The notes beneath the pieces are model-generated. The model saw nothing but the letters and a program-made list of their open reading frames with translations. It made no database searches and was not told the origin of the DNA. From NCBI GenBank assembly GCA_017478625.1, contig JAFVDF010000007.1, positions 1-59,943 on the forward strand: a DNA stretch of 59,943 nucleotides, read 5' to 3'. This document shows, piece after piece, positions 1-59,943 of this stretch. The DNA is from Alloprevotella sp. (GTDB lineage Bacteria; Bacteroidota; Bacteroidia; Bacteroidales; Bacteroidaceae). Position numbers and translations under genes: made by a program. Numbering within the stretch: position 1 is the first letter of the stretch; every line of letters begins with the position of its first letter.

Positions 1-53
1 GACTGTAAATCTGCTGGCTTACGCCTTCGGTGGTTCGAATCCATCTCTGCCCA
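1..53 (+). tRNA. tRNA-Tyr (GTA), 5' part cut off by window edge
   Basis: The window opens inside the anticodon stem. The anticodon GTA is at 5-7 in a 7-nt loop (3-9). A long variable arm follows, as expected for a class II tRNA such as Tyr. The T stem is 29-33/41-45 with T loop TTCGAAT at 34-40. The acceptor 3' strand TCTGCCC is at 46-52 and the discriminator A at 53. CCA is not encoded. The 5' half lies outside the window. Confidence 0.9.
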
Positions 54-66
54 CACTCTACAGATT

Positions 67-143
67 GGTGCGTTAGTTCAGTTGGTTAGAATATCTGCCT
101 GTCACGCAGGGGGTCACGGGTTCGAGTCCCGTACGCACCGCCA
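67..143 (+). tRNA. tRNA-Asp (GTC)
   Basis: This is a complete cloverleaf. Acceptor strands GGTGCGT (67-73) and ACGCACC (133-139) pair perfectly, the discriminator G is at 140 and CCA is encoded at 141-143. The anticodon GTC is at 101-103 in loop CTGTCAC. The T loop is TTCGAGT. The gene lies 13 nt after tRNA-Tyr and is probably processed from the same transcript. Confidence 0.97.
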
Positions 144-149
144 ACTTTT

Positions 150-184
150 AAGAAAGCAAGGACAAATTGTTCTTGCTTTCTTTT
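150..184 (+). terminator. Rho-independent terminator of the tRNA operon
   Basis: Perfect 11-bp inverted repeat AAGAAAGCAAG (150-160) / CTTGCTTTCTT (172-182), with extra pairing inside the loop and T residues after it. It starts 6 nt past the tRNA-Asp CCA. Confidence 0.85.
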
Positions 185-466
185 GTATCTATTGCCCAGA
201 CGCTTGTACGAACTCATAGCCTAAACAATCTATGAGATTAAACGAAGAAGGCGGAACATAGGAGGTAAATGTAAGGCGAGGGTTACATTTTGTCAATGTG
301 CCAGAATAGAATCCCCAAAAATTGCATTATTATGGGGAATAATATTTCATTTCTTGCGACGGACACCCCCTTTGTTTGGGGCAAATGATAGAATTTTGTA
401 GTGGAAATCTACAATGAATTTTGGGAGACGATAAATTAATTTTCTAACAAACTATCAAATTCAAGT
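185..466. other. Intergenic region upstream of the S8 protease
   Basis: No gene was seen in these 282 bases. A weak Bacteroidetes-type promoter is possible, with TTTG at 395-398 and GAATTTTG at 416-423 (spacer 17 nt, one mismatch in the second box). It would give a short leader before the ATG at 467. Confidence 0.4.
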
Positions 467-3400
467 ATGAGACGTAATTGGATTCTGATGCTTCTTTGTG
501 CCATCTTTTCTTTCGCCTTTAAGGGCGTGGCACAAAATAATGTGAGTGCAAAGTTTTCTGCCACCACATTACAATTCCTTGATGAGCGCGATGGAAAAGC
601 CCAGCTTCCGAAAGCAAAGGAACGCAAGCCTTTGGCCACTTCTCCATCCAATACGCAACTTTTAGCACAAGATGACGAGATTCGATATTCCCGTCGAAAG
701 ATTGCAGAAGTCGCAGATGTCAATGGCACAAAGCTCATATCGGCCTTCATAACCGTAAAAGACGGCAACTTTACTGCACTGAGAAATTTAGGCGTGGAAA
801 TACAGTGCGAGTTTGGCACTATGGTCTCCGCCGCTATACCTATAGATAAAATTGAGGCAGTTGCAGCATTAGAGAATGTGGTAAACATTGACGTGGCCGA
901 AGTTCTGGAACCATTAACCGACCAGTCGCGTGCAAAGACCCGTGCGTATGACGCAATCAATAATACAGCCGTTGCACAAGCTCTGGGTATCAACAAAGCC
1001 TATACCGGAAAAGGAATTATTCTAGGTGTAATCGATTCGGGTATCGACTTCCAGCACATTGCTTTTAAGGACAAAAATGGAAACAGCCGTATCGTGCGCG
1101 CCTACACACTTAGGAATACGAGTGGCCAACTTACCACACACTCCACTACCTCGGCCATATCTGCACTTACCTACGACACGCAGAACGGAAGCCACGGTAC
1201 GCACACCAGTTCTACGGCCGGAGGTTCCAGTGTCATAATTAACGGCGACAATGTCACCGTTACAGACGATCACGCCTCTGCAACTTATGGCGGAATTGCC
1301 CCTGAAGCCGATCTGGTGCTTTGTGGTCTGAGTTCTCTCTATACTACAGCTATCGGAAATGCTATTAAAGCCATTTGCGACTATGCAGATGAAGTAGGAA
1401 AACCTTGTGTAATCAGTCTGAGTCTCGGTTCTCAGAATGGACCCCATGATGGATCCGGCTCTGTGGGTAATATTGTAAAACAATATGCAGGAGACAATCA
1501 CATCATAGTCTATGCCTCATCCAATGACGCCCAGCGCGCCGATGATTTTGTGGCTCTCGGAACATCTAATGGCGGTGGTATGCATGCCTCGGCCACTGCT
1601 ACAAGTGCAAAACCTTTTTTGGCCAACATACAGCGTAGTTATTCTAACGCCTCAGGTAATGTGCAGCTCCCATACCCCACTATCTATGCGTGCGCCCGAA
1701 CAGCGAATGTGCCACTTTCCTTGAAATTCACGGTCATAAATACTTCTACCGGAGCCGTAGAATATAGCAGTTCTGCATATTCGCTATCTGCTAGTTCCAC
1801 AACCAATACTACACTGTCTATTACCTCCACGACCTCCGGATTGGGAAAATACTTCTATTCCACCACAAGTTACTCCAACCAGTATTCAACTTCCGACACT
1901 GGTCGTATCCGCATACAGGGTGGACGCGATTCTTATAGCAACAAGTATTATTTCGCCATATATTGCCCGATGATGATATCCAATGGCATCACGCAAGAGT
2001 CTGGTAGTGACGTGTACGGTAGTAAATACGCTTTTTGTATCTCTATCTATCCCACTTCTACGACCAATACGACGACAATAGATGCTTGGGAATCGTCCTA
2101 CTGCTGGTTCGGAAATGATTTGACGCTTGCCAGCTCTGCCAGTTATAACCTGGCGTTAGGAAGTGACGACTGTTCGGTCAGTGACAACGCTTGCTACGAT
2201 GATGTCATAAGCGTAGGCGCATACATCTCAAAGAATTCAGTTCAAACCTATAAGAACGAGACGCTTGACCTTAGCAGTTCTTTCGGCGAGATAGGCAATC
2301 ACGCCTATTTCTCCAGCTACCAAACCAGCGGATTCGGTCCTACCGGAAAGGCTCTGCCTACAATCTGCGCACCTGGTGCTACAATCGTGGCTGCCGTCAA
2401 TCATTACAGTTCCGACTATATGGATGACGAAAACTACGATTATGGAAATGCGCGAATCAACACGAATACTACCTATCCTTATGGTAATATGGAAGGAACC
2501 AGTATGGCTACGCCGTGCGTATCGGGTATAATCGCGCTATGGCTTCAGGCTTGCAAAGATGCGGGTAAGACGGCCAACCCCGATTATATTAAAGAGGTTC
2601 TGGCCGCTACTGCCATTCACGACAGCTATACGTCGGGAGCGCTCGGAGATGGGGCCCAGACGTTTGGACCTAACGGAAAAATTGATGCACTCGCAGGCAT
2701 TCAGTACATCTTAGGCACCACGGGTGGTCCTACCCTATCCGCCACTCCGGAATCCTTATCGTTCGAGGGATACACAGGTCAGACTTACGAAGAAAGCCTG
2801 TCTGTCAAAGGAGCCACATTAGAAGGTAACGTCACACTAACCTTGGATGATCCGAACGGCATATACAGTATAGACAAAACGTCCTTGACACAGGCCGAAG
2901 CTGAAGCAGGCGCAGACATTAAGGTAACCTATGCGCCCACAGAAGCAGGTACTACGAATGCCACTCTGACCATCAGCAGTGAAAATGCCGATGATGTAGT
3001 GGTCAGCATATCCGGAACTGCCGAACTGGCCACCCCCACCATTATCGCAACCCCCAACGAGCTGACCTTCTCGGCTAGTTTAGAGGAAACAGCCAGCAAA
3101 TCGTTTGTCGTAACGGGACGTTTCCTGGAAAGTGACGTAAACGTAGCGCTTACAGACGCAAATGGTGTATTCAGCCTATCCACCTCACGCATACACTTAG
3201 AGGACATCGACGAAGAGGGCGTGAATGTGACCGTTAATTTCCTTTCCAACGTAGAGGGAAGTTATACTGGAAGTGTACGCCTTACCAGTAGCGGAGCAAC
3301 ACCCGTTGTGGTCAACTTGTCCGCCGAAGCTACCGATGGAGGCAAGGCTACTGACAGCTTCTTAAACCTCAAAAAATATGCATCCATAGATGATACCGAA

Positions 3401-4147
3401 TGGACCGCTACTACTATTGACAAATTCTATATTTATACAGAATATCCAGACGATAATGTCGCTTACCTGACTATGACCGCCTATGTGTCAGCCTTGACTA
3501 TTACGAAGAATAGCCAAGGATGGATGGACCGCGCAGGCACTACTACGGTTGGTAAAACGTGGAGCGCGTCTGACATATTCTTGGGCAGTAGCGCTTACTT
3601 CTCCTCCGGACAATCCGCAAAGGCTAAGGGTCGCAGTGTAACGAACGGCACAGAAGAACATACCTGCATCTATTACATAACAGACTGCACGGGAGTAAAA
3701 GCCTTCGGCTTCAACACGGAGGGAGTAACCAGCACCTATCCTGCATACATCAAAGTGTATGAATGTACGAAGAATGCGGACGGAACATTATCCGTTGGCG
3801 GAAAACCGGACTCCTCCATTGATCTTCCACGGACTTTGACGATCGGCACTACCGTCGTTGCGCAAGCCCAAAGCACTACGACAAACAGCAACTTCTCGCT
3901 TTCTGTTGACGGACTAGACAAGGATAAGATATATAAAGTCGTTGTCGGTGGAGCACGCAGCCAAATCTATGAAGTAGGCTTAGAGATGCCCTTCAGTCCC
4001 ATTACTGGAGTTGATGCCATATCCGTTCCGCAAAAACAAGAACCTGACACATGGTACACCTTACAGGGTCTGCGGCTAAAAGGCGAGCCTACGCAACAAG
4101 GCCTATACATCCGCAACGGAAAAGTCGTACTTTTCATCAAACCATAA
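467..4147 (+). CDS. Secreted subtilisin-family (S8) serine protease with Ig-like repeats
   Basis: Predicted secreted endopeptidase of 1226 residues. A signal peptide covers about residues 1-23 (hydrophobic core LMLLCAIFSF, then VAQ). The catalytic triad is visible as Asp190 (VIDSGID), His243 (GSHGTHT) and Ser679 (EGTSMATP). The His-Ser distance of about 436 residues is far larger than in a minimal subtilisin, so a large extra domain is inserted in the catalytic domain. Two Ig-like modules of the kind starting ATPxxLxF follow, at about 760-855 and 860-960. The C-terminus has TLQG and GLYIRNGK, a short motif common on secreted Prevotella and Bacteroides proteins and possibly a sorting signal. 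The gene stands alone, with its own terminator. The substrate is unknown; nutrient acquisition or host-protein cleavage is inference. Confidence 0.93.
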   Translation: MRRNWILMLLCAIFSFAFKGVAQNNVSAKFSATTLQFLDERDGKAQLPKAKERKPLATSPSNTQLLAQDDEIRYSRRKIAEVADVNGTKLISAFITVKDGNFTALRNLGVEIQCEFGTMVSAAIPIDKIEAVAALENVVNIDVAEVLEPLTDQSRAKTRAYDAINNTAVAQALGINKAYTGKGIILGVIDSGIDFQHIAFKDKNGNSRIVRAYTLRNTSGQLTTHSTTSAISALTYDTQNGSHGTHTSSTAGGSSVIINGDNVTVTDDHASATYGGIAPEADLVLCGLSSLYTTAIGNAIKAICDYADEVGKPCVISLSLGSQNGPHDGSGSVGNIVKQYAGDNHIIVYASSNDAQRADDFVALGTSNGGGMHASATATSAKPFLANIQRSYSNASGNVQLPYPTIYACARTANVPLSLKFTVINTSTGAVEYSSSAYSLSASSTTNTTLSITSTTSGLGKYFYSTTSYSNQYSTSDTGRIRIQGGRDSYSNKYYFAIYCPMMISNGITQESGSDVYGSKYAFCISIYPTSTTNTTTIDAWESSYCWFGNDLTLASSASYNLALGSDDCSVSDNACYDDVISVGAYISKNSVQTYKNETLDLSSSFGEIGNHAYFSSYQTSGFGPTGKALPTICAPGATIVAAVNHYSSDYMDDENYDYGNARINTNTTYPYGNMEGTSMATPCVSGIIALWLQACKDAGKTANPDYIKEVLAATAIHDSYTSGALGDGAQTFGPNGKIDALAGIQYILGTTGGPTLSATPESLSFEGYTGQTYEESLSVKGATLEGNVTLTLDDPNGIYSIDKTSLTQAEAEAGADIKVTYAPTEAGTTNATLTISSENADDVVVSISGTAELATPTIIATPNELTFSASLEETASKSFVVTGRFLESDVNVALTDANGVFSLSTSRIHLEDIDEEGVNVTVNFLSNVEGSYTGSVRLTSSGATPVVVNLSAEATDGGKATDSFLNLKKYASIDDTEWTATTIDKFYIYTEYPDDNVAYLTMTAYVSALTITKNSQGWMDRAGTTTVGKTWSASDIFLGSSAYFSSGQSAKAKGRSVTNGTEEHTCIYYITDCTGVKAFGFNTEGVTSTYPAYIKVYECTKNADGTLSVGGKPDSSIDLPRTLTIGTTVVAQAQSTTTNSNFSLSVDGLDKDKIYKVVVGGARSQIYEVGLEMPFSPITGVDAISVPQKQEPDTWYTLQGLRLKGEPTQQGLYIRNGKVVLFIKP

Positions 4148-4174
4148 GGTAAATGTGCCACGCAACCCCTCTAT

Positions 4175-4210
4175 CAGAAAGAACGCTCCTTCAACAGCGT
4201 TCTTTCTGCT
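4175..4210 (+). terminator. Terminator after the S8 protease
   Basis: Perfect 13-bp stem CAGAAAGAACGCT (4175-4187) / AGCGTTCTTTCTG (4196-4208) with an 8-nt loop, 28 nt after the protease stop codon. The T tract is weak, so its strength is uncertain. Confidence 0.7.
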
Positions 4211-4244
4211 TTCTGTTCGTAGGGTCGCTTATGCCGTGTTTCAG

Positions 4245-4299
4245 TTCACAGTGTGAAATGCGCGTTTCACACTGTGAAATTTGAATTTCACAGTGTGAA
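4245..4299. repeat. Dispersed triple-palindrome element, copy A
   Basis: Three copies of a 13-bp palindrome are found at 4245-4257 (TTCACAGTGTGAA), 4266-4278 (TTCACACTGTGAA) and 4287-4299 (TTCACAGTGTGAA). Starts are exactly 21 bp apart, with 8-bp spacers ATGCGCGT and ATTTGAAT. Units 2 and 3 with adjoining spacer bases also form a perfect 16-bp inverted repeat. Copies B and C are at 30333-30387 and 49057-49111. It lies between the S8 protease terminator and glnN. Confidence 0.9.
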
Positions 4300-4390
4300 C
4301 TCTAAAATCAGATAGTTCTATGTTCAGAACTGTCCGTTTTTTCGTAATTTTATACTCTCCGACTGTCACAACACATAAAGGTCTCCATCT

Positions 4391-4406
4391 TCTTGAATAT
4401 TCAAGA
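4391..4406. promoter_or_regulatory. Perfect 16-bp palindrome upstream of glnN
   Basis: TCTTGAATATTCAAGA is a perfect 16-bp dyad 65 nt before the glnN start codon. It could be an operator for a nitrogen-responsive regulator, but no regulator is known from the sequence. The remaining bases between the repeat element and glnN hold no gene and no convincing TTTG/TAnnTTTG pair. Confidence 0.4.
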
Positions 4407-4471
4407 CATTTGTAGGTCCTTATAATTGTGTGCTCCCTAAGACGTTTTTCAATATTTCATACAAAAAGGTT

Positions 4472-6661
4472 ATGTCCAATCTAAGATTTCGAGCCGTAGA
4501 AGCGGCCGCCCACAAAAAAGCCATTAAGGTACTGTCGCCTTCAAGCCGTCCGTCGTCGTATTTCGCCTACAAGGTGTTTAATCGGGAGAAGATGCAGAAA
4601 TACCTGCCAAAGGAAATTTTTGAAAAGATGATTGACGTCATTGACAATGGTGTACGACTGAATCGAGATGTGGCTGACGCCGTGGCAGAAGGTATGAAGA
4701 CCTGGGCTATTGAGCAAGGTGTAACCCATTATACCCATTGGTTCCAGCCACTCAATGAGGGCACAGCTGAGAAGCACGATGCTTTCATTGAACCCGACAG
4801 TCATGGTGGCGTAGTGGAGGAGTTCAGTGGTAAACTTCTCGTACAGCAGGAGCCCGATGCCAGTTCGTTTCCATCAGGAGGCATACGCAATACGTTCGAA
4901 GCACGTGGATATTCAGCATGGGATCCTACATCGCCGGTATTCGTCATAGAGGACACGCTTTGTATCCCTACCATTTTTATATCTTACACGGGTGAATCAC
5001 TCGACTACAAGGCTCCCCTGCTCCGTTCTCTACATGCTATCAACGTAGCCGCCACAGAAGTGTGCCAATTCTTCGATACTACGGTCAAAAAGGTCACCAG
5101 CAATCTCGGCTGGGAACAGGAGTATTTTCTGGTAGATGAAGACCTTTTTTACGCTCGCCCGGACCTCTTGCTTACGGGGCGCACGCTCATGGGCCACGAC
5201 TCGGCGAAAAACCAGCAGATGGACGACCACTACTTCGGTATCATACCCGATCGCGTCAAAGCCTTTATGAAAGACCTCGAAATCCATGCCCTGGAACTGG
5301 GTATCACCTGCAAGACGCATCACAACGAGGTAGCCCCGAATCAATTTGAACTGGCTCCCATCTTCGAGGATACGAATCTGGCGGTAGACCATAATATGCT
5401 ACTTATGTCCCTTATGAAGCGTGTGGCCAGAAACCACGGCTTCCGCGTGCTTCTCCATGAGAAACCCTTCGATGGCATCAATGGGTCTGGCAAACACAAC
5501 AACTGGAGTCTTTCGACAAATACGGGGGCCCTACTCCACGCCCCCGGGAAAACGCCGGAAGAGAACCTCCGCTTTGTGGTCTTCATCGTAGAAACGCTCA
5601 AAGGGGTCTATCGCCACAACGGATTACTCAAAGCCAGCGTACTAAGCGCTACTAATGCCTGTCGCTTGGGCGGTCATGAAGCCCCGCCTGCTATTATTTC
5701 AAGTTTTTTGGGCAAGCAACTGAGCACATTGCTCGATGAAATCGAAACCGCCGACACTAAGGACAGCCTCTTGGTAAAAGGTAAGCGCCAGCTTAAAATA
5801 GACATTCCGGAAATTCCCGAGTTGCTGATAGACAACACAGACCGCAACCGAACCTCTCCCTTTGCCTTTACAGGAAACAGGTTTGAGTTTCGCGCAGTTG
5901 GCTCCGAGGCAAACTGTGCCTCGGCTATGATTGCGTTGAACACTGCCGTAGCAGAGGCTTTGGCCGATTTTAAGATTCGCGTGGACAATTATATAAAATC
6001 CGGAAAGGACAAGATAAGCGCCATCCTCAAAGCGGTACGCGAAGACATCAAATACTGCAAGCCTGTACGATTTGAGGGAAACGGCTACACACAAGAATGG
6101 TATGAAGAAGCACAACGGCGAGGTCTGGACACCGAACAGTCCTGCCCGGAAATCTTCAAATGCTACTTGACGGAAGACAGTGTGCAGATGTTTGAGCGCA
6201 TGGGGGTAATGACCCGCAAGGAGCTGGAAGCCCGCAATGAGGTAAAGTGGGAAACCTATACTAAGCGCATACAGATTGAGGCGCGTGTAATGGGCGACCT
6301 TTCCCTTAACCATATCATCCCTGTGGCTATGCAATATCAAAGCGCCTTACTCAAAAATGTGGATGCCATGCGTACGGTATTTCCACACGACAAGGCCGAC
6401 CAACTGGGAGAACGCAACTTTCGGCTAATAGAAGAGATCGCAGAACGTAGCAGTATTATTGAACGATCTGTCGAAGAATTGATTGAGGCCCGAAAGGTGG
6501 CTAACAAAATAGACTCCGAGTATGAAAAGGCCGTAGCCTATCACGATACAGTCGTACCCAAAATGGAAGCCATACGCAAGCAAATAGACAAATTGGAACT
6601 TATCGTGGACGATGCGTGCTGGCCCTTACCCAAATATCGGGAACTTCTGTTCATTCGCTAG
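4472..6661 (+). CDS. glnN: Glutamine synthetase type III (GlnN)
   Basis: Makes glutamine from glutamate, ammonia and ATP in the cytosol; the central ammonium-assimilating enzyme of Bacteroidales. The protein is 729 residues from the chosen ATG, matching the usual length of GSIII. The reading frame is open further upstream to 4430, but ATG 4472 is preceded by AAAAAGG and begins MSNLRFRAVE, like family members. Family-typical stretches include WFQPLN near the N-terminus, the catalytic-core segment HHNEVAPNQFELAP and GSGKHNNWS, and the helical C-terminal part. It ends in a shared terminator facing the Ca2+ ATPase. A second, GSI-like synthetase is at 42413-43918. Confidence 0.96.
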   Translation: MSNLRFRAVEAAAHKKAIKVLSPSSRPSSYFAYKVFNREKMQKYLPKEIFEKMIDVIDNGVRLNRDVADAVAEGMKTWAIEQGVTHYTHWFQPLNEGTAEKHDAFIEPDSHGGVVEEFSGKLLVQQEPDASSFPSGGIRNTFEARGYSAWDPTSPVFVIEDTLCIPTIFISYTGESLDYKAPLLRSLHAINVAATEVCQFFDTTVKKVTSNLGWEQEYFLVDEDLFYARPDLLLTGRTLMGHDSAKNQQMDDHYFGIIPDRVKAFMKDLEIHALELGITCKTHHNEVAPNQFELAPIFEDTNLAVDHNMLLMSLMKRVARNHGFRVLLHEKPFDGINGSGKHNNWSLSTNTGALLHAPGKTPEENLRFVVFIVETLKGVYRHNGLLKASVLSATNACRLGGHEAPPAIISSFLGKQLSTLLDEIETADTKDSLLVKGKRQLKIDIPEIPELLIDNTDRNRTSPFAFTGNRFEFRAVGSEANCASAMIALNTAVAEALADFKIRVDNYIKSGKDKISAILKAVREDIKYCKPVRFEGNGYTQEWYEEAQRRGLDTEQSCPEIFKCYLTEDSVQMFERMGVMTRKELEARNEVKWETYTKRIQIEARVMGDLSLNHIIPVAMQYQSALLKNVDAMRTVFPHDKADQLGERNFRLIEEIAERSSIIERSVEELIEARKVANKIDSEYEKAVAYHDTVVPKMEAIRKQIDKLELIVDDACWPLPKYRELLFIR

Positions 6662-6671
6662 ACTGCATAGA

Positions 6672-6706
6672 AAAACGGGAGTGACCGATAAGGTTACTCC
6701 CGTTTT
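6672..6706. terminator. Bidirectional terminator between glnN and the P-type ATPase
   Basis: A 15-bp stem AAAACGGGAGTGACC (6672-6686) / GGTTACTCCCGTTTT (6692-6706), with one G-T wobble and loop GATAA. It carries A residues on the left and T residues on the right, so it can serve both convergent genes. Confidence 0.88.
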
Positions 6707-6722
6707 GTATTATGGAAAATCA

Positions 6723-9464
6723 TTATGGGTTAGACGAATAAAATAACCGCTTAAATTCACCTAACCACAACACAATACTACTTGCCAGCAGAAGTATTAT
6801 CCAATCCGAGAATTTAATGGGGACTACTGAAAAAAGCTCGTCAAAACAAGAAACAATCAGTACCTGCCCCACGATAATTATTCCAGCAATTAAGCAAAAG
6901 CCTTCGCAATGGCGCAAACGGAATGCAGACTGATGTGTCATAAAGGCACGTACATTGAACATATTCCAAAACTGCAGCAACACAAAGAGCGTAAAGAAAA
7001 GGCTCAGTTCATAGGGAGAAAGTCCATTATAGGCTTGCAGTGTCACATTCGGCAACTGACAGAGAGAATCTATTGAAGCGTGTTGGAATATATAGAGAAC
7101 GCCCCACAGAATAAGCGAAAAAACGCCTCCGGTAAGGAGAATGTGCTGCCACATAGATTTGGTGACAATAAAGGCCGTACGGGACCGCGGTTTCTCGGAC
7201 ATAACGGCGTGCGAAGGAGGCAAGGAAGCCAATGCCACGGCTGCAAACGTATCCATAATAAGATTTACCCATAACATCTGCGTTACGGTAAGGGGCGACT
7301 CTATGCCTGTAAAAGCACCAATAAGCACGACGAGACACGCCACTATGTTCACTGTCAGTTGGAAGTAGAGGAAACGTTGCAGGTTATGATAGAGCGAGCG
7401 TCCCCACATTACGGCACGTCCTATTGAGGAGAAAGAATTGTCCAGAATAGTAATATCGCTTGCTTCCTTTGCCACACTGGTTCCTGTGCCCATTGAAAGT
7501 CCCACGTGGGCCAACTTGAGTGCAGGTGCATCGTTGGTTCCGTCTCCTGTCACGGCCACAACATGGCCTTGTTGCTGGAGAAGCTCTACCAACCTACGCT
7601 TATCCATCGGCCTGGCCCTTGCAATAATCTTCAGGTGGTCAAGCAGAGGGTACAGCTCCGCATTCGTCTTTGACGCAAACATTTCACCTGTCATAATCTG
7701 GCTGGCATTGTCCTCTTTGTCGTTCCAAAGACCAATCTGAATGGCTATCTCCTTACTCGTCTCTATCGTATCGCCCGTCACAATAATGATCTTGATACCT
7801 GCGCCCATACACTCTGCTACCGCCACAGGCACATCTGGCCGAACGGGGTCTGCTATCGCGACAGTGCCTAAGAACGTCAGTCCGTCGCACCTTATCACAT
7901 CTTCTGTGAATGGCTGTTCCTCCGGTGCAAGATCCTTATAGGCCAATGCCAACGTACGCTTTGCTTGCGACTGATAGGCCAACAAGGTCGATTGAACTTC
8001 CTCCCGCGAGACACCTCCTGATATTTTGTCGGAAAGTCCGAGTAAAATCTCTGGAGCACCTTTGACATACAGCTGTCGAAGGCCTGACGCAGTTTGCACA
8101 ATAGTAGCCATATATTTTTTCTCTGGCGTAAAGGGCAACTCCTGCAAGATTTCCACAGATTCCCTTATCTGGCGATAATCTATACCCCGCTCATAAAGCC
8201 ACAGAAGCAGAGCCCCCTCTGTGGGGTTACCTACTACTTGAGGACTAGAAGCCGTAAAATCCAAATCAGCCGTACTATTCAGACTCACGCTCTTTGCAAT
8301 CAGCATAGGGATAGCACCCTGTGAATCGGACGTATTATCTTGCACACAAAAAGCCACATCAGAAACCTCCATCTGATTTTGCGTCAGGGTACCTGTCTTA
8401 TCTGTGCAAATGACCGTAGTGGCTCCCATCGTTTCGCAAGCATGGAGTTTGCGTACCAAATTATTATTTCGAAGCATCCGACGCATGCTGTAGGCCAAAC
8501 TGAGGGACACAGCCATAGGAAGGCCTTCAGGAACGGCTACCACTATAAGTGTGACGGCTATCATAAGCGTTTTAAGCGCATAGGCAACCAGTTCTGGCCA
8601 AACGACATCGCCTGCATTTACAAAATACATTATCAAACGGCCGACCACCACCAGTATCGCCACGCTATAACTCCATATAGTAATCTGTTTTCCCAAAGCT
8701 GTCAGTTGCTCATCTAAGGGTGTTTTTACAGAACTATCGATCTGCGTAGCCACAAAGACGTGCCCCTGTTCGGTCTGATCTCCGACAGCAAAAACTTGTG
8801 CTATTCCGTGGCCGGAAAGGACTTTCGTACCTCGCAATACATGATTTGAGGGAAACGTGGCTCCCTGTTCAAAATGCTCTTCCAATATTGTTTTAGAACA
8901 ACTTGGCTCTCCTGTCAATGAAGACTCGTCCATTTCCAAATTGACCGCATTGAGCAATTGGGCATCTGCAGCCACTTCATCCCCCATGGAAAGAACTAAC
9001 AGGTCTCCCACGACGACCTCTCTCTTTGCCACCTTATGCGTCTGACCATTGCGGATAACTACCACAAGCTCGTCAGCATTGACTTGATTGAGCAGAGCAA
9101 ATTCTTCTTCCGCTTTGTGCTCAAAGTAGAACGCCACGCCCGTAGCCAGAAAAATAGCAACTATAATACCTATGGGCTCAAAGAACACTGTAGCCCCTTG
9201 CGGAGAGAGCCCGAACCATCCCATATACTCACTGAGAGATATCACAATGGAAAGTATCGCTGCTATCTCTAAAATAAAAATCAAGGCATCTCCGTCAGCC
9301 CCTCCTTTTATATAATGCCCAAATGGGCCGAGGAATTTTTCCAAAAAGACAAACCAAAGAGAACGCTTCTTTGGTGGTGTCAGCACATTGTCTCCATGAC
9401 GCTGACGACTTTCAACTACTTGTTCATCTGTAAGTCCTATGTATCTGTGGGAATACTGTGACAT
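6723..9464 (-). CDS. Calcium-translocating P-type ATPase (PMCA/SERCA-like)
   Basis: Integral membrane pump of 913 residues that couples ATP hydrolysis to cation export, most likely Ca2+. The order is: N-terminal cation-ATPase domain (about 8-70), actuator domain with TGEP, and TM4 with PEGLP, which is the Ca2+-site signature of type II pumps. The phosphorylation site is Asp355 in DKTGTLT. The hinge has TGDGTNDAP (Asp641), followed by a C-terminal group of membrane helices. On the minus strand a TATCTTTG box (9477-9470) ends only 5 nt before the ATG, so the mRNA may be almost leaderless if this box is used. It is convergent with glnN and divergent from the DUF3737 gene. Na+ or other cations as substrate cannot be excluded. 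Confidence 0.93.
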   Translation of the reverse strand: MSQYSHRYIGLTDEQVVESRQRHGDNVLTPPKKRSLWFVFLEKFLGPFGHYIKGGADGDALIFILEIAAILSIVISLSEYMGWFGLSPQGATVFFEPIGIIVAIFLATGVAFYFEHKAEEEFALLNQVNADELVVVIRNGQTHKVAKREVVVGDLLVLSMGDEVAADAQLLNAVNLEMDESSLTGEPSCSKTILEEHFEQGATFPSNHVLRGTKVLSGHGIAQVFAVGDQTEQGHVFVATQIDSSVKTPLDEQLTALGKQITIWSYSVAILVVVGRLIMYFVNAGDVVWPELVAYALKTLMIAVTLIVVAVPEGLPMAVSLSLAYSMRRMLRNNNLVRKLHACETMGATTVICTDKTGTLTQNQMEVSDVAFCVQDNTSDSQGAIPMLIAKSVSLNSTADLDFTASSPQVVGNPTEGALLLWLYERGIDYRQIRESVEILQELPFTPEKKYMATIVQTASGLRQLYVKGAPEILLGLSDKISGGVSREEVQSTLLAYQSQAKRTLALAYKDLAPEEQPFTEDVIRCDGLTFLGTVAIADPVRPDVPVAVAECMGAGIKIIIVTGDTIETSKEIAIQIGLWNDKEDNASQIMTGEMFASKTNAELYPLLDHLKIIARARPMDKRRLVELLQQQGHVVAVTGDGTNDAPALKLAHVGLSMGTGTSVAKEASDITILDNSFSSIGRAVMWGRSLYHNLQRFLYFQLTVNIVACLVVLIGAFTGIESPLTVTQMLWVNLIMDTFAAVALASLPPSHAVMSEKPRSRTAFIVTKSMWQHILLTGGVFSLILWGVLYIFQHASIDSLCQLPNVTLQAYNGLSPYELSLFFTLFVLLQFWNMFNVRAFMTHQSAFRLRHCEGFCLIAGIIIVGQVLIVSCFDELFSVVPIKFSDWIILLLASSIVLWLGEFKRLFYSSNP

Positions 9465-9551
9465 ACTTGCAAAGATAATATCCTCAGCACATCTGACGAT
9501 ATTTCTTCTTTCTTAAAAAAATATAAAATGAATAACTTTCATAATATTTCC

Positions 9552-9584
9552 TATGTACTATTATATGGAAATATCCTAATTTTG
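9552..9584 (+). promoter_or_regulatory. Promoter of the DUF3737 gene
   Basis: A consensus -7 box TAATTTTG (9577-9584) is preceded after 21 nt by TATG (9552-9555), a one-mismatch TTTG. It would give a 5' leader of about 60 nt before ATG 9651. Confidence 0.6.
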
Positions 9585-9650
9585 CGCTGAAACTGAGCAG
9601 GAACCCTATCCTGCAACTGCATAAAATCGATTAAGCAACTGAAATCGTAT

Positions 9651-10502
9651 ATGAATATAATAAAAGACCAGACTTTTGGTGGTGAACGTCCTTTGTTCGG
9701 ACTGACTGATACAAGGTTAGAAAACGTTACCATTACGGAAGGCGAATCTGGAATAAAATTCTGTAAGAACATTGAAGCCGACCGATGTCGCTTCATCGGA
9801 AAATATCCTTGGTGGCATGTAGAAAAATCTTTACTTACCAATTGCATCTTTGAAGTAGGTAGTCGTAGTGCAATTTGGTACAGTAAGGATATGACTATGA
9901 AAGATTGTGTCATTGACGCACCTAAGCTTTTTCGTGAAATGGACGGACTTACATTGGAAAATGTAGTCATCAACGACGCAGATGAAACCTTTTGGCGCAT
10001 TAAGAACTTACGCGTAAAAAATGTAGAATTACACGAGGGAACCTATCCTTTCATGTTTTGCGAGAATGTATATGCCGATGGGTTGAGTGTAGAGTCTAAA
10101 TATGTCTTCCAATATTGCAAAAATGTAGAAGTTCATAACGCAAAGATTCTGACCAAAGATTCTTTCTGGGAATGCGATAATGTAACTATCTACGACAGTA
10201 TTCTGGACGGTGAATATCTGGCTTGGCACAGTGACCATGTACGGCTTGTACGTTGTCACATCCTTGGAGAACAGCCTTTGTGTTATGTAAAAAACCTGGT
10301 TCTCGAGGACTGCACATTTGATGAAGCCTGCGATAGAATTTTTGAAGACTCCGACGTAGATGCCAGCATTATTGGTTCCCTAACAGACATAAAGAACCCC
10401 CGTTCTGGACGTATTGTGGCAGACGAAGTCCGTCATATAACTATAGACAGTCATATCTTACCTCCGGCAAACTGCCAGATAATAGAACGGAAACGAGATT
10501 GA
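9651..10502 (+). CDS. DUF3737 family beta-helix protein
   Basis: The 283-residue protein has no signal peptide, so it is probably cytosolic. It is built of short repeats of about 20 residues such as LENVTI, IEADRCRF, LTLENVVI, LRVKNVEL and VEVHNAKI, with regularly placed Asn, Cys and Trp. This pattern predicts a right-handed parallel beta-helix as in the DUF3737 family. Family members are widespread in gut Bacteroidetes and Firmicutes; their biochemical role is not established to my knowledge. It has its own promoter and is followed after 33 nt by the small Cys/His protein. Confidence 0.82.
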   Translation: MNIIKDQTFGGERPLFGLTDTRLENVTITEGESGIKFCKNIEADRCRFIGKYPWWHVEKSLLTNCIFEVGSRSAIWYSKDMTMKDCVIDAPKLFREMDGLTLENVVINDADETFWRIKNLRVKNVELHEGTYPFMFCENVYADGLSVESKYVFQYCKNVEVHNAKILTKDSFWECDNVTIYDSILDGEYLAWHSDHVRLVRCHILGEQPLCYVKNLVLEDCTFDEACDRIFEDSDVDASIIGSLTDIKNPRSGRIVADEVRHITIDSHILPPANCQIIERKRD

Positions 10503-10535
10503 TTTTATAAGTCTCATAATACAGAAAACAGAAAG

Positions 10536-10925
10536 ATGCGAGAAATAAGACGATGGCTCCAGGTAATACTGCTTTCTGCGCTTATAATTCAAGCGCAGGC
10601 TGGGATTGCTTTGGTACGTTGCCATCACTCTCAACGCATCTATTGGCTAATTCCGACAGAACTGCACCTAACCACTCAGCAGGACAAATGCAATCAAGAT
10701 GCTCCCTGTATGGAGACGTCTATCATATCAGTTTCTCCTGCCACGAGTATAAGTGCGACTGTTTATAACTTTGCCCAGCAGATAGTTGCAATTAAGCCAC
10801 AACTATTTCTTATATCCAGCTATTTAACAGAGAATTATTCAACACAAGCAAAAGTAGAGGTTAAACCTGCTATTAATCCTCCTCCACGACTTCTACTTTG
10901 CCTCAAACAGACACTCAATCTTTGA
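10536..10925 (+). CDS. Small Cys/His-containing exported protein, first gene of metal set
   Basis: A 129-residue protein I do not recognise by name. The N-terminal hydrophobic stretch (about residues 8-24, LQVILLSALIIQAQAGI) suggests a signal peptide or anchor. Just after it are CHHS and later KCNQDAPC, possible metal ligands, and a C-terminal NPPPRLLLC. It stands 84 bp before the TonB-dependent receptor and the HMA protein. Short variable Cys/His proteins in this position are common in Bacteroidetes metal-receptor operons, which is the main hint to a role in copper or other soft-metal handling. An overlapping +1-frame reading (10553-10768) looks less protein-like. Confidence 0.6.
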   Translation: MREIRRWLQVILLSALIIQAQAGIALVRCHHSQRIYWLIPTELHLTTQQDKCNQDAPCMETSIISVSPATSISATVYNFAQQIVAIKPQLFLISSYLTENYSTQAKVEVKPAINPPPRLLLCLKQTLNL

Positions 10926-10944
10926 TTTTAGATAGAAACTTATA

Positions 10945-10973
10945 GGTTGCAAGAATCAAAAAATCTTGTAACC
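10945..10973 (+). promoter_or_regulatory. Hairpin between the small protein and the TonB receptor
   Basis: Inverted repeat GGTTGCAAGA (10945-10954) / TCTTGTAACC (10964-10973) with one G-T wobble and a 9-nt A-rich loop, and no T tract after it. It may be an mRNA structure lowering or separating expression of the receptor, or an operator; this is inference. Confidence 0.4.
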
Positions 10974-11009
10974 CAAATTGACATTTGTTTCAACTAAAAT
11001 CAACGATCT

Positions 11010-12977
11010 ATGAGATTAACATACTTTCTAATTCTAATTATACTCACTCCCTTTGGAGTGATGGCCCAGACTGATACCATCGAAACGGCCTTAAATACAG
11101 CCGTAGTACGTACCCGACGGTTGGGCACAGTAAAGTCAAGAGAACCTCAAAATGGGTTTACAATAAATCAGACAGAGTTATTGCGTGCTGCATGCTGTAA
11201 TCTCGGTGAAAGCTTCACGACCAACCCGAGTGTAGATGTAAGTTATTCAGACGCCGCTACAGGAGCCCGTCAAATTCGATTATTGGGTCTAAGTGGCCAA
11301 TATGTACAAATGCTCAGCGAGAACGTGCCATCGCTTCGCGGAGCCGCACAAGCTTATGGATTAGGCTATGTACCAGGCCCGTGGATGAAGAGCATTCAGG
11401 TTTCCAAAGGAGCTGCTTCTGTAAAGAATGGGTACGAATCCATCACGGGACAGATAAACGTGGAATATCTGAAGCCCCAAGATGAAAATAACATACACGC
11501 CAATCTCTACGGCAATACAATGGGCAAGCTGGAAGCAAATGCTGACGCCAATGTGCATATGGGAAAACGCTGGTCGGCAGGAGTTCTCGCCCACTTTGAA
11601 AATGGCTGGGGCCACCATGATAAAAATAAGGACGGATTCGAAGATGATCCGATGGTACGCCAATATAATATGGCCTTACGCACTGCCTATTTTTCAGACA
11701 ATTATATTTTTCAAGCATTCGTGCGCGGACTTTCCGAAAATCGCAAAAGTGGCCAGCTCCACAATATGGCCTCTATGAGTTCGCCCTACCGCATTTTGCT
11801 GGAAACAGAACATTACGACGCATTTGCCAAACAGGCGTTTATTCTAAACAAAGACCATGGGACGAACCTCGCACTTATTCTCTCTGGCTCTTGGCACGAT
11901 GCAGACGCTCGCTACGGGCAGAAATCGTATGATGTGACTCAGGAAAATGGATACGCCTCTCTCTTGTTTGAGACCAACTTTACCCCACAGCATAGTTTAT
12001 CTGCCGGATGGAATCTCAACTACGATCATTTCAAACAAAAAGCCAATCTACTCACCACTGAGGCTCCTGCTGATTTCAACAGCGAGACTACAAACGGACT
12101 ATACGCCCAATATACCTACAACTTGGACGATAAGCTTGTGCTGATGGGTGGATTTAGAGTGGATCATAGTAATGTGTTCGGAACTTTTGTTACTCCCCGG
12201 GCCCACATCCGATACTTACCCGCTAAATGGGTAACCTTGCGTCTGTCCGCAGGAAAGGGCTATCGTACCGTACATGCTCTAGCTGAGAATCATTACCTTG
12301 TGGCAAGTGGAAGAAAACTACTCATACAAAATAATTTACCACAAGAGGCGGCATGGAACTACGGGTTTAGCAGTCAATTTGCCATTCCTATCCATGGAAA
12401 GAAACTTGATATCGGCTTAGAATATTATTTCACTGACTTCCAACGTCAGGTTCTAATAGATTACGACTTGTCGCCAGAGGAAATACATATAGGTGCGAAA
12501 AACGGTTCATCATTCTCGCACACCATTCAGATAGAGGCATCATACCCAGTTATACGCGGACTAAATCTTACTGCTGCATGGCGCTGGCAAGATGCTAAGG
12601 CACATTATGGGCATATATTTAGAACACGTCCATTGAATAATCGTTACAAAGCTCTTCTCTCTGCCTCTTATAAAACGCCTTTAGAGTTGTGGCAATTTGA
12701 TGCTACATTCCAACTAAACGGACCCGGCCGCATTCCTACGACTCTATCGCAAACGCCAACACACTATAAGGCCTATGGCCAATTGAGTGCACAAATAACA
12801 CGATGGTTTCGCCATTTCTCCATTTACGCAGGCGGAGAGAACCTCACCAACTTTAAACAAAAAAATCCAATTATTGGAGCGAATGACCCTTGGAGCAATT
12901 CATTTGACCCCACCCTTGTATGGGGACCCACGACAGGGGCAATGGGCTACATTGGCATACGCTACGAGTTTAACTAA
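11010..12977 (+). CDS. TonB-dependent outer-membrane receptor, probably for metal
   Basis: A 655-residue outer-membrane beta-barrel receptor with signal peptide (about 1-19, ending VMAQ). It lacks the N-terminal carboxypeptidase-like domain of SusC proteins. The plug domain lies at about 45-150 and includes AACCNLGESF, ARQIRLLGLSGQYVQ and SLRGAAQAYGLGYVPGP, a plug type seen in receptors next to HMA proteins. The barrel ends with an aromatic-rich strand (IGIRYEFN). It is flanked by a Cys/His small protein and a periplasmic HMA protein 28 bp downstream, so a metal or metal-chelate substrate, perhaps copper, is the best inference. Siderophore or cobalamin uptake are alternatives. Confidence 0.88.
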   Translation: MRLTYFLILIILTPFGVMAQTDTIETALNTAVVRTRRLGTVKSREPQNGFTINQTELLRAACCNLGESFTTNPSVDVSYSDAATGARQIRLLGLSGQYVQMLSENVPSLRGAAQAYGLGYVPGPWMKSIQVSKGAASVKNGYESITGQINVEYLKPQDENNIHANLYGNTMGKLEANADANVHMGKRWSAGVLAHFENGWGHHDKNKDGFEDDPMVRQYNMALRTAYFSDNYIFQAFVRGLSENRKSGQLHNMASMSSPYRILLETEHYDAFAKQAFILNKDHGTNLALILSGSWHDADARYGQKSYDVTQENGYASLLFETNFTPQHSLSAGWNLNYDHFKQKANLLTTEAPADFNSETTNGLYAQYTYNLDDKLVLMGGFRVDHSNVFGTFVTPRAHIRYLPAKWVTLRLSAGKGYRTVHALAENHYLVASGRKLLIQNNLPQEAAWNYGFSSQFAIPIHGKKLDIGLEYYFTDFQRQVLIDYDLSPEEIHIGAKNGSSFSHTIQIEASYPVIRGLNLTAAWRWQDAKAHYGHIFRTRPLNNRYKALLSASYKTPLELWQFDATFQLNGPGRIPTTLSQTPTHYKAYGQLSAQITRWFRHFSIYAGGENLTNFKQKNPIIGANDPWSNSFDPTLVWGPTTGAMGYIGIRYEFN

Positions 12978-13005
12978 TATTCAAACACAATAAAACAGTA
13001 TCATT

Positions 13006-13380
13006 ATGAAACAGACTATTCTACAATCAAATCTCAGCAAAAAGCTACTATTATCTTTCGTATTCGTTTTGGCTGCCATTACGGTAGGCGCGAAAGACAT
13101 CAAGACCCTTGTGGTTACCACAAATCCTAAAATGCACTGCGAATCATGCGAAAATCGCATCAAAAAAAGCCTTCGTTTTATCAAAGGAGTCAAGAATATT
13201 GAAACAAACGTAGAAGCGCAGAAAGTGACCATTCAGTATGACGCAGACAAGGTACAACCCAACACCATCTTTGATGCTCTCAAAAAAATAGATTATGAAG
13301 CCACAGAAATAAAAAAGGCAAATCAGAAAGAGAATCAGGCCTGTGGTCAATGTTGTAAGGGAGAATCCGGATGTAAATAG
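13006..13380 (+). CDS. Exported heavy-metal-associated (HMA) domain protein
   Basis: A 124-residue protein with a signal peptide (about 1-29) and one ferredoxin-like HMA domain at about 33-103. The metal-binding loop is MHCESC, with Cys45 and Cys48, and the segment around GVKNIETN is typical of CopZ-like folds. A second Cys cluster, CGQCC and GCK, forms the C-terminal tail (113-124). Periplasmic location suggests that it accepts Cu(I) or a similar soft metal from the TonB receptor encoded 28 bp upstream, or passes it on. MerP-like mercury binding is an alternative, but no mercury genes are nearby. Confidence 0.88.
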   Translation: MKQTILQSNLSKKLLLSFVFVLAAITVGAKDIKTLVVTTNPKMHCESCENRIKKSLRFIKGVKNIETNVEAQKVTIQYDADKVQPNTIFDALKKIDYEATEIKKANQKENQACGQCCKGESGCK

Positions 13381-13406
13381 CAAACCGATTCATAGCATTA
13401 TTATCG

Positions 13407-13454
13407 TAGAGGAGTGGGGCCTGCAACAACGCATTGCCCCACTCCTCTATTTTT
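13407..13454. terminator. Bidirectional terminator after the metal set
   Basis: Perfect 14-bp stem TAGAGGAGTGGGGC (13407-13420) / GCCCCACTCCTCTA (13436-13449), 15-nt loop, then TTTTTC. It separates the convergent HMA and J-domain genes. Confidence 0.88.
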
Positions 13455-13475
13455 CAAACCACCTTGAAACGCACA

Positions 13476-14267
13476 CTACAACCCTCGTGCCTTCCAAATT
13501 CGTTCTTTCGCCTCGTTAATCTGCTGTAGTTTCTTCTCTGCCGCACGGCGTACATCTTCGCCCAAAGCCGTGACCTTATCCGGATGATATTGCAATGCGA
13601 GTTTTCGATAAGCCGCTTTTACCTCAGCATCTGTTGCATCCTCCCGCACTCCTAATACCTGATACGCGTCGGCTAGGGTTTTTCCGCCCAAACCCAACAT
13701 TTGAGAAAGTGTCTGCCCAGGCAACAAAAGCCAAGACTCTAGTTCTTTCAGTGCAACTTCCTCTTCTTTCTGTATGGTTCCGTCAGCTTTACTGATTTCA
13801 ACAAGAAACGCAAAAAGCGCAAGTCTTTGCGTCTCTGTAAGATGCTGGGATATTTGCGAACAACAATCGTGTACGTGAATACGATACGCCCTTTCATCCT
13901 GTTTCTGTATATCAAAGAGTCTCAGCAATATGCTCTGCCCCTGTTGCATCGCTTCATCGCCAAAATTTTGCCTCAAAAATTGGCGTACAAACTCCATCTC
14001 GCTATGCATTATCTTCTTATCAGCCCGTATAACGTAGGCTGCCAAGACCAACAATGAGAATCTAAAACTATTACTCAGACCTTCGTCGTACGATGATGCA
14101 GACGTCTGTTGCTCAGCATATTGTCCGAATCGATTTCCGTAATCCTCTATTTTATTTTCCCCGAAAGCACCATCTATCAATGAGCCAATAAAATAGCCTA
14201 ACAGCAGTCCGAGAGGACCAGCTGTCATAAATCCCAGAATTCCTCCAATCCATTTGCCTACAGCCAT
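13476..14267 (-). CDS. TerB/DjlA-like J-domain co-chaperone
   Basis: A 263-residue protein. The N-terminus has a Gly-rich hydrophobic segment (about 8-34) like the membrane anchor of DjlA. A helical TerB-like domain spans about 65-180 with acidic motifs ([13 protein letters not shown]) of the kind that bind divalent metal in TerB folds. The C-terminal J domain (about 200-263) has the HPD tripeptide at 228-230, needed to stimulate the ATPase of DnaK. Likely a membrane-attached DnaK co-chaperone. A TAAATTTG box (14340-14333, minus strand) is a possible -7 element about 65 nt upstream. Confidence 0.9.
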
Positions 14268-14389
14268 ATTCTACAAAAATTATATAACAATTATTCTTAA
14301 ATTTAAGTCGTTCTCTCTTTCTGTTTGACTTGCAAATTTAAATGAAAGATAAAGAAGCAAGGAAATTAAAAGGAAAGAACAAAGTGTTT

Positions 14390-14421
14390 TTTGGATTTAT
14401 CAAAAGAGAGAATTATTTTTG
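14390..14421 (+). promoter_or_regulatory. Promoter of the phosphohexomutase gene
   Basis: Exact Bacteroidetes consensus: TTTG (14390-14393), 20-nt spacer, TATTTTTG (14414-14421). Transcription should begin near 14426. This rules out the in-frame TTG at 14419 as translation start and supports ATG 14452. Confidence 0.85.
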
Positions 14422-14451
14422 CATTATATAATACAGAAAAAATCTACAGCT

Positions 14452-16209
14452 ATGACTGAACAACAAATTCTCATCTCTCAATGTGAAGCAAAAGCCAACG
14501 AGTGGCTGAACTCGTCGCTTTATGATGAAGCTACAAAGCAGGAAGTTAAACAATTATTGGATAATCCTGACAAGACCGATCTCATAGAAGCATTCTATCG
14601 CTCCTTAGAGTTTGGCACAGGAGGACTACGAGGCATTATGGGAGCAGGAACCAATCGGATGAATATATATACCGTAGGAGCTGCTACTCAGGGTCTTTCC
14701 AATTATCTGCGCAAGACCTACGGCGACAAACCTATCAGTGTGGTTGTAGGCTACGACTGCCGAAATAACAGCGAGCTCTTTGCAAAGAAAAGCGCAGATA
14801 TATTCTCTGCGAATGGTATCAAAGTGTACCTTTTTGACGATATGCGCCCCACTCCAGAGATGTCTTTTGCCATTCGCCATTTCGGATGTCAAAGTGGCAT
14901 CATACTCACTGCCAGCCATAATCCAAAAGAATACAATGGTTATAAGGCATATTGGGAAGACGGTGCTCAAGTGCTAGCTCCTCACGATACGGGTATCATC
15001 TCCGAAGTAGAAAAAGTTAAAGTTGAAGATATCAAGTTTGACGGTAATCCCGACCTTATAGAAATCATCGGTAGCGAAATTGACGATTTATACCTATCAC
15101 GCGTCAAGACCATATCCATAGATCCAGCTGTCATAAACCGACAAAAGGATTTGAAGATTGTGTACACTCCTCTCCATGGTACAGGAATGAAATTAATTCC
15201 CCAAAGTTTAAAACGCTGGGGATTTGAGAACGTTCTCACTGTTCCCGAACAGATGGTCAAGGATGGAAATTTCCCAACGGTTAAGAGTCCGAATCCGGAA
15301 AACGGCGAAGCCTTGGAAATGGCTATCAACCTAGCAAAAAAAGAAGATGCCGACATCGTTATGGCTAGTGATCCCGACGCAGACCGTGTAGGTATGGCGT
15401 GCAAAAACGATAAGGGACAATGGGTTCTCATTAACGGCAATCAAACCTGTATGCTCTTCTTGTACTATATCATAAAGAATCGAATTGCTCAGGGACAGAT
15501 GAAGGGTAATGAGTTTATTGTAAAAACCATTGTCACTAATGAAACCATTAAAGACATGGCACTGCGCAATAATGTTCGTTTCTTCGATTGTTACACAGGT
15601 TTCAAGTGGATTGCACGCGAAATAAGGGTGAACGAAGACGAAGGCGATTTGCAATACATTGGTGGAGGAGAAGAAAGTTATGGATTTATGGCAGCTGATT
15701 TTGTCAGGGACAAAGACGCAGTAAGTGCATGTTCTCTCCTTGCAGAAATCTGTGCTTGGGCCAAAGATCAAGGTAAGACGCTCTATGATGTGCTGATGGA
15801 TCTCTACCTTGAATACGGTTTCTCTTACAATAAGACAATCAATGTTGTTCGCCCAGGTAAGAGCGGCGCAGAACTAATTAGTAAAATGATGGACAACTTC
15901 CGTTCTAACCGTCCGAAAGTCCTTGCTGACAGTAGTGTTGTTCTCACTAAAGATTTTCAACTCCTTAAGGATTATCGACAAGACGGCACTGAAGGAACAC
16001 TTGATATGCCAGCCAAGAGCAATGTACTCCAATGGTACACAGAAGACGGCACAAAGGTAAGCGTTCGTCCAAGTGGCACAGAACCTAAAATAAAGTTCTA
16101 CATTGAAGTAAAGGCCGACATGAAGACACCAGCCAACTACGAAGCCACTTGTGCTTTAGCTGAGGAAAAAGTAGCAAAAGTAGTTCGCGATTTAAATATT
16201 GAAGAATAA
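14452..16209 (+). CDS. Phosphoglucomutase/phosphomannomutase family enzyme
   Basis: Cytosolic alpha-D-phosphohexomutase of 585 residues that moves phosphate between C1 and C6 of a hexose, linking glycolysis to polysaccharide and nucleotide-sugar synthesis. All four signature loops are present. The phosphoserine loop is TASHNPKEYNGYK with Ser155. The Mg2+ loop is DPDADRVG (Asp307, 309, 311). The sugar loop is GGEESYGF from 404, and the phosphate loop is RPSGTEPKIKFY from Arg539. The length fits the PGM2-like subgroup common in Bacteroidetes. The start is fixed by the promoter, which overlaps the only longer start. Glucose-1-phosphate versus mannose or ribose phosphate preference cannot be read from the sequence. 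Confidence 0.95.
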   Translation: MTEQQILISQCEAKANEWLNSSLYDEATKQEVKQLLDNPDKTDLIEAFYRSLEFGTGGLRGIMGAGTNRMNIYTVGAATQGLSNYLRKTYGDKPISVVVGYDCRNNSELFAKKSADIFSANGIKVYLFDDMRPTPEMSFAIRHFGCQSGIILTASHNPKEYNGYKAYWEDGAQVLAPHDTGIISEVEKVKVEDIKFDGNPDLIEIIGSEIDDLYLSRVKTISIDPAVINRQKDLKIVYTPLHGTGMKLIPQSLKRWGFENVLTVPEQMVKDGNFPTVKSPNPENGEALEMAINLAKKEDADIVMASDPDADRVGMACKNDKGQWVLINGNQTCMLFLYYIIKNRIAQGQMKGNEFIVKTIVTNETIKDMALRNNVRFFDCYTGFKWIAREIRVNEDEGDLQYIGGGEESYGFMAADFVRDKDAVSACSLLAEICAWAKDQGKTLYDVLMDLYLEYGFSYNKTINVVRPGKSGAELISKMMDNFRSNRPKVLADSSVVLTKDFQLLKDYRQDGTEGTLDMPAKSNVLQWYTEDGTKVSVRPSGTEPKIKFYIEVKADMKTPANYEATCALAEEKVAKVVRDLNIEE

Positions 16210-16258
16210 GACAGCCCTCTCCCCTCAACAGGTTTCACAGAGGAATAAGAAAAAGGCG

Positions 16259-16306
16259 TAAGAGTCGGAAGGAAAGTCTTAATAAACTTTCACTTTCGGC
16301 TCTTAT
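16259..16306 (+). terminator. Hairpin between the phosphohexomutase and the RSH gene
   Basis: Imperfect inverted repeat TAAGAGTCGG... / ...CTTTCGGCTCTTA between 16259 and 16305, about 50 nt after the upstream stop, followed by TCTATTTAC. It may be a terminator or partial attenuator; the stem has a bulge. Confidence 0.5.
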
Positions 16307-16335
16307 CTATTTACAAAGGAGATAACAAAACCAGT

Positions 16336-18585
16336 ATGAACACGAATAAAAGCCATTCGCCACAAGTGCTTCCAGAAGAACAGCAGACTATAAAAAAAAT
16401 AGTTTGCTCATTGTATCGTGATGCACAATATGGAATGTCGCGCACACATTTGTTGTCTCTTACAGAAACTGCTTCTCAGGCTTTTCTCCAATGCGACAAT
16501 CCACGAGATGAATATGGATTGTTGAAAGTGCTTACCTCACTTGAAGCCCTAGCCTTAGCCTATGCTGAAATAGGTATATCAGCCAGTGCCACAACTGATG
16601 CTCTGCTATTGAAAAGTCTAATACAGACGACAGACAGTTCTGCCCTTAAATCCCTTCGCATAAGTGCTGAGGTTGAGAGGGCCTTGCAAGCATTTTGGAG
16701 AGCAGAGAAATTTATTACCACAAACGCAAAAATCATTGACACGGAGAACTTCCGCAACCTTTTCGTTGCAGAATGTGGAGACATGCGCGTGCTGTTGCTT
16801 ATCATCTCAGAAGCGATCTGTCGTATGAGAAAGATTCGTGATGTCTCTAATACGGAAGCTCGCCTGAGCCTATCTCATCAAGCCGACAAACTCTTTGCGC
16901 CCATTGCTCATAAGCTCGGATTATACACGTTAAAAAGCGAATTGGAGGATTTGTCTCTCAAATATCTTGAGCCAACAGCTTATTATCATATAAAGGATAA
17001 ACTGAATGCTACTAAAAAGGCTCGCGACGCATATATCGAGGCTTTTATCGCTCCACTAGAGGAGAAGATGGAAGCAGAGCACATATCCTGCCACATAAAA
17101 GGCCGCACGAAAAGCATACACTCTATATGGCAGAAAATGAAAAAACAGAAATGCGAGTTCGAGGGTGTATATGATTTATTTGCCATACGTATCATCATTG
17201 ATTCTCCAACGGCGAAACCCAAGGACTTGCGTAAGAAAGAGGCTGCCTTATGCTGGAATGTATATTCAATAGTTACTGCCGGCTATGAAACAAACCCCAA
17301 GCGTCTCCGTGACTGGCTTTCAGTACCTAAGAGCAACGGATATGAAAGCCTGCACATCACGTTACTCGGCCCAGAGGATAAGTGGGTAGAAGTACAAATT
17401 CGGACCACGCGTATGGACGATATTGCAGAGCACGGGTTAGCCGCACATTGGCGCTATAAAGGTATTCGTTCCAACGGAAATAGTGTAGATGATTGGTTGG
17501 CTAATATCCGCTCCGCCTTAGAAGACGGCAACGAGAACAAACTACTACAACAGTTTTCCGAAGGTGCTCAGGATGAAAATATTTATGTCTTTAGCCCCAA
17601 GGGCGATCTCTACCAGCTAGCCCCTGGTGCCACCGTTCTAGATTTTGCCTATCATATTCACACACGTGTAGGTGATCATTGCATCGGAGCACGCATCAAT
17701 GGAAAAAATGTTTCCATCCGGCAAAAATTGCAAAATGGCCAGCGCGTAGAAATAATAACCTCCAACGCACAAGAGCCACGTATAGAGTGGCTACAGATTG
17801 TTGTATCCTCTCGTGCAAAAGCAAAGATTCGCGCATCGCTCAGTAAGAAGCAGGAAGCTGCCTCGAAGTTAGTACAGGAAGAATTAGAGCGCAAACTAAA
17901 GCGTCGGAAGTTGGAGTGGAACGACAGTATATGGAACCAGCTGGTTCGCAGGCTTGGCTACAAGGAAAATGGCGACTTCTATAAAGACATCTCAGAAGAT
18001 AAGTTTGACTTGAACAAGGCTATTGAACAATATCAAGAGGCATTACTCAAAGAGCGCATGCCTGCTGACAGATTAGCGCTCCACAAAGCTGATGAATATG
18101 ATATTACCGAACATTTTGAGCCACAAAAGGGTGTCAGCAATGATGTGGTAATAATAGACAAGAATGTAAAAGGTCTGGACTTTCGCTCTGCACGTTGTTG
18201 CAATCCTGTTTATGGCGACAATGTCTTTGGTTTTGTCACAGTAAACGGCGGAATTACAATCCACCGCATAACTTGTCCGAATGCCCCATCGTTACGTGCC
18301 CGGTTCCCATACCGTATTGTACGTGCAAAATGGGCTGGAAAAGGTCTTGGAAAGTATCCTGTGACATTGAATGTAGTGGGACGCGATGATTTGGGAATCG
18401 TCAATAATATTACCTCTATCATAGCCAAAGAGGAACATATTATGCTACGTTCTGTAAATATCGATTCTCACGACGGGCTATTCAGTGGCATACTCACCAT
18501 TATGATAGATGACACTCAGGGGCTCACACGGCTTATCAAAAAGATACGTGCAGTCAACGGAATTAAGTCTGTCAATCGGACTTAG
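16336..18585 (+). CDS. RelA/SpoT homologue, (p)ppGpp synthetase with degenerate hydrolase domain
   Basis: Long RSH alarmone enzyme of 749 residues. The N-terminal HD-type region (about 20-200) is present but its catalytic signature is gone. Where active hydrolases have HDxxED, this protein has KSLIQT (Lys93-Thr98), and the later DRLHNMR element reads EAICRMR. The synthetase domain (about 235-370) looks intact: GRTKSIHSIWQKM, RLRD at 323-326 (the basic RxKD-like loop of Mg2+-type enzymes), PKSNGYESLH, and EVQIRT with Glu352. TGS (about 415-478), the Cys-containing region RSARCCNPVYGDN and a C-terminal ACT domain follow, so ribosome-linked regulation is likely. A separate bifunctional Rel would be expected elsewhere in the genome. 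Confidence 0.93.
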   Translation: MNTNKSHSPQVLPEEQQTIKKIVCSLYRDAQYGMSRTHLLSLTETASQAFLQCDNPRDEYGLLKVLTSLEALALAYAEIGISASATTDALLLKSLIQTTDSSALKSLRISAEVERALQAFWRAEKFITTNAKIIDTENFRNLFVAECGDMRVLLLIISEAICRMRKIRDVSNTEARLSLSHQADKLFAPIAHKLGLYTLKSELEDLSLKYLEPTAYYHIKDKLNATKKARDAYIEAFIAPLEEKMEAEHISCHIKGRTKSIHSIWQKMKKQKCEFEGVYDLFAIRIIIDSPTAKPKDLRKKEAALCWNVYSIVTAGYETNPKRLRDWLSVPKSNGYESLHITLLGPEDKWVEVQIRTTRMDDIAEHGLAAHWRYKGIRSNGNSVDDWLANIRSALEDGNENKLLQQFSEGAQDENIYVFSPKGDLYQLAPGATVLDFAYHIHTRVGDHCIGARINGKNVSIRQKLQNGQRVEIITSNAQEPRIEWLQIVVSSRAKAKIRASLSKKQEAASKLVQEELERKLKRRKLEWNDSIWNQLVRRLGYKENGDFYKDISEDKFDLNKAIEQYQEALLKERMPADRLALHKADEYDITEHFEPQKGVSNDVVIIDKNVKGLDFRSARCCNPVYGDNVFGFVTVNGGITIHRITCPNAPSLRARFPYRIVRAKWAGKGLGKYPVTLNVVGRDDLGIVNNITSIIAKEEHIMLRSVNIDSHDGLFSGILTIMIDDTQGLTRLIKKIRAVNGIKSVNRT

Positions 18586-18597
18586 TCACTAGTTCTG

Positions 18598-18789
18598 TCA
18601 TTTAAGTAACTCGCGAAACTCCTCCTCTATGGCGCGTTTCTGTGCGTCATCCGTAATCCATCCGTTTTCCTCTAGTATTTTACGGAAAGCCTGTTGTGCC
18701 TTTGTACGCATCTGGGCTTGCCCTGCTTCGTGCCCACTTTTATACAAATTAGTAGGAAGATGTAATTGATTATATTTTCCGTCTGCCAT
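18598..18789 (-). CDS. Small conserved-looking hypothetical protein
   Basis: A 63-residue protein, charged and predicted mostly helical (KAQQAFRKILEENGWITDDAQKR split over two helices), with no signal peptide and no Cys. It is convergent with the RSH gene, 12 bp from its stop. I do not recognise the family. The amino-acid composition and the clean start support a real gene, but no strong -7 box was found for it. Confidence 0.55.
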   Translation of the reverse strand: MADGKYNQLHLPTNLYKSGHEAGQAQMRTKAQQAFRKILEENGWITDDAQKRAIEEEFRELLK

Positions 18790-18953
18790 AGGGAATACAA
18801 CTAACTTTTGAGGGCAAAATTGGATATTTGTACGAGTAAATCCAAATTATCTGAAATCCAGTTCTGCCCAATCTGCGAAAACAGGTATTTGTGTTAAAGC
18901 ATATTTAAAGTGCCTCTCTAAATTGTTATAATTACTGAAACACGGTGCAAAAA

Positions 18954-18999
18954 TTTGTCATTCAAGCATAGAATCGCTACTTTTGCTATTTAATAGCAA
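18954..18999 (+). promoter_or_regulatory. guaB promoter with overlapping dyad
   Basis: TTTG (18954-18957), exactly 20 nt, TACTTTTG (18978-18985): a full consensus promoter. The end of the -7 box and the predicted start site lie inside the near-perfect palindrome TTGCTATT-T-AATAGCAA (18983-18999), which could be an operator or an initially transcribed hairpin. The leader to ATG 19073 is about 80 nt. The rest of 18790-19072 shows no gene. Confidence 0.8.
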
Positions 19000-19072
19000 G
19001 GATAATGCCTTTCCTTGATTTCTCTTACTTCATCTTGCATCATTTTTCATACTCAAAAAACTCCGGTCGCTT

Positions 19073-20557
19073 ATGAATCCCGATTTTCTCACCCAGCGTA
19101 TAGCCTTTCAAGGTCTTACTTTTGATGATGTACTCCTTGTTCCAGCCTATTCGGAAGTACTTCCGCGCACAGTAGAACTTACCTCACGTTTTTCTCGTAA
19201 TATAAATCTGCAACTTCCCTTTGTTTCCGCAGCGATGGATACGGTAACAGAGGCAGAGATGGCCATTGCTATGGCACGCGAAGGAGGTATCGGGGTAATT
19301 CATAAGAATATGTCCATAGCAGAGCAGGCTGCTCAAGTAGCCACCGTCAAGCGTGCTGAAAATGGTATGATTTATGACCCTATTACCATACACCGCACAC
19401 AGACAGTTGGTGATGCACTGTCTCTTATGAGCCAGTACCACATCGGTGGCATACCTGTCGTGGATGACGAAAAGCACCTTGTAGGTATTGTTACCAATCG
19501 CGACCTTCGATTCGAGCGTAATCTTTCTAAATCTGTGGCTGAAGTTATGACCAGTGAGAATCTTGTTGTCACAACACAGCAGGCTGATCTAAAAAGTGCC
19601 ACTCAGATTCTGCAAGAGAATAAGATTGAGAAACTACCGGTCGTAGATGCAGATAACCATCTCGTCGGTCTTATCACATATAAAGACATAACCAAAGCCA
19701 AGGATAAGCCAATGGCCAGTAAGGATGCCAAAGGGCGTCTGCGGGTGGCTGCGGGTGTCGGTGTCACTAATGATACTCTTGAACGTATGCAGGCTTTGGT
19801 ACAGGCGGGTGCTGACGCAATAGTAATAGATACTGCACACGGTCATAGTAAATATGTAATCGAAAAACTCCGCGAAGCAAAGACTTCATTCGCTAATGTT
19901 GATATTATTGTGGGTAATGTAGCCACAGGAGAAGCCGCACTTATGCTTGCTAAAGCTGGAGCTGACGGAGTAAAAGTCGGTATTGGTCCTGGAAGCATCT
20001 GTACCACACGTATTGTGGCTGGTGTGGGCGTCCCGCAACTCAGTGCCATTTATGATGTATCCTGTGCGCTAGCTGACTTTGATATTCCACTCATTGCCGA
20101 TGGCGGACTTCGGTATTCAGGAGATATTGTAAAGGCTCTCGCTGCTGGAGGAAACTGTGTAATGATCGGTTCTCTTGTAGCAGGAACTGAAGAAAGCCCG
20201 GGAGAGACTATTATCTTCAACGGACGCAAGTTTAAAACCTACCGAGGTATGGGTTCTCTGGAAGCGATGGAGAATGGATCTAAGGATCGCTATTTCCAAA
20301 GTGGTGTTGTCGAGGCTAAGAAATTAGTACCAGAGGGAATTTCCGGACGAGTTCCCTATAAAGGGAGCGTGCAGGAAGTACTCTATCAACTCTCTGGAGG
20401 CTTGCGTAGCGGTATGGGATATTGTGGTGCGCAAACAATCAATGATTTGCACAATGCCAAGTTTGTCCACATTTCCAATGCGGGTATGCAGGAAAGTCAT
20501 CCCCATGATATTACAATTACATCCGAGGCTCCAAACTACAGCCGTGGTGGATTTTAA
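19073..20557 (+). CDS. guaB: Inosine-5'-monophosphate dehydrogenase
   Basis: Oxidises IMP to XMP with NAD+, the committed step of GMP synthesis, in the cytosol. The 494-residue length is typical. The catalytic barrel is interrupted by two CBS domains (about 95-210: [23 protein letters not shown] and [20 protein letters not shown]). The catalytic Cys310 lies in GPGSICTTR, and the flap and substrate loops ([17 protein letters not shown]) are intact. It heads a co-directional run with PPIases, an OstA-like protein and mutL, an arrangement seen in other Bacteroidales. Confidence 0.97.
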
Positions 20558-20613
20558 GGTTCACGGCCTCCTACTTCTCATCTCTGTTAATACGCAAAAT
20601 TTTCCAACATACT

Positions 20614-22065
20614 ATGAAAGATTTACAAACCCGCATCTTGTCAATGCTCTTCGTAATGATAGCATTCGGATGGTCGATGGCATCTGCCCAGCAGTCTGAC
20701 CCCATAGTTATGACTATAAACGAACATCCTGTCATGTGGTCTGAATTCTACTATAGCTATGCCAAAAATGGCGACCAGAACGCTCTGATAGATCAAAAGA
20801 CTATAGAAGAGTACATCCCGATGTATGTAGATTATCGGCTCAAGGTAGAAGCAGCCAAAGAGGCCCGTCTAGACACTCTGAAATCCTTCCGAGATGAGTT
20901 CGCACTATACCGCGATATGCAACTTACACCCTATCTCGTGGACTCTGCCTATATTGACTCGGTAGCCTATTCTGTCTATTTGCAAACTATAGAACAGTTT
21001 CACGGCAAAGAGTTACGCCGACCCGCTCACATCTTTATTGCATTGAGTCCTAACGCCGATGCCGATGAGCAAAAAAGAGCCAAGGCGCTTATAGACTCGC
21101 TTTATGTAGAGTTACAGAACGGAGCTGATTTCGGAGCCTTGGCTACTCAATTTTCGACCGACGAAGCCACTGTCCAATCTGGAGGAGAATTGCCTTGGAT
21201 AGGCCATGGGATGGCTCTGCAAAATTTTGAAACTGAATTATTCCGACTTCAAGAGGGCGAAATAAGCCAGCCCATACTTACCGAAGTGGGATATCATATT
21301 ATAAAACTGCTTGAAATACGTTCGCTTGATAATTACGATGAGCAGAAGCCTTTCATTCTGGATATGTTGGAAAAGAATAATATCAGAGAGACCTCTGCGG
21401 AGCATCGTATTAAGCAACTTATTGAAAACTCCAACGGACGACTTGACCGAGAAGCGGTCATTGACAGTGTGCTCAATGCTCACTTGGACAATTTACCTCT
21501 ACGCTATTTGGTTGAAGAATACCACGATGGATTGCTAATGTTCGAGATAAGCCAGCGTAATATATGGGAACCCACGCTCAACGATTCTGTAAAGCTCGCA
21601 AAGTTCTATGCAGCCAACAAGCAGAAATACGCTTGGAGCGAGCCCCGCTTTAAAGGTTTTGTATTCCATTATAAACACAAGGCTGATAAGAAGAAAATTG
21701 AAAAACTTCTTAAGAAATACGGCAAAACCAATTGGCGAAAACCACTTCACAACACATTCAACCATGACAGCGTTACGGTTTCTGTCACAGGTCCATACTT
21801 AAGCAAAAAAGGCGAAAATGCCTTTATCGACCAGTATGCTTTCCAGGGTCCTGTAGCAAAAGCCCGCACACGTTTCCCATACAATGGTGTGAGCGGAAAA
21901 GTCATCAAACAGCCTGAAAGTTATCAGGACGTAAAATCTGATGTCGTGGCTGATTTACAAGAGCAACTCTCACAAAACTGGCTCACCGAGCTACGAAAGA
22001 AATACCCTGTTTTCGTAGATGAGAAACTTATCCAGTCACTTTATAACAAGGAGATACAGAAATGA
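20614..22065 (+). CDS. Parvulin-type peptidyl-prolyl isomerase (periplasmic)
   Basis: A 483-residue periplasmic folding factor with signal peptide (about 1-26, ending ASAQ). The parvulin/rotamase (PpiC) domain lies at about 130-240: RRPAHIFIAL, FGALATQFSTDEATVQSGG, GEISQPI and GYHIIKL. The rest is helical with a long C-terminal part without a second obvious rotamase domain. The next gene starts in its stop codon (ATGA overlap at 22062-22065), so the two PPIases are translationally coupled. The probable job is escorting outer-membrane proteins, like SurA or PrsA. Confidence 0.92.
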   Translation: MKDLQTRILSMLFVMIAFGWSMASAQQSDPIVMTINEHPVMWSEFYYSYAKNGDQNALIDQKTIEEYIPMYVDYRLKVEAAKEARLDTLKSFRDEFALYRDMQLTPYLVDSAYIDSVAYSVYLQTIEQFHGKELRRPAHIFIALSPNADADEQKRAKALIDSLYVELQNGADFGALATQFSTDEATVQSGGELPWIGHGMALQNFETELFRLQEGEISQPILTEVGYHIIKLLEIRSLDNYDEQKPFILDMLEKNNIRETSAEHRIKQLIENSNGRLDREAVIDSVLNAHLDNLPLRYLVEEYHDGLLMFEISQRNIWEPTLNDSVKLAKFYAANKQKYAWSEPRFKGFVFHYKHKADKKKIEKLLKKYGKTNWRKPLHNTFNHDSVTVSVTGPYLSKKGENAFIDQYAFQGPVAKARTRFPYNGVSGKVIKQPESYQDVKSDVVADLQEQLSQNWLTELRKKYPVFVDEKLIQSLYNKEIQK

Positions 22066-23423
22066 AACATAGGTTCTTAACCCTCATCATAGCATTCTTT
22101 TGCGCACTGTTTACGGTTGCACAAAATGGTAGTAATGTCATTGATGAAGTTGTCTGGGTGGTAGGCGATGATCCCATCCTGCTTTCAGATGTAGAGGAAA
22201 CACGTCTCGGCCAGGAAGAGAGTGGAGAGGTGGTAAACAATCCTTATTGCACCATTCCCGAACAACTTGCCGTGCAAAAACTCTTCCTTCATCAGGCAGA
22301 CCTCGATAGTATCTACGCATCCGAAAGTGATGTAGCGCGAGAAGTGGACTATATGCTTGACAATGCTATACAGAATTTCTACGGGTCGCGCGAGAATCTG
22401 GAAGCTGTAACTCATAAGACATACGCCCAACTGCGCGAATTACGCAAGCGCATAGTGCGTGATCAGAATCGCGTAGAGCAAGTGCAGCGTAAGATTGTGG
22501 AAAATGTTAAAGTAACCCCTGCAGAAGTACGCGAATACTTCAAATCTATGCCGGCAGATAGTCTCCCCTACATTGCCAAGCAGGTAGAAGTGGAAATCAT
22601 CACGCGAGAGCCTCAAGTGCCACGCGAAGAAATAGAGCGCATAGAGACACAGCTGCGTGAGTGGGCCAGAGCCGTCAATGCGGGAGAGACAGCGTTTGCC
22701 ACGCTGGCCCGCTTCTATTCTGAAGATCCCGGTTCTGCCCGAGACGGCGGAGAACTTGGTTACAAAGGTCGGGGAGAATTAGTACCTGAATTTGCAAACG
22801 TAGCATTCAGCCTTAATGACCCCAAGAAAGTCTCCAAAATTGTAAAATCGGAATATGGCTATCATATCATCCAACTCATCGACAAACGAGGGGATAAGGT
22901 AAACTGCCGACATATCCTTATCAAACCGCATATTGCAGATAGTCTGCTCCAAAAGCAAAAACTTACGTTAGACTCTGTGGCTTCTCAGATACAAGAAGGC
23001 AAATTTACTTTTGAGCAGGCGGCCACCTATATCTCTGACGATAAGGACACGAAAAACAACCACGGTCTGATGAACAACTATAATGAGCGCACAGGTGTAT
23101 CCACCGCTCGTTTCGAAATGAAAGACCTTAATCAAGACATCGCCAAGGTTGTGGACACACTCCAGGTCGGACAAATATCTTCACCCTTCGTTTATACTAA
23201 CAAAAAAGGGCAGCAAGTTTGTGCCATTGTCAAACTTAAGGAGCGCATAGAAGGACATCGGGCCAACACCACCGAAGATTTTCAAGTGCTCAAAGATGTG
23301 GTGTACGAAAAACGCTGTCAGGAGAAACTTGACAAGTGGATAGCCAAAAAGGCAGAGACCACCTATGTGCGCATTTCTCCCGATTGGCGCAATTGCAACT
23401 TCCAGTACAACTGGCAACAATAA
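22062..23423 (+). CDS. SurA-like periplasmic PPIase with two parvulin domains
   Basis: A 453-residue protein with signal peptide (about 1-20, FTVAQ) and a SurA-type N-terminal chaperone module (VIDEVVWVVGDDPILLSDVE). It has two parvulin-like domains at about 175-280 (VEVEIITREP, FATLARFYSEDPGSARDGGELGY, GYHIIQLIDKR) and about 285-390 (NCRHILIKP, FEQAATYISDD, GQISSPF). It probably guides beta-barrel proteins to the BAM machinery. It overlaps the stop of the upstream PPIase by 4 bp and precedes the OstA-like gene by 11 bp. Confidence 0.93.
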   Translation: MKHRFLTLIIAFFCALFTVAQNGSNVIDEVVWVVGDDPILLSDVEETRLGQEESGEVVNNPYCTIPEQLAVQKLFLHQADLDSIYASESDVAREVDYMLDNAIQNFYGSRENLEAVTHKTYAQLRELRKRIVRDQNRVEQVQRKIVENVKVTPAEVREYFKSMPADSLPYIAKQVEVEIITREPQVPREEIERIETQLREWARAVNAGETAFATLARFYSEDPGSARDGGELGYKGRGELVPEFANVAFSLNDPKKVSKIVKSEYGYHIIQLIDKRGDKVNCRHILIKPHIADSLLQKQKLTLDSVASQIQEGKFTFEQAATYISDDKDTKNNHGLMNNYNERTGVSTARFEMKDLNQDIAKVVDTLQVGQISSPFVYTNKKGQQVCAIVKLKERIEGHRANTTEDFQVLKDVVYEKRCQEKLDKWIAKKAETTYVRISPDWRNCNFQYNWQQ

Positions 23424-23434
23424 GTCCATCAGAA

Positions 23435-25117
23435 TTGAAGACGAGACCACACATATCTTCTCTTAAAATCCTGTTTTATGCAGCAGGATTTTTATTTCTG
23501 TTATTCGCCCTAAATACATGGGCTGTCCGTCCGCCGAAAAAACCGCAGGGACGCGTCTATCTGATACATGCCGACCGACTTTCTTACAACGAAATTGAAA
23601 ATCCGGGAGCACAGCGCTTGGCCGGCAATGTCCACTTCCGACATGATGGTATGGATATGTTTGCTGATAGCGCAGTCTTCTTCCAAGAATCAAACTCCCT
23701 GGAAGCGTTTGGCAAAGTACGGGCAAAGCAGGGCGACACCCTGTCGCTCAATGGCGACTACCTCTTCTACAATGGCTCTTCGGGTATTGCCGAAATGCGA
23801 CATAATGTAGTGATGAAACATCGCGGACAGACACTTCTGACTGATAGTTTAAACTACGACCGCCTATATGGAATCGGCTATTACTTCGACGGAGGTATCT
23901 TAAAGGACGGGGACACCCAACTCATGTCTGATTGGGGCGAATATCATGTCAATACCCGCGAGGCACAGTTCAATTACAATGTCAATCTTACCAGTCCTCG
24001 CTATCGCTTAGTGACAGATACTATGCGCTACGACGCGCGCACTAAGTGGGCCGAAGTTCTTGGACCATCAAATATCTTCCAAGACAAAGACGTAGTCTAT
24101 ACTGAACACGGATTTTATAATACTGATGCCGAAACCTATCGGCTGATGAAAGCCAGCCAGCGTTCTAAGTTCTATCGGGGCATAGAACTAAAAGGAGACA
24201 GTATTTCCAATTTCACCTCACGCCTGGAAGCAGACAGTATTGCCAAAGACGGTGATTGGATCAAAGTGTTTGGCCACGTAGAGTATCTTGACAGAGAGAA
24301 CAAGAGTATGTTACTTTGTGACTTTGCGCAATATAATGACACTATAGGTCAGGCTATGGCCACAGGTCACACCTTAATGAAAGAATTCTCCTCGCCCTCC
24401 GATACGCTTTTCGCTCATGCCGACACGCTTCGCCTTTACACCTACGACATGGCCACGGATTCGCTCAAAACGGCTGAGAGCGACAGTGTATATCGCGTCG
24501 TTTACGGCTATTATCATGCTCGCGCCTATCGCTCCGACCTTCAAGTCGTCAGCGATTCGCTGGTTTTCAACCTCCGCGATAAGCAACTTCATCTTTTCCG
24601 TGATCCTATCGTCTGGAATGAAGACAACCAGATTCTAGGAGAAGAGATTCATGTGTTCCTTAATGATTCCACAGTGGATAGCATATATGTAGATCGGCAG
24701 GCCCTTCTGGTCCAGCAAGTGGATTCAACGCTCTTCAACCAAGTTACAGGAAAGCAGATGCGAGCCTACTTTACGGAAGGTGAAATGCAACGGGCCGAAT
24801 CGGAAGGTAACGTATGTATCGTCTATTATCCGCTGGAGAAAGATAGCAGTATCGTAAACATGACTTATGCCGAGACCGCACTGCTGAAGATGTTTCTTAA
24901 GGAAAAGAAAATGCAGCGTATCTGGGCTCCAAAGGCGCAAGGCACTTTCTACCCTATCTCACAAGCTCCGGCCGACAAGAGTAAAGTCCCCAACTTTGCA
25001 TGGTTCGACTATGTGCGGCCACGCGACAAATATGATCTTTTTGACTGGCGCCCGAAATCACAGAAAGACCAACTGAAAGCCGTACCTAGGCGTGTAGCCC
25101 CCGTTCAGCATCTGTAA
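23435..25117 (+). CDS. OstA-like (LptA/LptD N-terminal domain) protein
   Basis: An envelope protein with OstA-type beta-jellyroll repeats (IHADRLSYNEIENPGAQRLAG, DSAVFFQESNSLEAFGKVRA, LNYDRLYGIGYYFDGG), as in LptA and the N-terminal part of LptD, which carry lipopolysaccharide through the periplasm. About 560 residues, much longer than LptA and lacking an obvious LptD barrel. The start is uncertain. I chose TTG 23435 because it leaves an 11-bp gap to the upstream stop and puts a hydrophobic segment (ILFYAAGFLFLLFALNTWAV) at a signal-anchor position. The only upstream ATG in frame (23336) would overlap the PPIase by 88 bp. Confidence 0.85.
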   Translation: MKTRPHISSLKILFYAAGFLFLLFALNTWAVRPPKKPQGRVYLIHADRLSYNEIENPGAQRLAGNVHFRHDGMDMFADSAVFFQESNSLEAFGKVRAKQGDTLSLNGDYLFYNGSSGIAEMRHNVVMKHRGQTLLTDSLNYDRLYGIGYYFDGGILKDGDTQLMSDWGEYHVNTREAQFNYNVNLTSPRYRLVTDTMRYDARTKWAEVLGPSNIFQDKDVVYTEHGFYNTDAETYRLMKASQRSKFYRGIELKGDSISNFTSRLEADSIAKDGDWIKVFGHVEYLDRENKSMLLCDFAQYNDTIGQAMATGHTLMKEFSSPSDTLFAHADTLRLYTYDMATDSLKTAESDSVYRVVYGYYHARAYRSDLQVVSDSLVFNLRDKQLHLFRDPIVWNEDNQILGEEIHVFLNDSTVDSIYVDRQALLVQQVDSTLFNQVTGKQMRAYFTEGEMQRAESEGNVCIVYYPLEKDSSIVNMTYAETALLKMFLKEKKMQRIWAPKAQGTFYPISQAPADKSKVPNFAWFDYVRPRDKYDLFDWRPKSQKDQLKAVPRRVAPVQHL

Positions 25118-25145
25118 GGATCTGTGCATAATTCCATTTTTTGAT

Positions 25146-26969
25146 ATGTCCGACGTAATTCATCTTCTCCCCGACAGTGTGGCCAACCAGATAGCAGCAG
25201 GTGAGGTCATTCAGCGCCCGGCGTCTGTGGTTAAGGAGTTGGTCGAAAATGCCATTGACGCAAAAGCCGATCGCATTCAGGTGTGGATTGAAGATGCAGG
25301 CAAGTCGCTCATTCAAGTTATAGACAACGGTTGTGGCATGAGCGAAACGGATGCGCGCCTTGCTTTTGAACGTCATGCCACATCCAAAATCCGCCAGGCA
25401 ACCGACCTTTTTGCTTTAACCACGATGGGATTTCGTGGTGAAGCACTTCCATCTATATGCGCAGTAGCACAAGTTGAACTGCGCACGCGTCAGCGAAATG
25501 ATGAGCTCGGCACTATGCTCCGTTTTGAAGGTAGCAGGCTCTTAGAACAAGAACCTGTTTCCTGCCCAGTCGGCGCCAATTTTCAAGTGCGCAACCTATT
25601 TTTTAACATTCCTGCCCGTCGGCGCTTTCTCAAGTCCGACACAACGGAGCTGGCCAATATTGTGCAGGAGTTTGAACGTGTAGCCTTGGCTAATCCGGCC
25701 GTGCAATTTGAACTTTACTCTGAAAGAACGGTCATGCTCAAGTTGGAGCGGGGAAATTTCCGCCAGCGTGTAGCCTCGCTCTTTGGGGCAAAACTCAATG
25801 AAAAACTGGTTCCCGTCGAAGTAGATACGGATATGGTGCGCATCAGTGGTCTGGTCGGAATACCCGACAGCGCACGCAAGCGCAATGTCCGTCAGTTCTT
25901 CCTCGTCAATCATCGCTATATGCGCCACCCCTACTTTGCCAAAGCAGTGATGGCGGCTTTCGACCGACTGCTCCCTGAAGGAGAACAGGTGCCCTTCTTT
26001 CTAAACTTTGAAGTCGATCCTGCGCGCATTGATGTCAATATCCATCCGTCGAAAGCGGAGATTAAGTTTCAGGACGAACCTCATATCTGGCAAATCCTAT
26101 TAGCCGCCGTGCGCGAAACTCTCAGTGCGCACAACGCGATGCCCAGCATAGATTTTAATACGACAGACCGCCCCGACATCCCACTCTTCAATCCAGACGG
26201 AAATCCGCCCCTACCTACGGTTACGCTCTCGGATCATTATTCCCCCTTTAAGGCAACAGGAGACCACACGGCACCGGTTAAGTCATCCTCTCATACGACT
26301 CAGCCATGGGAAGCGCCAACCCGTCTGTCACAGGCTGAACCCCACACGGAGTTCTTCACTCCAGAACAAGTTACCCTATCGCCCAGTCCGGTGTCTCAGG
26401 AGTCCTCAACCGACTACTTGCAGATACAAGGACGCTATATCGTGACGTATGTAGAATCGGGGCTACTGCTCATTGATCAGCACCGGGCACACATCCGTGT
26501 ACTCTATGATCTTTTTTGTAAGAGGCTTCAGCAGGGCGACCGCCTATCACAACGCTTGCTCTTCCCCTGTAAGGTCGAACTCTCCACTCTTGAAACGCTT
26601 TGCCTGAACTCGCTTTCTGCAAAACTTAACCAAATGGGGTTTGACATCTCTCCTGCAGACGAAGCCAATCTCTTTGAAGTATGCGCCATTCCCCCTGAGA
26701 TGAGCGGACTGGATATTATCGAACTTATACACGAACTGTTGGCCAATTGGCAAAGCGATGAAAATGCGCAAAGCGTGACTGCCCCCATCCATCAATTGGC
26801 TCTCACGCTCGCACGGCGCGGAGCCATCCCCGAAGGACAGTATCTCACCGCTCAGGAGATGAACACGCTCATGCAACAACTCTTTGCCGGCACTCAGCCC
26901 AACTTCACACCCGATGGGCAACCTATTGTGGCCATTCTGTCCAACGAGAACATTGCTTCGCTCTTCTGA
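25146..26969 (+). CDS. mutL: DNA mismatch repair protein MutL
   Basis: A 607-residue mismatch-repair mediator that links MutS to downstream factors. The N-terminal GHKL ATPase is intact: ELVENAIDA with the catalytic Glu, DNGCGM, ATSKI, GFRGEALPSI. The C-terminal dimerisation domain is at about 420-607. The motifs expected for MutL endonucleases are altered. DQHA(x)2E(x)4E reads DQHRAHIRVLYD from Asp444, and the late CPHGRPT-type motif reads TPDGQPI near residue 589. Nicking activity is therefore doubtful. It sits in the guaB-PPIase-ostA run. Confidence 0.95.
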   Translation: MSDVIHLLPDSVANQIAAGEVIQRPASVVKELVENAIDAKADRIQVWIEDAGKSLIQVIDNGCGMSETDARLAFERHATSKIRQATDLFALTTMGFRGEALPSICAVAQVELRTRQRNDELGTMLRFEGSRLLEQEPVSCPVGANFQVRNLFFNIPARRRFLKSDTTELANIVQEFERVALANPAVQFELYSERTVMLKLERGNFRQRVASLFGAKLNEKLVPVEVDTDMVRISGLVGIPDSARKRNVRQFFLVNHRYMRHPYFAKAVMAAFDRLLPEGEQVPFFLNFEVDPARIDVNIHPSKAEIKFQDEPHIWQILLAAVRETLSAHNAMPSIDFNTTDRPDIPLFNPDGNPPLPTVTLSDHYSPFKATGDHTAPVKSSSHTTQPWEAPTRLSQAEPHTEFFTPEQVTLSPSPVSQESSTDYLQIQGRYIVTYVESGLLLIDQHRAHIRVLYDLFCKRLQQGDRLSQRLLFPCKVELSTLETLCLNSLSAKLNQMGFDISPADEANLFEVCAIPPEMSGLDIIELIHELLANWQSDENAQSVTAPIHQLALTLARRGAIPEGQYLTAQEMNTLMQQLFAGTQPNFTPDGQPIVAILSNENIASLF

Positions 26970-26997
26970 TTTTTCAGCCAAACCCATTTCTCCTCCG

Positions 26998-28164
26998 ATG
27001 AAAAAGTTTCTGTTTTCTCTCACGTTGTTTCTCCTTTCTCTTCCCGTCATAGGGCAAGATATCGTTCCTGTAAAGAACCGTATTGTGGCCACAAACTCTT
27101 TTTGGTCCAACTGGTTCGTATCTACCGGCGGACAGTACACAGCCTCATACACATCACAGGAATCGCCCGACTTGAAGTTCAATCCCTTCAGCGCCACCCG
27201 TGGAGAATTCGGTTTCAATATCGCTGTTGGAAAATGGTTTACTCCTTCTATCGGCCTGCGAACCAAGTTTGAAGGTTTGTGGCAGAAATCGGTTCTCACT
27301 CAGGATATCCATAAAAGTTATACCAGCTATAATCTTCACGAGGACCTTCTCTTCAATCTGTCCTCCCTCTTGTGTGGCTACAAGCCTAAACGCACTTGGA
27401 ATCTCATACCCTGGCTTGGCATTGGCTTCATGCGCAACGTCAGTTATAACAGCAATGAATTATCTTTCCATTTCGGATTACTCAACAACTTCCGCCTCTC
27501 TGAGCGGTGGAGTGCTTTCATAGACATCTACACCAATAGTGCACGTGGCCGTCTTGATGCCAAGAACTACGCCCTACCCGATGCGTGGGCATCACATAAG
27601 ACGGGCGCATTACGCCATTGGGACAAGCAACTGGGCCTATCTGTTGGCCTTACATTTCATCTGGGCAAAACCCATTGGGACCGCGTTCCCGACGTAGAAG
27701 CCCTTCAAACAATGAATCAGGAGCAACTTGACGCCCTGCAGTCTTCTCTTGACGAATTACAACAGGAGGTAAATGAATTTTACAATAATCCCATTGAACC
27801 CTCTGAGCCCAGCATAACTCCGGAAGTACGTACTGACACCGTATTTCTGGCTTCGGTCCATTCGGTATTCTTTGACCTTGGCTCATCAGATATAGCCAAT
27901 CGCAAAGAACTCGTAGGTGTCAAACAATTGGCCGACTTGGCTCTCCAACACCACGCCCGCCTGCTTGTAACAGGCTATACAGACAAGCAGACCGGTACGG
28001 AAACACAGAATCGCAATCTGTCTGAAGCGCGGGCACAAGCCTTGGCTGCCGAACTAGTCAAGATGGGCATCAGCCGTGACCTTATTGACGTGGTCGGTGC
28101 AGGCCCGTCGGATGCACTTACCCCGTTCTTCTACAACCGCCGTGCAACGGTACAGATCAAATAG
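26998..28164 (+). CDS. OmpA-family outer-membrane protein
   Basis: A 388-residue protein from ATG 26998. An open frame runs further upstream inside mutL, but this start gives a clean signal peptide MKKFLFSLTLFLLSLPVIGQ. The N-terminal part (about 40-225) has alternating aromatic strands of an eight-stranded beta-barrel. A short coiled segment (QEQLDALQSSLDELQQEVNEF) links to a C-terminal OmpA peptidoglycan-binding domain (about 285-388). That domain has VFFDLGSSDI, TGYTDKQTG, and NLSEARAQALAAEL with the Asp and Arg positions that contact diaminopimelate. Its role is to anchor the outer membrane to the cell wall. Confidence 0.93.
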   Translation: MKKFLFSLTLFLLSLPVIGQDIVPVKNRIVATNSFWSNWFVSTGGQYTASYTSQESPDLKFNPFSATRGEFGFNIAVGKWFTPSIGLRTKFEGLWQKSVLTQDIHKSYTSYNLHEDLLFNLSSLLCGYKPKRTWNLIPWLGIGFMRNVSYNSNELSFHFGLLNNFRLSERWSAFIDIYTNSARGRLDAKNYALPDAWASHKTGALRHWDKQLGLSVGLTFHLGKTHWDRVPDVEALQTMNQEQLDALQSSLDELQQEVNEFYNNPIEPSEPSITPEVRTDTVFLASVHSVFFDLGSSDIANRKELVGVKQLADLALQHHARLLVTGYTDKQTGTETQNRNLSEARAQALAAELVKMGISRDLIDVVGAGPSDALTPFFYNRRATVQIK

Positions 28165-28208
28165 TCCTTTGCATCAGTGATTTGTCCTATCCCTCCAACT
28201 CATTCCAC

Positions 28209-28928
28209 ATGAAAAATGCAATTGTCACAGGTGGCACCAAAGGCATAGGCCTTTCCATCGCCCAGATGCTCCTCCGTGAAGGGTATTTTGTTACGGCCAC
28301 CTACGGCCACGATGCAGCCTCGGCAGAACAGGCCCGTGGTATGTTGGCCGAAGTGAGTCCTCATTTTGAAATCGTCTTTGCCAACCAGTCAGACAAACAG
28401 TCTATGGCCTCGCTGGCCGCTTCTATGCGCCAACGCGAACATATTGACTGCCTCGTATGTAATGCCGGGGCCACGCTCCGTAAAGATTGGCTACAGATGA
28501 CCGATGAAGAATGGGAAGATGTGCTTCAGGTAAACCTCAACAGTTATGTGTTTCTCCTGCGCGACTTGTTCCCCCTCATTCCTTCTGGCTCACGCATCAT
28601 TCTGATAGGCTCGCAGATGGGCATACATCCCCATGCTGCATCACTGGCCTACGGTGTGACGAAGAGTGCAGTACACGCTTTGGCACAAAACCTTGTCAAA
28701 TGTTTCGACGGCACAGAAACGACGGTCAATGCCATAGCCCCAGGCTTTGTGGAGACAGACTGGCAACAGCAAAAACCGCAACAGATTCGCGAAAACATCT
28801 GTGCAAAAACCGCACTGCATCGTTTCGCCCGCCCCGAAGAGGTGGCTGACACCGTACGCTTCTGTATAAACAATCCGTTTGTCAATGGTAGCATCATAGA
28901 AGTCCACGGGGGCTACAGTTACCGATAA
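28209..28928 (+). CDS. Short-chain dehydrogenase/reductase, FabG-like
   Basis: A 239-residue NAD(P)-dependent oxidoreductase starting at ATG 28209; a longer TTG start at 28182 is less likely. It has the classical SDR features: GGTKGIG cofactor loop, CNAGA, catalytic YGVTK, and IAPGFVETDW. The C-terminal VNGSIIEVHGGYSY resembles 3-oxoacyl-ACP reductases, but fatty-acid genes are not nearby, so the substrate is open. It is the last gene of the guaB run and ends before a strong bidirectional terminator. Confidence 0.88.
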   Translation: MKNAIVTGGTKGIGLSIAQMLLREGYFVTATYGHDAASAEQARGMLAEVSPHFEIVFANQSDKQSMASLAASMRQREHIDCLVCNAGATLRKDWLQMTDEEWEDVLQVNLNSYVFLLRDLFPLIPSGSRIILIGSQMGIHPHAASLAYGVTKSAVHALAQNLVKCFDGTETTVNAIAPGFVETDWQQQKPQQIRENICAKTALHRFARPEEVADTVRFCINNPFVNGSIIEVHGGYSYR

Positions 28929-28988
28929 TCTGCCGATGGGCAGAAGAATGTAATTCCCGAAACCTAAGGTCCGAGCCTTTGATACATA

Positions 28989-29023
28989 GTAAAACACCCG
29001 AGCACTGGTCTCGGGTGTTTTAC
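28989..29023. terminator. Bidirectional terminator between SDR and flavodiiron genes
   Basis: Perfect 14-bp stem GTAAAACACCCGAG (28989-29002) / CTCGGGTGTTTTAC (29010-29023) with 7-nt loop CACTGGT. AAAA and TTTT runs on the two sides make it usable in both directions. Confidence 0.9.
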
Positions 29024-29043
29024 TTTTGGATAATGTGGTTCGC

Positions 29044-30216
29044 TTATTGGCGACCCAGTTCGTGACCTAACTGCCTACACTGCGCAGCGATGTCCGTATT
29101 AAATCCCTGCTTCATCTCAATGGGAGCACCCACTAACGTCCACCCCATCTCCTCGACAAAGGCAGAAAGTATCTTCACGGCTGCGCTGGCCCAGGTAAAG
29201 CTTCCGAAGATAGCCACACGCCTGTTTTTTACTCCGCGCAACTTCAGTTGTGCCAACAGTTCCTGCATGGGAGGATATATCTGCGTATTATAGGTAGGTG
29301 CACCGAGGACAAGTGTGTCCAAATCAAAGATATCTGCCAACACATGGCTCAGATGACTCTCAGACAGATTGTGCACACGAATATCCTTTATGCCCTCGGC
29401 GGCTATGCCTTCGCATACGGCTTCTGCCATATTCTCCGTATTGCCGTACATACTGCCATAGCAAACGGTCACGCCCCGCCGGCCTTCGTAACGGCTCAGA
29501 CGGTCGTAGAGGGCGGTAACCTCTGCAATATTCTCCTGCCAAACAGGGCCATGGGTCGAACAAATACGCTGAATACTCAGACCTGCCAGTTTCTGCATCG
29601 CACGTTGTACTTGCGCGCCATATTTGCCCACGATATTGGAATAATAGCGCTTCATCTCGGCCCAATAGGGTTCTATGTCAAGGTCTTTGTCCAGAACAGC
29701 CCCATTAAGTGCGCCAAACGTACCAAAGGCATCGCCGCTGAACAGCGTACCGCTCAACTCGTCGAAGGCCATCATTGTCTCGGGCCAATGTACCAATGGC
29801 GTCATATAGAAGCGCAAAGTATGTGCGCCGAGGTTCAGTTCGCTACCCTCAGCCACCAGCACATCCTCTTCACTCTCTTCTCCATAAAAACCCTTGACCA
29901 TTTGTAACGTCTGCTTATTGCCCACGATACGCACATTGGGATAATACTTTCGCAACAGGCTGATAGAGCCGGAGTGGTCAGGCTCCATGTGGTTTACCAC
30001 CAAGTAATCTATCTGCCGGTCGCCCAATATAGCCTGCAACTTCGTCAGAAGATGCGAAAAGAAGTTCACATCAACTGGCTCTATAAGGGCTACTTTTTCA
30101 TCCACTAAGAGGTACGAGTTGTAACTCACACCTTTCGGCAAGGGCCATAGTCCTTCAAACAAATGCTTACGGCGATCGTTTACGCCTACATAGTATAAAT
30201 CTTTGGTAATCTGCAT
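29044..30216 (-). CDS. Flavodiiron protein (A-type flavoprotein, FprA-like)
   Basis: A cytosolic oxygen or nitric-oxide reductase of 391 residues that protects anaerobes by four-electron O2 or two-electron NO reduction. The metallo-beta-lactamase-like domain holds the diiron ligands: H76-x-E78-x-D80-H81 in NHMEPDHSG, His in HWPET, Asp in FSGDAFG and His in STHGPVW. A flavodoxin domain follows (about 250-391) with the FMN loop YGSMYGNTENMA. The electron donor (rubredoxin or other) is not adjacent. The start is ATG 30216 (MQITKDLYYVG); the frame stays open upstream but that sequence is not family-like. A triple-palindrome element lies upstream. Confidence 0.95.
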   Translation of the reverse strand: MQITKDLYYVGVNDRRKHLFEGLWPLPKGVSYNSYLLVDEKVALIEPVDVNFFSHLLTKLQAILGDRQIDYLVVNHMEPDHSGSISLLRKYYPNVRIVGNKQTLQMVKGFYGEESEEDVLVAEGSELNLGAHTLRFYMTPLVHWPETMMAFDELSGTLFSGDAFGTFGALNGAVLDKDLDIEPYWAEMKRYYSNIVGKYGAQVQRAMQKLAGLSIQRICSTHGPVWQENIAEVTALYDRLSRYEGRRGVTVCYGSMYGNTENMAEAVCEGIAAEGIKDIRVHNLSESHLSHVLADIFDLDTLVLGAPTYNTQIYPPMQELLAQLKLRGVKNRRVAIFGSFTWASAAVKILSAFVEEMGWTLVGAPIEMKQGFNTDIAAQCRQLGHELGRQ

Positions 30217-30332
30217 AAAACAGCTGATTATATTAAGGTTTAAGTAATTGGTCTTATGGAATGGAAAAATCCGTTTCTGCGCGAAGATAATCAAATAATT
30301 GCGCAAGCGTAGCGCATAAGCGCCTTTTCCAG

Positions 30333-30387
30333 TTCACACTGTGAAATGTGTGTTTCACACTGTGAAATTCAAATTTCACAGTGTGAA
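30333..30387. repeat. Dispersed triple-palindrome element, copy B
   Basis: Palindromes at 30333-30345 (TTCACACTGTGAA), 30354-30366 (TTCACACTGTGAA) and 30375-30387 (TTCACAGTGTGAA), again exactly 21 bp apart, with spacers ATGTGTGT and ATTCAAAT. This copy sits between two divergent genes. Outward-facing TATCTTCG boxes (minus strand 30289-30282, plus strand 30402-30409) flank it almost symmetrically. Confidence 0.9.
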
Positions 30388-30440
30388 CTCTGAATTTGTA
30401 TTATCTTCGCTTCCAATCAGATTATTCTTTTATCATAAAG

Positions 30441-30761
30441 ATGGCTTGTAACGCAGACTTGGTACAATATCTCGTGGAGCAATGTGGCCCCGAAGGACAG
30501 GTAGAGGCCCGCAAAATGTTCGGAGATTATGGACTCTATCTGGACGACATACTCGTCGGGCTGATTTGCGACAACAATCTGTACCTCAAACCTACGGAAG
30601 CAGGTCGCGCACTTATGCCTTCTGTCCAGATGCGCCCACCCTACGACGGGGCTAAGGACTATTTTTATATTTCAGAGGTAGATCATCGCGATTTCCTTAC
30701 CCTGCTCGTACGCACCACTGCACAAGCACTCTCAAAGCCCTTGCGGGACAAACGCAAATAG
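30441..30761 (+). CDS. TfoX N-terminal domain protein
   Basis: A 106-residue protein made of a single TfoX N-terminal-like domain (EARKMFGDYGLYLDD, GLICDNNLYLKP, FYISEVDHRDFLTLLV). Stand-alone versions are common in Bacteroidetes. The link to competence, known for full-length TfoX of Haemophilus, should not be assumed. The start ATG 30441 is chosen because the longer frame begins at a TTG within the probable promoter box. It is followed after 26 bp by the VOC gene. Confidence 0.82.
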   Translation: MACNADLVQYLVEQCGPEGQVEARKMFGDYGLYLDDILVGLICDNNLYLKPTEAGRALMPSVQMRPPYDGAKDYFYISEVDHRDFLTLLVRTTAQALSKPLRDKRK

Positions 30762-30787
30762 TATCGTACAAACTCATCTCTACGCCT

Positions 30788-31177
30788 ATGGATCTTAAAG
30801 GCCTGCACCATATCGCCATCATCTGCTCCGACTATGCCAAAAGTCTGGACTTCTACACACGCATCTTAGGTTTTAACGTGATTGGAGAACATTATCGAGC
30901 CGACAGACAGTCGTACAAGACGGATCTTGCTATGCACGGAGAGTATCTGATAGAGTTATTTTCCTTTCCGACACCTCCGCCTCGCCTTTCCTATCCCGAA
31001 GCCTGCGGACTAAGGCACTTGGCGTTCTGTGTCTCAGACCTGGAGCAGGCTATCGCCCATCTTTCAGCCCACGGCATAGCCCACCAGCCTGTTCGCACGG
31101 ACGAATATACCGGACGGCGCTTCCTCTTCTTTGCCGACCCCGATGGGCTCCCCATAGAGTTGTATGAGATACCTTGA
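30788..31177 (+). CDS. VOC-superfamily glyoxalase/dioxygenase-fold protein (YaeR-like)
   Basis: A 129-residue single-domain vicinal-oxygen-chelate protein. Metal ligands are recognisable at the usual positions: His in LHHIAI, Glu in LIELFSF, His in LRHLAF and Glu in PIELYE. It is most like the lactoylglutathione-lyase-related YaeR group; the substrate is unknown. It probably shares a transcript with the TfoX-like gene, 26 bp upstream. Confidence 0.87.
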   Translation: MDLKGLHHIAIICSDYAKSLDFYTRILGFNVIGEHYRADRQSYKTDLAMHGEYLIELFSFPTPPPRLSYPEACGLRHLAFCVSDLEQAIAHLSAHGIAHQPVRTDEYTGRRFLFFADPDGLPIELYEIP

Positions 31178-31200
31178 GCAAGCGGACTTTCAGATAGCCT

Positions 31201-31242
31201 GAAAAAAGAAATGCCACCACAAGCTTATCAGGCTGTGGTGGC
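31201..31242 (-). terminator. Terminator of the ECF sigma operon
   Basis: Perfect 9-bp stem GCCACCACA (31213-31221) / TGTGGTGGC (31234-31242). On the minus strand it is followed by a T-rich tail (complement of GAAAAAAGAA at 31201-31210). It lies 28 bp past the last gene of the minus-strand operon. Confidence 0.78.
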
Positions 31243-31270
31243 GGAGGTAACTAAATGGATAGGCTATCGT

Positions 31271-31663
31271 CTAATGCTTGTATTTGACGATGATCGTGAC
31301 TTTCGCATTACGGATATAATTCGATTCATGGGGGCATTGGAGCATATAGATGCGGTTCTGAGTAGGTTGCTCTATGGTAAAGGTGGTAGTCTCTACCCCT
31401 TTTTCAAAGAAGCCCTTGTAAGTATGCTGCTTAGCCTCGGCAAGGAATGTCTGGCGTAACCTATTGGCCGACGGTTCGTCGATTTCGAGCACTTTCACTA
31501 CGCGCTCCACGCGGTTGTCTGCAGGATTACGCTCTACCACGCTTGTAAACTTACAACGTCCCGTGGTACTGAATCTTTCTACGGCCTGATCTATTCGATT
31601 CTGTGCCGTAGCTATTGACAAGAGGTTAAAAAGAAGGAAAAAGAGTATTAAGATGCGTTTCAT
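31271..31663 (-). CDS. Small exported protein at the end of the ECF sigma operon
   Basis: A 130-residue protein with a clear signal peptide (MKRILILFFLLFNLLSIATAQ) and a mature part of about 110 residues rich in beta-prone segments (CKFTSVVERN, ERVVKVLEI, TTTFTIEQ, KVTIIVKY). It resembles the small secreted proteins (DUF5024-like) that often follow sigma/anti-sigma pairs in Bacteroidetes, but the family call is tentative. Its start lies 6 bp after the anti-sigma stop, so it is co-transcribed. Confidence 0.72.
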   Translation of the reverse strand: MKRILILFFLLFNLLSIATAQNRIDQAVERFSTTGRCKFTSVVERNPADNRVERVVKVLEIDEPSANRLRQTFLAEAKQHTYKGFFEKGVETTTFTIEQPTQNRIYMLQCPHESNYIRNAKVTIIVKYKH

Positions 31664-31669
31664 AAGTCC

Positions 31670-32167
31670 TTATTTTAAGAGGGATTCTATGCGCTGTCGT
31701 TCCTCGAGGTCTGAAATTTGCTGTAAGACTTCGTTCTCAATCTGCAGGCCTAAGCCCTGGGGCGAAAGGTCGCATTCTATAGCGTCTGCCAGGCTCAGCG
31801 TTTGTTCTATCTCGGTGCGGATGGCCCGTAAGTCGGTCTGACGCACCCCGTCCATTATAATATAACTGCCGGCGTACTGTCGGGCCAACTGGCGCGACTG
31901 GTAGGAACGCACAGCCGTATAACCCACGCCACAGATTAAGACCACAGAGGCCGCCACAGCCACGACCTTTCGCCACACGCGAAACTTCGAGGTCCCGGCA
32001 AATGGGCTTCCCACTGTGCCCAGGTCCGTGAACAGCGCGCGTAACGGGGCGAACTCGGCAGGCAAGTCGGTCCGGGAAAAGTAGGCATAAAGCCTGCGCT
32101 CCTCGGCCAGTGTGGTTTCGCCGGCGAAAAACTTATCTATCAAGACACGGATGGATTGGGTATTCAT
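31670..32167 (-). CDS. Probable anti-sigma factor, single-pass membrane protein
   Basis: A 165-residue protein encoded 27 bp behind an ECF sigma factor. The N-terminal cytosolic part (about 1-60: IRVLIDKFFAGETTLAEERRLYAYF) resembles the sigma-binding helix bundle of Bacteroidetes anti-sigma factors. One transmembrane helix follows (about 66-88, VVAVAASVVLICGVGYTAV). The periplasmic tail of about 75 residues is charged and helical and ends close to the next gene. It lacks a zinc HxxxCxxC motif. The function is inferred from position and layout. Confidence 0.75.
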   Translation of the reverse strand: MNTQSIRVLIDKFFAGETTLAEERRLYAYFSRTDLPAEFAPLRALFTDLGTVGSPFAGTSKFRVWRKVVAVAASVVLICGVGYTAVRSYQSRQLARQYAGSYIIMDGVRQTDLRAIRTEIEQTLSLADAIECDLSPQGLGLQIENEVLQQISDLEERQRIESLLK

Positions 32168-32194
32168 TTATGTGTAGTATTATGGATGGAGGAA

Positions 32195-32662
32195 TCAGTC
32201 GGAGAATTGCAAATAGTGGTCGCGCAACAAGATTCGAGCACGGCTGACGGCCTTCCGAACGGCCACTTCATTGCTCCCCAGCAGGCGGGCAATAGCCTTG
32301 TATTCGAGTCCTTCAATATGACGCAGACGTAAGATGAGCTGAGGCTGTGGCGGAAGCGTTTCCAGCACTTGCATCATTCGCGCATACGGTTGTTCTGCGT
32401 CTTGCTCGTCGGGCGAGTCTATGGCCTCGTCAAGAGAACGCATAGCCTTACTGCGCAATGCGTTCAGCGCCAGGTTGCGCGTCAGTACCAGCGCGAGTGG
32501 TGCGAGGGGAAGATGGAGTTCGTCGTGAAGAGTCCAGAGGCGGAGCAGTGCATCCTGCACGATGTCCTCGGCCATATCAGACGAACGGACAAACCGTTCG
32601 GCCTGGCGCAACATACGAGGGCGCAGACGGACAACCTCTTGCTGAAATTCCTCAGGACTCAC
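32195..32662 (-). CDS. ECF-type RNA polymerase sigma factor
   Basis: A 155-residue sigma-70 family factor with only regions 2 and 4. Region 2 is at about 8-75 (RPRMLRQAERFVRSSDMAEDIVQDALLRLW) and region 4 at about 100-150 (LPPQPQLILRLRHIEGLEYKAIARLLG, VAVRKAVSRAR). It is the second gene of a four-gene minus-strand operon: GIN lipoprotein, sigma, anti-sigma, small secreted protein. The signal sensed is unknown; the envelope partners suggest an envelope or stress regulon. Confidence 0.93.
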   Translation of the reverse strand: MSPEEFQQEVVRLRPRMLRQAERFVRSSDMAEDIVQDALLRLWTLHDELHLPLAPLALVLTRNLALNALRSKAMRSLDEAIDSPDEQDAEQPYARMMQVLETLPPQPQLILRLRHIEGLEYKAIARLLGSNEVAVRKAVSRARILLRDHYLQFSD

Positions 32663-32686
32663 TTTCGGACAGACGCTATTATAGAA

Positions 32687-33604
32687 TCAGAAGTTATTGA
32701 GGTTGCGCGTGTCGATACGACTTATTCCTGTGCCTGTAAAGACGGTTTCGTCAGCAGTTCCTTCCAGACGTATGTTACCGACACCGTTATTGTTGATGGA
32801 AAGCTTCTTGCAATCAAGCCGGAAGAAGTTGCTTCCTGTGCCAGAGTGCCTTACCTGAAGCGACTGGGCCTGTATGTTGAAATCCCACCTACCGGTACCG
32901 TCGTTTTTTACCTTGGCCTCATCGGCTTCTATTCTGATATGATGGCTACCCGTACCTGAATTTTCCAGTGCGACGGTGTGCCCTTTGAACGAGAGGTCAT
33001 GACTGCCTGTGCCGGAGTTCTGATAATCCAAATTCTGGCATTCCACCTGCAACAAGCCACTTACGACGCCCGTATAACTCAGTTTTACATCCTTATCGGC
33101 ACTCAGCGTTCCATTCAAATTACTTACACCTGAAACATTACCCCGAATCTCTTCGGCCTCTAAACCGTGGAATCTACATTTTACTACACCGCTCAGGTTG
33201 AACACAAAGTCGGCTGAATGGAGAGGACCTATATCCAAACTCCCCACACCGCTACCATTAAGCGATTGAAGTATCGGAGCCGAGACGCGCACCCTTAACC
33301 TGGGACGCTCCTGCTTGCGCTTCCCCTCGTTGCGGTAGGAACTCTTCCGCGCCACAACCAGAGTATTGCCCTCTACATAGATTTCATCACGATCCTCGTA
33401 GAAATTTTCCACTACGACTCCGTAAGTTTCCCATTGGGTAAAGCTCACATCTGCCACTCCCTGCAGACTTAGAGCAGAGAAGCCTTTAAGGTCAAAACTG
33501 TGAGGTTCCGGGTTAAGCGTCGTGGCCTGTATCGACTGATTAGACCGACATGCGCTGACCATCACACAGGCTATCAGCGCTAAACTTTGGCAAATTTTCT
33601 TCAT
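32687..33604 (-). CDS. GIN-domain (DUF2807) lipoprotein
   Basis: About 305 residues with a lipoprotein signal (VSAC, Cys near 19 from Met at 33604; an alternative Met is two codons upstream at 33610). The mature part is the head GIN domain (DUF2807): repeated GxG turns such as LNGSGVGSLDI, NSGTGSHDL, NSGTGSHHI, NDGTGRWDF, HSGTGSNFF and NNGVGNIRL, which predict a beta-helix-like surface protein. It is the first gene of the ECF operon; the sigma gene starts 24 bp after its stop. It may be a target and reporter of the same system; this is inference. Confidence 0.88.
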   Translation of the reverse strand: MKKICQSLALIACVMVSACRSNQSIQATTLNPEPHSFDLKGFSALSLQGVADVSFTQWETYGVVVENFYEDRDEIYVEGNTLVVARKSSYRNEGKRKQERPRLRVRVSAPILQSLNGSGVGSLDIGPLHSADFVFNLSGVVKCRFHGLEAEEIRGNVSGVSNLNGTLSADKDVKLSYTGVVSGLLQVECQNLDYQNSGTGSHDLSFKGHTVALENSGTGSHHIRIEADEAKVKNDGTGRWDFNIQAQSLQVRHSGTGSNFFRLDCKKLSINNNGVGNIRLEGTADETVFTGTGISRIDTRNLNNF

Positions 33605-33766
33605 TGTCATACGTTTTTGAGTGATTTGACTACTTTATATACACTCACTATAGACTTTTTGTGACATAAATATATGCAAAAAAACAACACGCCCCACTGA
33701 CGGCGCGACAAGAAAAGCCTGCTAGTCCATTAAGGGTTTTTGTGGGATTATTGTATTTTTGCATCC

Positions 33767-35470
33767 ATGAAGAAGCTGACCTCTCTACTTCGCAGGTGCG
33801 TCCTGTCACCTCAGATATTATATATATGGACGCTTGTCGTACTGATTGTTCCCAACGTAGCGCTCTGCATTACTGAAGACCTGCCTTTGTGGGCAGCGCT
33901 GACAAACCTATTTCTGCCTTTAGGCTTTTACGCGCTAATCCTCGCCCTTGGACGAACTACGGGAAAAATGGTATGGTGGCTTTTCCTTGCCCTGTTTTTT
34001 GCTGCGTTCCAGATTGTACTCCTTTTCCTATTTGGAAACTCCATCATCGGGGTGGATATGTTCCTCAACGTACTGACAACAAATCCCAGCGAAGCGTTTG
34101 AAGTGCTCGGAAACCTGCTGTCGGGCATAGCGACTATCGTACTACTCTATGTGCCCATATTAGTTGTAGCCTGCATACAGATTTATCATCACAAGACACT
34201 CCCGCTGGCACTTCGACGTAAATTGCGTATAGGAGCAATAATCCTGTTGCTGTGTGGCGCAGGCAGTCTGGTCGGAGCATACCGCACAATATCCTCATAC
34301 AAGGTTCTGAACGACCTCTACCCCCTTAATGTCTGTTATAATGTCAAACTAACGGCCGACCGCCTCTTGGCTACAAATCGCTATCATAAGGCCTCGGCCG
34401 ACTTTACCTTTCACACCTCTCCGACCCATCCTGATGACGTCCCGGAAGTCTATGTGCTGGTCATTGGCGAGACGGCGCGCGCGGATAACTTCGGACTTTA
34501 TGGTTACCACCGCCCTACAACGCCCCGGCTACAGGCTGACACCGCACAGATAGTATGGTTCACGGATGTACTGTCGCAATCTAACACCACACACAAGAGT
34601 GTGCCGATGTTGCTTTCTGCGGCTACAGCCCAGGACTTCAACCGCATATACTCGGAGAAAAGCATTATCACGGCGTTCAAAGAGGCCGGTTTCTACACAG
34701 CGTATCTGTCCAACCAACGGCGCAACCATTCGTTCATCGACTTCTATGGCGAGGAAGCAGACAAGGTTGTTTTTCTCAAAGATGACGCACGAACAGACCA
34801 TTACGACACAGAATTACTCACACAGACCGAGGCTTTGCTCCAAGAAGGCCATCGCAAGCTCTTCGTGGTACTTCATCTCTACGGCTCGCACTTCAATTAC
34901 CGCGAACGCTATAAGCCGGCAGATGCACAATTCGGTCCCGACATAGCGTCTGAGGCTCGTCCCGAGAATCGCGAAAGTTTGCTCAACGCCTACGACAATA
35001 CGATACTAATGACCGACTTGGTGCTGGACAGCCTCTTCCATCAGGTGGGCACGACGGAAGCCCTTTCTGCCGTATTCTATACTTCTGACCACGGAGAGAA
35101 TATCTACGACGATGCGCGCCACCTTTTCCTGCACGCCTCTCCCCGTCCCTCCTATTACGACATGCACGTGCCACTCATCATCTATACTTCCCCCAGTTTT
35201 CAAAATACTTATCCCGAGCAATTGCAGGCACTTATTGACAATCAGCATAAGCCCGTGGCCCCCAATGCCTCGGCATTCCACACGATGCTCTATCTCGCAG
35301 GGCTGCAAACACCCGCCCTATGCGATTCGCTCGCACTTTCCAGTCCACACTATGCCTGTCCGCACCGCTACTATATTAACGACCATAACGAACCCATTCC
35401 ACTACGCCAACTCAAATTATCTGACGAAGATTTCCAACAATTCAAAATACATAAGATAACGCTCAAATAG
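33767..35470 (+). CDS. Phosphoethanolamine transferase (EptA/sulfatase-fold family)
   Basis: A 567-residue inner-membrane enzyme. Five hydrophobic helices fill about residues 15-170, then a periplasmic alkaline-phosphatase-like domain. Zn site and nucleophile regions are visible: VLVIGETARADNFGLYGY, SQSNTTHKSVPMLL with the probable Thr nucleophile, LHLYGSHFNY and TSDHGENIYDD. Likely transfers phosphoethanolamine to lipid A or another glycan, which can lower sensitivity to cationic peptides. The start is ATG 33767. A TATTTTTG box (33754-33761) ends 5 nt before it, so the message could be nearly leaderless. Confidence 0.88.
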   Translation: MKKLTSLLRRCVLSPQILYIWTLVVLIVPNVALCITEDLPLWAALTNLFLPLGFYALILALGRTTGKMVWWLFLALFFAAFQIVLLFLFGNSIIGVDMFLNVLTTNPSEAFEVLGNLLSGIATIVLLYVPILVVACIQIYHHKTLPLALRRKLRIGAIILLLCGAGSLVGAYRTISSYKVLNDLYPLNVCYNVKLTADRLLATNRYHKASADFTFHTSPTHPDDVPEVYVLVIGETARADNFGLYGYHRPTTPRLQADTAQIVWFTDVLSQSNTTHKSVPMLLSAATAQDFNRIYSEKSIITAFKEAGFYTAYLSNQRRNHSFIDFYGEEADKVVFLKDDARTDHYDTELLTQTEALLQEGHRKLFVVLHLYGSHFNYRERYKPADAQFGPDIASEARPENRESLLNAYDNTILMTDLVLDSLFHQVGTTEALSAVFYTSDHGENIYDDARHLFLHASPRPSYYDMHVPLIIYTSPSFQNTYPEQLQALIDNQHKPVAPNASAFHTMLYLAGLQTPALCDSLALSSPHYACPHRYYINDHNEPIPLRQLKLSDEDFQQFKIHKITLK

Positions 35471-35535
35471 GCCTTCTGGCACAAGCAATGCCCGAAAACC
35501 ATACTACGCCAAATTTCTGTTAATCTGCGACGACC

Positions 35536-36030
35536 ATGGAAGTTATTCAAAGTTTTACCATTGACCATACCAAACTAAAACCCGGTATATATATATCCCG
35601 CCAAGATAAGGGCTTCACCACCTTTGATCTCCGCATCACCGAGCCCAATAAGGAACCGGCTGTAGCTCCTGCGGCCATGCATAGCATAGAGCACCTAATG
35701 GCAACATGGTTCCGCAACTCCCGAGCAAAAGATGATGTGGTATATGTTGGCCCTATGGGATGCCTCACGGGAATGTATGTGGTAATGACGGGTAACTATA
35801 CGGTAATGGATATGCGCACACTGGCCATCGATTGTCTGGAATGGATTCTTACCCAAACAGAAGTACCTGCCACCCAACCCGAATCGTGCGGCAACTATCT
35901 GCTCCATGACCTCCCAATGTGTATATGGGAGTGCCAACGCTATCTGCACCGCTTACAAAACGACTTCCACTGCGAATACACCAAACTCCAAATCACGTTG
36001 GAGGACGGAAAGGTCTTCGCTGACGCATAA
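35536..36030 (+). CDS. luxS: S-ribosylhomocysteine lyase (LuxS)
   Basis: A 164-residue Fe2+/Zn2+ enzyme of the activated methyl cycle. It splits S-ribosylhomocysteine into homocysteine and DPD, the precursor of autoinducer-2. Metal ligands are H49 and H53 in HSIEH (with Glu52) and Cys118 in SCGNY. The catalytic Cys76 is in GPMGCLTGMY. The length is normal. The companion nucleosidase gene (pfs) is not adjacent. It lies 65 bp after the phosphoethanolamine transferase. Confidence 0.96.
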   Translation: MEVIQSFTIDHTKLKPGIYISRQDKGFTTFDLRITEPNKEPAVAPAAMHSIEHLMATWFRNSRAKDDVVYVGPMGCLTGMYVVMTGNYTVMDMRTLAIDCLEWILTQTEVPATQPESCGNYLLHDLPMCIWECQRYLHRLQNDFHCEYTKLQITLEDGKVFADA

Positions 36031-36641
36031 GTATTGATATAGGAGTGTATCCCCGAGTTGCCGGATACATTCCATACTCTCCACCATCCAAAACTAATAC
36101 AGGCCACCTGTCGAAACATCAGGTGGCCATGCTCTAATATTGTTTTATAAAAACAACATATCAAATTAAACAACAAATAGTTAATACAATTAGATAAAGC
36201 TTCACAATAAACAAATTATATAATCCTACATAAAGAAAAATCCTTTATATCCTCTATACTTCTCCCCCTTTCGGCCAATTGAATTATCGCGTCAGATTCC
36301 ATAATAACCAAAATCATCTCCTCCTGTTTCATATCAAGCCGGCGCACCCACATAAGTAAAATGAAGCACCCCACAGATGCTCATAGTATAACATCCTGTA
36401 ATGCTATCACACGACACATATCGGTACATTTGCTTTTCTTTTCAACAAACAATAATCAGTGACACCTCTACCCGAACAATAAATTTCCGCAGATTAATTT
36501 GCGCGAACAGACGGAGAGTTTTATAAGCCCATCCCATAATGCGCCCGTTTATTCTTCTATTCTAGCGACTTAACAGCACTTTGATTTTATCCCTTTAGTC
36601 TTTTTATTATTTTTGTAGAAACTTCGTTACAGCAGAAAGAT
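36031..36641. other. Gene-free region between luxS and the ABC exporter
   Basis: These 611 bases contain no protein-like frame. Near the start is a hairpin GGCCACCTG (36102-36110) / CAGGTGGCC (36120-36128), followed by a weak T-rich stretch, probably the luxS terminator. Near the end is a -7 box TATTTTTG (36608-36615) with TTTG at 36580-36583 (spacer 24 nt, longer than usual), a possible promoter for the exporter. The middle part is A/T-rich and shows nothing I can name. Confidence 0.6.
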
Positions 36642-38459
36642 ATGGCTAGTGAATCCACAACCCAAAAGCGCATGACACTGACGCGTCTGTTTCAAAATAT
36701 TTGGCCCTTTGTAAAAAGCTATAAGGGGTTAGTCATCCTAACACTCATCCTGACATTCACGGGATCGCTAATGGCACAGGTAAATGCTGTAGTATTGGAC
36801 CACGCAGTAGATGCCATCAATGCGCTCATCCAAACAGACTTTGCCTGGACGAAAGCCACAAAGATTTTAGCAACTATCAGCATTATACTGCTCAGCAAGG
36901 AGGTCCTGGCTGCCATCATTACCTTTGGACAACGTTTCTTTGGAGAACGAATGCGAATCTTAGTCAGTCGCGATTTGTCCTTGGCAGTAGTGGCACGTAT
37001 GCTTACCTTCCGTATGGCTTTCTATAGCGAGCCGGACAACGAAACGGGCAAACTTCAGACTCGCGTGGACAGGGGCATCATGAGCCTTAGCAATACAGTA
37101 AAAAACTTCTTCATAGATATTCTTCCGCTCTTTACCAGCGCCATTCTTGCCCTTGTACTAATGTTTATGGCCAATGTATATGTAGGTTTGGTAGCTCTAT
37201 GTATTGTGCCGATTTATTTTCTGATAACCTACTGGCAGGCACAGAAACTTGGAGGCTGGCGCCGGGGCATTTTCCAAAACCACCAAGCCATCAGCAACGG
37301 GATAATGGGCATCATCGAAAGCATTGCCGTCATCAAGTCGTTCAACCGAGAAGATATTGAGTCGCAAAAACAGGCCACACTACAGCGTTCGCTCACTGAC
37401 AACCAGATGCAAACGCGCAAGCTAAGTTTCCTCTTTGACGGCCTAAAAAGTTTTACGGAACAAATCGGCACCGTGCTAATCATTATCCTTACGGCTTACC
37501 TCGTTCTTACCGACTACCCCGGTATGACCATAGGTAAGATCATGTACCATGTAATGCTCTTCTCAAATGTAAGTGCTCCCATCCGCCAACTGCACCGGAT
37601 TTACGATGACATGAACGATGCACTTATCTACGCAGAGGGTTTCTTTGGAATCCTCCACGCAGATCACGAAGTAGAAACTACGGGAAATCACAAGCCCGAT
37701 GAAGTAAAGGGCGAGTTTGTAATGCAGCACGTGGACTTTACCTATGGCAATGGCACAAAAGCACTCCGTGATGTCAATCTGCGCATTGAGCACGGAAAGA
37801 TTACAGCACTCGTAGGACTCAGCGGAGCAGGCAAAAGCACAATAGTAAACCTCCTGGATAAATTTTACACGCCAGGCTGCGGTAAAATCACCCTTGACGG
37901 CACCGATTTGCAACAATGGGACACACAATGGCTACGCGACAATGTAGGCCTTGTACTGCAGAAAAACCACATATTTAGTGGAACTATTGAGGAAAATATC
38001 CGTTACGGAAATCCCAACGCCTCTTTTGACGAAGTAGCCGAAGCTGCGCGCAAAGCCTCTATATACGATCAAATCATAGAACTACCCGACGGATTCCAAT
38101 CACAGGCATTGCAACTCAGTGGTGGCCAGCAACAACGCATCGCCATCGCTAGAATGTTCTTAAAAAATCCTCCTATCATATTCCTCGACGAACCCACAGC
38201 AAGCCTAGACGCAGTTGCCACAGAGCAAATCAAGTCCAGTATCGATGCTATCAAACGCAATCGCACTGTCATAATTATTTCCCATAATATCGGACAGATA
38301 ATAGACGCAGATACCATCTATGTACTCAAAAATGGCCATGTCGTACAAAGTGGAAGTCCTACTGAGGTCTATCACGAAGGAGGACTATACAAAGAAATCT
38401 TTGACGCCAGTGCCCGTAGTCTCAATGTAGAACTTATCGCTGATACTCTGAAAGATTAG
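36642..38459 (+). CDS. ABC transporter, fused permease and ATPase (MsbA-like exporter)
   Basis: A 605-residue half-transporter that should act as a homodimer in the inner membrane. The N-terminal type IV exporter domain has about six helices (30-320). The ATPase domain follows, with Walker A GLSGAGKST from residue 392, Q-loop VLQKNHIFSG, signature LSGGQQQRIAIAR, Walker B FLDEPTASLD with Glu517, and switch His in IISHNIGQI. Lipid or drug export is possible; neighbours do not fix the substrate. It stands alone with its own probable promoter. Confidence 0.93.
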   Translation: MASESTTQKRMTLTRLFQNIWPFVKSYKGLVILTLILTFTGSLMAQVNAVVLDHAVDAINALIQTDFAWTKATKILATISIILLSKEVLAAIITFGQRFFGERMRILVSRDLSLAVVARMLTFRMAFYSEPDNETGKLQTRVDRGIMSLSNTVKNFFIDILPLFTSAILALVLMFMANVYVGLVALCIVPIYFLITYWQAQKLGGWRRGIFQNHQAISNGIMGIIESIAVIKSFNREDIESQKQATLQRSLTDNQMQTRKLSFLFDGLKSFTEQIGTVLIIILTAYLVLTDYPGMTIGKIMYHVMLFSNVSAPIRQLHRIYDDMNDALIYAEGFFGILHADHEVETTGNHKPDEVKGEFVMQHVDFTYGNGTKALRDVNLRIEHGKITALVGLSGAGKSTIVNLLDKFYTPGCGKITLDGTDLQQWDTQWLRDNVGLVLQKNHIFSGTIEENIRYGNPNASFDEVAEAARKASIYDQIIELPDGFQSQALQLSGGQQQRIAIARMFLKNPPIIFLDEPTASLDAVATEQIKSSIDAIKRNRTVIIISHNIGQIIDADTIYVLKNGHVVQSGSPTEVYHEGGLYKEIFDASARSLNVELIADTLKD

Positions 38460-38532
38460 TTTCTCAATAGAGCACACAACATATCAGGCTCGTAAATTTT
38501 GCAACTTTAATCTCACAGCTATTTGAGTCAAG

Positions 38533-38569
38533 CCTGTAAAGCAGGGCAAATACCCCAAAAGAAAAACGC
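38533..38569. repeat. Direct repeat, copy 1 (partner at 39050-39082)
   Basis: CCTGTAAAGCAGGG..TACCCCAAAAGAAAAACGC at 38533-38569 recurs as CCTATAAAGCAGGA TACCCCAAAAGAAAAACGC at 39050-39082 in the same orientation, with one substitution and a small indel. Copy 2 is inside the minus-strand ORF 38801-39145 and codes there for its hydrophobic segment. Copy 1 abuts a broken thioredoxin-like reading frame, so this looks like the scar of a duplication or recombination. Confidence 0.75.
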
Positions 38570-38571
38570 AT

Positions 38572-38718
38572 GGGGTGGCGGTATTCTTTGCTTGTCCAAA
38601 GGAATTGCTTGGGCAGTGCTATGGCTATCCAACCTATATTTTGGTGGACGCAGGCGTGGCTCGCTTCGCTAAGTTCCCTGACGAAGTGGAAAGTATTATG
38701 CGTTTTTTCCGCGAATAA
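38572..38718 (+). pseudogene. Remnant of a thioredoxin-fold protein (C-terminal part)
   Basis: The frame ending at TAA 38716-38718 reads GVAVFFACPKELLGQCYGYP then TYILVDAGVARFAKFPDEVE and SIMRFFRE. The GYPTYILVD segment with its cis-Pro and the following basic/acidic helix resemble the C-terminal half of TlpA/thioredoxin-like proteins. There is no start codon and no N-terminal half with CxxC; upstream the frame runs into the direct repeat at 38533-38569. It is best read as a decayed fragment. Confidence 0.55.
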
Positions 38719-38749
38719 TTTGTTTTTTGGCCAAACGCCATTATATTTG
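38719..38749 (+). promoter_or_regulatory. Consensus promoter in front of a hairpin RNA candidate
   Basis: TTTG (38719-38722), 19-nt spacer, TATATTTG (38742-38749): an exact match to the Bacteroidetes promoter, starting one base after the stop of the pseudogene. No plus-strand protein gene follows. The predicted start (about 38755) coincides with the first base of a long hairpin. Confidence 0.6.
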
Positions 38750-38754
38750 CAAGA

Positions 38755-38820
38755 GACAAGTGGGTTAAAGTCTTGACCGTTGAGGCTAAAACGGCGGACT
38801 TTATCCTGCTTGTCTTTTTA
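38755..38820 (+). ncRNA. Candidate ~65-nt structured small RNA (or terminator of the lost gene)
   Basis: The 18-nt arms 38755-38772 and 38797-38814 pair with two G-U wobbles and one mismatch, and are followed by TTTTTAATTTT. The 24-nt loop contains a second hairpin CCGTT (38777-38781) / AACGG (38790-38794). With the consensus promoter upstream, a self-standing transcript of about 65 nt is possible. It would be antisense to the last codons of ORF 38801-39145. The simpler alternative is that this is the old terminator of the thioredoxin-like gene. Confidence 0.4.
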
Positions 38821-39145
38821 ATTTTACCGAGTACGGAAGTTCTTCTATGCCATATTTGCCATCTTCAATAACCGCGCACTTTAATTCAAATATTTGATTA
38901 TCGTAGGATATCTCATATTTTGTCATGTGTAACCAGTCCTTATCCACTTTCTTTTGGTATAAGTGATTATTTGGGGCAAGTGCTAAATATTTACCATCTT
39001 CCAATGCGGGTATAATATTAGGTAGTTGTTCTGCGACTTCAAGCTCGGTCCTATAAAGCAGGATACCCCAAAAGAAAAACGCGTAAATAAATAGAGGTTG
39101 CCTAGCTGTCATACGGATTCTCATGCTAATTAGAACATCTATCAT
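38801..39145 (-). CDS. Hypothetical protein with N-terminal membrane segment
   Basis: 114 residues at most; Met codons at 39145, 39124 and 39112 are all possible starts, and the last gives a compact signal anchor (MTARQPLFIYAFFFWGILLY). The mature part is mixed polar (ALEDGKYLALAPNNHLYQ, HMTKYEISYDNQIFELKC) and looks coding. I do not recognise the family. Its hydrophobic segment is encoded by the sequence duplicated at 38533-38569, and its stop codon lies within the hairpin at 38755-38814. Confidence 0.5.
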   Translation of the reverse strand: MIDVLISMRIRMTARQPLFIYAFFFWGILLYRTELEVAEQLPNIIPALEDGKYLALAPNNHLYQKKVDKDWLHMTKYEISYDNQIFELKCAVIEDGKYGIEELPYSVKLKRQAG

Positions 39146-39244
39146 CTCTATGTAATTATAGCATATGCCAATATCTTCTCTTTTCTTATAAGAATTTATT
39201 CGCCTGTTATAGAGTCAGCCCAGAGGTCCCCACCTCTTAAAAAT

Positions 39245-39280
39245 AAAAAAGGTCCGTCGAACTATGTTCGACGGACTTAA
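39245..39280. terminator. Terminator after the small lipoprotein gene
   Basis: Perfect 11-bp stem GTCCGTCGAAC (39252-39262) / GTTCGACGGAC (39266-39276), loop TAT. An A run on the left (39245-39250) gives a T tract on the minus strand, 43 bp past the lipoprotein stop. The right side is also T-rich. Confidence 0.85.
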
Positions 39281-39319
39281 CTTTTCCTAACTTAATGTAG
39301 GTAGCTTTTAGAGTTGTGA

Positions 39320-39502
39320 TTACTCAGCAACAGGAGCTTCAACAGCGCTGTCAGCTACGAGGCTGTCAACAACAACATTGCTATCTTCTACAACTACTAC
39401 GCTGTCAGAATCAGCAACTTCTTCAGCAGCTTGGTTCTGGTTACCGCAAGAAGCGAAAGATACAGCTGCGAAAGCTACGAACAAGAAAACTAACTTTTTC
39501 AT
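39320..39502 (-). CDS. Small acidic lipoprotein
   Basis: A 60-residue lipoprotein from ATG 39502. The signal peptide MKKLVFLFVAFAAVSFASC ends in a lipobox with Cys19. The mature part is a short tail of about 41 residues made almost only of Glu, Asp, Val, Ser and Ala (EEVADSDSVVVVEDSN, then VVVDSLVADSAVEAPVAE), without Lys or Arg. It is probably unstructured at the envelope. No function is known. It has its own promoter and a strong terminator, so it is likely a highly expressed single gene. Confidence 0.8.
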   Translation of the reverse strand: MKKLVFLFVAFAAVSFASCGNQNQAAEEVADSDSVVVVEDSNVVVDSLVADSAVEAPVAE

Positions 39503-39555
39503 TTGTTTCAAAGTTTTTAAGAGTAAAACAATCAATTGCTTTTATTAAAACACTG

Positions 39556-39586
39556 CAAAAGTAGACGTGTTTACAAAAGAGGTAAA
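39556..39586 (-). promoter_or_regulatory. Promoter of the small lipoprotein gene
   Basis: On the minus strand: TTTA (39586-39583, one mismatch to TTTG), 19-nt spacer, TACTTTTG (39563-39556). The leader would be about 48 nt. The remaining part of 39503-39847 up to the nth stop has no gene I can support. Confidence 0.65.
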
Positions 39587-39847
39587 CAGCGCTATCCTTT
39601 TTTTCTATTCAATAACGCAATTATTAACATATTTTAACTTGTTTTGCTATTCAGACGCGTCAAATTCAAAAATATTTGCGCGAAAATTCATCTTTTACTA
39701 TCATCTCAGAAGTCATCTTTCTTCTGATACGCAACCGAGAGGTGTAAACAATATTACGGATTATTATATGACGCCAGAGGTCCCCGTGTGGATTCAATCA
39801 TCTACGCAAAACGGGTATAAACCTATAACTGCTTACCTGATTAACTA

Positions 39848-40516
39848 CTACTTTGCCTTAACAGCAAGGGGCCCCACGCAAAATTCGCGCAACCCACAAT
39901 CAGTGCATTTAGGGCGCTGGGATGTACAAGTGTAGCGTCCATGTAGAAGTAACCAGAAATGAGCATGAGCCACATCCTTATCTGGAATAAGTTGGCGCAA
40001 AGCCAGCTCTACCTTATAGGGCGTATTGGCAGAAGCGGGTACGAAGCCAAGCCGATGAGCTACACGGAAGACATGAGTATCTACAGCTAGTGCCACTTGC
40101 CCAAATGCCACAGCAAGCACTACGTTTGCAGTTTTACGCCCTACTCCAGGAAGCCGTGTCAGGGTCTCCAATGTTTGTGGCACATTACCGTCATACTCCT
40201 CCATTATCATGCGCGATAACAAACTTAAATGTCTGGCCTTGCTATTCGGATAACTAACAGAACTGATATATGGGAAAATATCTTCTTCCGATGCCGTTGC
40301 CATAGCCCTAGCGTCCGGATAAGCAGAGAAAAGGGCTGGAGTCACACTATTTACTCGCTTATCTGTACATTGAGCAGACAACACCGTTGCCACCAATAAC
40401 TGGAACGGTGTTTCATACTGAAGTTCCGTCTCAACTACGCCAAATCGCGGTCCCAGATATTGGAGGACACGGGACATCCGCTCTTTTTTGCTCAATCGTG
40501 CCTTTCTCGTCATCAC
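39848..40516 (-). CDS. nth: Endonuclease III (DNA glycosylase/AP lyase)
   Basis: A 222-residue base-excision-repair enzyme that removes oxidised pyrimidines and cuts the abasic site. It shows the helix-hairpin-helix LPGVGRKTA with the catalytic Lys and the catalytic Asp in VDTHVFRVAHRLG. Four Cys at the C-terminus hold the 4Fe-4S cluster (CTSQRPKCTDCGLREFC). It is the last gene of a minus-strand operon with ribE, 9 bp downstream of it. Confidence 0.96.
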   Translation of the reverse strand: MMTRKARLSKKERMSRVLQYLGPRFGVVETELQYETPFQLLVATVLSAQCTDKRVNSVTPALFSAYPDARAMATASEEDIFPYISSVSYPNSKARHLSLLSRMIMEEYDGNVPQTLETLTRLPGVGRKTANVVLAVAFGQVALAVDTHVFRVAHRLGFVPASANTPYKVELALRQLIPDKDVAHAHFWLLLHGRYTCTSQRPKCTDCGLREFCVGPLAVKAK

Positions 40517-40525
40517 TGGCTTGGT

Positions 40526-41134
40526 TTATTCACTCTCTAAATGATGCAAACGCGCAATATACTTACCGAGTATGTCAAATTCAATATTCACTACTGTACC
40601 AACCTTGATAGCATGGAAATTAGTATAAGTATATGTATATGGAATAATACTAACCTTAAAGGATGTCTCTGTCGGGTCTATCACTGTCAAGCTTACACCA
40701 TTGACTGTCACACTACCTTTGTCCACACAGAAATAACCTCTACGCACCATCGTGGCGTCTGCCTCGTAAGTAAAAGTATATATATGACTACCATCGCAAT
40801 CTTCCACCGCAGTGCATACGGCTGTCTGATCCACATGGCCTTGCACGATATGACCGTCTAAGCGTCCGTTCATCAACATTGAACGCTCTACGTTGACTTC
40901 ATCATTCTCTCGAAGCAACCCTAGGTTCGTACGACGTAGCGTCTCATCCATTGCCGTTACTACATACGACTTTCCGTTGGAACGAACCACCGTCAGACAG
41001 ACACCATTATGCGCCACACTCTGATCTATATGGAGAGGTTCGTCGTAAGGACTCTCCAGTGTAAAATGCACATTTGTTCCTTCCTTCTCAATAGCCACTA
41101 CTCGGGCCATTCCTTCTACTATTCCGCAAAACAT
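40526..41134 (-). CDS. ribE: Riboflavin synthase, alpha subunit
   Basis: A 202-residue enzyme that dismutates two 6,7-dimethyl-8-ribityllumazine molecules to riboflavin. It has two lumazine-binding repeats: the first begins MFCGIVEG and includes SVAHNGVCLTV, the second includes GHIVQGHVDQT, GSVTVNGVSLTV. The length is standard. It lies between a lipoprotein gene (11 bp) and nth (9 bp), so it is co-transcribed. No FMN riboswitch is visible, which fits its place inside an operon. Confidence 0.95.
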   Translation of the reverse strand: MFCGIVEGMARVVAIEKEGTNVHFTLESPYDEPLHIDQSVAHNGVCLTVVRSNGKSYVVTAMDETLRRTNLGLLRENDEVNVERSMLMNGRLDGHIVQGHVDQTAVCTAVEDCDGSHIYTFTYEADATMVRRGYFCVDKGSVTVNGVSLTVIDPTETSFKVSIIPYTYTYTNFHAIKVGTVVNIEFDILGKYIARLHHLESE

Positions 41135-41145
41135 ATTTTATGGAT

Positions 41146-41664
41146 TTATTTCTTTAAGACAGCAGGCTTATATTCGTACCTATACTTCCGTCCGCTTCTT
41201 CCCTCTGCACAAAGGAGGGTCGGTGTATATTCTTGAATCGTAACCGTATCTCCTTCTATAATGAGTTGAGCATTTTCTATCTCCCACGGAGCAGACACGA
41301 GTCTCAAATCTGTCACATTTATGGCCCTCCTCACACTCGGAGTGTCTGTATTTCGTCCCACAACAGTAAGTGCGAAACGATCGCCCGTTCGGTCAAGATT
41401 GCCAAATATTTCGCCAATGGTACCGTTGCCTTCACGATCAAGCTCCAACGTATCTCCGGCATCCGTGCGAACTACAAATGTGGACATCCCATACTCCAAC
41501 GTTGTGCCATATATGGTAGAGTCATTGAACAGAACAGATTCAACACTATCTGAATCTACTCTGCAACAATCTTTCATTCTCCCTTGGCAACCGTGACAGG
41601 AGTTAAGTATCACCATTCCTATTACGCAGCACAATAGGCCCACGAATGCAACCGTTTTCTTCAT
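41146..41664 (-). CDS. Hypothetical lipoprotein, first gene of the ribE-nth operon
   Basis: 172 residues from ATG 41664. The signal peptide MKKTVAFVGLLCCVIGMVIL leads to a lipobox NSC, and the mature N-terminus is Cys-rich (CHGCQGRMKDCC). The body is a small beta-rich domain (FVVRTDAGDTLELDREG, FALTVVGRNTDTPSVRRAINVTDL) of the lipocalin-like type often found in Bacteroidales lipoproteins. I do not assign a function. The open frame extends 18 codons further upstream but without a signal peptide. Confidence 0.78.
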   Translation of the reverse strand: MKKTVAFVGLLCCVIGMVILNSCHGCQGRMKDCCRVDSDSVESVLFNDSTIYGTTLEYGMSTFVVRTDAGDTLELDREGNGTIGEIFGNLDRTGDRFALTVVGRNTDTPSVRRAINVTDLRLVSAPWEIENAQLIIEGDTVTIQEYTPTLLCAEGRSGRKYRYEYKPAVLKK

Positions 41665-42412
41665 AATCTCGCTTGTAAAGTCTATTCTTGGCGAAATTAC
41701 AAAAATCGCATCATGCAATTCTATTATTCTGCAAAAAAGTCAAATAGTATGAACTATTTTCCTTAGGGCCTTAACGAAGTTCAGAATAGCCCCAACAAGC
41801 TCTACTACGCTATACAGGCAACGTAGCACAGACACGCCAATACTTCCGACACAGGCGTCCTCACAAACCACCTTCTGAAAAAGATACAATTTACTCTCTT
41901 GCAAATATGGTATCTCTGTTAAAACCAAAAGAGCAATGGACGCGCTCTATTTATATAGTTTCTGGTTGATTCTCCTCACACTATATAATTATATGTGCAG
42001 GACTCTCCTTTCACGAGCAGGAGGCCTCGCCTTATGCAAGTATTCCACACCCCCTCTCCTGTACGCTTTTTCATCCTTCATCCATATATTTCCCACACGG
42101 GACTACGATATAGTCGCTTGATTTACCGTTCTTGGCGCAAATCTTTACCCTGCTGGGCAATTGAAATATTAAGCCTTTATCGACACCTACGCTACACCTT
42201 TTTATTTTGTGGGTTAATCGCCACGCCACGCCCTGACGACACAGCGCAACCGACCTTATTTTACGTCGGATTGGTTACTATACGTAAACGCGCCCCTTAC
42301 CGATACTTTCAATAATTCAATTTCAAAACAGAAAAGACGGCGCATAATAGAAAAACTTTGTATGTTTGCATTAAATACCATTACTAACGAAAACACAAAA
42401 CCTAACAAAATT
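41665..42412. other. Long gene-free region between divergent genes
   Basis: About 750 bases upstream of both the lipoprotein operon (-) and the second glutamine synthetase (+). Short open frames (41740-41928 minus, 41995-42315 plus) lack credible composition and starts. A -7 box TATGTTTG at 42361-42368 is a probable promoter element for the glutamine synthetase, although no TTTG is found at the right distance. I see no RNA gene or repeat. Confidence 0.55.
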
Positions 42413-43918
42413 ATGACAAACACCGATTTTTCATTAAATGCTAATCCGCTGGTTGCTTTCTTGCAGAAGCCGACCAGCCAGTTTACCAAAGCAGACATCA
42501 TCCGCTACATTTCAGAGAATGATATAAGGATGATCAATTTCATGTATCCTGGAGGCGACGGACGTCTTAAGACTCTCAACTTCGTCATTACGGATGCTGA
42601 TTATCTAAATACTATTCTGAGCAGTGGCGAGCGCGTGGATGGCTCTAGCCTTTTCAGCTTTATTGAAGCTGGAGCCAGCGATTTGTACGTATTGCCTCGC
42701 TTCCGTACAGCATTCCTTGACCCGTTTGCAGAAGTACCTACTCTGTCTATGCTCTGCTCTTATTTCGACAAAGACGGAAAGCCGTTAGAGAGTGCTCCTG
42801 AGTACACGCTACATAAAGCAGCCGAGAAATTCACCGCGACGACGGGTATGTCGTTCCACGCAATGGGAGAACTGGAATATTACGTCATTGCACCCGACGA
42901 TGAAACGTTTAAGGCTACTGATCAGCGTGGTTATCACGAATCTGCGCCCTACGCAAAATTTGGCCTCTTCCGCCAAAAGTGTATGAAGTACATCGCACAG
43001 TGTGGTGGCCATATAAAATATGGTCATTCCGAAGTCGGAAACTTCCACCTAAACGGCAACATTTACGAGCAGAACGAGATTGAGTTCCTACCGATAGAGG
43101 TAGAACAGGCTGCCGATGAGTTGATGCTGGCCAAATGGGTCATCCGAAATCTTGCCTGGGAGGAAGGACTCAGCGTTACCTTTGCCCCCAAGATTACCAC
43201 AGGGAAAGCCGGTTCCGGTCTTCACATTCACATGCGTCTGATGAAAGAGGGTAAAAATAGGATGCTTGACGGCAATCAGCTGAGTAACGATGCAAAACGT
43301 ATGATAGCTGGAATTATTGACCTTGCGCCCTCCCTGACTGCCTTCGGCAACAAAAATCCGACCAGCTATTTCCGACTTGTTCCTCACCAGGAGGCACCAA
43401 CCAACATCTGCTGGGGCGACCGCAACCGTTCTGTTCTTGTACGTGTACCGCTTGGTTGGACGGCAGGAGCCGATATGTGTCGCTTAGCCAATCCGCAAGA
43501 AGGCATATCAGAACCTATTCCTAATATCAAACAGACCGTAGAAATTCGCTCCGCCGATTGTTCTGCCGACCTGTATCAACTTCTCGCCGGCTTATGCGTG
43601 GCTGCACGTCACGGTTTTGAAATGGAAGATGCGCTAGATGTAGCCGAACGCACTTATGTAGATGTAAACATCCACGATGCGGCAAATGCCAATCGTTTGG
43701 CACAACTTGCACAGCTTCCTGACAGCTGCGAGGCCTCGGCTGATTGCCTTGAAAAGCAACGGGCTTTCTATGAAGAAGCTGACATCTTCAGTCCTAAGAT
43801 GATTGACGGAATAAAGCAACAGCTCAAATCCTTTGCCGACCGCACACTCCGCGCCGACATAGCAGGAAACACCGAGGAGGAACAGCGGCTTGTAGAACGC
43901 TTTTTCCACTGTGGATAG
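42413..43918 (+). CDS. Glutamine synthetase, GSI-like (GlnA family)
   Basis: About 501 residues from ATG 42413. The longer in-frame ATG at 42362 overlaps the TATGTTTG promoter box and is unlikely. The order is a beta-grasp domain (about 25-110, with DGSSLFSF), then the catalytic domain. That domain has MGELEYYV with the metal-binding Glu, NIYEQNEIEFLPI, GSGLHIHM, NPTSYFRLVP, APTNICWGDRNRS and EIRSADCSADLYQLLAGL. The fold is that of short GS enzymes, unlike the GSIII at 4472-6661. It may be a true glutamine synthetase or a gamma-glutamyl ligase on another amine. Confidence 0.9.
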   Translation: MTNTDFSLNANPLVAFLQKPTSQFTKADIIRYISENDIRMINFMYPGGDGRLKTLNFVITDADYLNTILSSGERVDGSSLFSFIEAGASDLYVLPRFRTAFLDPFAEVPTLSMLCSYFDKDGKPLESAPEYTLHKAAEKFTATTGMSFHAMGELEYYVIAPDDETFKATDQRGYHESAPYAKFGLFRQKCMKYIAQCGGHIKYGHSEVGNFHLNGNIYEQNEIEFLPIEVEQAADELMLAKWVIRNLAWEEGLSVTFAPKITTGKAGSGLHIHMRLMKEGKNRMLDGNQLSNDAKRMIAGIIDLAPSLTAFGNKNPTSYFRLVPHQEAPTNICWGDRNRSVLVRVPLGWTAGADMCRLANPQEGISEPIPNIKQTVEIRSADCSADLYQLLAGLCVAARHGFEMEDALDVAERTYVDVNIHDAANANRLAQLAQLPDSCEASADCLEKQRAFYEEADIFSPKMIDGIKQQLKSFADRTLRADIAGNTEEEQRLVERFFHCG

Positions 43919-43939
43919 TATGTTTCGAGACACACCATA

Positions 43940-43988
43940 GACCGACTGGACTAGCGGGGGCGCAAATTGCTCTCCCGCTAGTTTGGTC
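43940..43988 (+). terminator. Hairpin after the second glutamine synthetase
   Basis: Stem ACTAGCGGG (43950-43958) / CCCGCTAGT (43974-43982), extended by GACC (43940-43943) / GGTC (43985-43988), 22 nt after the stop codon. The following run is A-rich rather than T-rich on the plus strand, so its strength as a terminator is uncertain. Confidence 0.5.
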
Positions 43989-44113
43989 AAAAAAAATGCA
44001 TAAAAAACTGTTTAATTTTTTTAAGAATTCCAAATATCTTAATAATTGTATTAACTTTGTTCTAGTCATTTCAGATTTGTCAAATCATTCTTTTCTTGGA
44101 AGCGATTCACTGT

Positions 44114-46300
44114 ATGAGTAAAATCACCGTCCCTGATTTGTATGCGGCGTTGAAGCAACATTTCGGCTTCGATGCTTTCAAAGAAAACCAGTTGGAAATC
44201 ATTCGCGCCTTACTTGACGGGCACAATGTGTTTGTGCTGATGCCTACAGGAGGGGGAAAAAGTATGTGCTACCAATTACCTGCACTACTGATGGAGGGTA
44301 CGGCTATCGTCGTGTCCCCTCTGATTGCCCTTATGAAGAATCAGGTTGATACATTGCGCGGTACAAGCGAAAACGACGGCATAGCTCATTACTTAAATTC
44401 TATGCTGACGAAGACAGAGGTAGAACAAGTAAAAAGCGACATACAGGAGGGTAAGACCAAATTATTATATGTCTCCCCCGAATCTCTGACCAAGGAAGAC
44501 TATGCACGTTTCTTACGTACTGTCAAAATCAGTTTCTATGCCATAGATGAAGCACATTGTATATCAGAATGGGGGCATGATTTCCGTCCTGAGTATCGCA
44601 AAATCTATGACATTATTGCGGAGAAACTTGTGCCTGCTCCCATCATGGCTCTTACGGCCACTGCGACAGAGAAAGTAAGGCAAGATATTAAAAAGTGCCT
44701 GAACATTCAGGATGCAAAAGAATTCAAGAGCTCGTTCAACAGGCCAAATCTTTACTATGAAATTCGGACCAAAACGAAGAACATAGACAAGGATCTCATC
44801 AACTTTATCCGCCAGAATAGAGGAAAGAGTGGCATCATTTATTGCCTCAGTCGCAAGACCGTTGAAGAGTTGGCCGAAGTGCTTAAAGCCAACGATATCA
44901 AGGCAGAACCCTACCATGCAGGTCTTGAGCCCCAAGTGCGCAATGAGACTCAGGATAAATTTATCATGCAGGATATTGACATTATTGTGGCTACCATCGC
45001 GTTTGGGATGGGGATAGACAAACCAGACGTACGCTTTGTTATACATTACGATATCCCAAAGAGTCTTGAGGGATATTACCAAGAAACGGGACGAGCCGGT
45101 CGTGATGGAGGTGAAGGAAAATGTATCGCATTCTATTCGCCCGAGGATTTAAAACGATTGGAGAAATTTATGGAGGGAAAACCCGTTGCAGAACAGGAAA
45201 TAGGCCGACTTCTGCTCAAAGAGACTGCGGCCTATGCCGAGACCTCCATTTGTCGCCGTAAGATGCTCCTTAATTATTTCGGCGAAACCTATACAAAAGA
45301 TAATTGTGGAAATTGTGATAATTGCCTAATGCCTAAGAAAGAAACAGAAGCTAAAGAAGACTTAGCCAAAGTGCTTCGTATCATCTTAGCCACTAATGAA
45401 GACTTCCGAGAAGACTTTATCAAAAATGTAATTTTCGGTAAAATCACCGAAGAGGTTACGCTACACAACCTGCAGGACCTTGAAGAATTCGGATGTGGCG
45501 AAGATCAAAGTGAATCGTATTGGAATGCGGTCATTCGTCAAGCACTTATAGCTAAATACATCAAAAAAGACATTGATGACTACGGAATTTTGAAAGTAAC
45601 CGAAAGTGGTAAGAAATTCCTCAACAAGCCAACCTCCTTCCTTATCGTGGAAGATCGTGATTATAAAGACGCAGAATCTGTAGAACCTATTCAGACAGGT
45701 GCAGAGAGTTCTGTGGCACCCGACTTGTACGATATGCTGCAAGATTTGCGTAAGAAAAAGTCTAAAGAACTTAAAGTTCCTCCCTACGTAATCTTCCAGG
45801 ATCCCTCATTGCAGGCTATGGCCACTTTCTTCCCGCAAACCATTGAAGAATTACAGAACATTGCCGGTGTTGGCCCTGGTAAAGCGAAGCGATACGGCAA
45901 AGAATTCTGTGAACTCATCAAGCGTTATTGCGAAGACAACGAGATTGACAGACCGGAGGATATTCGCATTCGTACAGTTCCTAAAAAATCGAAGCTGAAA
46001 GTCAATATCATCCAAGCGATTGACCGTAAAGTGTCGCTGGAAGATATTGCGGAAAGCAACTATATTGACTTTGACGAACTACTCAACGAACTTGAGAGCA
46101 TTGTATATAGTGGTACAAAAATAAATATTGATTACTTCCTTGAAGAGAATCTGGATGACGACCAGATAGAAGAAGTCTATGACTACTTCCGCCAATCGGA
46201 GACAGACCGAATTGCTATTGCACAGAAGAATCTCCCAGAGTATGAGCCTGAGGAATTAAGACTCGTCCGCATCAAGTTTATCTCAGAAATGGCAAACTAA
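44114..46300 (+). CDS. recQ: ATP-dependent DNA helicase RecQ
   Basis: A 728-residue 3'-5' helicase for recombination and fork repair. Helicase motifs: Walker A MPTGGGKSMCYQLP, motif II DEAHCISEWGHDFR, motif VI QETGRAGRDG. The zinc-binding RQC region has four Cys (SICRRKMLLNYF, NCGNCDNCL). An HRDC domain follows at about 540-615 and a longer C-terminal extension than in E. coli RecQ. The start ATG 44114 replaces a TTG 18 bp upstream. A TAACTTTG box (44052-44059) fits a -7 element, but a matching TTTG is not seen. glnS follows after 24 bp. Confidence 0.95.
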   Translation: MSKITVPDLYAALKQHFGFDAFKENQLEIIRALLDGHNVFVLMPTGGGKSMCYQLPALLMEGTAIVVSPLIALMKNQVDTLRGTSENDGIAHYLNSMLTKTEVEQVKSDIQEGKTKLLYVSPESLTKEDYARFLRTVKISFYAIDEAHCISEWGHDFRPEYRKIYDIIAEKLVPAPIMALTATATEKVRQDIKKCLNIQDAKEFKSSFNRPNLYYEIRTKTKNIDKDLINFIRQNRGKSGIIYCLSRKTVEELAEVLKANDIKAEPYHAGLEPQVRNETQDKFIMQDIDIIVATIAFGMGIDKPDVRFVIHYDIPKSLEGYYQETGRAGRDGGEGKCIAFYSPEDLKRLEKFMEGKPVAEQEIGRLLLKETAAYAETSICRRKMLLNYFGETYTKDNCGNCDNCLMPKKETEAKEDLAKVLRIILATNEDFREDFIKNVIFGKITEEVTLHNLQDLEEFGCGEDQSESYWNAVIRQALIAKYIKKDIDDYGILKVTESGKKFLNKPTSFLIVEDRDYKDAESVEPIQTGAESSVAPDLYDMLQDLRKKKSKELKVPPYVIFQDPSLQAMATFFPQTIEELQNIAGVGPGKAKRYGKEFCELIKRYCEDNEIDRPEDIRIRTVPKKSKLKVNIIQAIDRKVSLEDIAESNYIDFDELLNELESIVYSGTKINIDYFLEENLDDDQIEEVYDYFRQSETDRIAIAQKNLPEYEPEELRLVRIKFISEMAN

Positions 46301-46324
46301 ATCCCCTATTGAAACACTATCATC

Positions 46325-48019
46325 ATGGCAACTCCCGATATAATTAAAGAAGAAACAAAGAAAGGTAATTTTGTAGAACAGATTGTTGCAGCCGACTTGG
46401 CCGAGGGTAAAAACGGAGGACGCATACAGACTCGTTTCCCGCCAGAGCCTAATGGTTATCTGCACATAGGCCACGCGAAAGCCATCTGTATGGATTTCGG
46501 CATCGCCGAGAAGTTTGGCGGTGTATGCAACCTTCGTTTTGATGACACCAATCCAGAAAAGGAAGACACGGAATATGTAGAAGCCATCTTAGAGGACATT
46601 GCATGGCTTGGCTTCAAATGGGGCGCCATTTATTATGCCTCCGACTACTTCCAGCAACTATGGGATTTTGCCATTCGACTCATAAAGGAAGGCAAAGCAT
46701 ATATAGACGAGCAGACCAGCGAAGAGATTGCCGCGCAAAAAGGTACTCCAACGCAGCCTGGCATAGAAAGCCCTTATCGCAACAGGCCCATAGAAGAAAA
46801 TCTGCGCCTTTTCCAACAGATGAACACCGGCGAAATTGAAGAAGGCAAGATGGTGTTGCGTGCCAAAATAGACATGGCAAATCCGAATATGCACTTCCGT
46901 GATCCGGTGATATACCGCGTCATCAATCGGGCCCACCACCGGACCGGCACAACGTGGAAAGCCTACCCCATGTACGACTTTGCTCACGGTCAGAGTGACT
47001 TTTTCGAAGGGGTGACCCATTCTATCTGCACGCTTGAATTTGTGCCTCACCGTCCGCTTTATGATTATTTCATAGACGAACTTAAAGAAGGCAAAGACCT
47101 TCAGGACCATCGGCCTCGCCAAATAGAGTTCAACCGGTTGAACCTGACCTATTCCGTCATGTCAAAGCGCAAATTGCTCGCGCTGGTAAAAGAAGGATTG
47201 GTAGATGGCTGGGACGATCCACGAATGCCGACCGTCTGCGGTTTACGACGCAGGGGCTACAGTCCTCAGGCCGTGCGTAAGTTCATAGATATGATTGGGT
47301 ACACGAAGTACGACGCGCTAAATGACTTTTCTATGCTTGAGGCTGCGGCCAGAGAAGACTTGAATCAGCGTGCCCTACGTGTAAGCGCGGTGCTAAACCC
47401 TGTAAAGCTCATCATTGACAATTACCCGGAAGGACAGACCGAGGAACTTGTGGCCATCAATAATCCCGAAAACGAAAACGACGGTACTCACACCATAACC
47501 TTCAGTCGGGAGTTGTGGATAGAACGGGAAGATTTTATGGAAGATGCTCCTAAGAAGTTCTTTCGTATGACACCCGGAAAGGAAGTACGTCTGAAGAATG
47601 CCTACATCGTTCTATGTACCGGATGTGTCAAAGATGCAGACGGAAACATTACGGAAATCCATTGCGAGTACGATCCTGAAAGCAGAAGTGGACTTCCCGG
47701 TGCAGACCGCAAGGTAAAAGGCACGCTCCATTGGCTTTCTGTCAATCATTGCAAACCTGCAGAAGTTCGACTCTACGACCGTCTTTTCTCAGTAGAAGAT
47801 CCAAGTGCGTCAGACCTCGATTTCCGCGAACTGCTCAATAAAGATTCCAAGAAAGTCATACAGGGCTTTATCGAGCAATATGCCGCCGAACAGACCCAGA
47901 CGACGTACCTGCAGTTCCAGCGCATAGGCTATTTTACCTACGACAAAGCGTCATCCCCCGACAAGCTTATCTTCAATCGAACCGTAGGGCTTAAAGATAA
48001 TTGGAGCAAGAAGGTGTAA
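46325..48019 (+). CDS. glnS: Glutaminyl-tRNA synthetase
   Basis: A 564-residue class I synthetase that charges tRNA-Gln directly. The HIGH motif is in PPEPNGYLHIGHAKA (about 40-55) and KMSKS reads VMSKRKL (about 280). The catalytic domain (with RFDDTNPEKED) and the C-terminal anticodon-binding beta-barrels are both complete. Its presence implies that the organism need not make Gln-tRNA by transamidation. It is probably co-transcribed with recQ. The stop codon lies in the loop of the terminator hairpin. Confidence 0.96.
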   Translation: MATPDIIKEETKKGNFVEQIVAADLAEGKNGGRIQTRFPPEPNGYLHIGHAKAICMDFGIAEKFGGVCNLRFDDTNPEKEDTEYVEAILEDIAWLGFKWGAIYYASDYFQQLWDFAIRLIKEGKAYIDEQTSEEIAAQKGTPTQPGIESPYRNRPIEENLRLFQQMNTGEIEEGKMVLRAKIDMANPNMHFRDPVIYRVINRAHHRTGTTWKAYPMYDFAHGQSDFFEGVTHSICTLEFVPHRPLYDYFIDELKEGKDLQDHRPRQIEFNRLNLTYSVMSKRKLLALVKEGLVDGWDDPRMPTVCGLRRRGYSPQAVRKFIDMIGYTKYDALNDFSMLEAAAREDLNQRALRVSAVLNPVKLIIDNYPEGQTEELVAINNPENENDGTHTITFSRELWIEREDFMEDAPKKFFRMTPGKEVRLKNAYIVLCTGCVKDADGNITEIHCEYDPESRSGLPGADRKVKGTLHWLSVNHCKPAEVRLYDRLFSVEDPSASDLDFRELLNKDSKKVIQGFIEQYAAEQTQTTYLQFQRIGYFTYDKASSPDKLIFNRTVGLKDNWSKKV

Positions 48020-48037
48020 CGCCTTCTTGCTTTTTTA
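48006..48037 (+). terminator. Terminator overlapping the glnS stop codon
   Basis: Stem GCAAGAAGG (48006-48014) / CCTTCTTGC (48022-48030), then TTTTTTA. The stop TAA (48017-48019) is in the loop, so the terminating ribosome covers the hairpin. Confidence 0.85.
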
Positions 48038-48086
48038 TACACTCCTTATATAATAATATAGGAGTAGTACTCAGTCCGTATTCTCT

Positions 48087-48962
48087 ATGCCCTTAGTCTG
48101 GTTGGCCATACTCCTACGTATAGTAAGCAATCCGATAGGTAATGTGTTTCAGAAGCAGCTCACCCACGCTGGAAGACATCACCCTCTGGTAGTAAACTTT
48201 ACGTCTTTGGCGATTTTGGCCTTGATAAGTTTTTGCACAATAGGCTGGCAAGTCGATTGGAGGCATTTGCCACCTCATTTCTGGCTTTGGGCCATATTGA
48301 CAGGCCTTTTCGGCGGTATTGGAAATGGGTTTCTTGTCCTTGCTCTGCGCGACGGAGAACTTTCCATACTTGGACCCATCAACAGCTACAAGAGCATAGT
48401 GGGCCTCATCACTGGAGTTTTCCTGCTGGGGGAGCTTCCCACACTGGCAGGCCTGTGTGGCATAGCCCTTATAATCGGAGGTAGTTATTTCGTATTTGAA
48501 ACTACCGACGAAGGCTTTACCTGGGCCCTTTTACGCAACAGATCCATCCGTTACCGCATCTGGGCCCTGATTCTGACTGCCACGGAGGCCGTCTTCATCA
48601 AGAAAGTCGTCCTGCTGAGTGACGTGCCTACCAGCCTGGTAGTCTGGTGTGGCTTTGGAGCCGTCTTTGCCTTTGCAACGCTTATCGTGTTGCGCATACC
48701 CATAAGGAGAGACTTCTGCTCCACTACCCTTCCTGATGCCGGGAGGTATGTATGGCTTGTCCTCTGCCTGGCCATCACGGCCCTCACTACCAACTACACC
48801 TTCCGCTATATGCAAGTAGGCTATGCACTTGCACTCTTCCAACTTTCCATATTGGTAAGCATACTTTTCGGCTACAGATTTTTCCAGGAGCAACATATCG
48901 TCCAAAAACTTCTCGGAGCGGTCATTATGATACTCGGCTCCGTGCTCATCCTGCTCTACTGA
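48087..48962 (+). CDS. DMT-superfamily (EamA-like) transporter
   Basis: A 291-residue inner-membrane protein with about ten hydrophobic helices in two repeats, as in the drug/metabolite transporter superfamily. Repeat 1 covers about 3-140 (GLFGGIGNGFLVLALRDGEL, LGELPTLAGLCGIALIIGGS) and repeat 2 about 155-290 (NYTFRYMQVGYALALFQLS, LLGAVIMILGSVLILLY). The substrate is unknown; exporters of amino acids or metabolites are typical. It stands alone, between the glnS terminator and a triple-palindrome element. Confidence 0.87.
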   Translation: MPLVWLAILLRIVSNPIGNVFQKQLTHAGRHHPLVVNFTSLAILALISFCTIGWQVDWRHLPPHFWLWAILTGLFGGIGNGFLVLALRDGELSILGPINSYKSIVGLITGVFLLGELPTLAGLCGIALIIGGSYFVFETTDEGFTWALLRNRSIRYRIWALILTATEAVFIKKVVLLSDVPTSLVVWCGFGAVFAFATLIVLRIPIRRDFCSTTLPDAGRYVWLVLCLAITALTTNYTFRYMQVGYALALFQLSILVSILFGYRFFQEQHIVQKLLGAVIMILGSVLILLY

Positions 48963-49056
48963 AACCGCCTTACAGAAGAGTGCCGTTGCATCGTTTCCGC
49001 CTCCAATCTGCGAATCACATACGGCTATTTCCCCAGAACCTTATACCCTTTTATAT

Positions 49057-49111
49057 TTCACACTGTGAACTGCGTGTTTCACACTGTGAAATATGAATTT
49101 CACAGTGTGAA
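49057..49111. repeat. Dispersed triple-palindrome element, copy C
   Basis: Palindromes at 49057-49069 (TTCACACTGTGAA), 49078-49090 (TTCACACTGTGAA) and 49099-49111 (TTCACAGTGTGAA), 21 bp apart, spacers CTGCGTGT and ATATGAAT. Units 2 and 3 form a 15-bp stem with loop ATGA. It lies in the 448-base gene-free stretch 48963-49410 between the DMT transporter and the acyl-CoA ligase, which otherwise holds only the ligase promoter. Confidence 0.9.
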
Positions 49112-49295
49112 ATGAAATCTTTCCCTATACCATAGAAAGATTCCTCCCTCGCTTTTTCCCAAAGGCTTAACGGACAGCAGTTTCGGAAAGAGTTCTATCC
49201 ACAATCCCCCGACATACCTGTTGCGCGGATTACACTTTGAATAATCCGCAGAGGAGAACCTCTCTCTGGGCCTGCACATTTTTAGGGGTAAAACT

Positions 49296-49327
49296 ATTGG
49301 CATTTAATGTGGAATAATATAAATTTG
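49296..49327 (+). promoter_or_regulatory. Promoter of the acyl-CoA ligase gene
   Basis: ATTG (49296-49299, one mismatch to TTTG), 20-nt spacer, TAAATTTG (49320-49327). It gives a leader of about 75 nt to ATG 49411. Confidence 0.65.
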
Positions 49328-49410
49328 CACAAAATCAGCAAAAGTGAGCAACTTTGACTGATTAAAAACGGTAAAAACTTTTCAAAATAATATTATCCAT
49401 TCCCCTATCT

Positions 49411-51096
49411 ATGGAAAACTACGTTGCGGAATATACCGACTTTATTGAAGTTATTGAAAATACCATTAAGAAGCATTGGAACCTAGACTCTTTGACCAAC
49501 TATCAGGGTATTACGCTTCAATACCATGATGTAGCAAGAAAAATAGAGAAACTTCACATCCTGTTCGAGAATGCCGGTGTACAGAAAGGCGATAAGATTG
49601 CGCTCTGCGGACGCAACTGCGCTGAATGGGCATCGGCTTTTTTGGCGATACTTACCTACGGGGCAATCGCCGTGCCTATACTACACGAGTTCAAAGCCCC
49701 CCAGGTCCACAATCTGGTAAACCACTCCGACTCCAAACTGCTTTTCGTCGGCGATGTGGTATGGGAACAGCTCAACGCAGACGAGATGTTGAACCTTGAG
49801 GGTATCATTGCCATCAACGACTACTCCCTGCTCGTGTCCCGCTCCCAGAAGCTGACCGATGCACGCGAGACGCTGAACAAAATGTTTGGCGAGAAATATC
49901 CCAAGTTCTTCCGCCCCGAACATGTCAGCTATGCGCGCGCCACAGACCCCGACCAACTGGCTATACTCAATTATACCAGTGGCACCACCAGTAATTCAAA
50001 AGGTGTGCTGATACCCTACCGTGCACTATGGTCTAATATGGATTTCGCCAGAGGCGTTATGTCGCATTGCATTAAAGAGGGCGCACGTGTCATCAGCATA
50101 CTCCCCATGGCCCACATGTACGGTATGGCGTTCGAGTTCTTCTACGAATTTATCAGTGGAGCCCATATCTACTACCTCACCCGCCTGCCGTCCCCACGTA
50201 TCATCTTCCAAGCCTTTGCCGAGATTAAGCCCTCGCTCATCATCAGCGTGCCACTCATCATTGAGAAGATTATACGCAAGTCTGTCCTGCCCAAATTGCA
50301 GACTCCCAGTATGAAAGTGCTGCTTCGTCTGCCCTACATCAGCGACAAGATAGGCGAACGCATTCGTCAGCAACTCTATCAGGCATTTGGCGGTAACTTC
50401 TATGAAATCATCATAGGTGGCGCAGCGTTCAACAGCGAGATAGAAGAACTCCTCCACCGCATAGGCTTCAATTACACCGTCGGATATGGCGCTACCGAGT
50501 GCGCACCCATCATGGCCTATGCCGACTGGAAAGATTTGCCCCTCGGGTCCTGTGGACGCAATGTTCCCCACATGGAAATGCGTATAGACAGCCCTGACCC
50601 AGAGCACATCGTGGGCGAAATTCTGGTGCGCGGTGCCAACGTGATGCTGGGATACTACAAGAACCCCGAAGCCACTGCTGCTTCCATTGACAAAGACGGA
50701 TGGTTCCATACGGGAGACCTCGGCGTAATTGATGCCAACGGCTTCCTCTATATTCGCGGGCGCAGTAAGAATATGCTCTTAGGCTCCTCCGGCCAGAATA
50801 TCTATCCAGAGGAGATAGAAGACAAACTGTGCACCCTACCTTATGTCAGCGAGTGCCTTGTCATTCAGAAAGGCGACAAACTTTATGGTCTGGTGTACCC
50901 AGATTACGAAGAAGCAGAGAAAGACGGTATGGACGAGAATATGATTGTTTCGCAAATGGAACAGAATCGGAAAGACCTCAACCAGCTTGTAAACAATTAC
51001 GAACAACTCAGTGGAATAAAAGTGCTGAAGGAAGAATTTGAAAAGACTCCCAAAAAGAGCATCAAACGCTATCTCTACGACGACTACGAGATCTAA
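49411..51096 (+). CDS. AMP-forming acyl-CoA ligase (long-chain fatty acid type)
   Basis: A 561-residue adenylate-forming enzyme that activates a carboxylic acid with ATP and CoA. The P-loop is YTSGTTSNSKG (about 190-200). Further motifs are YGATECAP, GWFHTGDLG with the AMP-ribose Asp, and the hinge IRGRSKNML. The C-terminal lid Lys is probably in KTPKKSIKRYLYD. It resembles FadD-like long-chain fatty-acid ligases of Bacteroidales; the chain length cannot be read. It ends before its own terminator and has a clear promoter, so it is a single-gene unit. Confidence 0.92.
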   Translation: MENYVAEYTDFIEVIENTIKKHWNLDSLTNYQGITLQYHDVARKIEKLHILFENAGVQKGDKIALCGRNCAEWASAFLAILTYGAIAVPILHEFKAPQVHNLVNHSDSKLLFVGDVVWEQLNADEMLNLEGIIAINDYSLLVSRSQKLTDARETLNKMFGEKYPKFFRPEHVSYARATDPDQLAILNYTSGTTSNSKGVLIPYRALWSNMDFARGVMSHCIKEGARVISILPMAHMYGMAFEFFYEFISGAHIYYLTRLPSPRIIFQAFAEIKPSLIISVPLIIEKIIRKSVLPKLQTPSMKVLLRLPYISDKIGERIRQQLYQAFGGNFYEIIIGGAAFNSEIEELLHRIGFNYTVGYGATECAPIMAYADWKDLPLGSCGRNVPHMEMRIDSPDPEHIVGEILVRGANVMLGYYKNPEATAASIDKDGWFHTGDLGVIDANGFLYIRGRSKNMLLGSSGQNIYPEEIEDKLCTLPYVSECLVIQKGDKLYGLVYPDYEEAEKDGMDENMIVSQMEQNRKDLNQLVNNYEQLSGIKVLKEEFEKTPKKSIKRYLYDDYEI

Positions 51097-51130
51097 GCTC
51101 AGACTTCCAGTATAGCTACTCTGCAAAAAG

Positions 51131-51184
51131 ACGAGACCTGCCTCCGCGCAATTATTGCACCAGGGCAAGTCTCGTTCCTTTTTA
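51131..51184 (+). terminator. Terminator after the acyl-CoA ligase
   Basis: Stem ACGAGACCTGCC (51131-51142) / GGCAAGTCTCGT (51164-51175) with one mismatch, followed by TCCTTTTT. It is 35 nt after the stop codon. Confidence 0.75.
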
Positions 51185-51237
51185 CCGCCTATATAAAGAA
51201 AGGATTTAGAATAATATTGTACTTTTGTAGTTCAATA

Positions 51238-52065
51238 ATGCAACCAGTTATGGACACGATACAAGAACGTTTAGAATCTATCCCACAAGAAGAAAAACTT
51301 GTGCTGCGAACCGAGGGGCTTGTGAAAATCTACGGAAAGCGTACCGTGGTAAACAATGTGTCCTTTGAAGTGAAGCAAGGCGAGATTGTAGGTTTGCTGG
51401 GGCCCAACGGAGCTGGAAAGACCACCTCGTTCTATATGACGACAGGCTTGATTGTACCCAATGGCGGTAAGATTTTTCTTAACAATCAAGACATCACGAC
51501 CTATCCCGTATATAAACGCGCTCGCGCAGGTATCGGCTATTTGGCTCAGGAAGCCAGTGTTTTCCGCACGCTTAGTGTAGAAGACAACATAATGTCTGTT
51601 CTTGAAATGACAGACCTTAATCTGGAACAACGCAAAGACCGGCTTGAATCACTCATTGCCGAATTCCGCCTACAGAAAGTTCGGAAAAATCAGGGCAACC
51701 AACTTTCCGGCGGAGAGCGTCGCAGAACAGAGATTGCCCGATGCTTGGCCATTGATCCTAAGTTTATCATGCTGGACGAACCCTTTGCGGGAGTGGACCC
51801 TATCGCCGTAGAAGATATCCAGTACATAGTCTGGAAGTTAAAAGACCGCAACATAGGAATCCTCATCACGGATCACAATGTGTCCGAAACGCTTACCATT
51901 ACCGATCGCGCCTACCTGCTCTTCGAGGGGCAGATCCTGTTCCACGGCACCCCCGAGGAGCTGGCCAACAACAAGGTGGTACGCGAAAAATACCTTACCA
52001 ACTCATTCGTGCTGAAGAAGAAGAATTTTCAGGAAGTAGCTACCTCGTTCAATAACGAGGTGTAG
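51238..52065 (+). CDS. lptB: LPS export ABC transporter ATPase LptB
   Basis: A cytosolic ATPase of the Lpt machine that pulls lipopolysaccharide from the inner membrane. 276 residues from ATG 51238; ATG 51250 (MDTIQERL) is equally possible. A TACTTTTG box at 51220-51227 puts transcription start near 51232, ruling out the upstream TTG at 51217. Walker [11 protein letters not shown]-loop YLAQEASVF, signature [13 protein letters not shown], Walker [14 protein letters not shown] and switch TDHNV are all present. The ERRRTEIAR pattern is typical of LptB. It heads a six-gene co-directional run; the OstA-like protein at 23435 is a likely partner in the same pathway. Confidence 0.95.
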
Positions 52066-52104
52066 TTCCTGTTTTCCATCGTTCCCTAATTATAGCCCTC
52101 CGAG

Positions 52105-52950
52105 ATGACTCGCCACGCCATTATAAAGACTCATCCTGCCAAGTACCTCCTGCTGGTGGGACTTATGCTGTGTGTGCCTTTCATCATTCAGGCCAAAGAG
52201 CCCACAAAGAAAAAGGGCAACGGAAACGAAGCGGCATACAACCTCAACACCGAGCCTGACGCCCTGCCCGACAAACCGGCTCCCGCCAGGCATGTACGCC
52301 CCCACCCCATACACCAACTTACGGGTCGCACGCTCGGGGCAGGCCATATAAACACGAAATACGCAGAGGGCATTGACGTGTCCCACTATCAGGGCAACAT
52401 CAACTGGGATTTACTGGTGAGAAATGCAAAGATTTCCTATGTGTACATCAAGGCTACAGAAGGTGCTGAGATTAAGGACGAGTTTTATGCTCAGAATGTG
52501 GCTGGTGCCCGCCGTGCCGGCCTTAGTGTAGGCAGTTACCACTTCTACCGTCCGCAAGTTCCTGCGCAACAACAACTCCAGAACATGGTGTCCGTAGTCA
52601 AGGCCTCGGAGCAAGACCTCGTACCCATAATAGACATTGAACATGCAGGGCGCAACGAGGCGCGTTTCATCGCAGACCTGAAAGCGTTCATAGAACTTGT
52701 CACACAACACTACGGCAAGAAGCCGATGCTCTATACTTATCAGAATTTCTACAACAAACATTTCGTTGGGCTCTTCCCAGATTATCCGTGGATGATTGCT
52801 TGCTATGGCGGACAACCTGCCGTGCTCAACGACGGGCATAACTATCTCATTTGGCAATACTCGAGCAGTAGCCAAATGCAAGGCATTCCCGCACGCGTAG
52901 ATCGGAGCCGGCTGATGTTCAACCAATCGCTGGAGCGAATCCGATACTAG
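52105..52950 (+). CDS. Glycoside hydrolase family 25 muramidase
   Basis: A 281-residue exported lysozyme-like enzyme cleaving the beta-1,4 bond between MurNAc and GlcNAc. The N-terminal signal or anchor is at about 12-30 (KYLLLVGLMLCVPFIIQA), then a Pro/Lys-rich linker. The GH25 barrel runs from about 88 to 278 with GIDVSHYQG (Asp91), the catalytic pair in IIDIEH (Asp177, Glu179) and the closing WQYSSS. It may be a self-remodelling or antagonistic wall hydrolase. It starts 39 bp after lptB. Confidence 0.9.
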   Translation: MTRHAIIKTHPAKYLLLVGLMLCVPFIIQAKEPTKKKGNGNEAAYNLNTEPDALPDKPAPARHVRPHPIHQLTGRTLGAGHINTKYAEGIDVSHYQGNINWDLLVRNAKISYVYIKATEGAEIKDEFYAQNVAGARRAGLSVGSYHFYRPQVPAQQQLQNMVSVVKASEQDLVPIIDIEHAGRNEARFIADLKAFIELVTQHYGKKPMLYTYQNFYNKHFVGLFPDYPWMIACYGGQPAVLNDGHNYLIWQYSSSSQMQGIPARVDRSRLMFNQSLERIRY

Positions 52951-52985
52951 ATTTTTACGATATATTCCTTTAACACACTCATGCT

Positions 52986-53426
52986 ATGCAAAACTGGTTT
53001 CAGTGTACAGTCAAATACGAAAAAACGGCCGAAGACGGTGGACTTAAAAAGGTCAGCGAGGCCTATCTGGTAAATGCAATTAATTTCACAGAGGCCGAAC
53101 GGCGAATCATCGAAGAGTTGTCGCCCTATATGTCCGGTATCTTCGAAGTAAGTGATATCAAGCGCGCGCGTTTCGCTGAAATATTCCAGTCCGACAATAC
53201 GGACGACGACAAGTTCTATAAGCTAAAACTTTCCTTTATCACACTGGACGAAAAAAGCGGTAAGGAAAAACGGATGTCGCAACAGCTCCTTGTCCAGGCT
53301 GACGGACTTAAGACGTCCATAAAACGTCTGGAAGAAGAACTGAAAGGGACAACCATTGACTACGATATTGTAGCAGTCACCGAAACGCCTATAATAGATC
53401 TTTTCCCCTTTAAAGTGAGCGAATAA
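52986..53426 (+). CDS. DUF4494 family protein
   Basis: A 146-residue protein without signal peptide. It has the family-like start NWFQCTVKYEKTAEDGGLKKVSEAYLVNAINFTEAE (given here in words as the NWFQC and YLVNAINFTEAE segments) and the late DIVAVTETPIIDLFPF. DUF4494 is restricted to Bacteroidetes and its function is unknown. It sits 35 bp after the muramidase and 13 bp before the PLP-binding protein, likely in one operon. Confidence 0.88.
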   Translation: MQNWFQCTVKYEKTAEDGGLKKVSEAYLVNAINFTEAERRIIEELSPYMSGIFEVSDIKRARFAEIFQSDNTDDDKFYKLKLSFITLDEKSGKEKRMSQQLLVQADGLKTSIKRLEEELKGTTIDYDIVAVTETPIIDLFPFKVSE

Positions 53427-53439
53427 GCCACACCCCACA

Positions 53440-54111
53440 ATGACTCCGATACAAGAGGCTCTCTGCCACATAAAGCAACAACTCCCCCAAGGAGTAGAAC
53501 TGCTCGCTGTCTCTAAGTTCCATCCCAGTACAGCCGTACAGGAAGGCTACGACATTGGCCAACGCCTTTTCGGAGAGAGCCGGGAGCAGGAACTGAGCCA
53601 GAAAGCCCGCCTCCTGCCCGAGGATATTCAGTGGCAGTTTATTGGACACCTCCAGACGAACAAGGTGCGCAATGTTGTCCCCGTCGTGTCGCGCATTCTC
53701 TCCGTCGATTCCTGGCGACTGCTGGCAGAAATTGAAAAGCAAGCCGCACGCATAGACAAAGAGATTGGGGTGTTGCTCGAATTGCACGTGGCCGACGAAT
53801 CCAGCAAGTCGGGCTTTACGCCGGCAGAATGTTTACAGCTACTGGAAGACGGCCTGTGGCAGACGCTTCCCCATATACGCTTTGAAGGCATCATGTGTAT
53901 GGCCACACTTACTACGGATGAAAATCGCATCCGTAGTGACTTTCGCACCGCCAACACCTTTTTCCAAGTCTGCAAAGAGCGTTTCTTTGCAGATTCGCCC
54001 CATTTCCGAATCCGCTCTTGGGGTATGTCCGACGATTGGCCCATTGCCATAGAGGAAGGAGCCAATCTCATACGCATCGGGACGCAGATTTTTGGTCCTC
54101 GCGAATACTGA
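53440..54111 (+). CDS. YggS/PLPBP-family pyridoxal-phosphate homeostasis protein
   Basis: A 223-residue cytosolic PLP-binding protein with an alanine-racemase-like barrel but no catalytic C-terminal domain. The PLP lysine is Lys26 in AVSKFHP. Other family marks are FGESREQEL, WQFIGHLQTNKVRNV, HVADESSKSGF, GIMCMATLT and the phosphate loop WGMSDDWPIAIEEGANLIRIGT. Its role is keeping vitamin B6 and amino-acid pools in balance. It starts 13 bp after DUF4494. Confidence 0.94.
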   Translation: MTPIQEALCHIKQQLPQGVELLAVSKFHPSTAVQEGYDIGQRLFGESREQELSQKARLLPEDIQWQFIGHLQTNKVRNVVPVVSRILSVDSWRLLAEIEKQAARIDKEIGVLLELHVADESSKSGFTPAECLQLLEDGLWQTLPHIRFEGIMCMATLTTDENRIRSDFRTANTFFQVCKERFFADSPHFRIRSWGMSDDWPIAIEEGANLIRIGTQIFGPREY

Positions 54112-54147
54112 TTCTCACGTAACCCTAACCCACAAACAGGCCCTATA

Positions 54148-55161
54148 ATGTCACATTTTCCTGCCTGCCATGTATTGTTCCCCATCGACGTGGAGGGGAG
54201 ATATGAGGCTTTCTTCTTAGCCACCGAGGAGCACTTGGCTAAGACCTACCCCCTTGACAGTTATTTTTTCACCTGGCGAGTACCTGCCACCTGTATATTC
54301 GGACACAATCAGAACCCCCTGACGGAAATGGACTTAGACTTTTGCCGACGCCACAATATCCGCCTGTGTCGCAGAAAGAGCGGAGGGGGCACGGTCTTTG
54401 CCGAATACAGTAATACCATGCTCAGCCTGGTTACCGAGAGCGTCCCCGTAGAGGAACTCTACCATGAATATGCGCACACGGTAGCCCAGACACTACGCAA
54501 ACTCGGCGCACCCGTACAGGTAAGCGGAAGAAATGACATTGAAACTATAGACCATAAAAAAATATCCGGCAACGCGTTCTACCGCCTGCCCCAGCGCAAC
54601 ATCGTGCACGGCACAATGCTCTACGACACGAACCTGCCACTCATGACGGGCGCTCTGACACCCCCTTCTATAAAGATGCAGTCGCGGGGCGTAAAGAGCG
54701 TACGTAGCCGTATCGGATTGCTCAAAGACTACATACAGACTGATCAGGAAGGACTGCGTCAGTTTCTCATTGACAACCTGACCAATCGTTCCATCACACT
54801 AACCCTTGACGACATCCGAGCAATAGAGCAGATAGAACAGACTTACTACGAAGAAGATTTCTTATGGGGACGTTCCCAGACCTCTGCCTCGGTGGTTCGA
54901 AAGGGCTATATAGACGGATGTGGAATGCTTGAAATCTCGTTAGACGTCCAAGATGGCCGTGTCGAACAAGTGGTTGTCGGGGGAGACTATTTTGAGGTGG
55001 AAAAGAATCAGGCCGACAAGGTATTCAATCAGGCTTTCCTCCATTGCCCCTATAACCCTATTGCCCTGAAAGAGCGTATCTTGCTCCATCATCCTGAAGA
55101 ATCTATCCTGCAACTTCCCACCGACGAACTGATTGCCTTAATCTGCAAAACTGAAGAATAG
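54148..55161 (+). CDS. lplA: Lipoate-protein ligase A
   Basis: A 337-residue enzyme that activates lipoate with ATP and attaches it to lysines of 2-oxoacid dehydrogenases or the glycine-cleavage H protein. Lipoate loop CRRKSGGGTVF (about 70-80), and the catalytic lysine in DHKKISGNAFYR (about 133-144). A C-terminal accessory domain (about 255-337) is present. The next gene begins at the base after its TAG, so both are co-translated. Confidence 0.93.
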   Translation: MSHFPACHVLFPIDVEGRYEAFFLATEEHLAKTYPLDSYFFTWRVPATCIFGHNQNPLTEMDLDFCRRHNIRLCRRKSGGGTVFAEYSNTMLSLVTESVPVEELYHEYAHTVAQTLRKLGAPVQVSGRNDIETIDHKKISGNAFYRLPQRNIVHGTMLYDTNLPLMTGALTPPSIKMQSRGVKSVRSRIGLLKDYIQTDQEGLRQFLIDNLTNRSITLTLDDIRAIEQIEQTYYEEDFLWGRSQTSASVVRKGYIDGCGMLEISLDVQDGRVEQVVVGGDYFEVEKNQADKVFNQAFLHCPYNPIALKERILLHHPEESILQLPTDELIALICKTEE

Positions 55162-55908
55162 ATGAGTCACTCTGCGCAAGCCAAAAAGGCCATCATTATG
55201 GGGGCCACTTCGGGCATCGGACAGGAGGTGGCACGCTGTCTGTCCGAGAAAGGTTGGCTTTTAGGTCTTGCAGGGCGACGCACCGCAGTGCTGGAACAAA
55301 TGCAGAAAGACCTGCACGGCGTCATTGCTATTGCCCAGATTGACATCACGGATGCTAACAGTTCTAAAAGACTTGAGGACCTGATCCTTTCTATGGGTGG
55401 CATAGATCTCTACTTCCACTCGTCTGGTATTGGCTTCCAGAATACAGACTTGAATCCGGACTTGGAGACAGCCACACTTGAAACGAACGCGTTGGGCTTT
55501 GTCCGCTGTATCACAACGGTATTTAATTATTCAGCACAACATCCGGAAAAGCAACTACACATTGCAGCCATCTCATCCATTGCCAGGACAAAAGGATTAG
55601 GAGCCGCTCCAGCATACTCCGCTACGAAAAGACTGCAGAGCCAGTATCTGGAGAGTCTGGCGCAACTGGCCCACATTCGCCATCTCCCCATAATCCTCAC
55701 AGACATCCGTCCGGGCTTTGTAGATACTCCGCTCATAGAAAGTAGCAATTACCCTTTGAAACTAGAGGCCAAGGAGGTGGCAAAAAAGATTGTGCGGGCT
55801 ATTGAAAAGAAACGCTCCGTCGTCACGCTGGATTGGCGCTACCGGTTGCTTGTAGCCGGTTGGCGTCTAATACCCCGCTGCATCTGGGTACGTTTACCCA
55901 TCCATTGA
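55162..55908 (+). CDS. Short-chain dehydrogenase/reductase
   Basis: A 248-residue SDR with cofactor loop GATSGIGQEV, the catalytic Ser in AAISSIAR and YSATK (Tyr and Lys), and DIRPGFVDTPL. The C-terminal 40 residues are basic and hydrophobic (WRYRLLVAGWRLIPRCIWVRLP) and may bind the membrane, as in several SDRs acting on lipids. It follows lplA without a gap. The substrate is unknown. Confidence 0.87.
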   Translation: MSHSAQAKKAIIMGATSGIGQEVARCLSEKGWLLGLAGRRTAVLEQMQKDLHGVIAIAQIDITDANSSKRLEDLILSMGGIDLYFHSSGIGFQNTDLNPDLETATLETNALGFVRCITTVFNYSAQHPEKQLHIAAISSIARTKGLGAAPAYSATKRLQSQYLESLAQLAHIRHLPIILTDIRPGFVDTPLIESSNYPLKLEAKEVAKKIVRAIEKKRSVVTLDWRYRLLVAGWRLIPRCIWVRLPIH

Positions 55909-55929
55909 CTCTATTCTTGGAGCAATCTG

Positions 55930-56023
55930 CCGAAAGTATTATGCAAAAAAAACGATTCTTTATTGCATAAAGAATTTTCTGATATTGTGCTTTCGGACTA
56001 AATACTGTAATTTCGCGAAATTA
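55930..56023 (+). promoter_or_regulatory. pyrG promoter region with nested inverted repeats
   Basis: ATTG (55984-55987), 20-nt spacer, TAATTTCG (56008-56015): each box has one mismatch to consensus. The -7 box is one half of a perfect 16-bp palindrome TAATTTCGCGAAATTA (56008-56023). Upstream are CCGAAAG (55930-55936) / CTTTCGG (55990-55996) enclosing TTATGCAA (55939-55946) / TTGCATAA (55963-55970). They may be operators or the terminator of the SDR gene. Confidence 0.55.
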
Positions 56024-56024
56024 G

Positions 56025-57644
<1,620 letters not shown>

Positions 57645-57686
57645 TCCGAACATTTCCTTTTATCTAACGCATAATACTTTTCCTCA

Positions 57687-59555
57687 ATGGATAAAAACAC
57701 AGTAATAGGACTCATACTTATAGTGCTTGTTTTCATAGGTTTTTCCTACTGGAACGCACCCCGTCCTGACAACACACTGGCTTCAGAACAGACCGAACAG
57801 GTAGAATCTGACGCCTTACCGGCTTCATCTGATTCGTTACAGGCTTCTACCGAAGCAAAGGTTGATTCTACAGACATTTTCCTCCCGGCCACTCAGGGTG
57901 ACGACACACCTATCATCCTGCAGAACGACAAAGTCGCTGTAAAATTCTCTGCCAAAGGCGGACATATCAGTGAGGTTCGTCTCAAGAACTACAAGTCGTA
58001 CCAGGACTTTGCAGACCAGAAAGACACAGACCTCATCCTCTTTGACGAGAATACTGCAGATTGGAATCTAGCCTTTGAAACGCAAGCAGGCATATATAAC
58101 ACGTCCGACTACTACTTTACGCCTGTAGCACAAACAGACTCCACACTCACACTTTCCTTAACGAGTGTTGAGGGCGACTCACTACTTCTGTCCTATAAGT
58201 TACTTCCAAACACCTATCTGGTAAACGCATCAGTTCGCGCCGTAGGCAAACAGTTCAAAGGAAAGGAACTACTCATAGGCTGGAAAGATCAGGTGCGCCA
58301 ACTAGAGAAAGGTTTGAAATTTGAGAATCAGTATTCTACACTGACCTATAAGGATACCGAAAATGGCACCAAAAAGCTCAACGAGCTCAAGGCTGACACC
58401 AAAGACAATATCACTTCTGCCAACTGGATAGCCTTTAAGAATCAGTATTTCAGTGCTATAATGATTAGTGGCAACAAGCCATTCCAAGACGTAACTCTAC
58501 AGAGCGACACCTGTGGAAAAGGTTCTGGCTTCGTAAAACGCTATGCTGCTGAATTTGCCCTACCCTACGACAATGCAGGCAAGGACGCCACCACATTCCA
58601 ATACTACTTTGGCCCCAACCAGTACCTCTACCTAAAGAGTATGGAGCAGTTCAGGCTGAGCGGCAGTAAGTTGGAGCTACAGAGCCTAGTCTATCTGGGC
58701 TGGCCTATCGTACGTTGGATCAACAGATTCTTCACAATTTATATTTTCGACTTCCTGACGGGTGTAGGACTTAACATGGGAATCGTTCTCCTACTGATAA
58801 CGCTCCTCTTGCGCGTAATCGTTTATCCGGCTACACGGAAGAGCTTCCTCAGTAGCGCGAAGATGCGTGTTTTGAAGCCGAAAGTGGACGAAATCTCCAA
58901 GAAATACCCCAATCAAGAAGATGCGCTGAAACGTCAGCAAGAGATACAACAGCTCTATAGCCAGTACGGCACAAGCCCTATGGGTGGATGCCTTCCCATG
59001 CTTATACAGATGCCTATTTGGATTGCGATGTTCAATTTTGTACCGAATGCATTTGAGTTGCGCCAACAGTCTTTCCTCTGGGCTGAGGACCTTTCTACGT
59101 ACGATGACATTCTCTCATGGGGAAGCGATATTTGGCTCATAGGTGACCACTTAAGCCTGTTCTGTGTACTCTTCTGCGCCACGAACCTACTATACTCCTG
59201 GATGACTATGAGACAGCAGAAAGAAACGCTTAGTGGCGACCAGGCACAACAAATGAAGATGATGCAATGGATGATGTTACTCATGCCACTGTTCTTCTTC
59301 TTTATGTTCAACGAATATTCTAGCGGACTGAACTATTATTACTTCATTTCGCTCCTCGTTACCGCAATAACAATGTGGTATCTGCGTCGCACGACAGACG
59401 ACAAAAAACTTTTGGCTCAGCTTGAAGAAAATTACAAAGCAAACAAGGAAGATCCAAACAGAAAGCCTTCGGGTCTTGCCGCACGCCTTCAGGCCCTGCA
59501 AGAACAGCAAGAAGAACTCAAGAAACGCCAGCAAAATCTGGGCCGACGCAATTAG
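57687..59555 (+). CDS. yidC: Membrane protein insertase YidC
   Basis: A 622-residue inner-membrane insertase. It has an N-terminal helix (TVIGLILIVLVFIGFSYWN) and a large periplasmic beta-supersandwich domain (about 70-340: DDTPIILQNDKVAVKFSAKGG). The conserved insertase core of five helices is at about 355-580, with the hydrophilic-groove Arg region LLLRVIVYPATRKSFLSSAKM and the SPMGGCLPMLIQMPIWIAMF segment. A charged C-terminal tail (ALQEQQEELKKRQQNLGRR) may contact ribosomes. It inserts proteins alone or with Sec. Confidence 0.96.
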   Translation: MDKNTVIGLILIVLVFIGFSYWNAPRPDNTLASEQTEQVESDALPASSDSLQASTEAKVDSTDIFLPATQGDDTPIILQNDKVAVKFSAKGGHISEVRLKNYKSYQDFADQKDTDLILFDENTADWNLAFETQAGIYNTSDYYFTPVAQTDSTLTLSLTSVEGDSLLLSYKLLPNTYLVNASVRAVGKQFKGKELLIGWKDQVRQLEKGLKFENQYSTLTYKDTENGTKKLNELKADTKDNITSANWIAFKNQYFSAIMISGNKPFQDVTLQSDTCGKGSGFVKRYAAEFALPYDNAGKDATTFQYYFGPNQYLYLKSMEQFRLSGSKLELQSLVYLGWPIVRWINRFFTIYIFDFLTGVGLNMGIVLLLITLLLRVIVYPATRKSFLSSAKMRVLKPKVDEISKKYPNQEDALKRQQEIQQLYSQYGTSPMGGCLPMLIQMPIWIAMFNFVPNAFELRQQSFLWAEDLSTYDDILSWGSDIWLIGDHLSLFCVLFCATNLLYSWMTMRQQKETLSGDQAQQMKMMQWMMLLMPLFFFFMFNEYSSGLNYYYFISLLVTAITMWYLRRTTDDKKLLAQLEENYKANKEDPNRKPSGLAARLQALQEQQEELKKRQQNLGRRN

Positions 59556-59591
59556 TTGGTTCCTCTGTAACGCTACTACTTCCAACCAACC

Positions 59592-59943
59592 TCATAAGCA
59601 CCCGCCTTTACGAATATCTATCAGAAAGTAGGTGCGTTCTTCGTCCGTCTCAATGGTTGCCTGCGACAAACCGTTTTCACGCAGTTCATCCTGAATGGTA
59701 GGGATGCCCGTTGCCCGTCCTTCGGTGAGATCCAGTTCCTTCAGGAACTCGCCGAGCCGATGGTTACGATAACGGCGAGAACGTAGCGACATACCTGTGC
59801 GAACTGCCTCCATCGGTATGGTGTGGTTCGGACCAGAGAAACTCAATATTGAGATGCGTTCCGGTTCAACGGTAATTTCAACTGGCTCCCGAATTGCCCA
59901 GTCTCTATGATATAGGCTATTGACAACCGCTTCTTCCAGAGCC
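59592..59943 (-). CDS. C-terminal part of a RecG-like/AlbA_2 ATP-binding protein, cut by window edge
   Basis: The frame is open to the window end on the minus strand, so the N-terminal part lies outside. The visible 117 residues begin ALEEAVVNSLYHRDWAIREP followed by VEITVEPERISILSFSGP and later NHRLGEFLKELDLTEGRATG. This is the typical pattern of the HATPase_c_4-type C-terminal domain of putative transcriptional regulators with an AlbA_2 (Schlafen-like) N-terminal domain. The tail is IETDEERTYFLIDIRKGG. It is convergent with yidC, 36 bp away. Confidence 0.82.
   Translation of the reverse strand, partial: ALEEAVVNSLYHRDWAIREPVEITVEPERISILSFSGPNHTIPMEAVRTGMSLRSRRYRNHRLGEFLKELDLTEGRATGIPTIQDELRENGLSQATIETDEERTYFLIDIRKGGCL

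What the first reader, a model, noticed from the sequence alone, without database searches (positions are those of the whole stretch)
4245..4299. New-looking dispersed element: three 13-bp palindromes phased at exactly 21 bp, three copies in 60 kb
Seen directly: at 4245-4299, 30333-30387 and 49057-49111 the palindrome TTCACASTGTGAA occurs three times with starts 21 bp apart in every copy (4245/4266/4287; 30333/30354/30375; 49057/49078/49099). Spacers are 8 bp and similar (WTGYGYGT-like first, ATWYRAAT-like second). All copies are intergenic. Phasing of 21 bp equals two DNA turns, so three dimers of a protein would sit on the same face of the helix. This suggests a nucleoid, partition or multi-site regulator rather than chance. 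I do not recognise a described element.
Basis: partly seen in the sequence, partly recalled or inferred. Interest (0 to 1): 0.85.

Follow-up and report, generated by a model that had tools for sequence, protein, structure and literature searches.

The report
Evenly spaced, species-specific chromosomal DNA arrays
Short palindromes stacked exactly two DNA turns apart mark gaps between genes, about every ten thousand bases on the stretch measured in a close relative, and that relative uses a different palindrome at the same places, which looks like a fast-changing address system for folding or handling the chromosome.

Summary
The window's genome bin (1.26 Mb, 59% complete) has 40 such triples, plus one double and one single, all between genes and indifferent to gene orientation. 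Each triple centres a longer 21-bp lattice whose units fade outward.

The nearest relative found, G042, has no such triple in the 0.52 Mb held. It has 14 triples of TTCAAGSCTTGAA; at 10 of them the same intergene of the window genome holds the TTCACA triple. It also has a second class, TTGCATWATGCAA, at 21 bp. On its 352-kb contig arrays are evenly spaced, about 10 kb apart (CV 0.48; random 0.92, never as low in 20,000 draws).

Samples of other congeners show arrays at 21 or 22 bp with other sequences. Nine open-access paper searches found no description.

Best reading: nucleation sites for dimeric DNA-binding proteins of fast-changing specificity, acting on chromosome organisation. The binder was not found; ParB and a neighbouring TetR were tested and do not fit.

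The parts
4245..4299 (.). core triple 1: TTCACAGTGTGAA at 4245-4257, TTCACACTGTGAA at 4266-4278, TTCACAGTGTGAA at 4287-4299; between a subtilase-family gene (ends 4147, +) and a glutamine synthetase III gene (from 4430, +)
30333..30387 (.). core triple 2: units at 30333-30345, 30354-30366, 30375-30387; between divergent genes (ODP-family metallo-beta-lactamase fold/flavodoxin protein, -, and TfoX N-terminal domain protein, +)
49057..49111 (.). core triple 3: units at 49057-49069, 49078-49090, 49099-49111; between an EamA transporter gene (ends 48962, +) and an AMP-binding enzyme gene (from 49411, +)
4224..4236 (.). weak outer unit in the 21-bp register, left of core 1 (GTCGCTTATGCCG, 7 of 13 to TTGCATWATGCAA)
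   Evidence: weak alone: the outer-unit profile rests on 80 arms genome-wide
4308..4320 (.). weak outer unit in register, right of core 1 (TCAGATAGTTCTA, 7 of 13)
30249..30261 (.). outer unit in register, fourth to the left of core 2 (TGGTCTTATGGAA, 9 of 13); lies at the start of the upstream gene as called
30312..30324 (.). weak outer unit in register, left of core 2 (GCGCATAAGCGCC, 6 of 13)
30396..30408 (.). outer unit in register, right of core 2 (TTGTATTATCTTC, 8 of 13)
49015..49027 (.). outer unit in register, second to the left of core 3 (TCACATACGGCTA, 8 of 13)
49120..49132 (.). outer unit in register, right of core 3 (TTTCCCTATACCA, 8 of 13)

Best explanation
Each element is a nucleation site for a nucleoprotein lattice. 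SHOWN by sequence: the element consists of three highly conserved 13-bp dyads 21 bp apart (two helical turns) at the centre of further dyads kept in the same 21-bp register on both sides and fading outward; the elements lie between genes whatever the gene orientation; on one contig of the nearest relative arrays are evenly spaced, about 10 kb apart; two array classes (S-centred triples and TTGCATWATGCAA arrays) share the register; at orthologous places the triple is written with TTCACA half-sites in one species and TTCAAG half-sites in the next. INFERRED: a homodimeric protein, probably with a helix-turn-helix, binds each dyad; three dimers on one face of the helix nucleate, and weaker outer dyads let the assembly extend cooperatively; its recognition surface changed between species and selection rewrote the sites in step. 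MOST LIKELY ROLE (inferred): chromosome-scale organisation, with bound arrays acting as regularly spaced anchors for looping, bridging or tethering, rather than control of individual genes.
For: Number: 40 triples. Half-sites: 220 of 240 read exactly TTCACA, centre G 62, C 55, A 2, T 1, while the 8-bp spacers vary (41 distinct of 80) and are no more alike within an array than between arrays (0.525 vs 0.623), which speaks against recent tandem duplication. Symmetric decay of information per 21-bp unit over 80 arms: 10.2, 4.4, 3.5, 1.9, 1.3, 0.6, 0.56, 0.25, 0.13 bits. 50 of 89 TTGCATWATGCAA-like matches (>=9 of 13) in the flanks fall in the core's register, about 4 expected per phase. Orientation at 42 loci: 13 convergent, 14 divergent, 15 tandem; in G042 6, 8 and 18 of 32 against 12, 24 and 42 of 78 gaps >=150 bp. 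Even spacing on G042 C1: 35 arrays (32 + 3), mean 9.6 kb, CV 0.482; random gaps mean 0.919, minimum 0.491 in 20,000 draws. Concerted change: 10 of 14 G042 TTCAAG-type triples sit at the orthologue of a TTCACA triple; 4 of 5 G000 triples whose two flanking genes are adjacent on the fully read G042 contig have a class B array there. Genus breadth: excess at lags 21 and 22 in two samples.
Against: No binding protein was found. The ParB of the genus is single-copy in most genomes with a near-identical HTH in the 9 sequences aligned, and the TetR beside one array has an identical recognition helix in 30 of 30 loci. Not all sampled congeners show arrays: G057 none; G003, G048 and G016 none convincing; G056 weak. 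Repeat phase differs among species (21, 22, possibly 20 and 24), so 'two helical turns' is approximate across the genus. Of 24 arrays of other species tested for dyad symmetry 5 show none (column-shuffle fraction above 0.3). Even spacing was tested formally on one contig of one species; C15 of the window genome looks similar (20 arrays, CV 0.57) but was not randomised. Positions are mostly not kept at genus scale: of 28 other tetR loci 24 show no array within 700 bp upstream (one had only 395 bp), 4 do. One of the five informative G042 sites (L025) has no array at the threshold.
Confidence: 0.5

Rival explanations
1. Dispersed transcriptional operators or insulators: a global repressor binds phased dimers at boundaries of transcription units (compare mycobacteriophage stoperators, recalled) to block read-through or silence promoters.
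For: All 42 copies lie between called genes; triple operators with about two-turn spacing are familiar from repressors (recalled). In G042 the array before guaA ends just upstream of a promoter-like stretch (by eye).
Against: 13 of 42 lie between convergent genes, where no promoter is expected. Flanking genes show no theme by eye: gyrA, ileS, leuS, guaA, ruvA, clpB, rpsP and so on (few checked by Pfam). Even spacing in G042 is not expected of a regulon.
Confidence: 0.2
2. A selfish or neutral repeat: a MITE, REP-like element or minisatellite that spreads and is homogenised by its own machinery.
For: Intergenic, many copies, species-specific sequences; P. gingivalis BrickBuilt is a 23-nt intergenic minisatellite in a MITE.
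Against: Positions are shared between two species while the motif differs; units keep exact register although spacers diverge; within-array spacers are not more alike than between arrays; the 80-arm profile shows no fixed ends; spacing is over-regular. No transposase search (for example Y1_Tnp) was run.
Confidence: 0.15
3. A self-DNA tag used in DNA uptake, repair or defence, about one tag per 10 kb so that any fragment is labelled.
For: Even spacing, orientation independence, species specificity; a TfoX N-terminal domain gene adjoins element 2, a weak hint only.
Against: Known uptake or Chi-type tags are short, single and denser (recalled); nothing in the data requires processing of incoming DNA.
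Confidence: 0.1
4. Upstream activating sites of a sigma-54 enhancer-binding protein of the NtrC type.
For: The only exact TTCACA doublets returned from the 84,980-genome collection are two in one Elusimicrobia assembly (records of the window's own genome may be left out of that scan); one has a third, degenerate unit in the 21-bp register and lies directly after an NtrC-type response-regulator gene with a Fis-type C-terminal helix, named by eye.
Against: Fis-type HTH is general in the genus (55 of 58 genomes above cut-off, G000 one, G042 none) while the class B motif was found in 2 of 58; arrays at convergent gene ends make little sense as enhancers.
Confidence: 0.03

Closest known systems
MatP/matS, SlmA and Noc chromosome-organising sites
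   Same: Dispersed, sequence-specific sites of a chromosomal DNA-binding protein, largely not tied to gene regulation; SlmA binds a 12-bp palindrome found 50 times in E. coli K-12 and excluded from Ter (passages of PMC3116907; Noc recalled).
   Different: Those are single sites, not phased arrays (recalled). In the passages seen, putative SlmA sites follow the same rule in other E. coli, Salmonella and Klebsiella, so the sequence is kept across genera. Even 10-kb spacing, two classes in one register and a concerted motif change at orthologous sites are not in the passages seen.
ParB/parS and the KorB operator (TTTAGCSGCTAAA, recalled)
   Same: S-centred 13-bp palindrome (KorB) and TTCAC half-site resemblance (parS), nucleation followed by spreading (recalled); specificity switching is known in the ParB/Noc family (PMC7383237, search listing only).
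   Different: Genus ParB is single-copy in most genomes with a near-identical HTH in 9 aligned sequences and was not found in either species that carries the triples; parS is not arrayed at 21 bp (recalled).
F plasmid sopC (recalled)
   Same: Tandem palindromic binding sites with fixed phase acting as a centromere.
   Different: 43-bp units at one plasmid locus, not tens of chromosomal sites.
P. gingivalis BrickBuilt (PMC4596501: abstract, section 5, passages)
   Same: Intergenic tandem short repeats, 19 copies in one chromosome.
   Different: 23-nt direct repeats with leader, tail and terminal inverted repeats; 'palindrom' does not occur in its main text.
REP/BIME repeats (recalled)
   Same: Short intergenic palindromes, many copies.
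   Different: Not known to sit in an exact 21-bp register with three core units, to be evenly spaced, or to be rewritten at orthologous places.

Membership tests
chromosome-organising site system (matS / SlmA / Noc kind) | many sequence-specific sites dispersed on the chromosome, independent of gene orientation | tested here: met
chromosome-organising site system (matS / SlmA / Noc kind) | non-random distribution along the chromosome | tested here: met
   even spacing on G042 C1; triples over-represented in one collinear region of both species (12 of 42 on G000 C14, 10 of 14 on G042 C4; P 0.004 and 0.00015, post hoc)
chromosome-organising site system (matS / SlmA / Noc kind) | known binder (MatP, SlmA or Noc) present | not tested
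   only ParB_N, which should also catch Noc, was searched: 0 in G000 and G042
chromosome-organising site system (matS / SlmA / Noc kind) | effect on chromosome structure, segregation or division | not testable with these tools
   needs ChIP, Hi-C and mutants
ParB/Noc family sites | a second, diverged ParB paralogue in genomes with arrays | tested here: not met
   G073, G006, G007 and G059, which have arrays, show one ParB each; G000 and G042 none; 54 of 58 genomes have at least one
ParB/Noc family sites | parS consensus at the site | tested here: not met
   GTTTCACGTGAAAC (recalled) at up to 1 mismatch matches G000 once, at C15:319005, not at a triple
MITE / minisatellite (BrickBuilt) | conserved terminal inverted repeats or leader/tail around the repeats | tested here: not met
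   profile of 80 arms shows only the fading 21-bp lattice, no fixed ends
MITE / minisatellite (BrickBuilt) | presence/absence of sites between relatives | tested here: inconclusive
   4 of 5 informative sites shared, 1 without an array at threshold (L025); no strains available
sigma-54 enhancer sites | array upstream of promoters only | tested here: not met
   13 of 42 between convergent genes
CRISPR or other spacer arrays | identical repeats with unique spacers beside cas genes | not tested
   not pursued; 13-bp palindromes with 8-bp spacers do not resemble it

The most novel reading that the evidence does not exclude
A genus-wide chromosome-addressing system: each species marks its chromosome about every 10 kb with phased arrays of its own palindrome (often two classes), and the whole address book is rewritten in step with the recognition surface of a dedicated protein as species diverge, so that chromosome handling becomes species-specific and could act as a barrier between species or against foreign DNA.
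Probability: 0.3. Interest if true: 0.96.

Novelty: categorically new. Interest (0 to 1): 0.86.

Why it matters
The chromosome-organising sites I know of keep their sequence over wide taxonomic ranges (recalled, and for SlmA in the passages). Here position and geometry are kept while the recognised sequence differs between neighbouring species at ten sites. If a protein is behind it, that is a natural experiment in how a protein and dozens of its sites change together, and it makes the question of what regularly spaced loop or domain anchors do in bacteria directly testable. The arrays are also ready-made baits for an unknown DNA-binding protein.

Tried and rejected
Rejected readings: chance; promoter, terminator or regulon (orientation 13/14/15 of 42, no gene theme by eye); a general 21-bp periodicity of intergenes (window intergenes outside the cores match coding DNA at lag 21); a ParB/Noc paralogue; the neighbouring TetR as binder (recognition helix GRRTLYTYF identical in 30 of 30 loci; the view had shown only the 14 loci read on the forward strand); a Fis-type binder; tandem duplication; phage origin (two scans of viral contigs with a TTCACA and a TTGCAT doublet: 0 and 0; exact matches only). 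A screen for a locally diverged helix between G000 and G042 (608 G000 proteins called, 175 with a match, 54 kept, the 45 highest-ranked shown) gave no candidate. Literature: nine searches over open-access papers; no paper held contains either 13-mer and no title or abstract start listed describes such arrays; subscription papers are not covered.

Weak leads left open: neither species with the triples has a detectable ParB, which incompleteness (59% and 77%) could explain; triples concentrate in one collinear region whose G+C skew fades, perhaps the terminus side, while the skew changes sign near C15:340000, perhaps the origin; neither was proven.

Mended on re-check: absence of the TTCACA triple from G042 holds for the 0.52 Mb held, not the whole genome; 4 of 28 other tetR loci do have a 21/22-bp array within 700 bp upstream, where I had first thought none; dyad and intergenic counts were recounted.

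Rows dropped: L016 and L029 (degenerate copies) from profiles, phase and half-site counts; L289, identical to L288, from half-site counts; the arrays followed up (28) were hand-picked from the scans, leaving out hits that looked like low-complexity coding DNA (for example L180:2600, L185:13673, L191:18254, L236:11558). Three order-level stretches that read N (L251, L255, L257) and one low-complexity stretch (L249) make up the lag-21 hits.

Full report
OBSERVATION. At up to two mismatches the window holds only these nine, against 1.34 expected from shuffles. Sequences and surroundings were read. The three copies lie between a subtilase-family gene and glutamine synthetase III, between an ODP-family metallo-beta-lactamase fold/flavodoxin protein and a TfoX N-terminal domain protein (divergent), and between an EamA transporter and an AMP-binding enzyme. 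Glutamine synthetase III matches a solved structure at E 3.6e-280 (3o6x; recalled as a Bacteroides enzyme). This and the gene content suggest the order Bacteroidales, an inference; no tool named the genus.

GENOME-WIDE. The window's genome bin G000 (1,256,965 bases, 18 contigs, 58.9% complete) has 40 triples at up to 3 mismatches with the centre base free: 23 with none, 14 with one, 2 with two, 1 with three. One double and one single copy also occur. Among 240 half-sites 220 read TTCACA; of 120 centre bases 62 are G, 55 C, 2 A, 1 T. All 42 loci are intergenic by my own simple ORF caller: 13 convergent, 14 divergent, 15 tandem. Flanking genes look like ordinary housekeeping genes without a theme (by eye).

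THE LATTICE. Aligning the 40 triples and folding left and right flanks into 80 arms shows that the triple is the middle of a larger structure. The same 21-bp register continues outward with a weaker dyad (roughly A-TANSATAATGCCNT), and information per 21-bp unit fades: 10.2, 4.4, 3.5, 1.9, 1.3, 0.6, 0.56, 0.25, 0.13 bits. Of 89 flank matches to TTGCATWATGCAA at 9 of 13 or better, 50 are in register; 23 of 40 elements have such a unit among the six nearest positions, against 0 to 3 for the 20 shifted registers. Window intergenes with the cores masked show no lag-21 excess over coding DNA (0.272 vs 0.274).

THE NEAREST RELATIVE. The triple is absent, at up to 2 mismatches, from 40 relatives, 24 of the same genus; G042 was not among them. 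In G042 (GuaA 84% identical, the closest of the 26 other genomes with a match; 77% complete) no triple scoring 33 of 39 or more was found in the 0.52 Mb held. The guaA intergene that carries a TTCACA triple in G000 carries there a run of 21-bp units AAAATTGCATWATGCAATTTT. This class B pattern occurs in 2 of 58 genus genomes, G042 (58 forward and 60 reverse matches) and G000 (8 and 6). Contig C1 of G042, read in full, has 32 such arrays in 352 kb (shuffle 0; one, at 183574, is doubtful). In G000 contig C15 has 20 arrays at the threshold used (shuffle 0): 6 with a TTCACA triple, 1 mixed array in one register (C15:146677), 13 class B.

MOTIF SWITCH AT ORTHOLOGOUS SITES. Upstream of a tetR gene both species have a triple at the same distance (-169); G000 has TTCACASTGTGAA, G042 has TTCAAGSCTTGAA, with the same 21-bp spacing and similar spacers. 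A search of G042 found 14 such triples. For 10 of the 14 the same intergene of G000 carries the TTCACA triple; two loci with identical triples map to C15 around 6546 without an array within 900 bp; two have no homologue in the stretches held. The G000 stretches were mostly chosen around triples, so 10 of 14 is not an unbiased rate, but I do not think ten coincidences credible. In the less biased direction, five G000 triples have both flanking genes adjacent on G042 C1; four of those intergenes have a class B array and one (L025) has none. Five further class B matches (L016 by one flank only, L034, L040, L042, L047) come from stretches chosen around arrays. G042 half-sites are looser: 37 TTCAAG, 22 TCCAAG, 14 TTCAGG of 78, from 13 elements. 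Spacers within an array are no more alike than between arrays in either species (0.525 vs 0.623; 0.692 vs 0.767). Tandem duplication or copying of whole elements therefore explains the uniform half-sites poorly; selection by a protein with changed specificity explains them well (inference).

SPACING. On G042 C1 the 32 class B arrays plus 3 TTCAAG triples have a mean spacing of 9.6 kb with CV 0.482. Random choice of as many of the 99 gaps >=100 bp gives a mean CV of 0.919 and none of 20,000 draws was as low (minimum 0.491). One spacing is below 4 kb, 10.6 expected (class B alone CV 0.492 vs 0.998, 0 of 10,000). The three TTCAAG triples lie 5.7 to 8.1 kb from the nearest class B array. On G000 C14, 9 of 11 spacings between triples are 7.9 to 12.0 kb. 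Triples concentrate in one collinear region of both species: 12 of 42 on C14 and 10 of 14 on G042 C4 (binomial P 0.004 and 0.00015, post hoc).

GENUS. A de novo autocorrelation scan of 13 further congeners (0.79 Mb) gave 16 hits at lag 21 and 12 at lag 22, against 0 to 3 at every other lag from 13 to 32 except 8 at lag 18, 4 of those in G003. Of these 28 hits 24 are intergenic and 4 in called genes, 2 of them long genes; a few of the others look like coding repeats by eye. A second sample of 0.32 Mb around four kinds of gene gave 16 at lag 21 and 3 at lag 22, 0 or 1 elsewhere (not checked for coding). Examples: TAACCCTAGGGTTA-like at 22 bp in G006; GTTTG-N7-CAAAC at 21 bp and TCGTGAG-type at 22 bp in G073; AAACCAAGCTTGGTTT-like at 21 bp in G059; TATCAAGCGCTTGATA at 22 bp in G007; CTACGTGGGA-type at 21 bp in G004. 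Of 28 hand-picked arrays 26 were intergenic and 2 fell in weakly scored short frames. Of 24 tested for dyad symmetry 17 have column-shuffle fractions of 0.03 or less, 2 of 0.06-0.07, and 5 above 0.3. G073, 99% complete, has 178 forward windows of three GTTTG-N7-CAAAC units. About 0.22 Mb from 15 order-level relatives showed nothing comparable at 21 or 22, a small sample from contig ends.

THE BINDER. Not identified. ParB_N: no hit in G000 or G042; 54 of 58 genomes have at least one, most exactly one; HTH near-identical in the 9 sequences aligned. TetR beside the C14 array: in 52 of 58 genomes, helix GRRTLYTYF identical in the 30 loci returned. Fis-type HTH: 55 of 58 genomes over cut-off, one in G000, none in G042. 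A screen of orthologue pairs for a locally diverged helix gave nothing. The bins are incomplete, so absence is weak evidence.

MECHANISM. Two-turn spacing places the dyads on one face; three strong dyads with fading outer ones fit nucleation by three dimers and cooperative extension. Orientation independence and even spacing point to a chromosome-scale role such as looping, bridging or tethering. Everything from 'protein' onward is inference.

COMPARISON. SlmA (12-bp palindrome, 50 sites, excluded from Ter) and MatP/matS are the nearest functional analogues (passages of PMC3116907). ParB/Noc offers a precedent for specificity switching (PMC7383237, search listing only). BrickBuilt is the nearest described repeat in this order and differs in unit length, structure and ends (PMC4596501: abstract, section 5, passages). 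KorB, sopC, the matS sequence, REP and stoperators are recalled. I rate the site system categorically new: no family I know fits position-conserved, register-locked, evenly spaced arrays with species-private motifs. If a MatP- or Noc-like binder is found, it becomes a new variant of a known kind.

DOUBTS. Metagenome-type bins, incomplete genomes, a simple gene caller, one contig for the formal spacing test, biased choice of some stretches, and post hoc choice of the triple-rich region. None of these touches the core facts: the 40 triples, the register, and the different motif at orthologous sites.

Noticed in passing
L012:2728-2782 and L011:1168-1201 (Elusimicrobia assembly JAFGLF01): The same TTCACA-N-TGTGAA palindrome as an exact doublet plus a degenerate third unit at 21 bp directly after an NtrC-type response-regulator gene, and as a doublet elsewhere; probably convergent enhancer sites of that regulator.
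   Followed up: partly
G000 and G042: Neither species with S-centred triples has a detectable ParB, though 54 of 58 genus genomes do; incompleteness could explain it.
   Followed up: partly
L222:10936, L223:11908 and 18192 versus L222:14690, L223:3628, L197:15499 (G073): One species carries two unrelated array classes, one at 21 bp and one at 22 bp, interleaved along the chromosome.
   Followed up: partly
G000 C15:146677 (L101, L205): Mixed array: class B units and TTCACA units side by side in one 21-bp register, perhaps a transitional form.
   Followed up: no
L181:4188 and 4813 (G003): Long runs of a 9-bp repeat GTGTTCACA/TGTGAACAC; a different repeat type in a congener without convincing 21-bp arrays.
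   Followed up: no
L288 and L289 (G042 C1:79330, C8:3556): Two contigs carry the identical TTCAAG triple with the same neighbouring gene: duplicated region or assembly artefact.
   Followed up: no
L041:3099-3785: A HU-HIG family DNA-binding protein gene (PF18291) directly beside a C14 triple.
   Followed up: partly
G000 C15:319005: Single parS-like site (GTTTCACGTGGAAC) between genes that look like apt and gidA, near where the G+C skew changes sign.
   Followed up: partly
L270, L278, L280, L286 (tetR loci of G067, G071, G052, G049): Four of 28 other tetR loci also have a 21- or 22-bp array within 700 bp upstream, with other sequences; chance or partial positional conservation.
   Followed up: partly
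L256:162 (order-level relative G026): A short 23-bp phased repeat of TTTGCACAA type near a contig start; not pursued.
   Followed up: no
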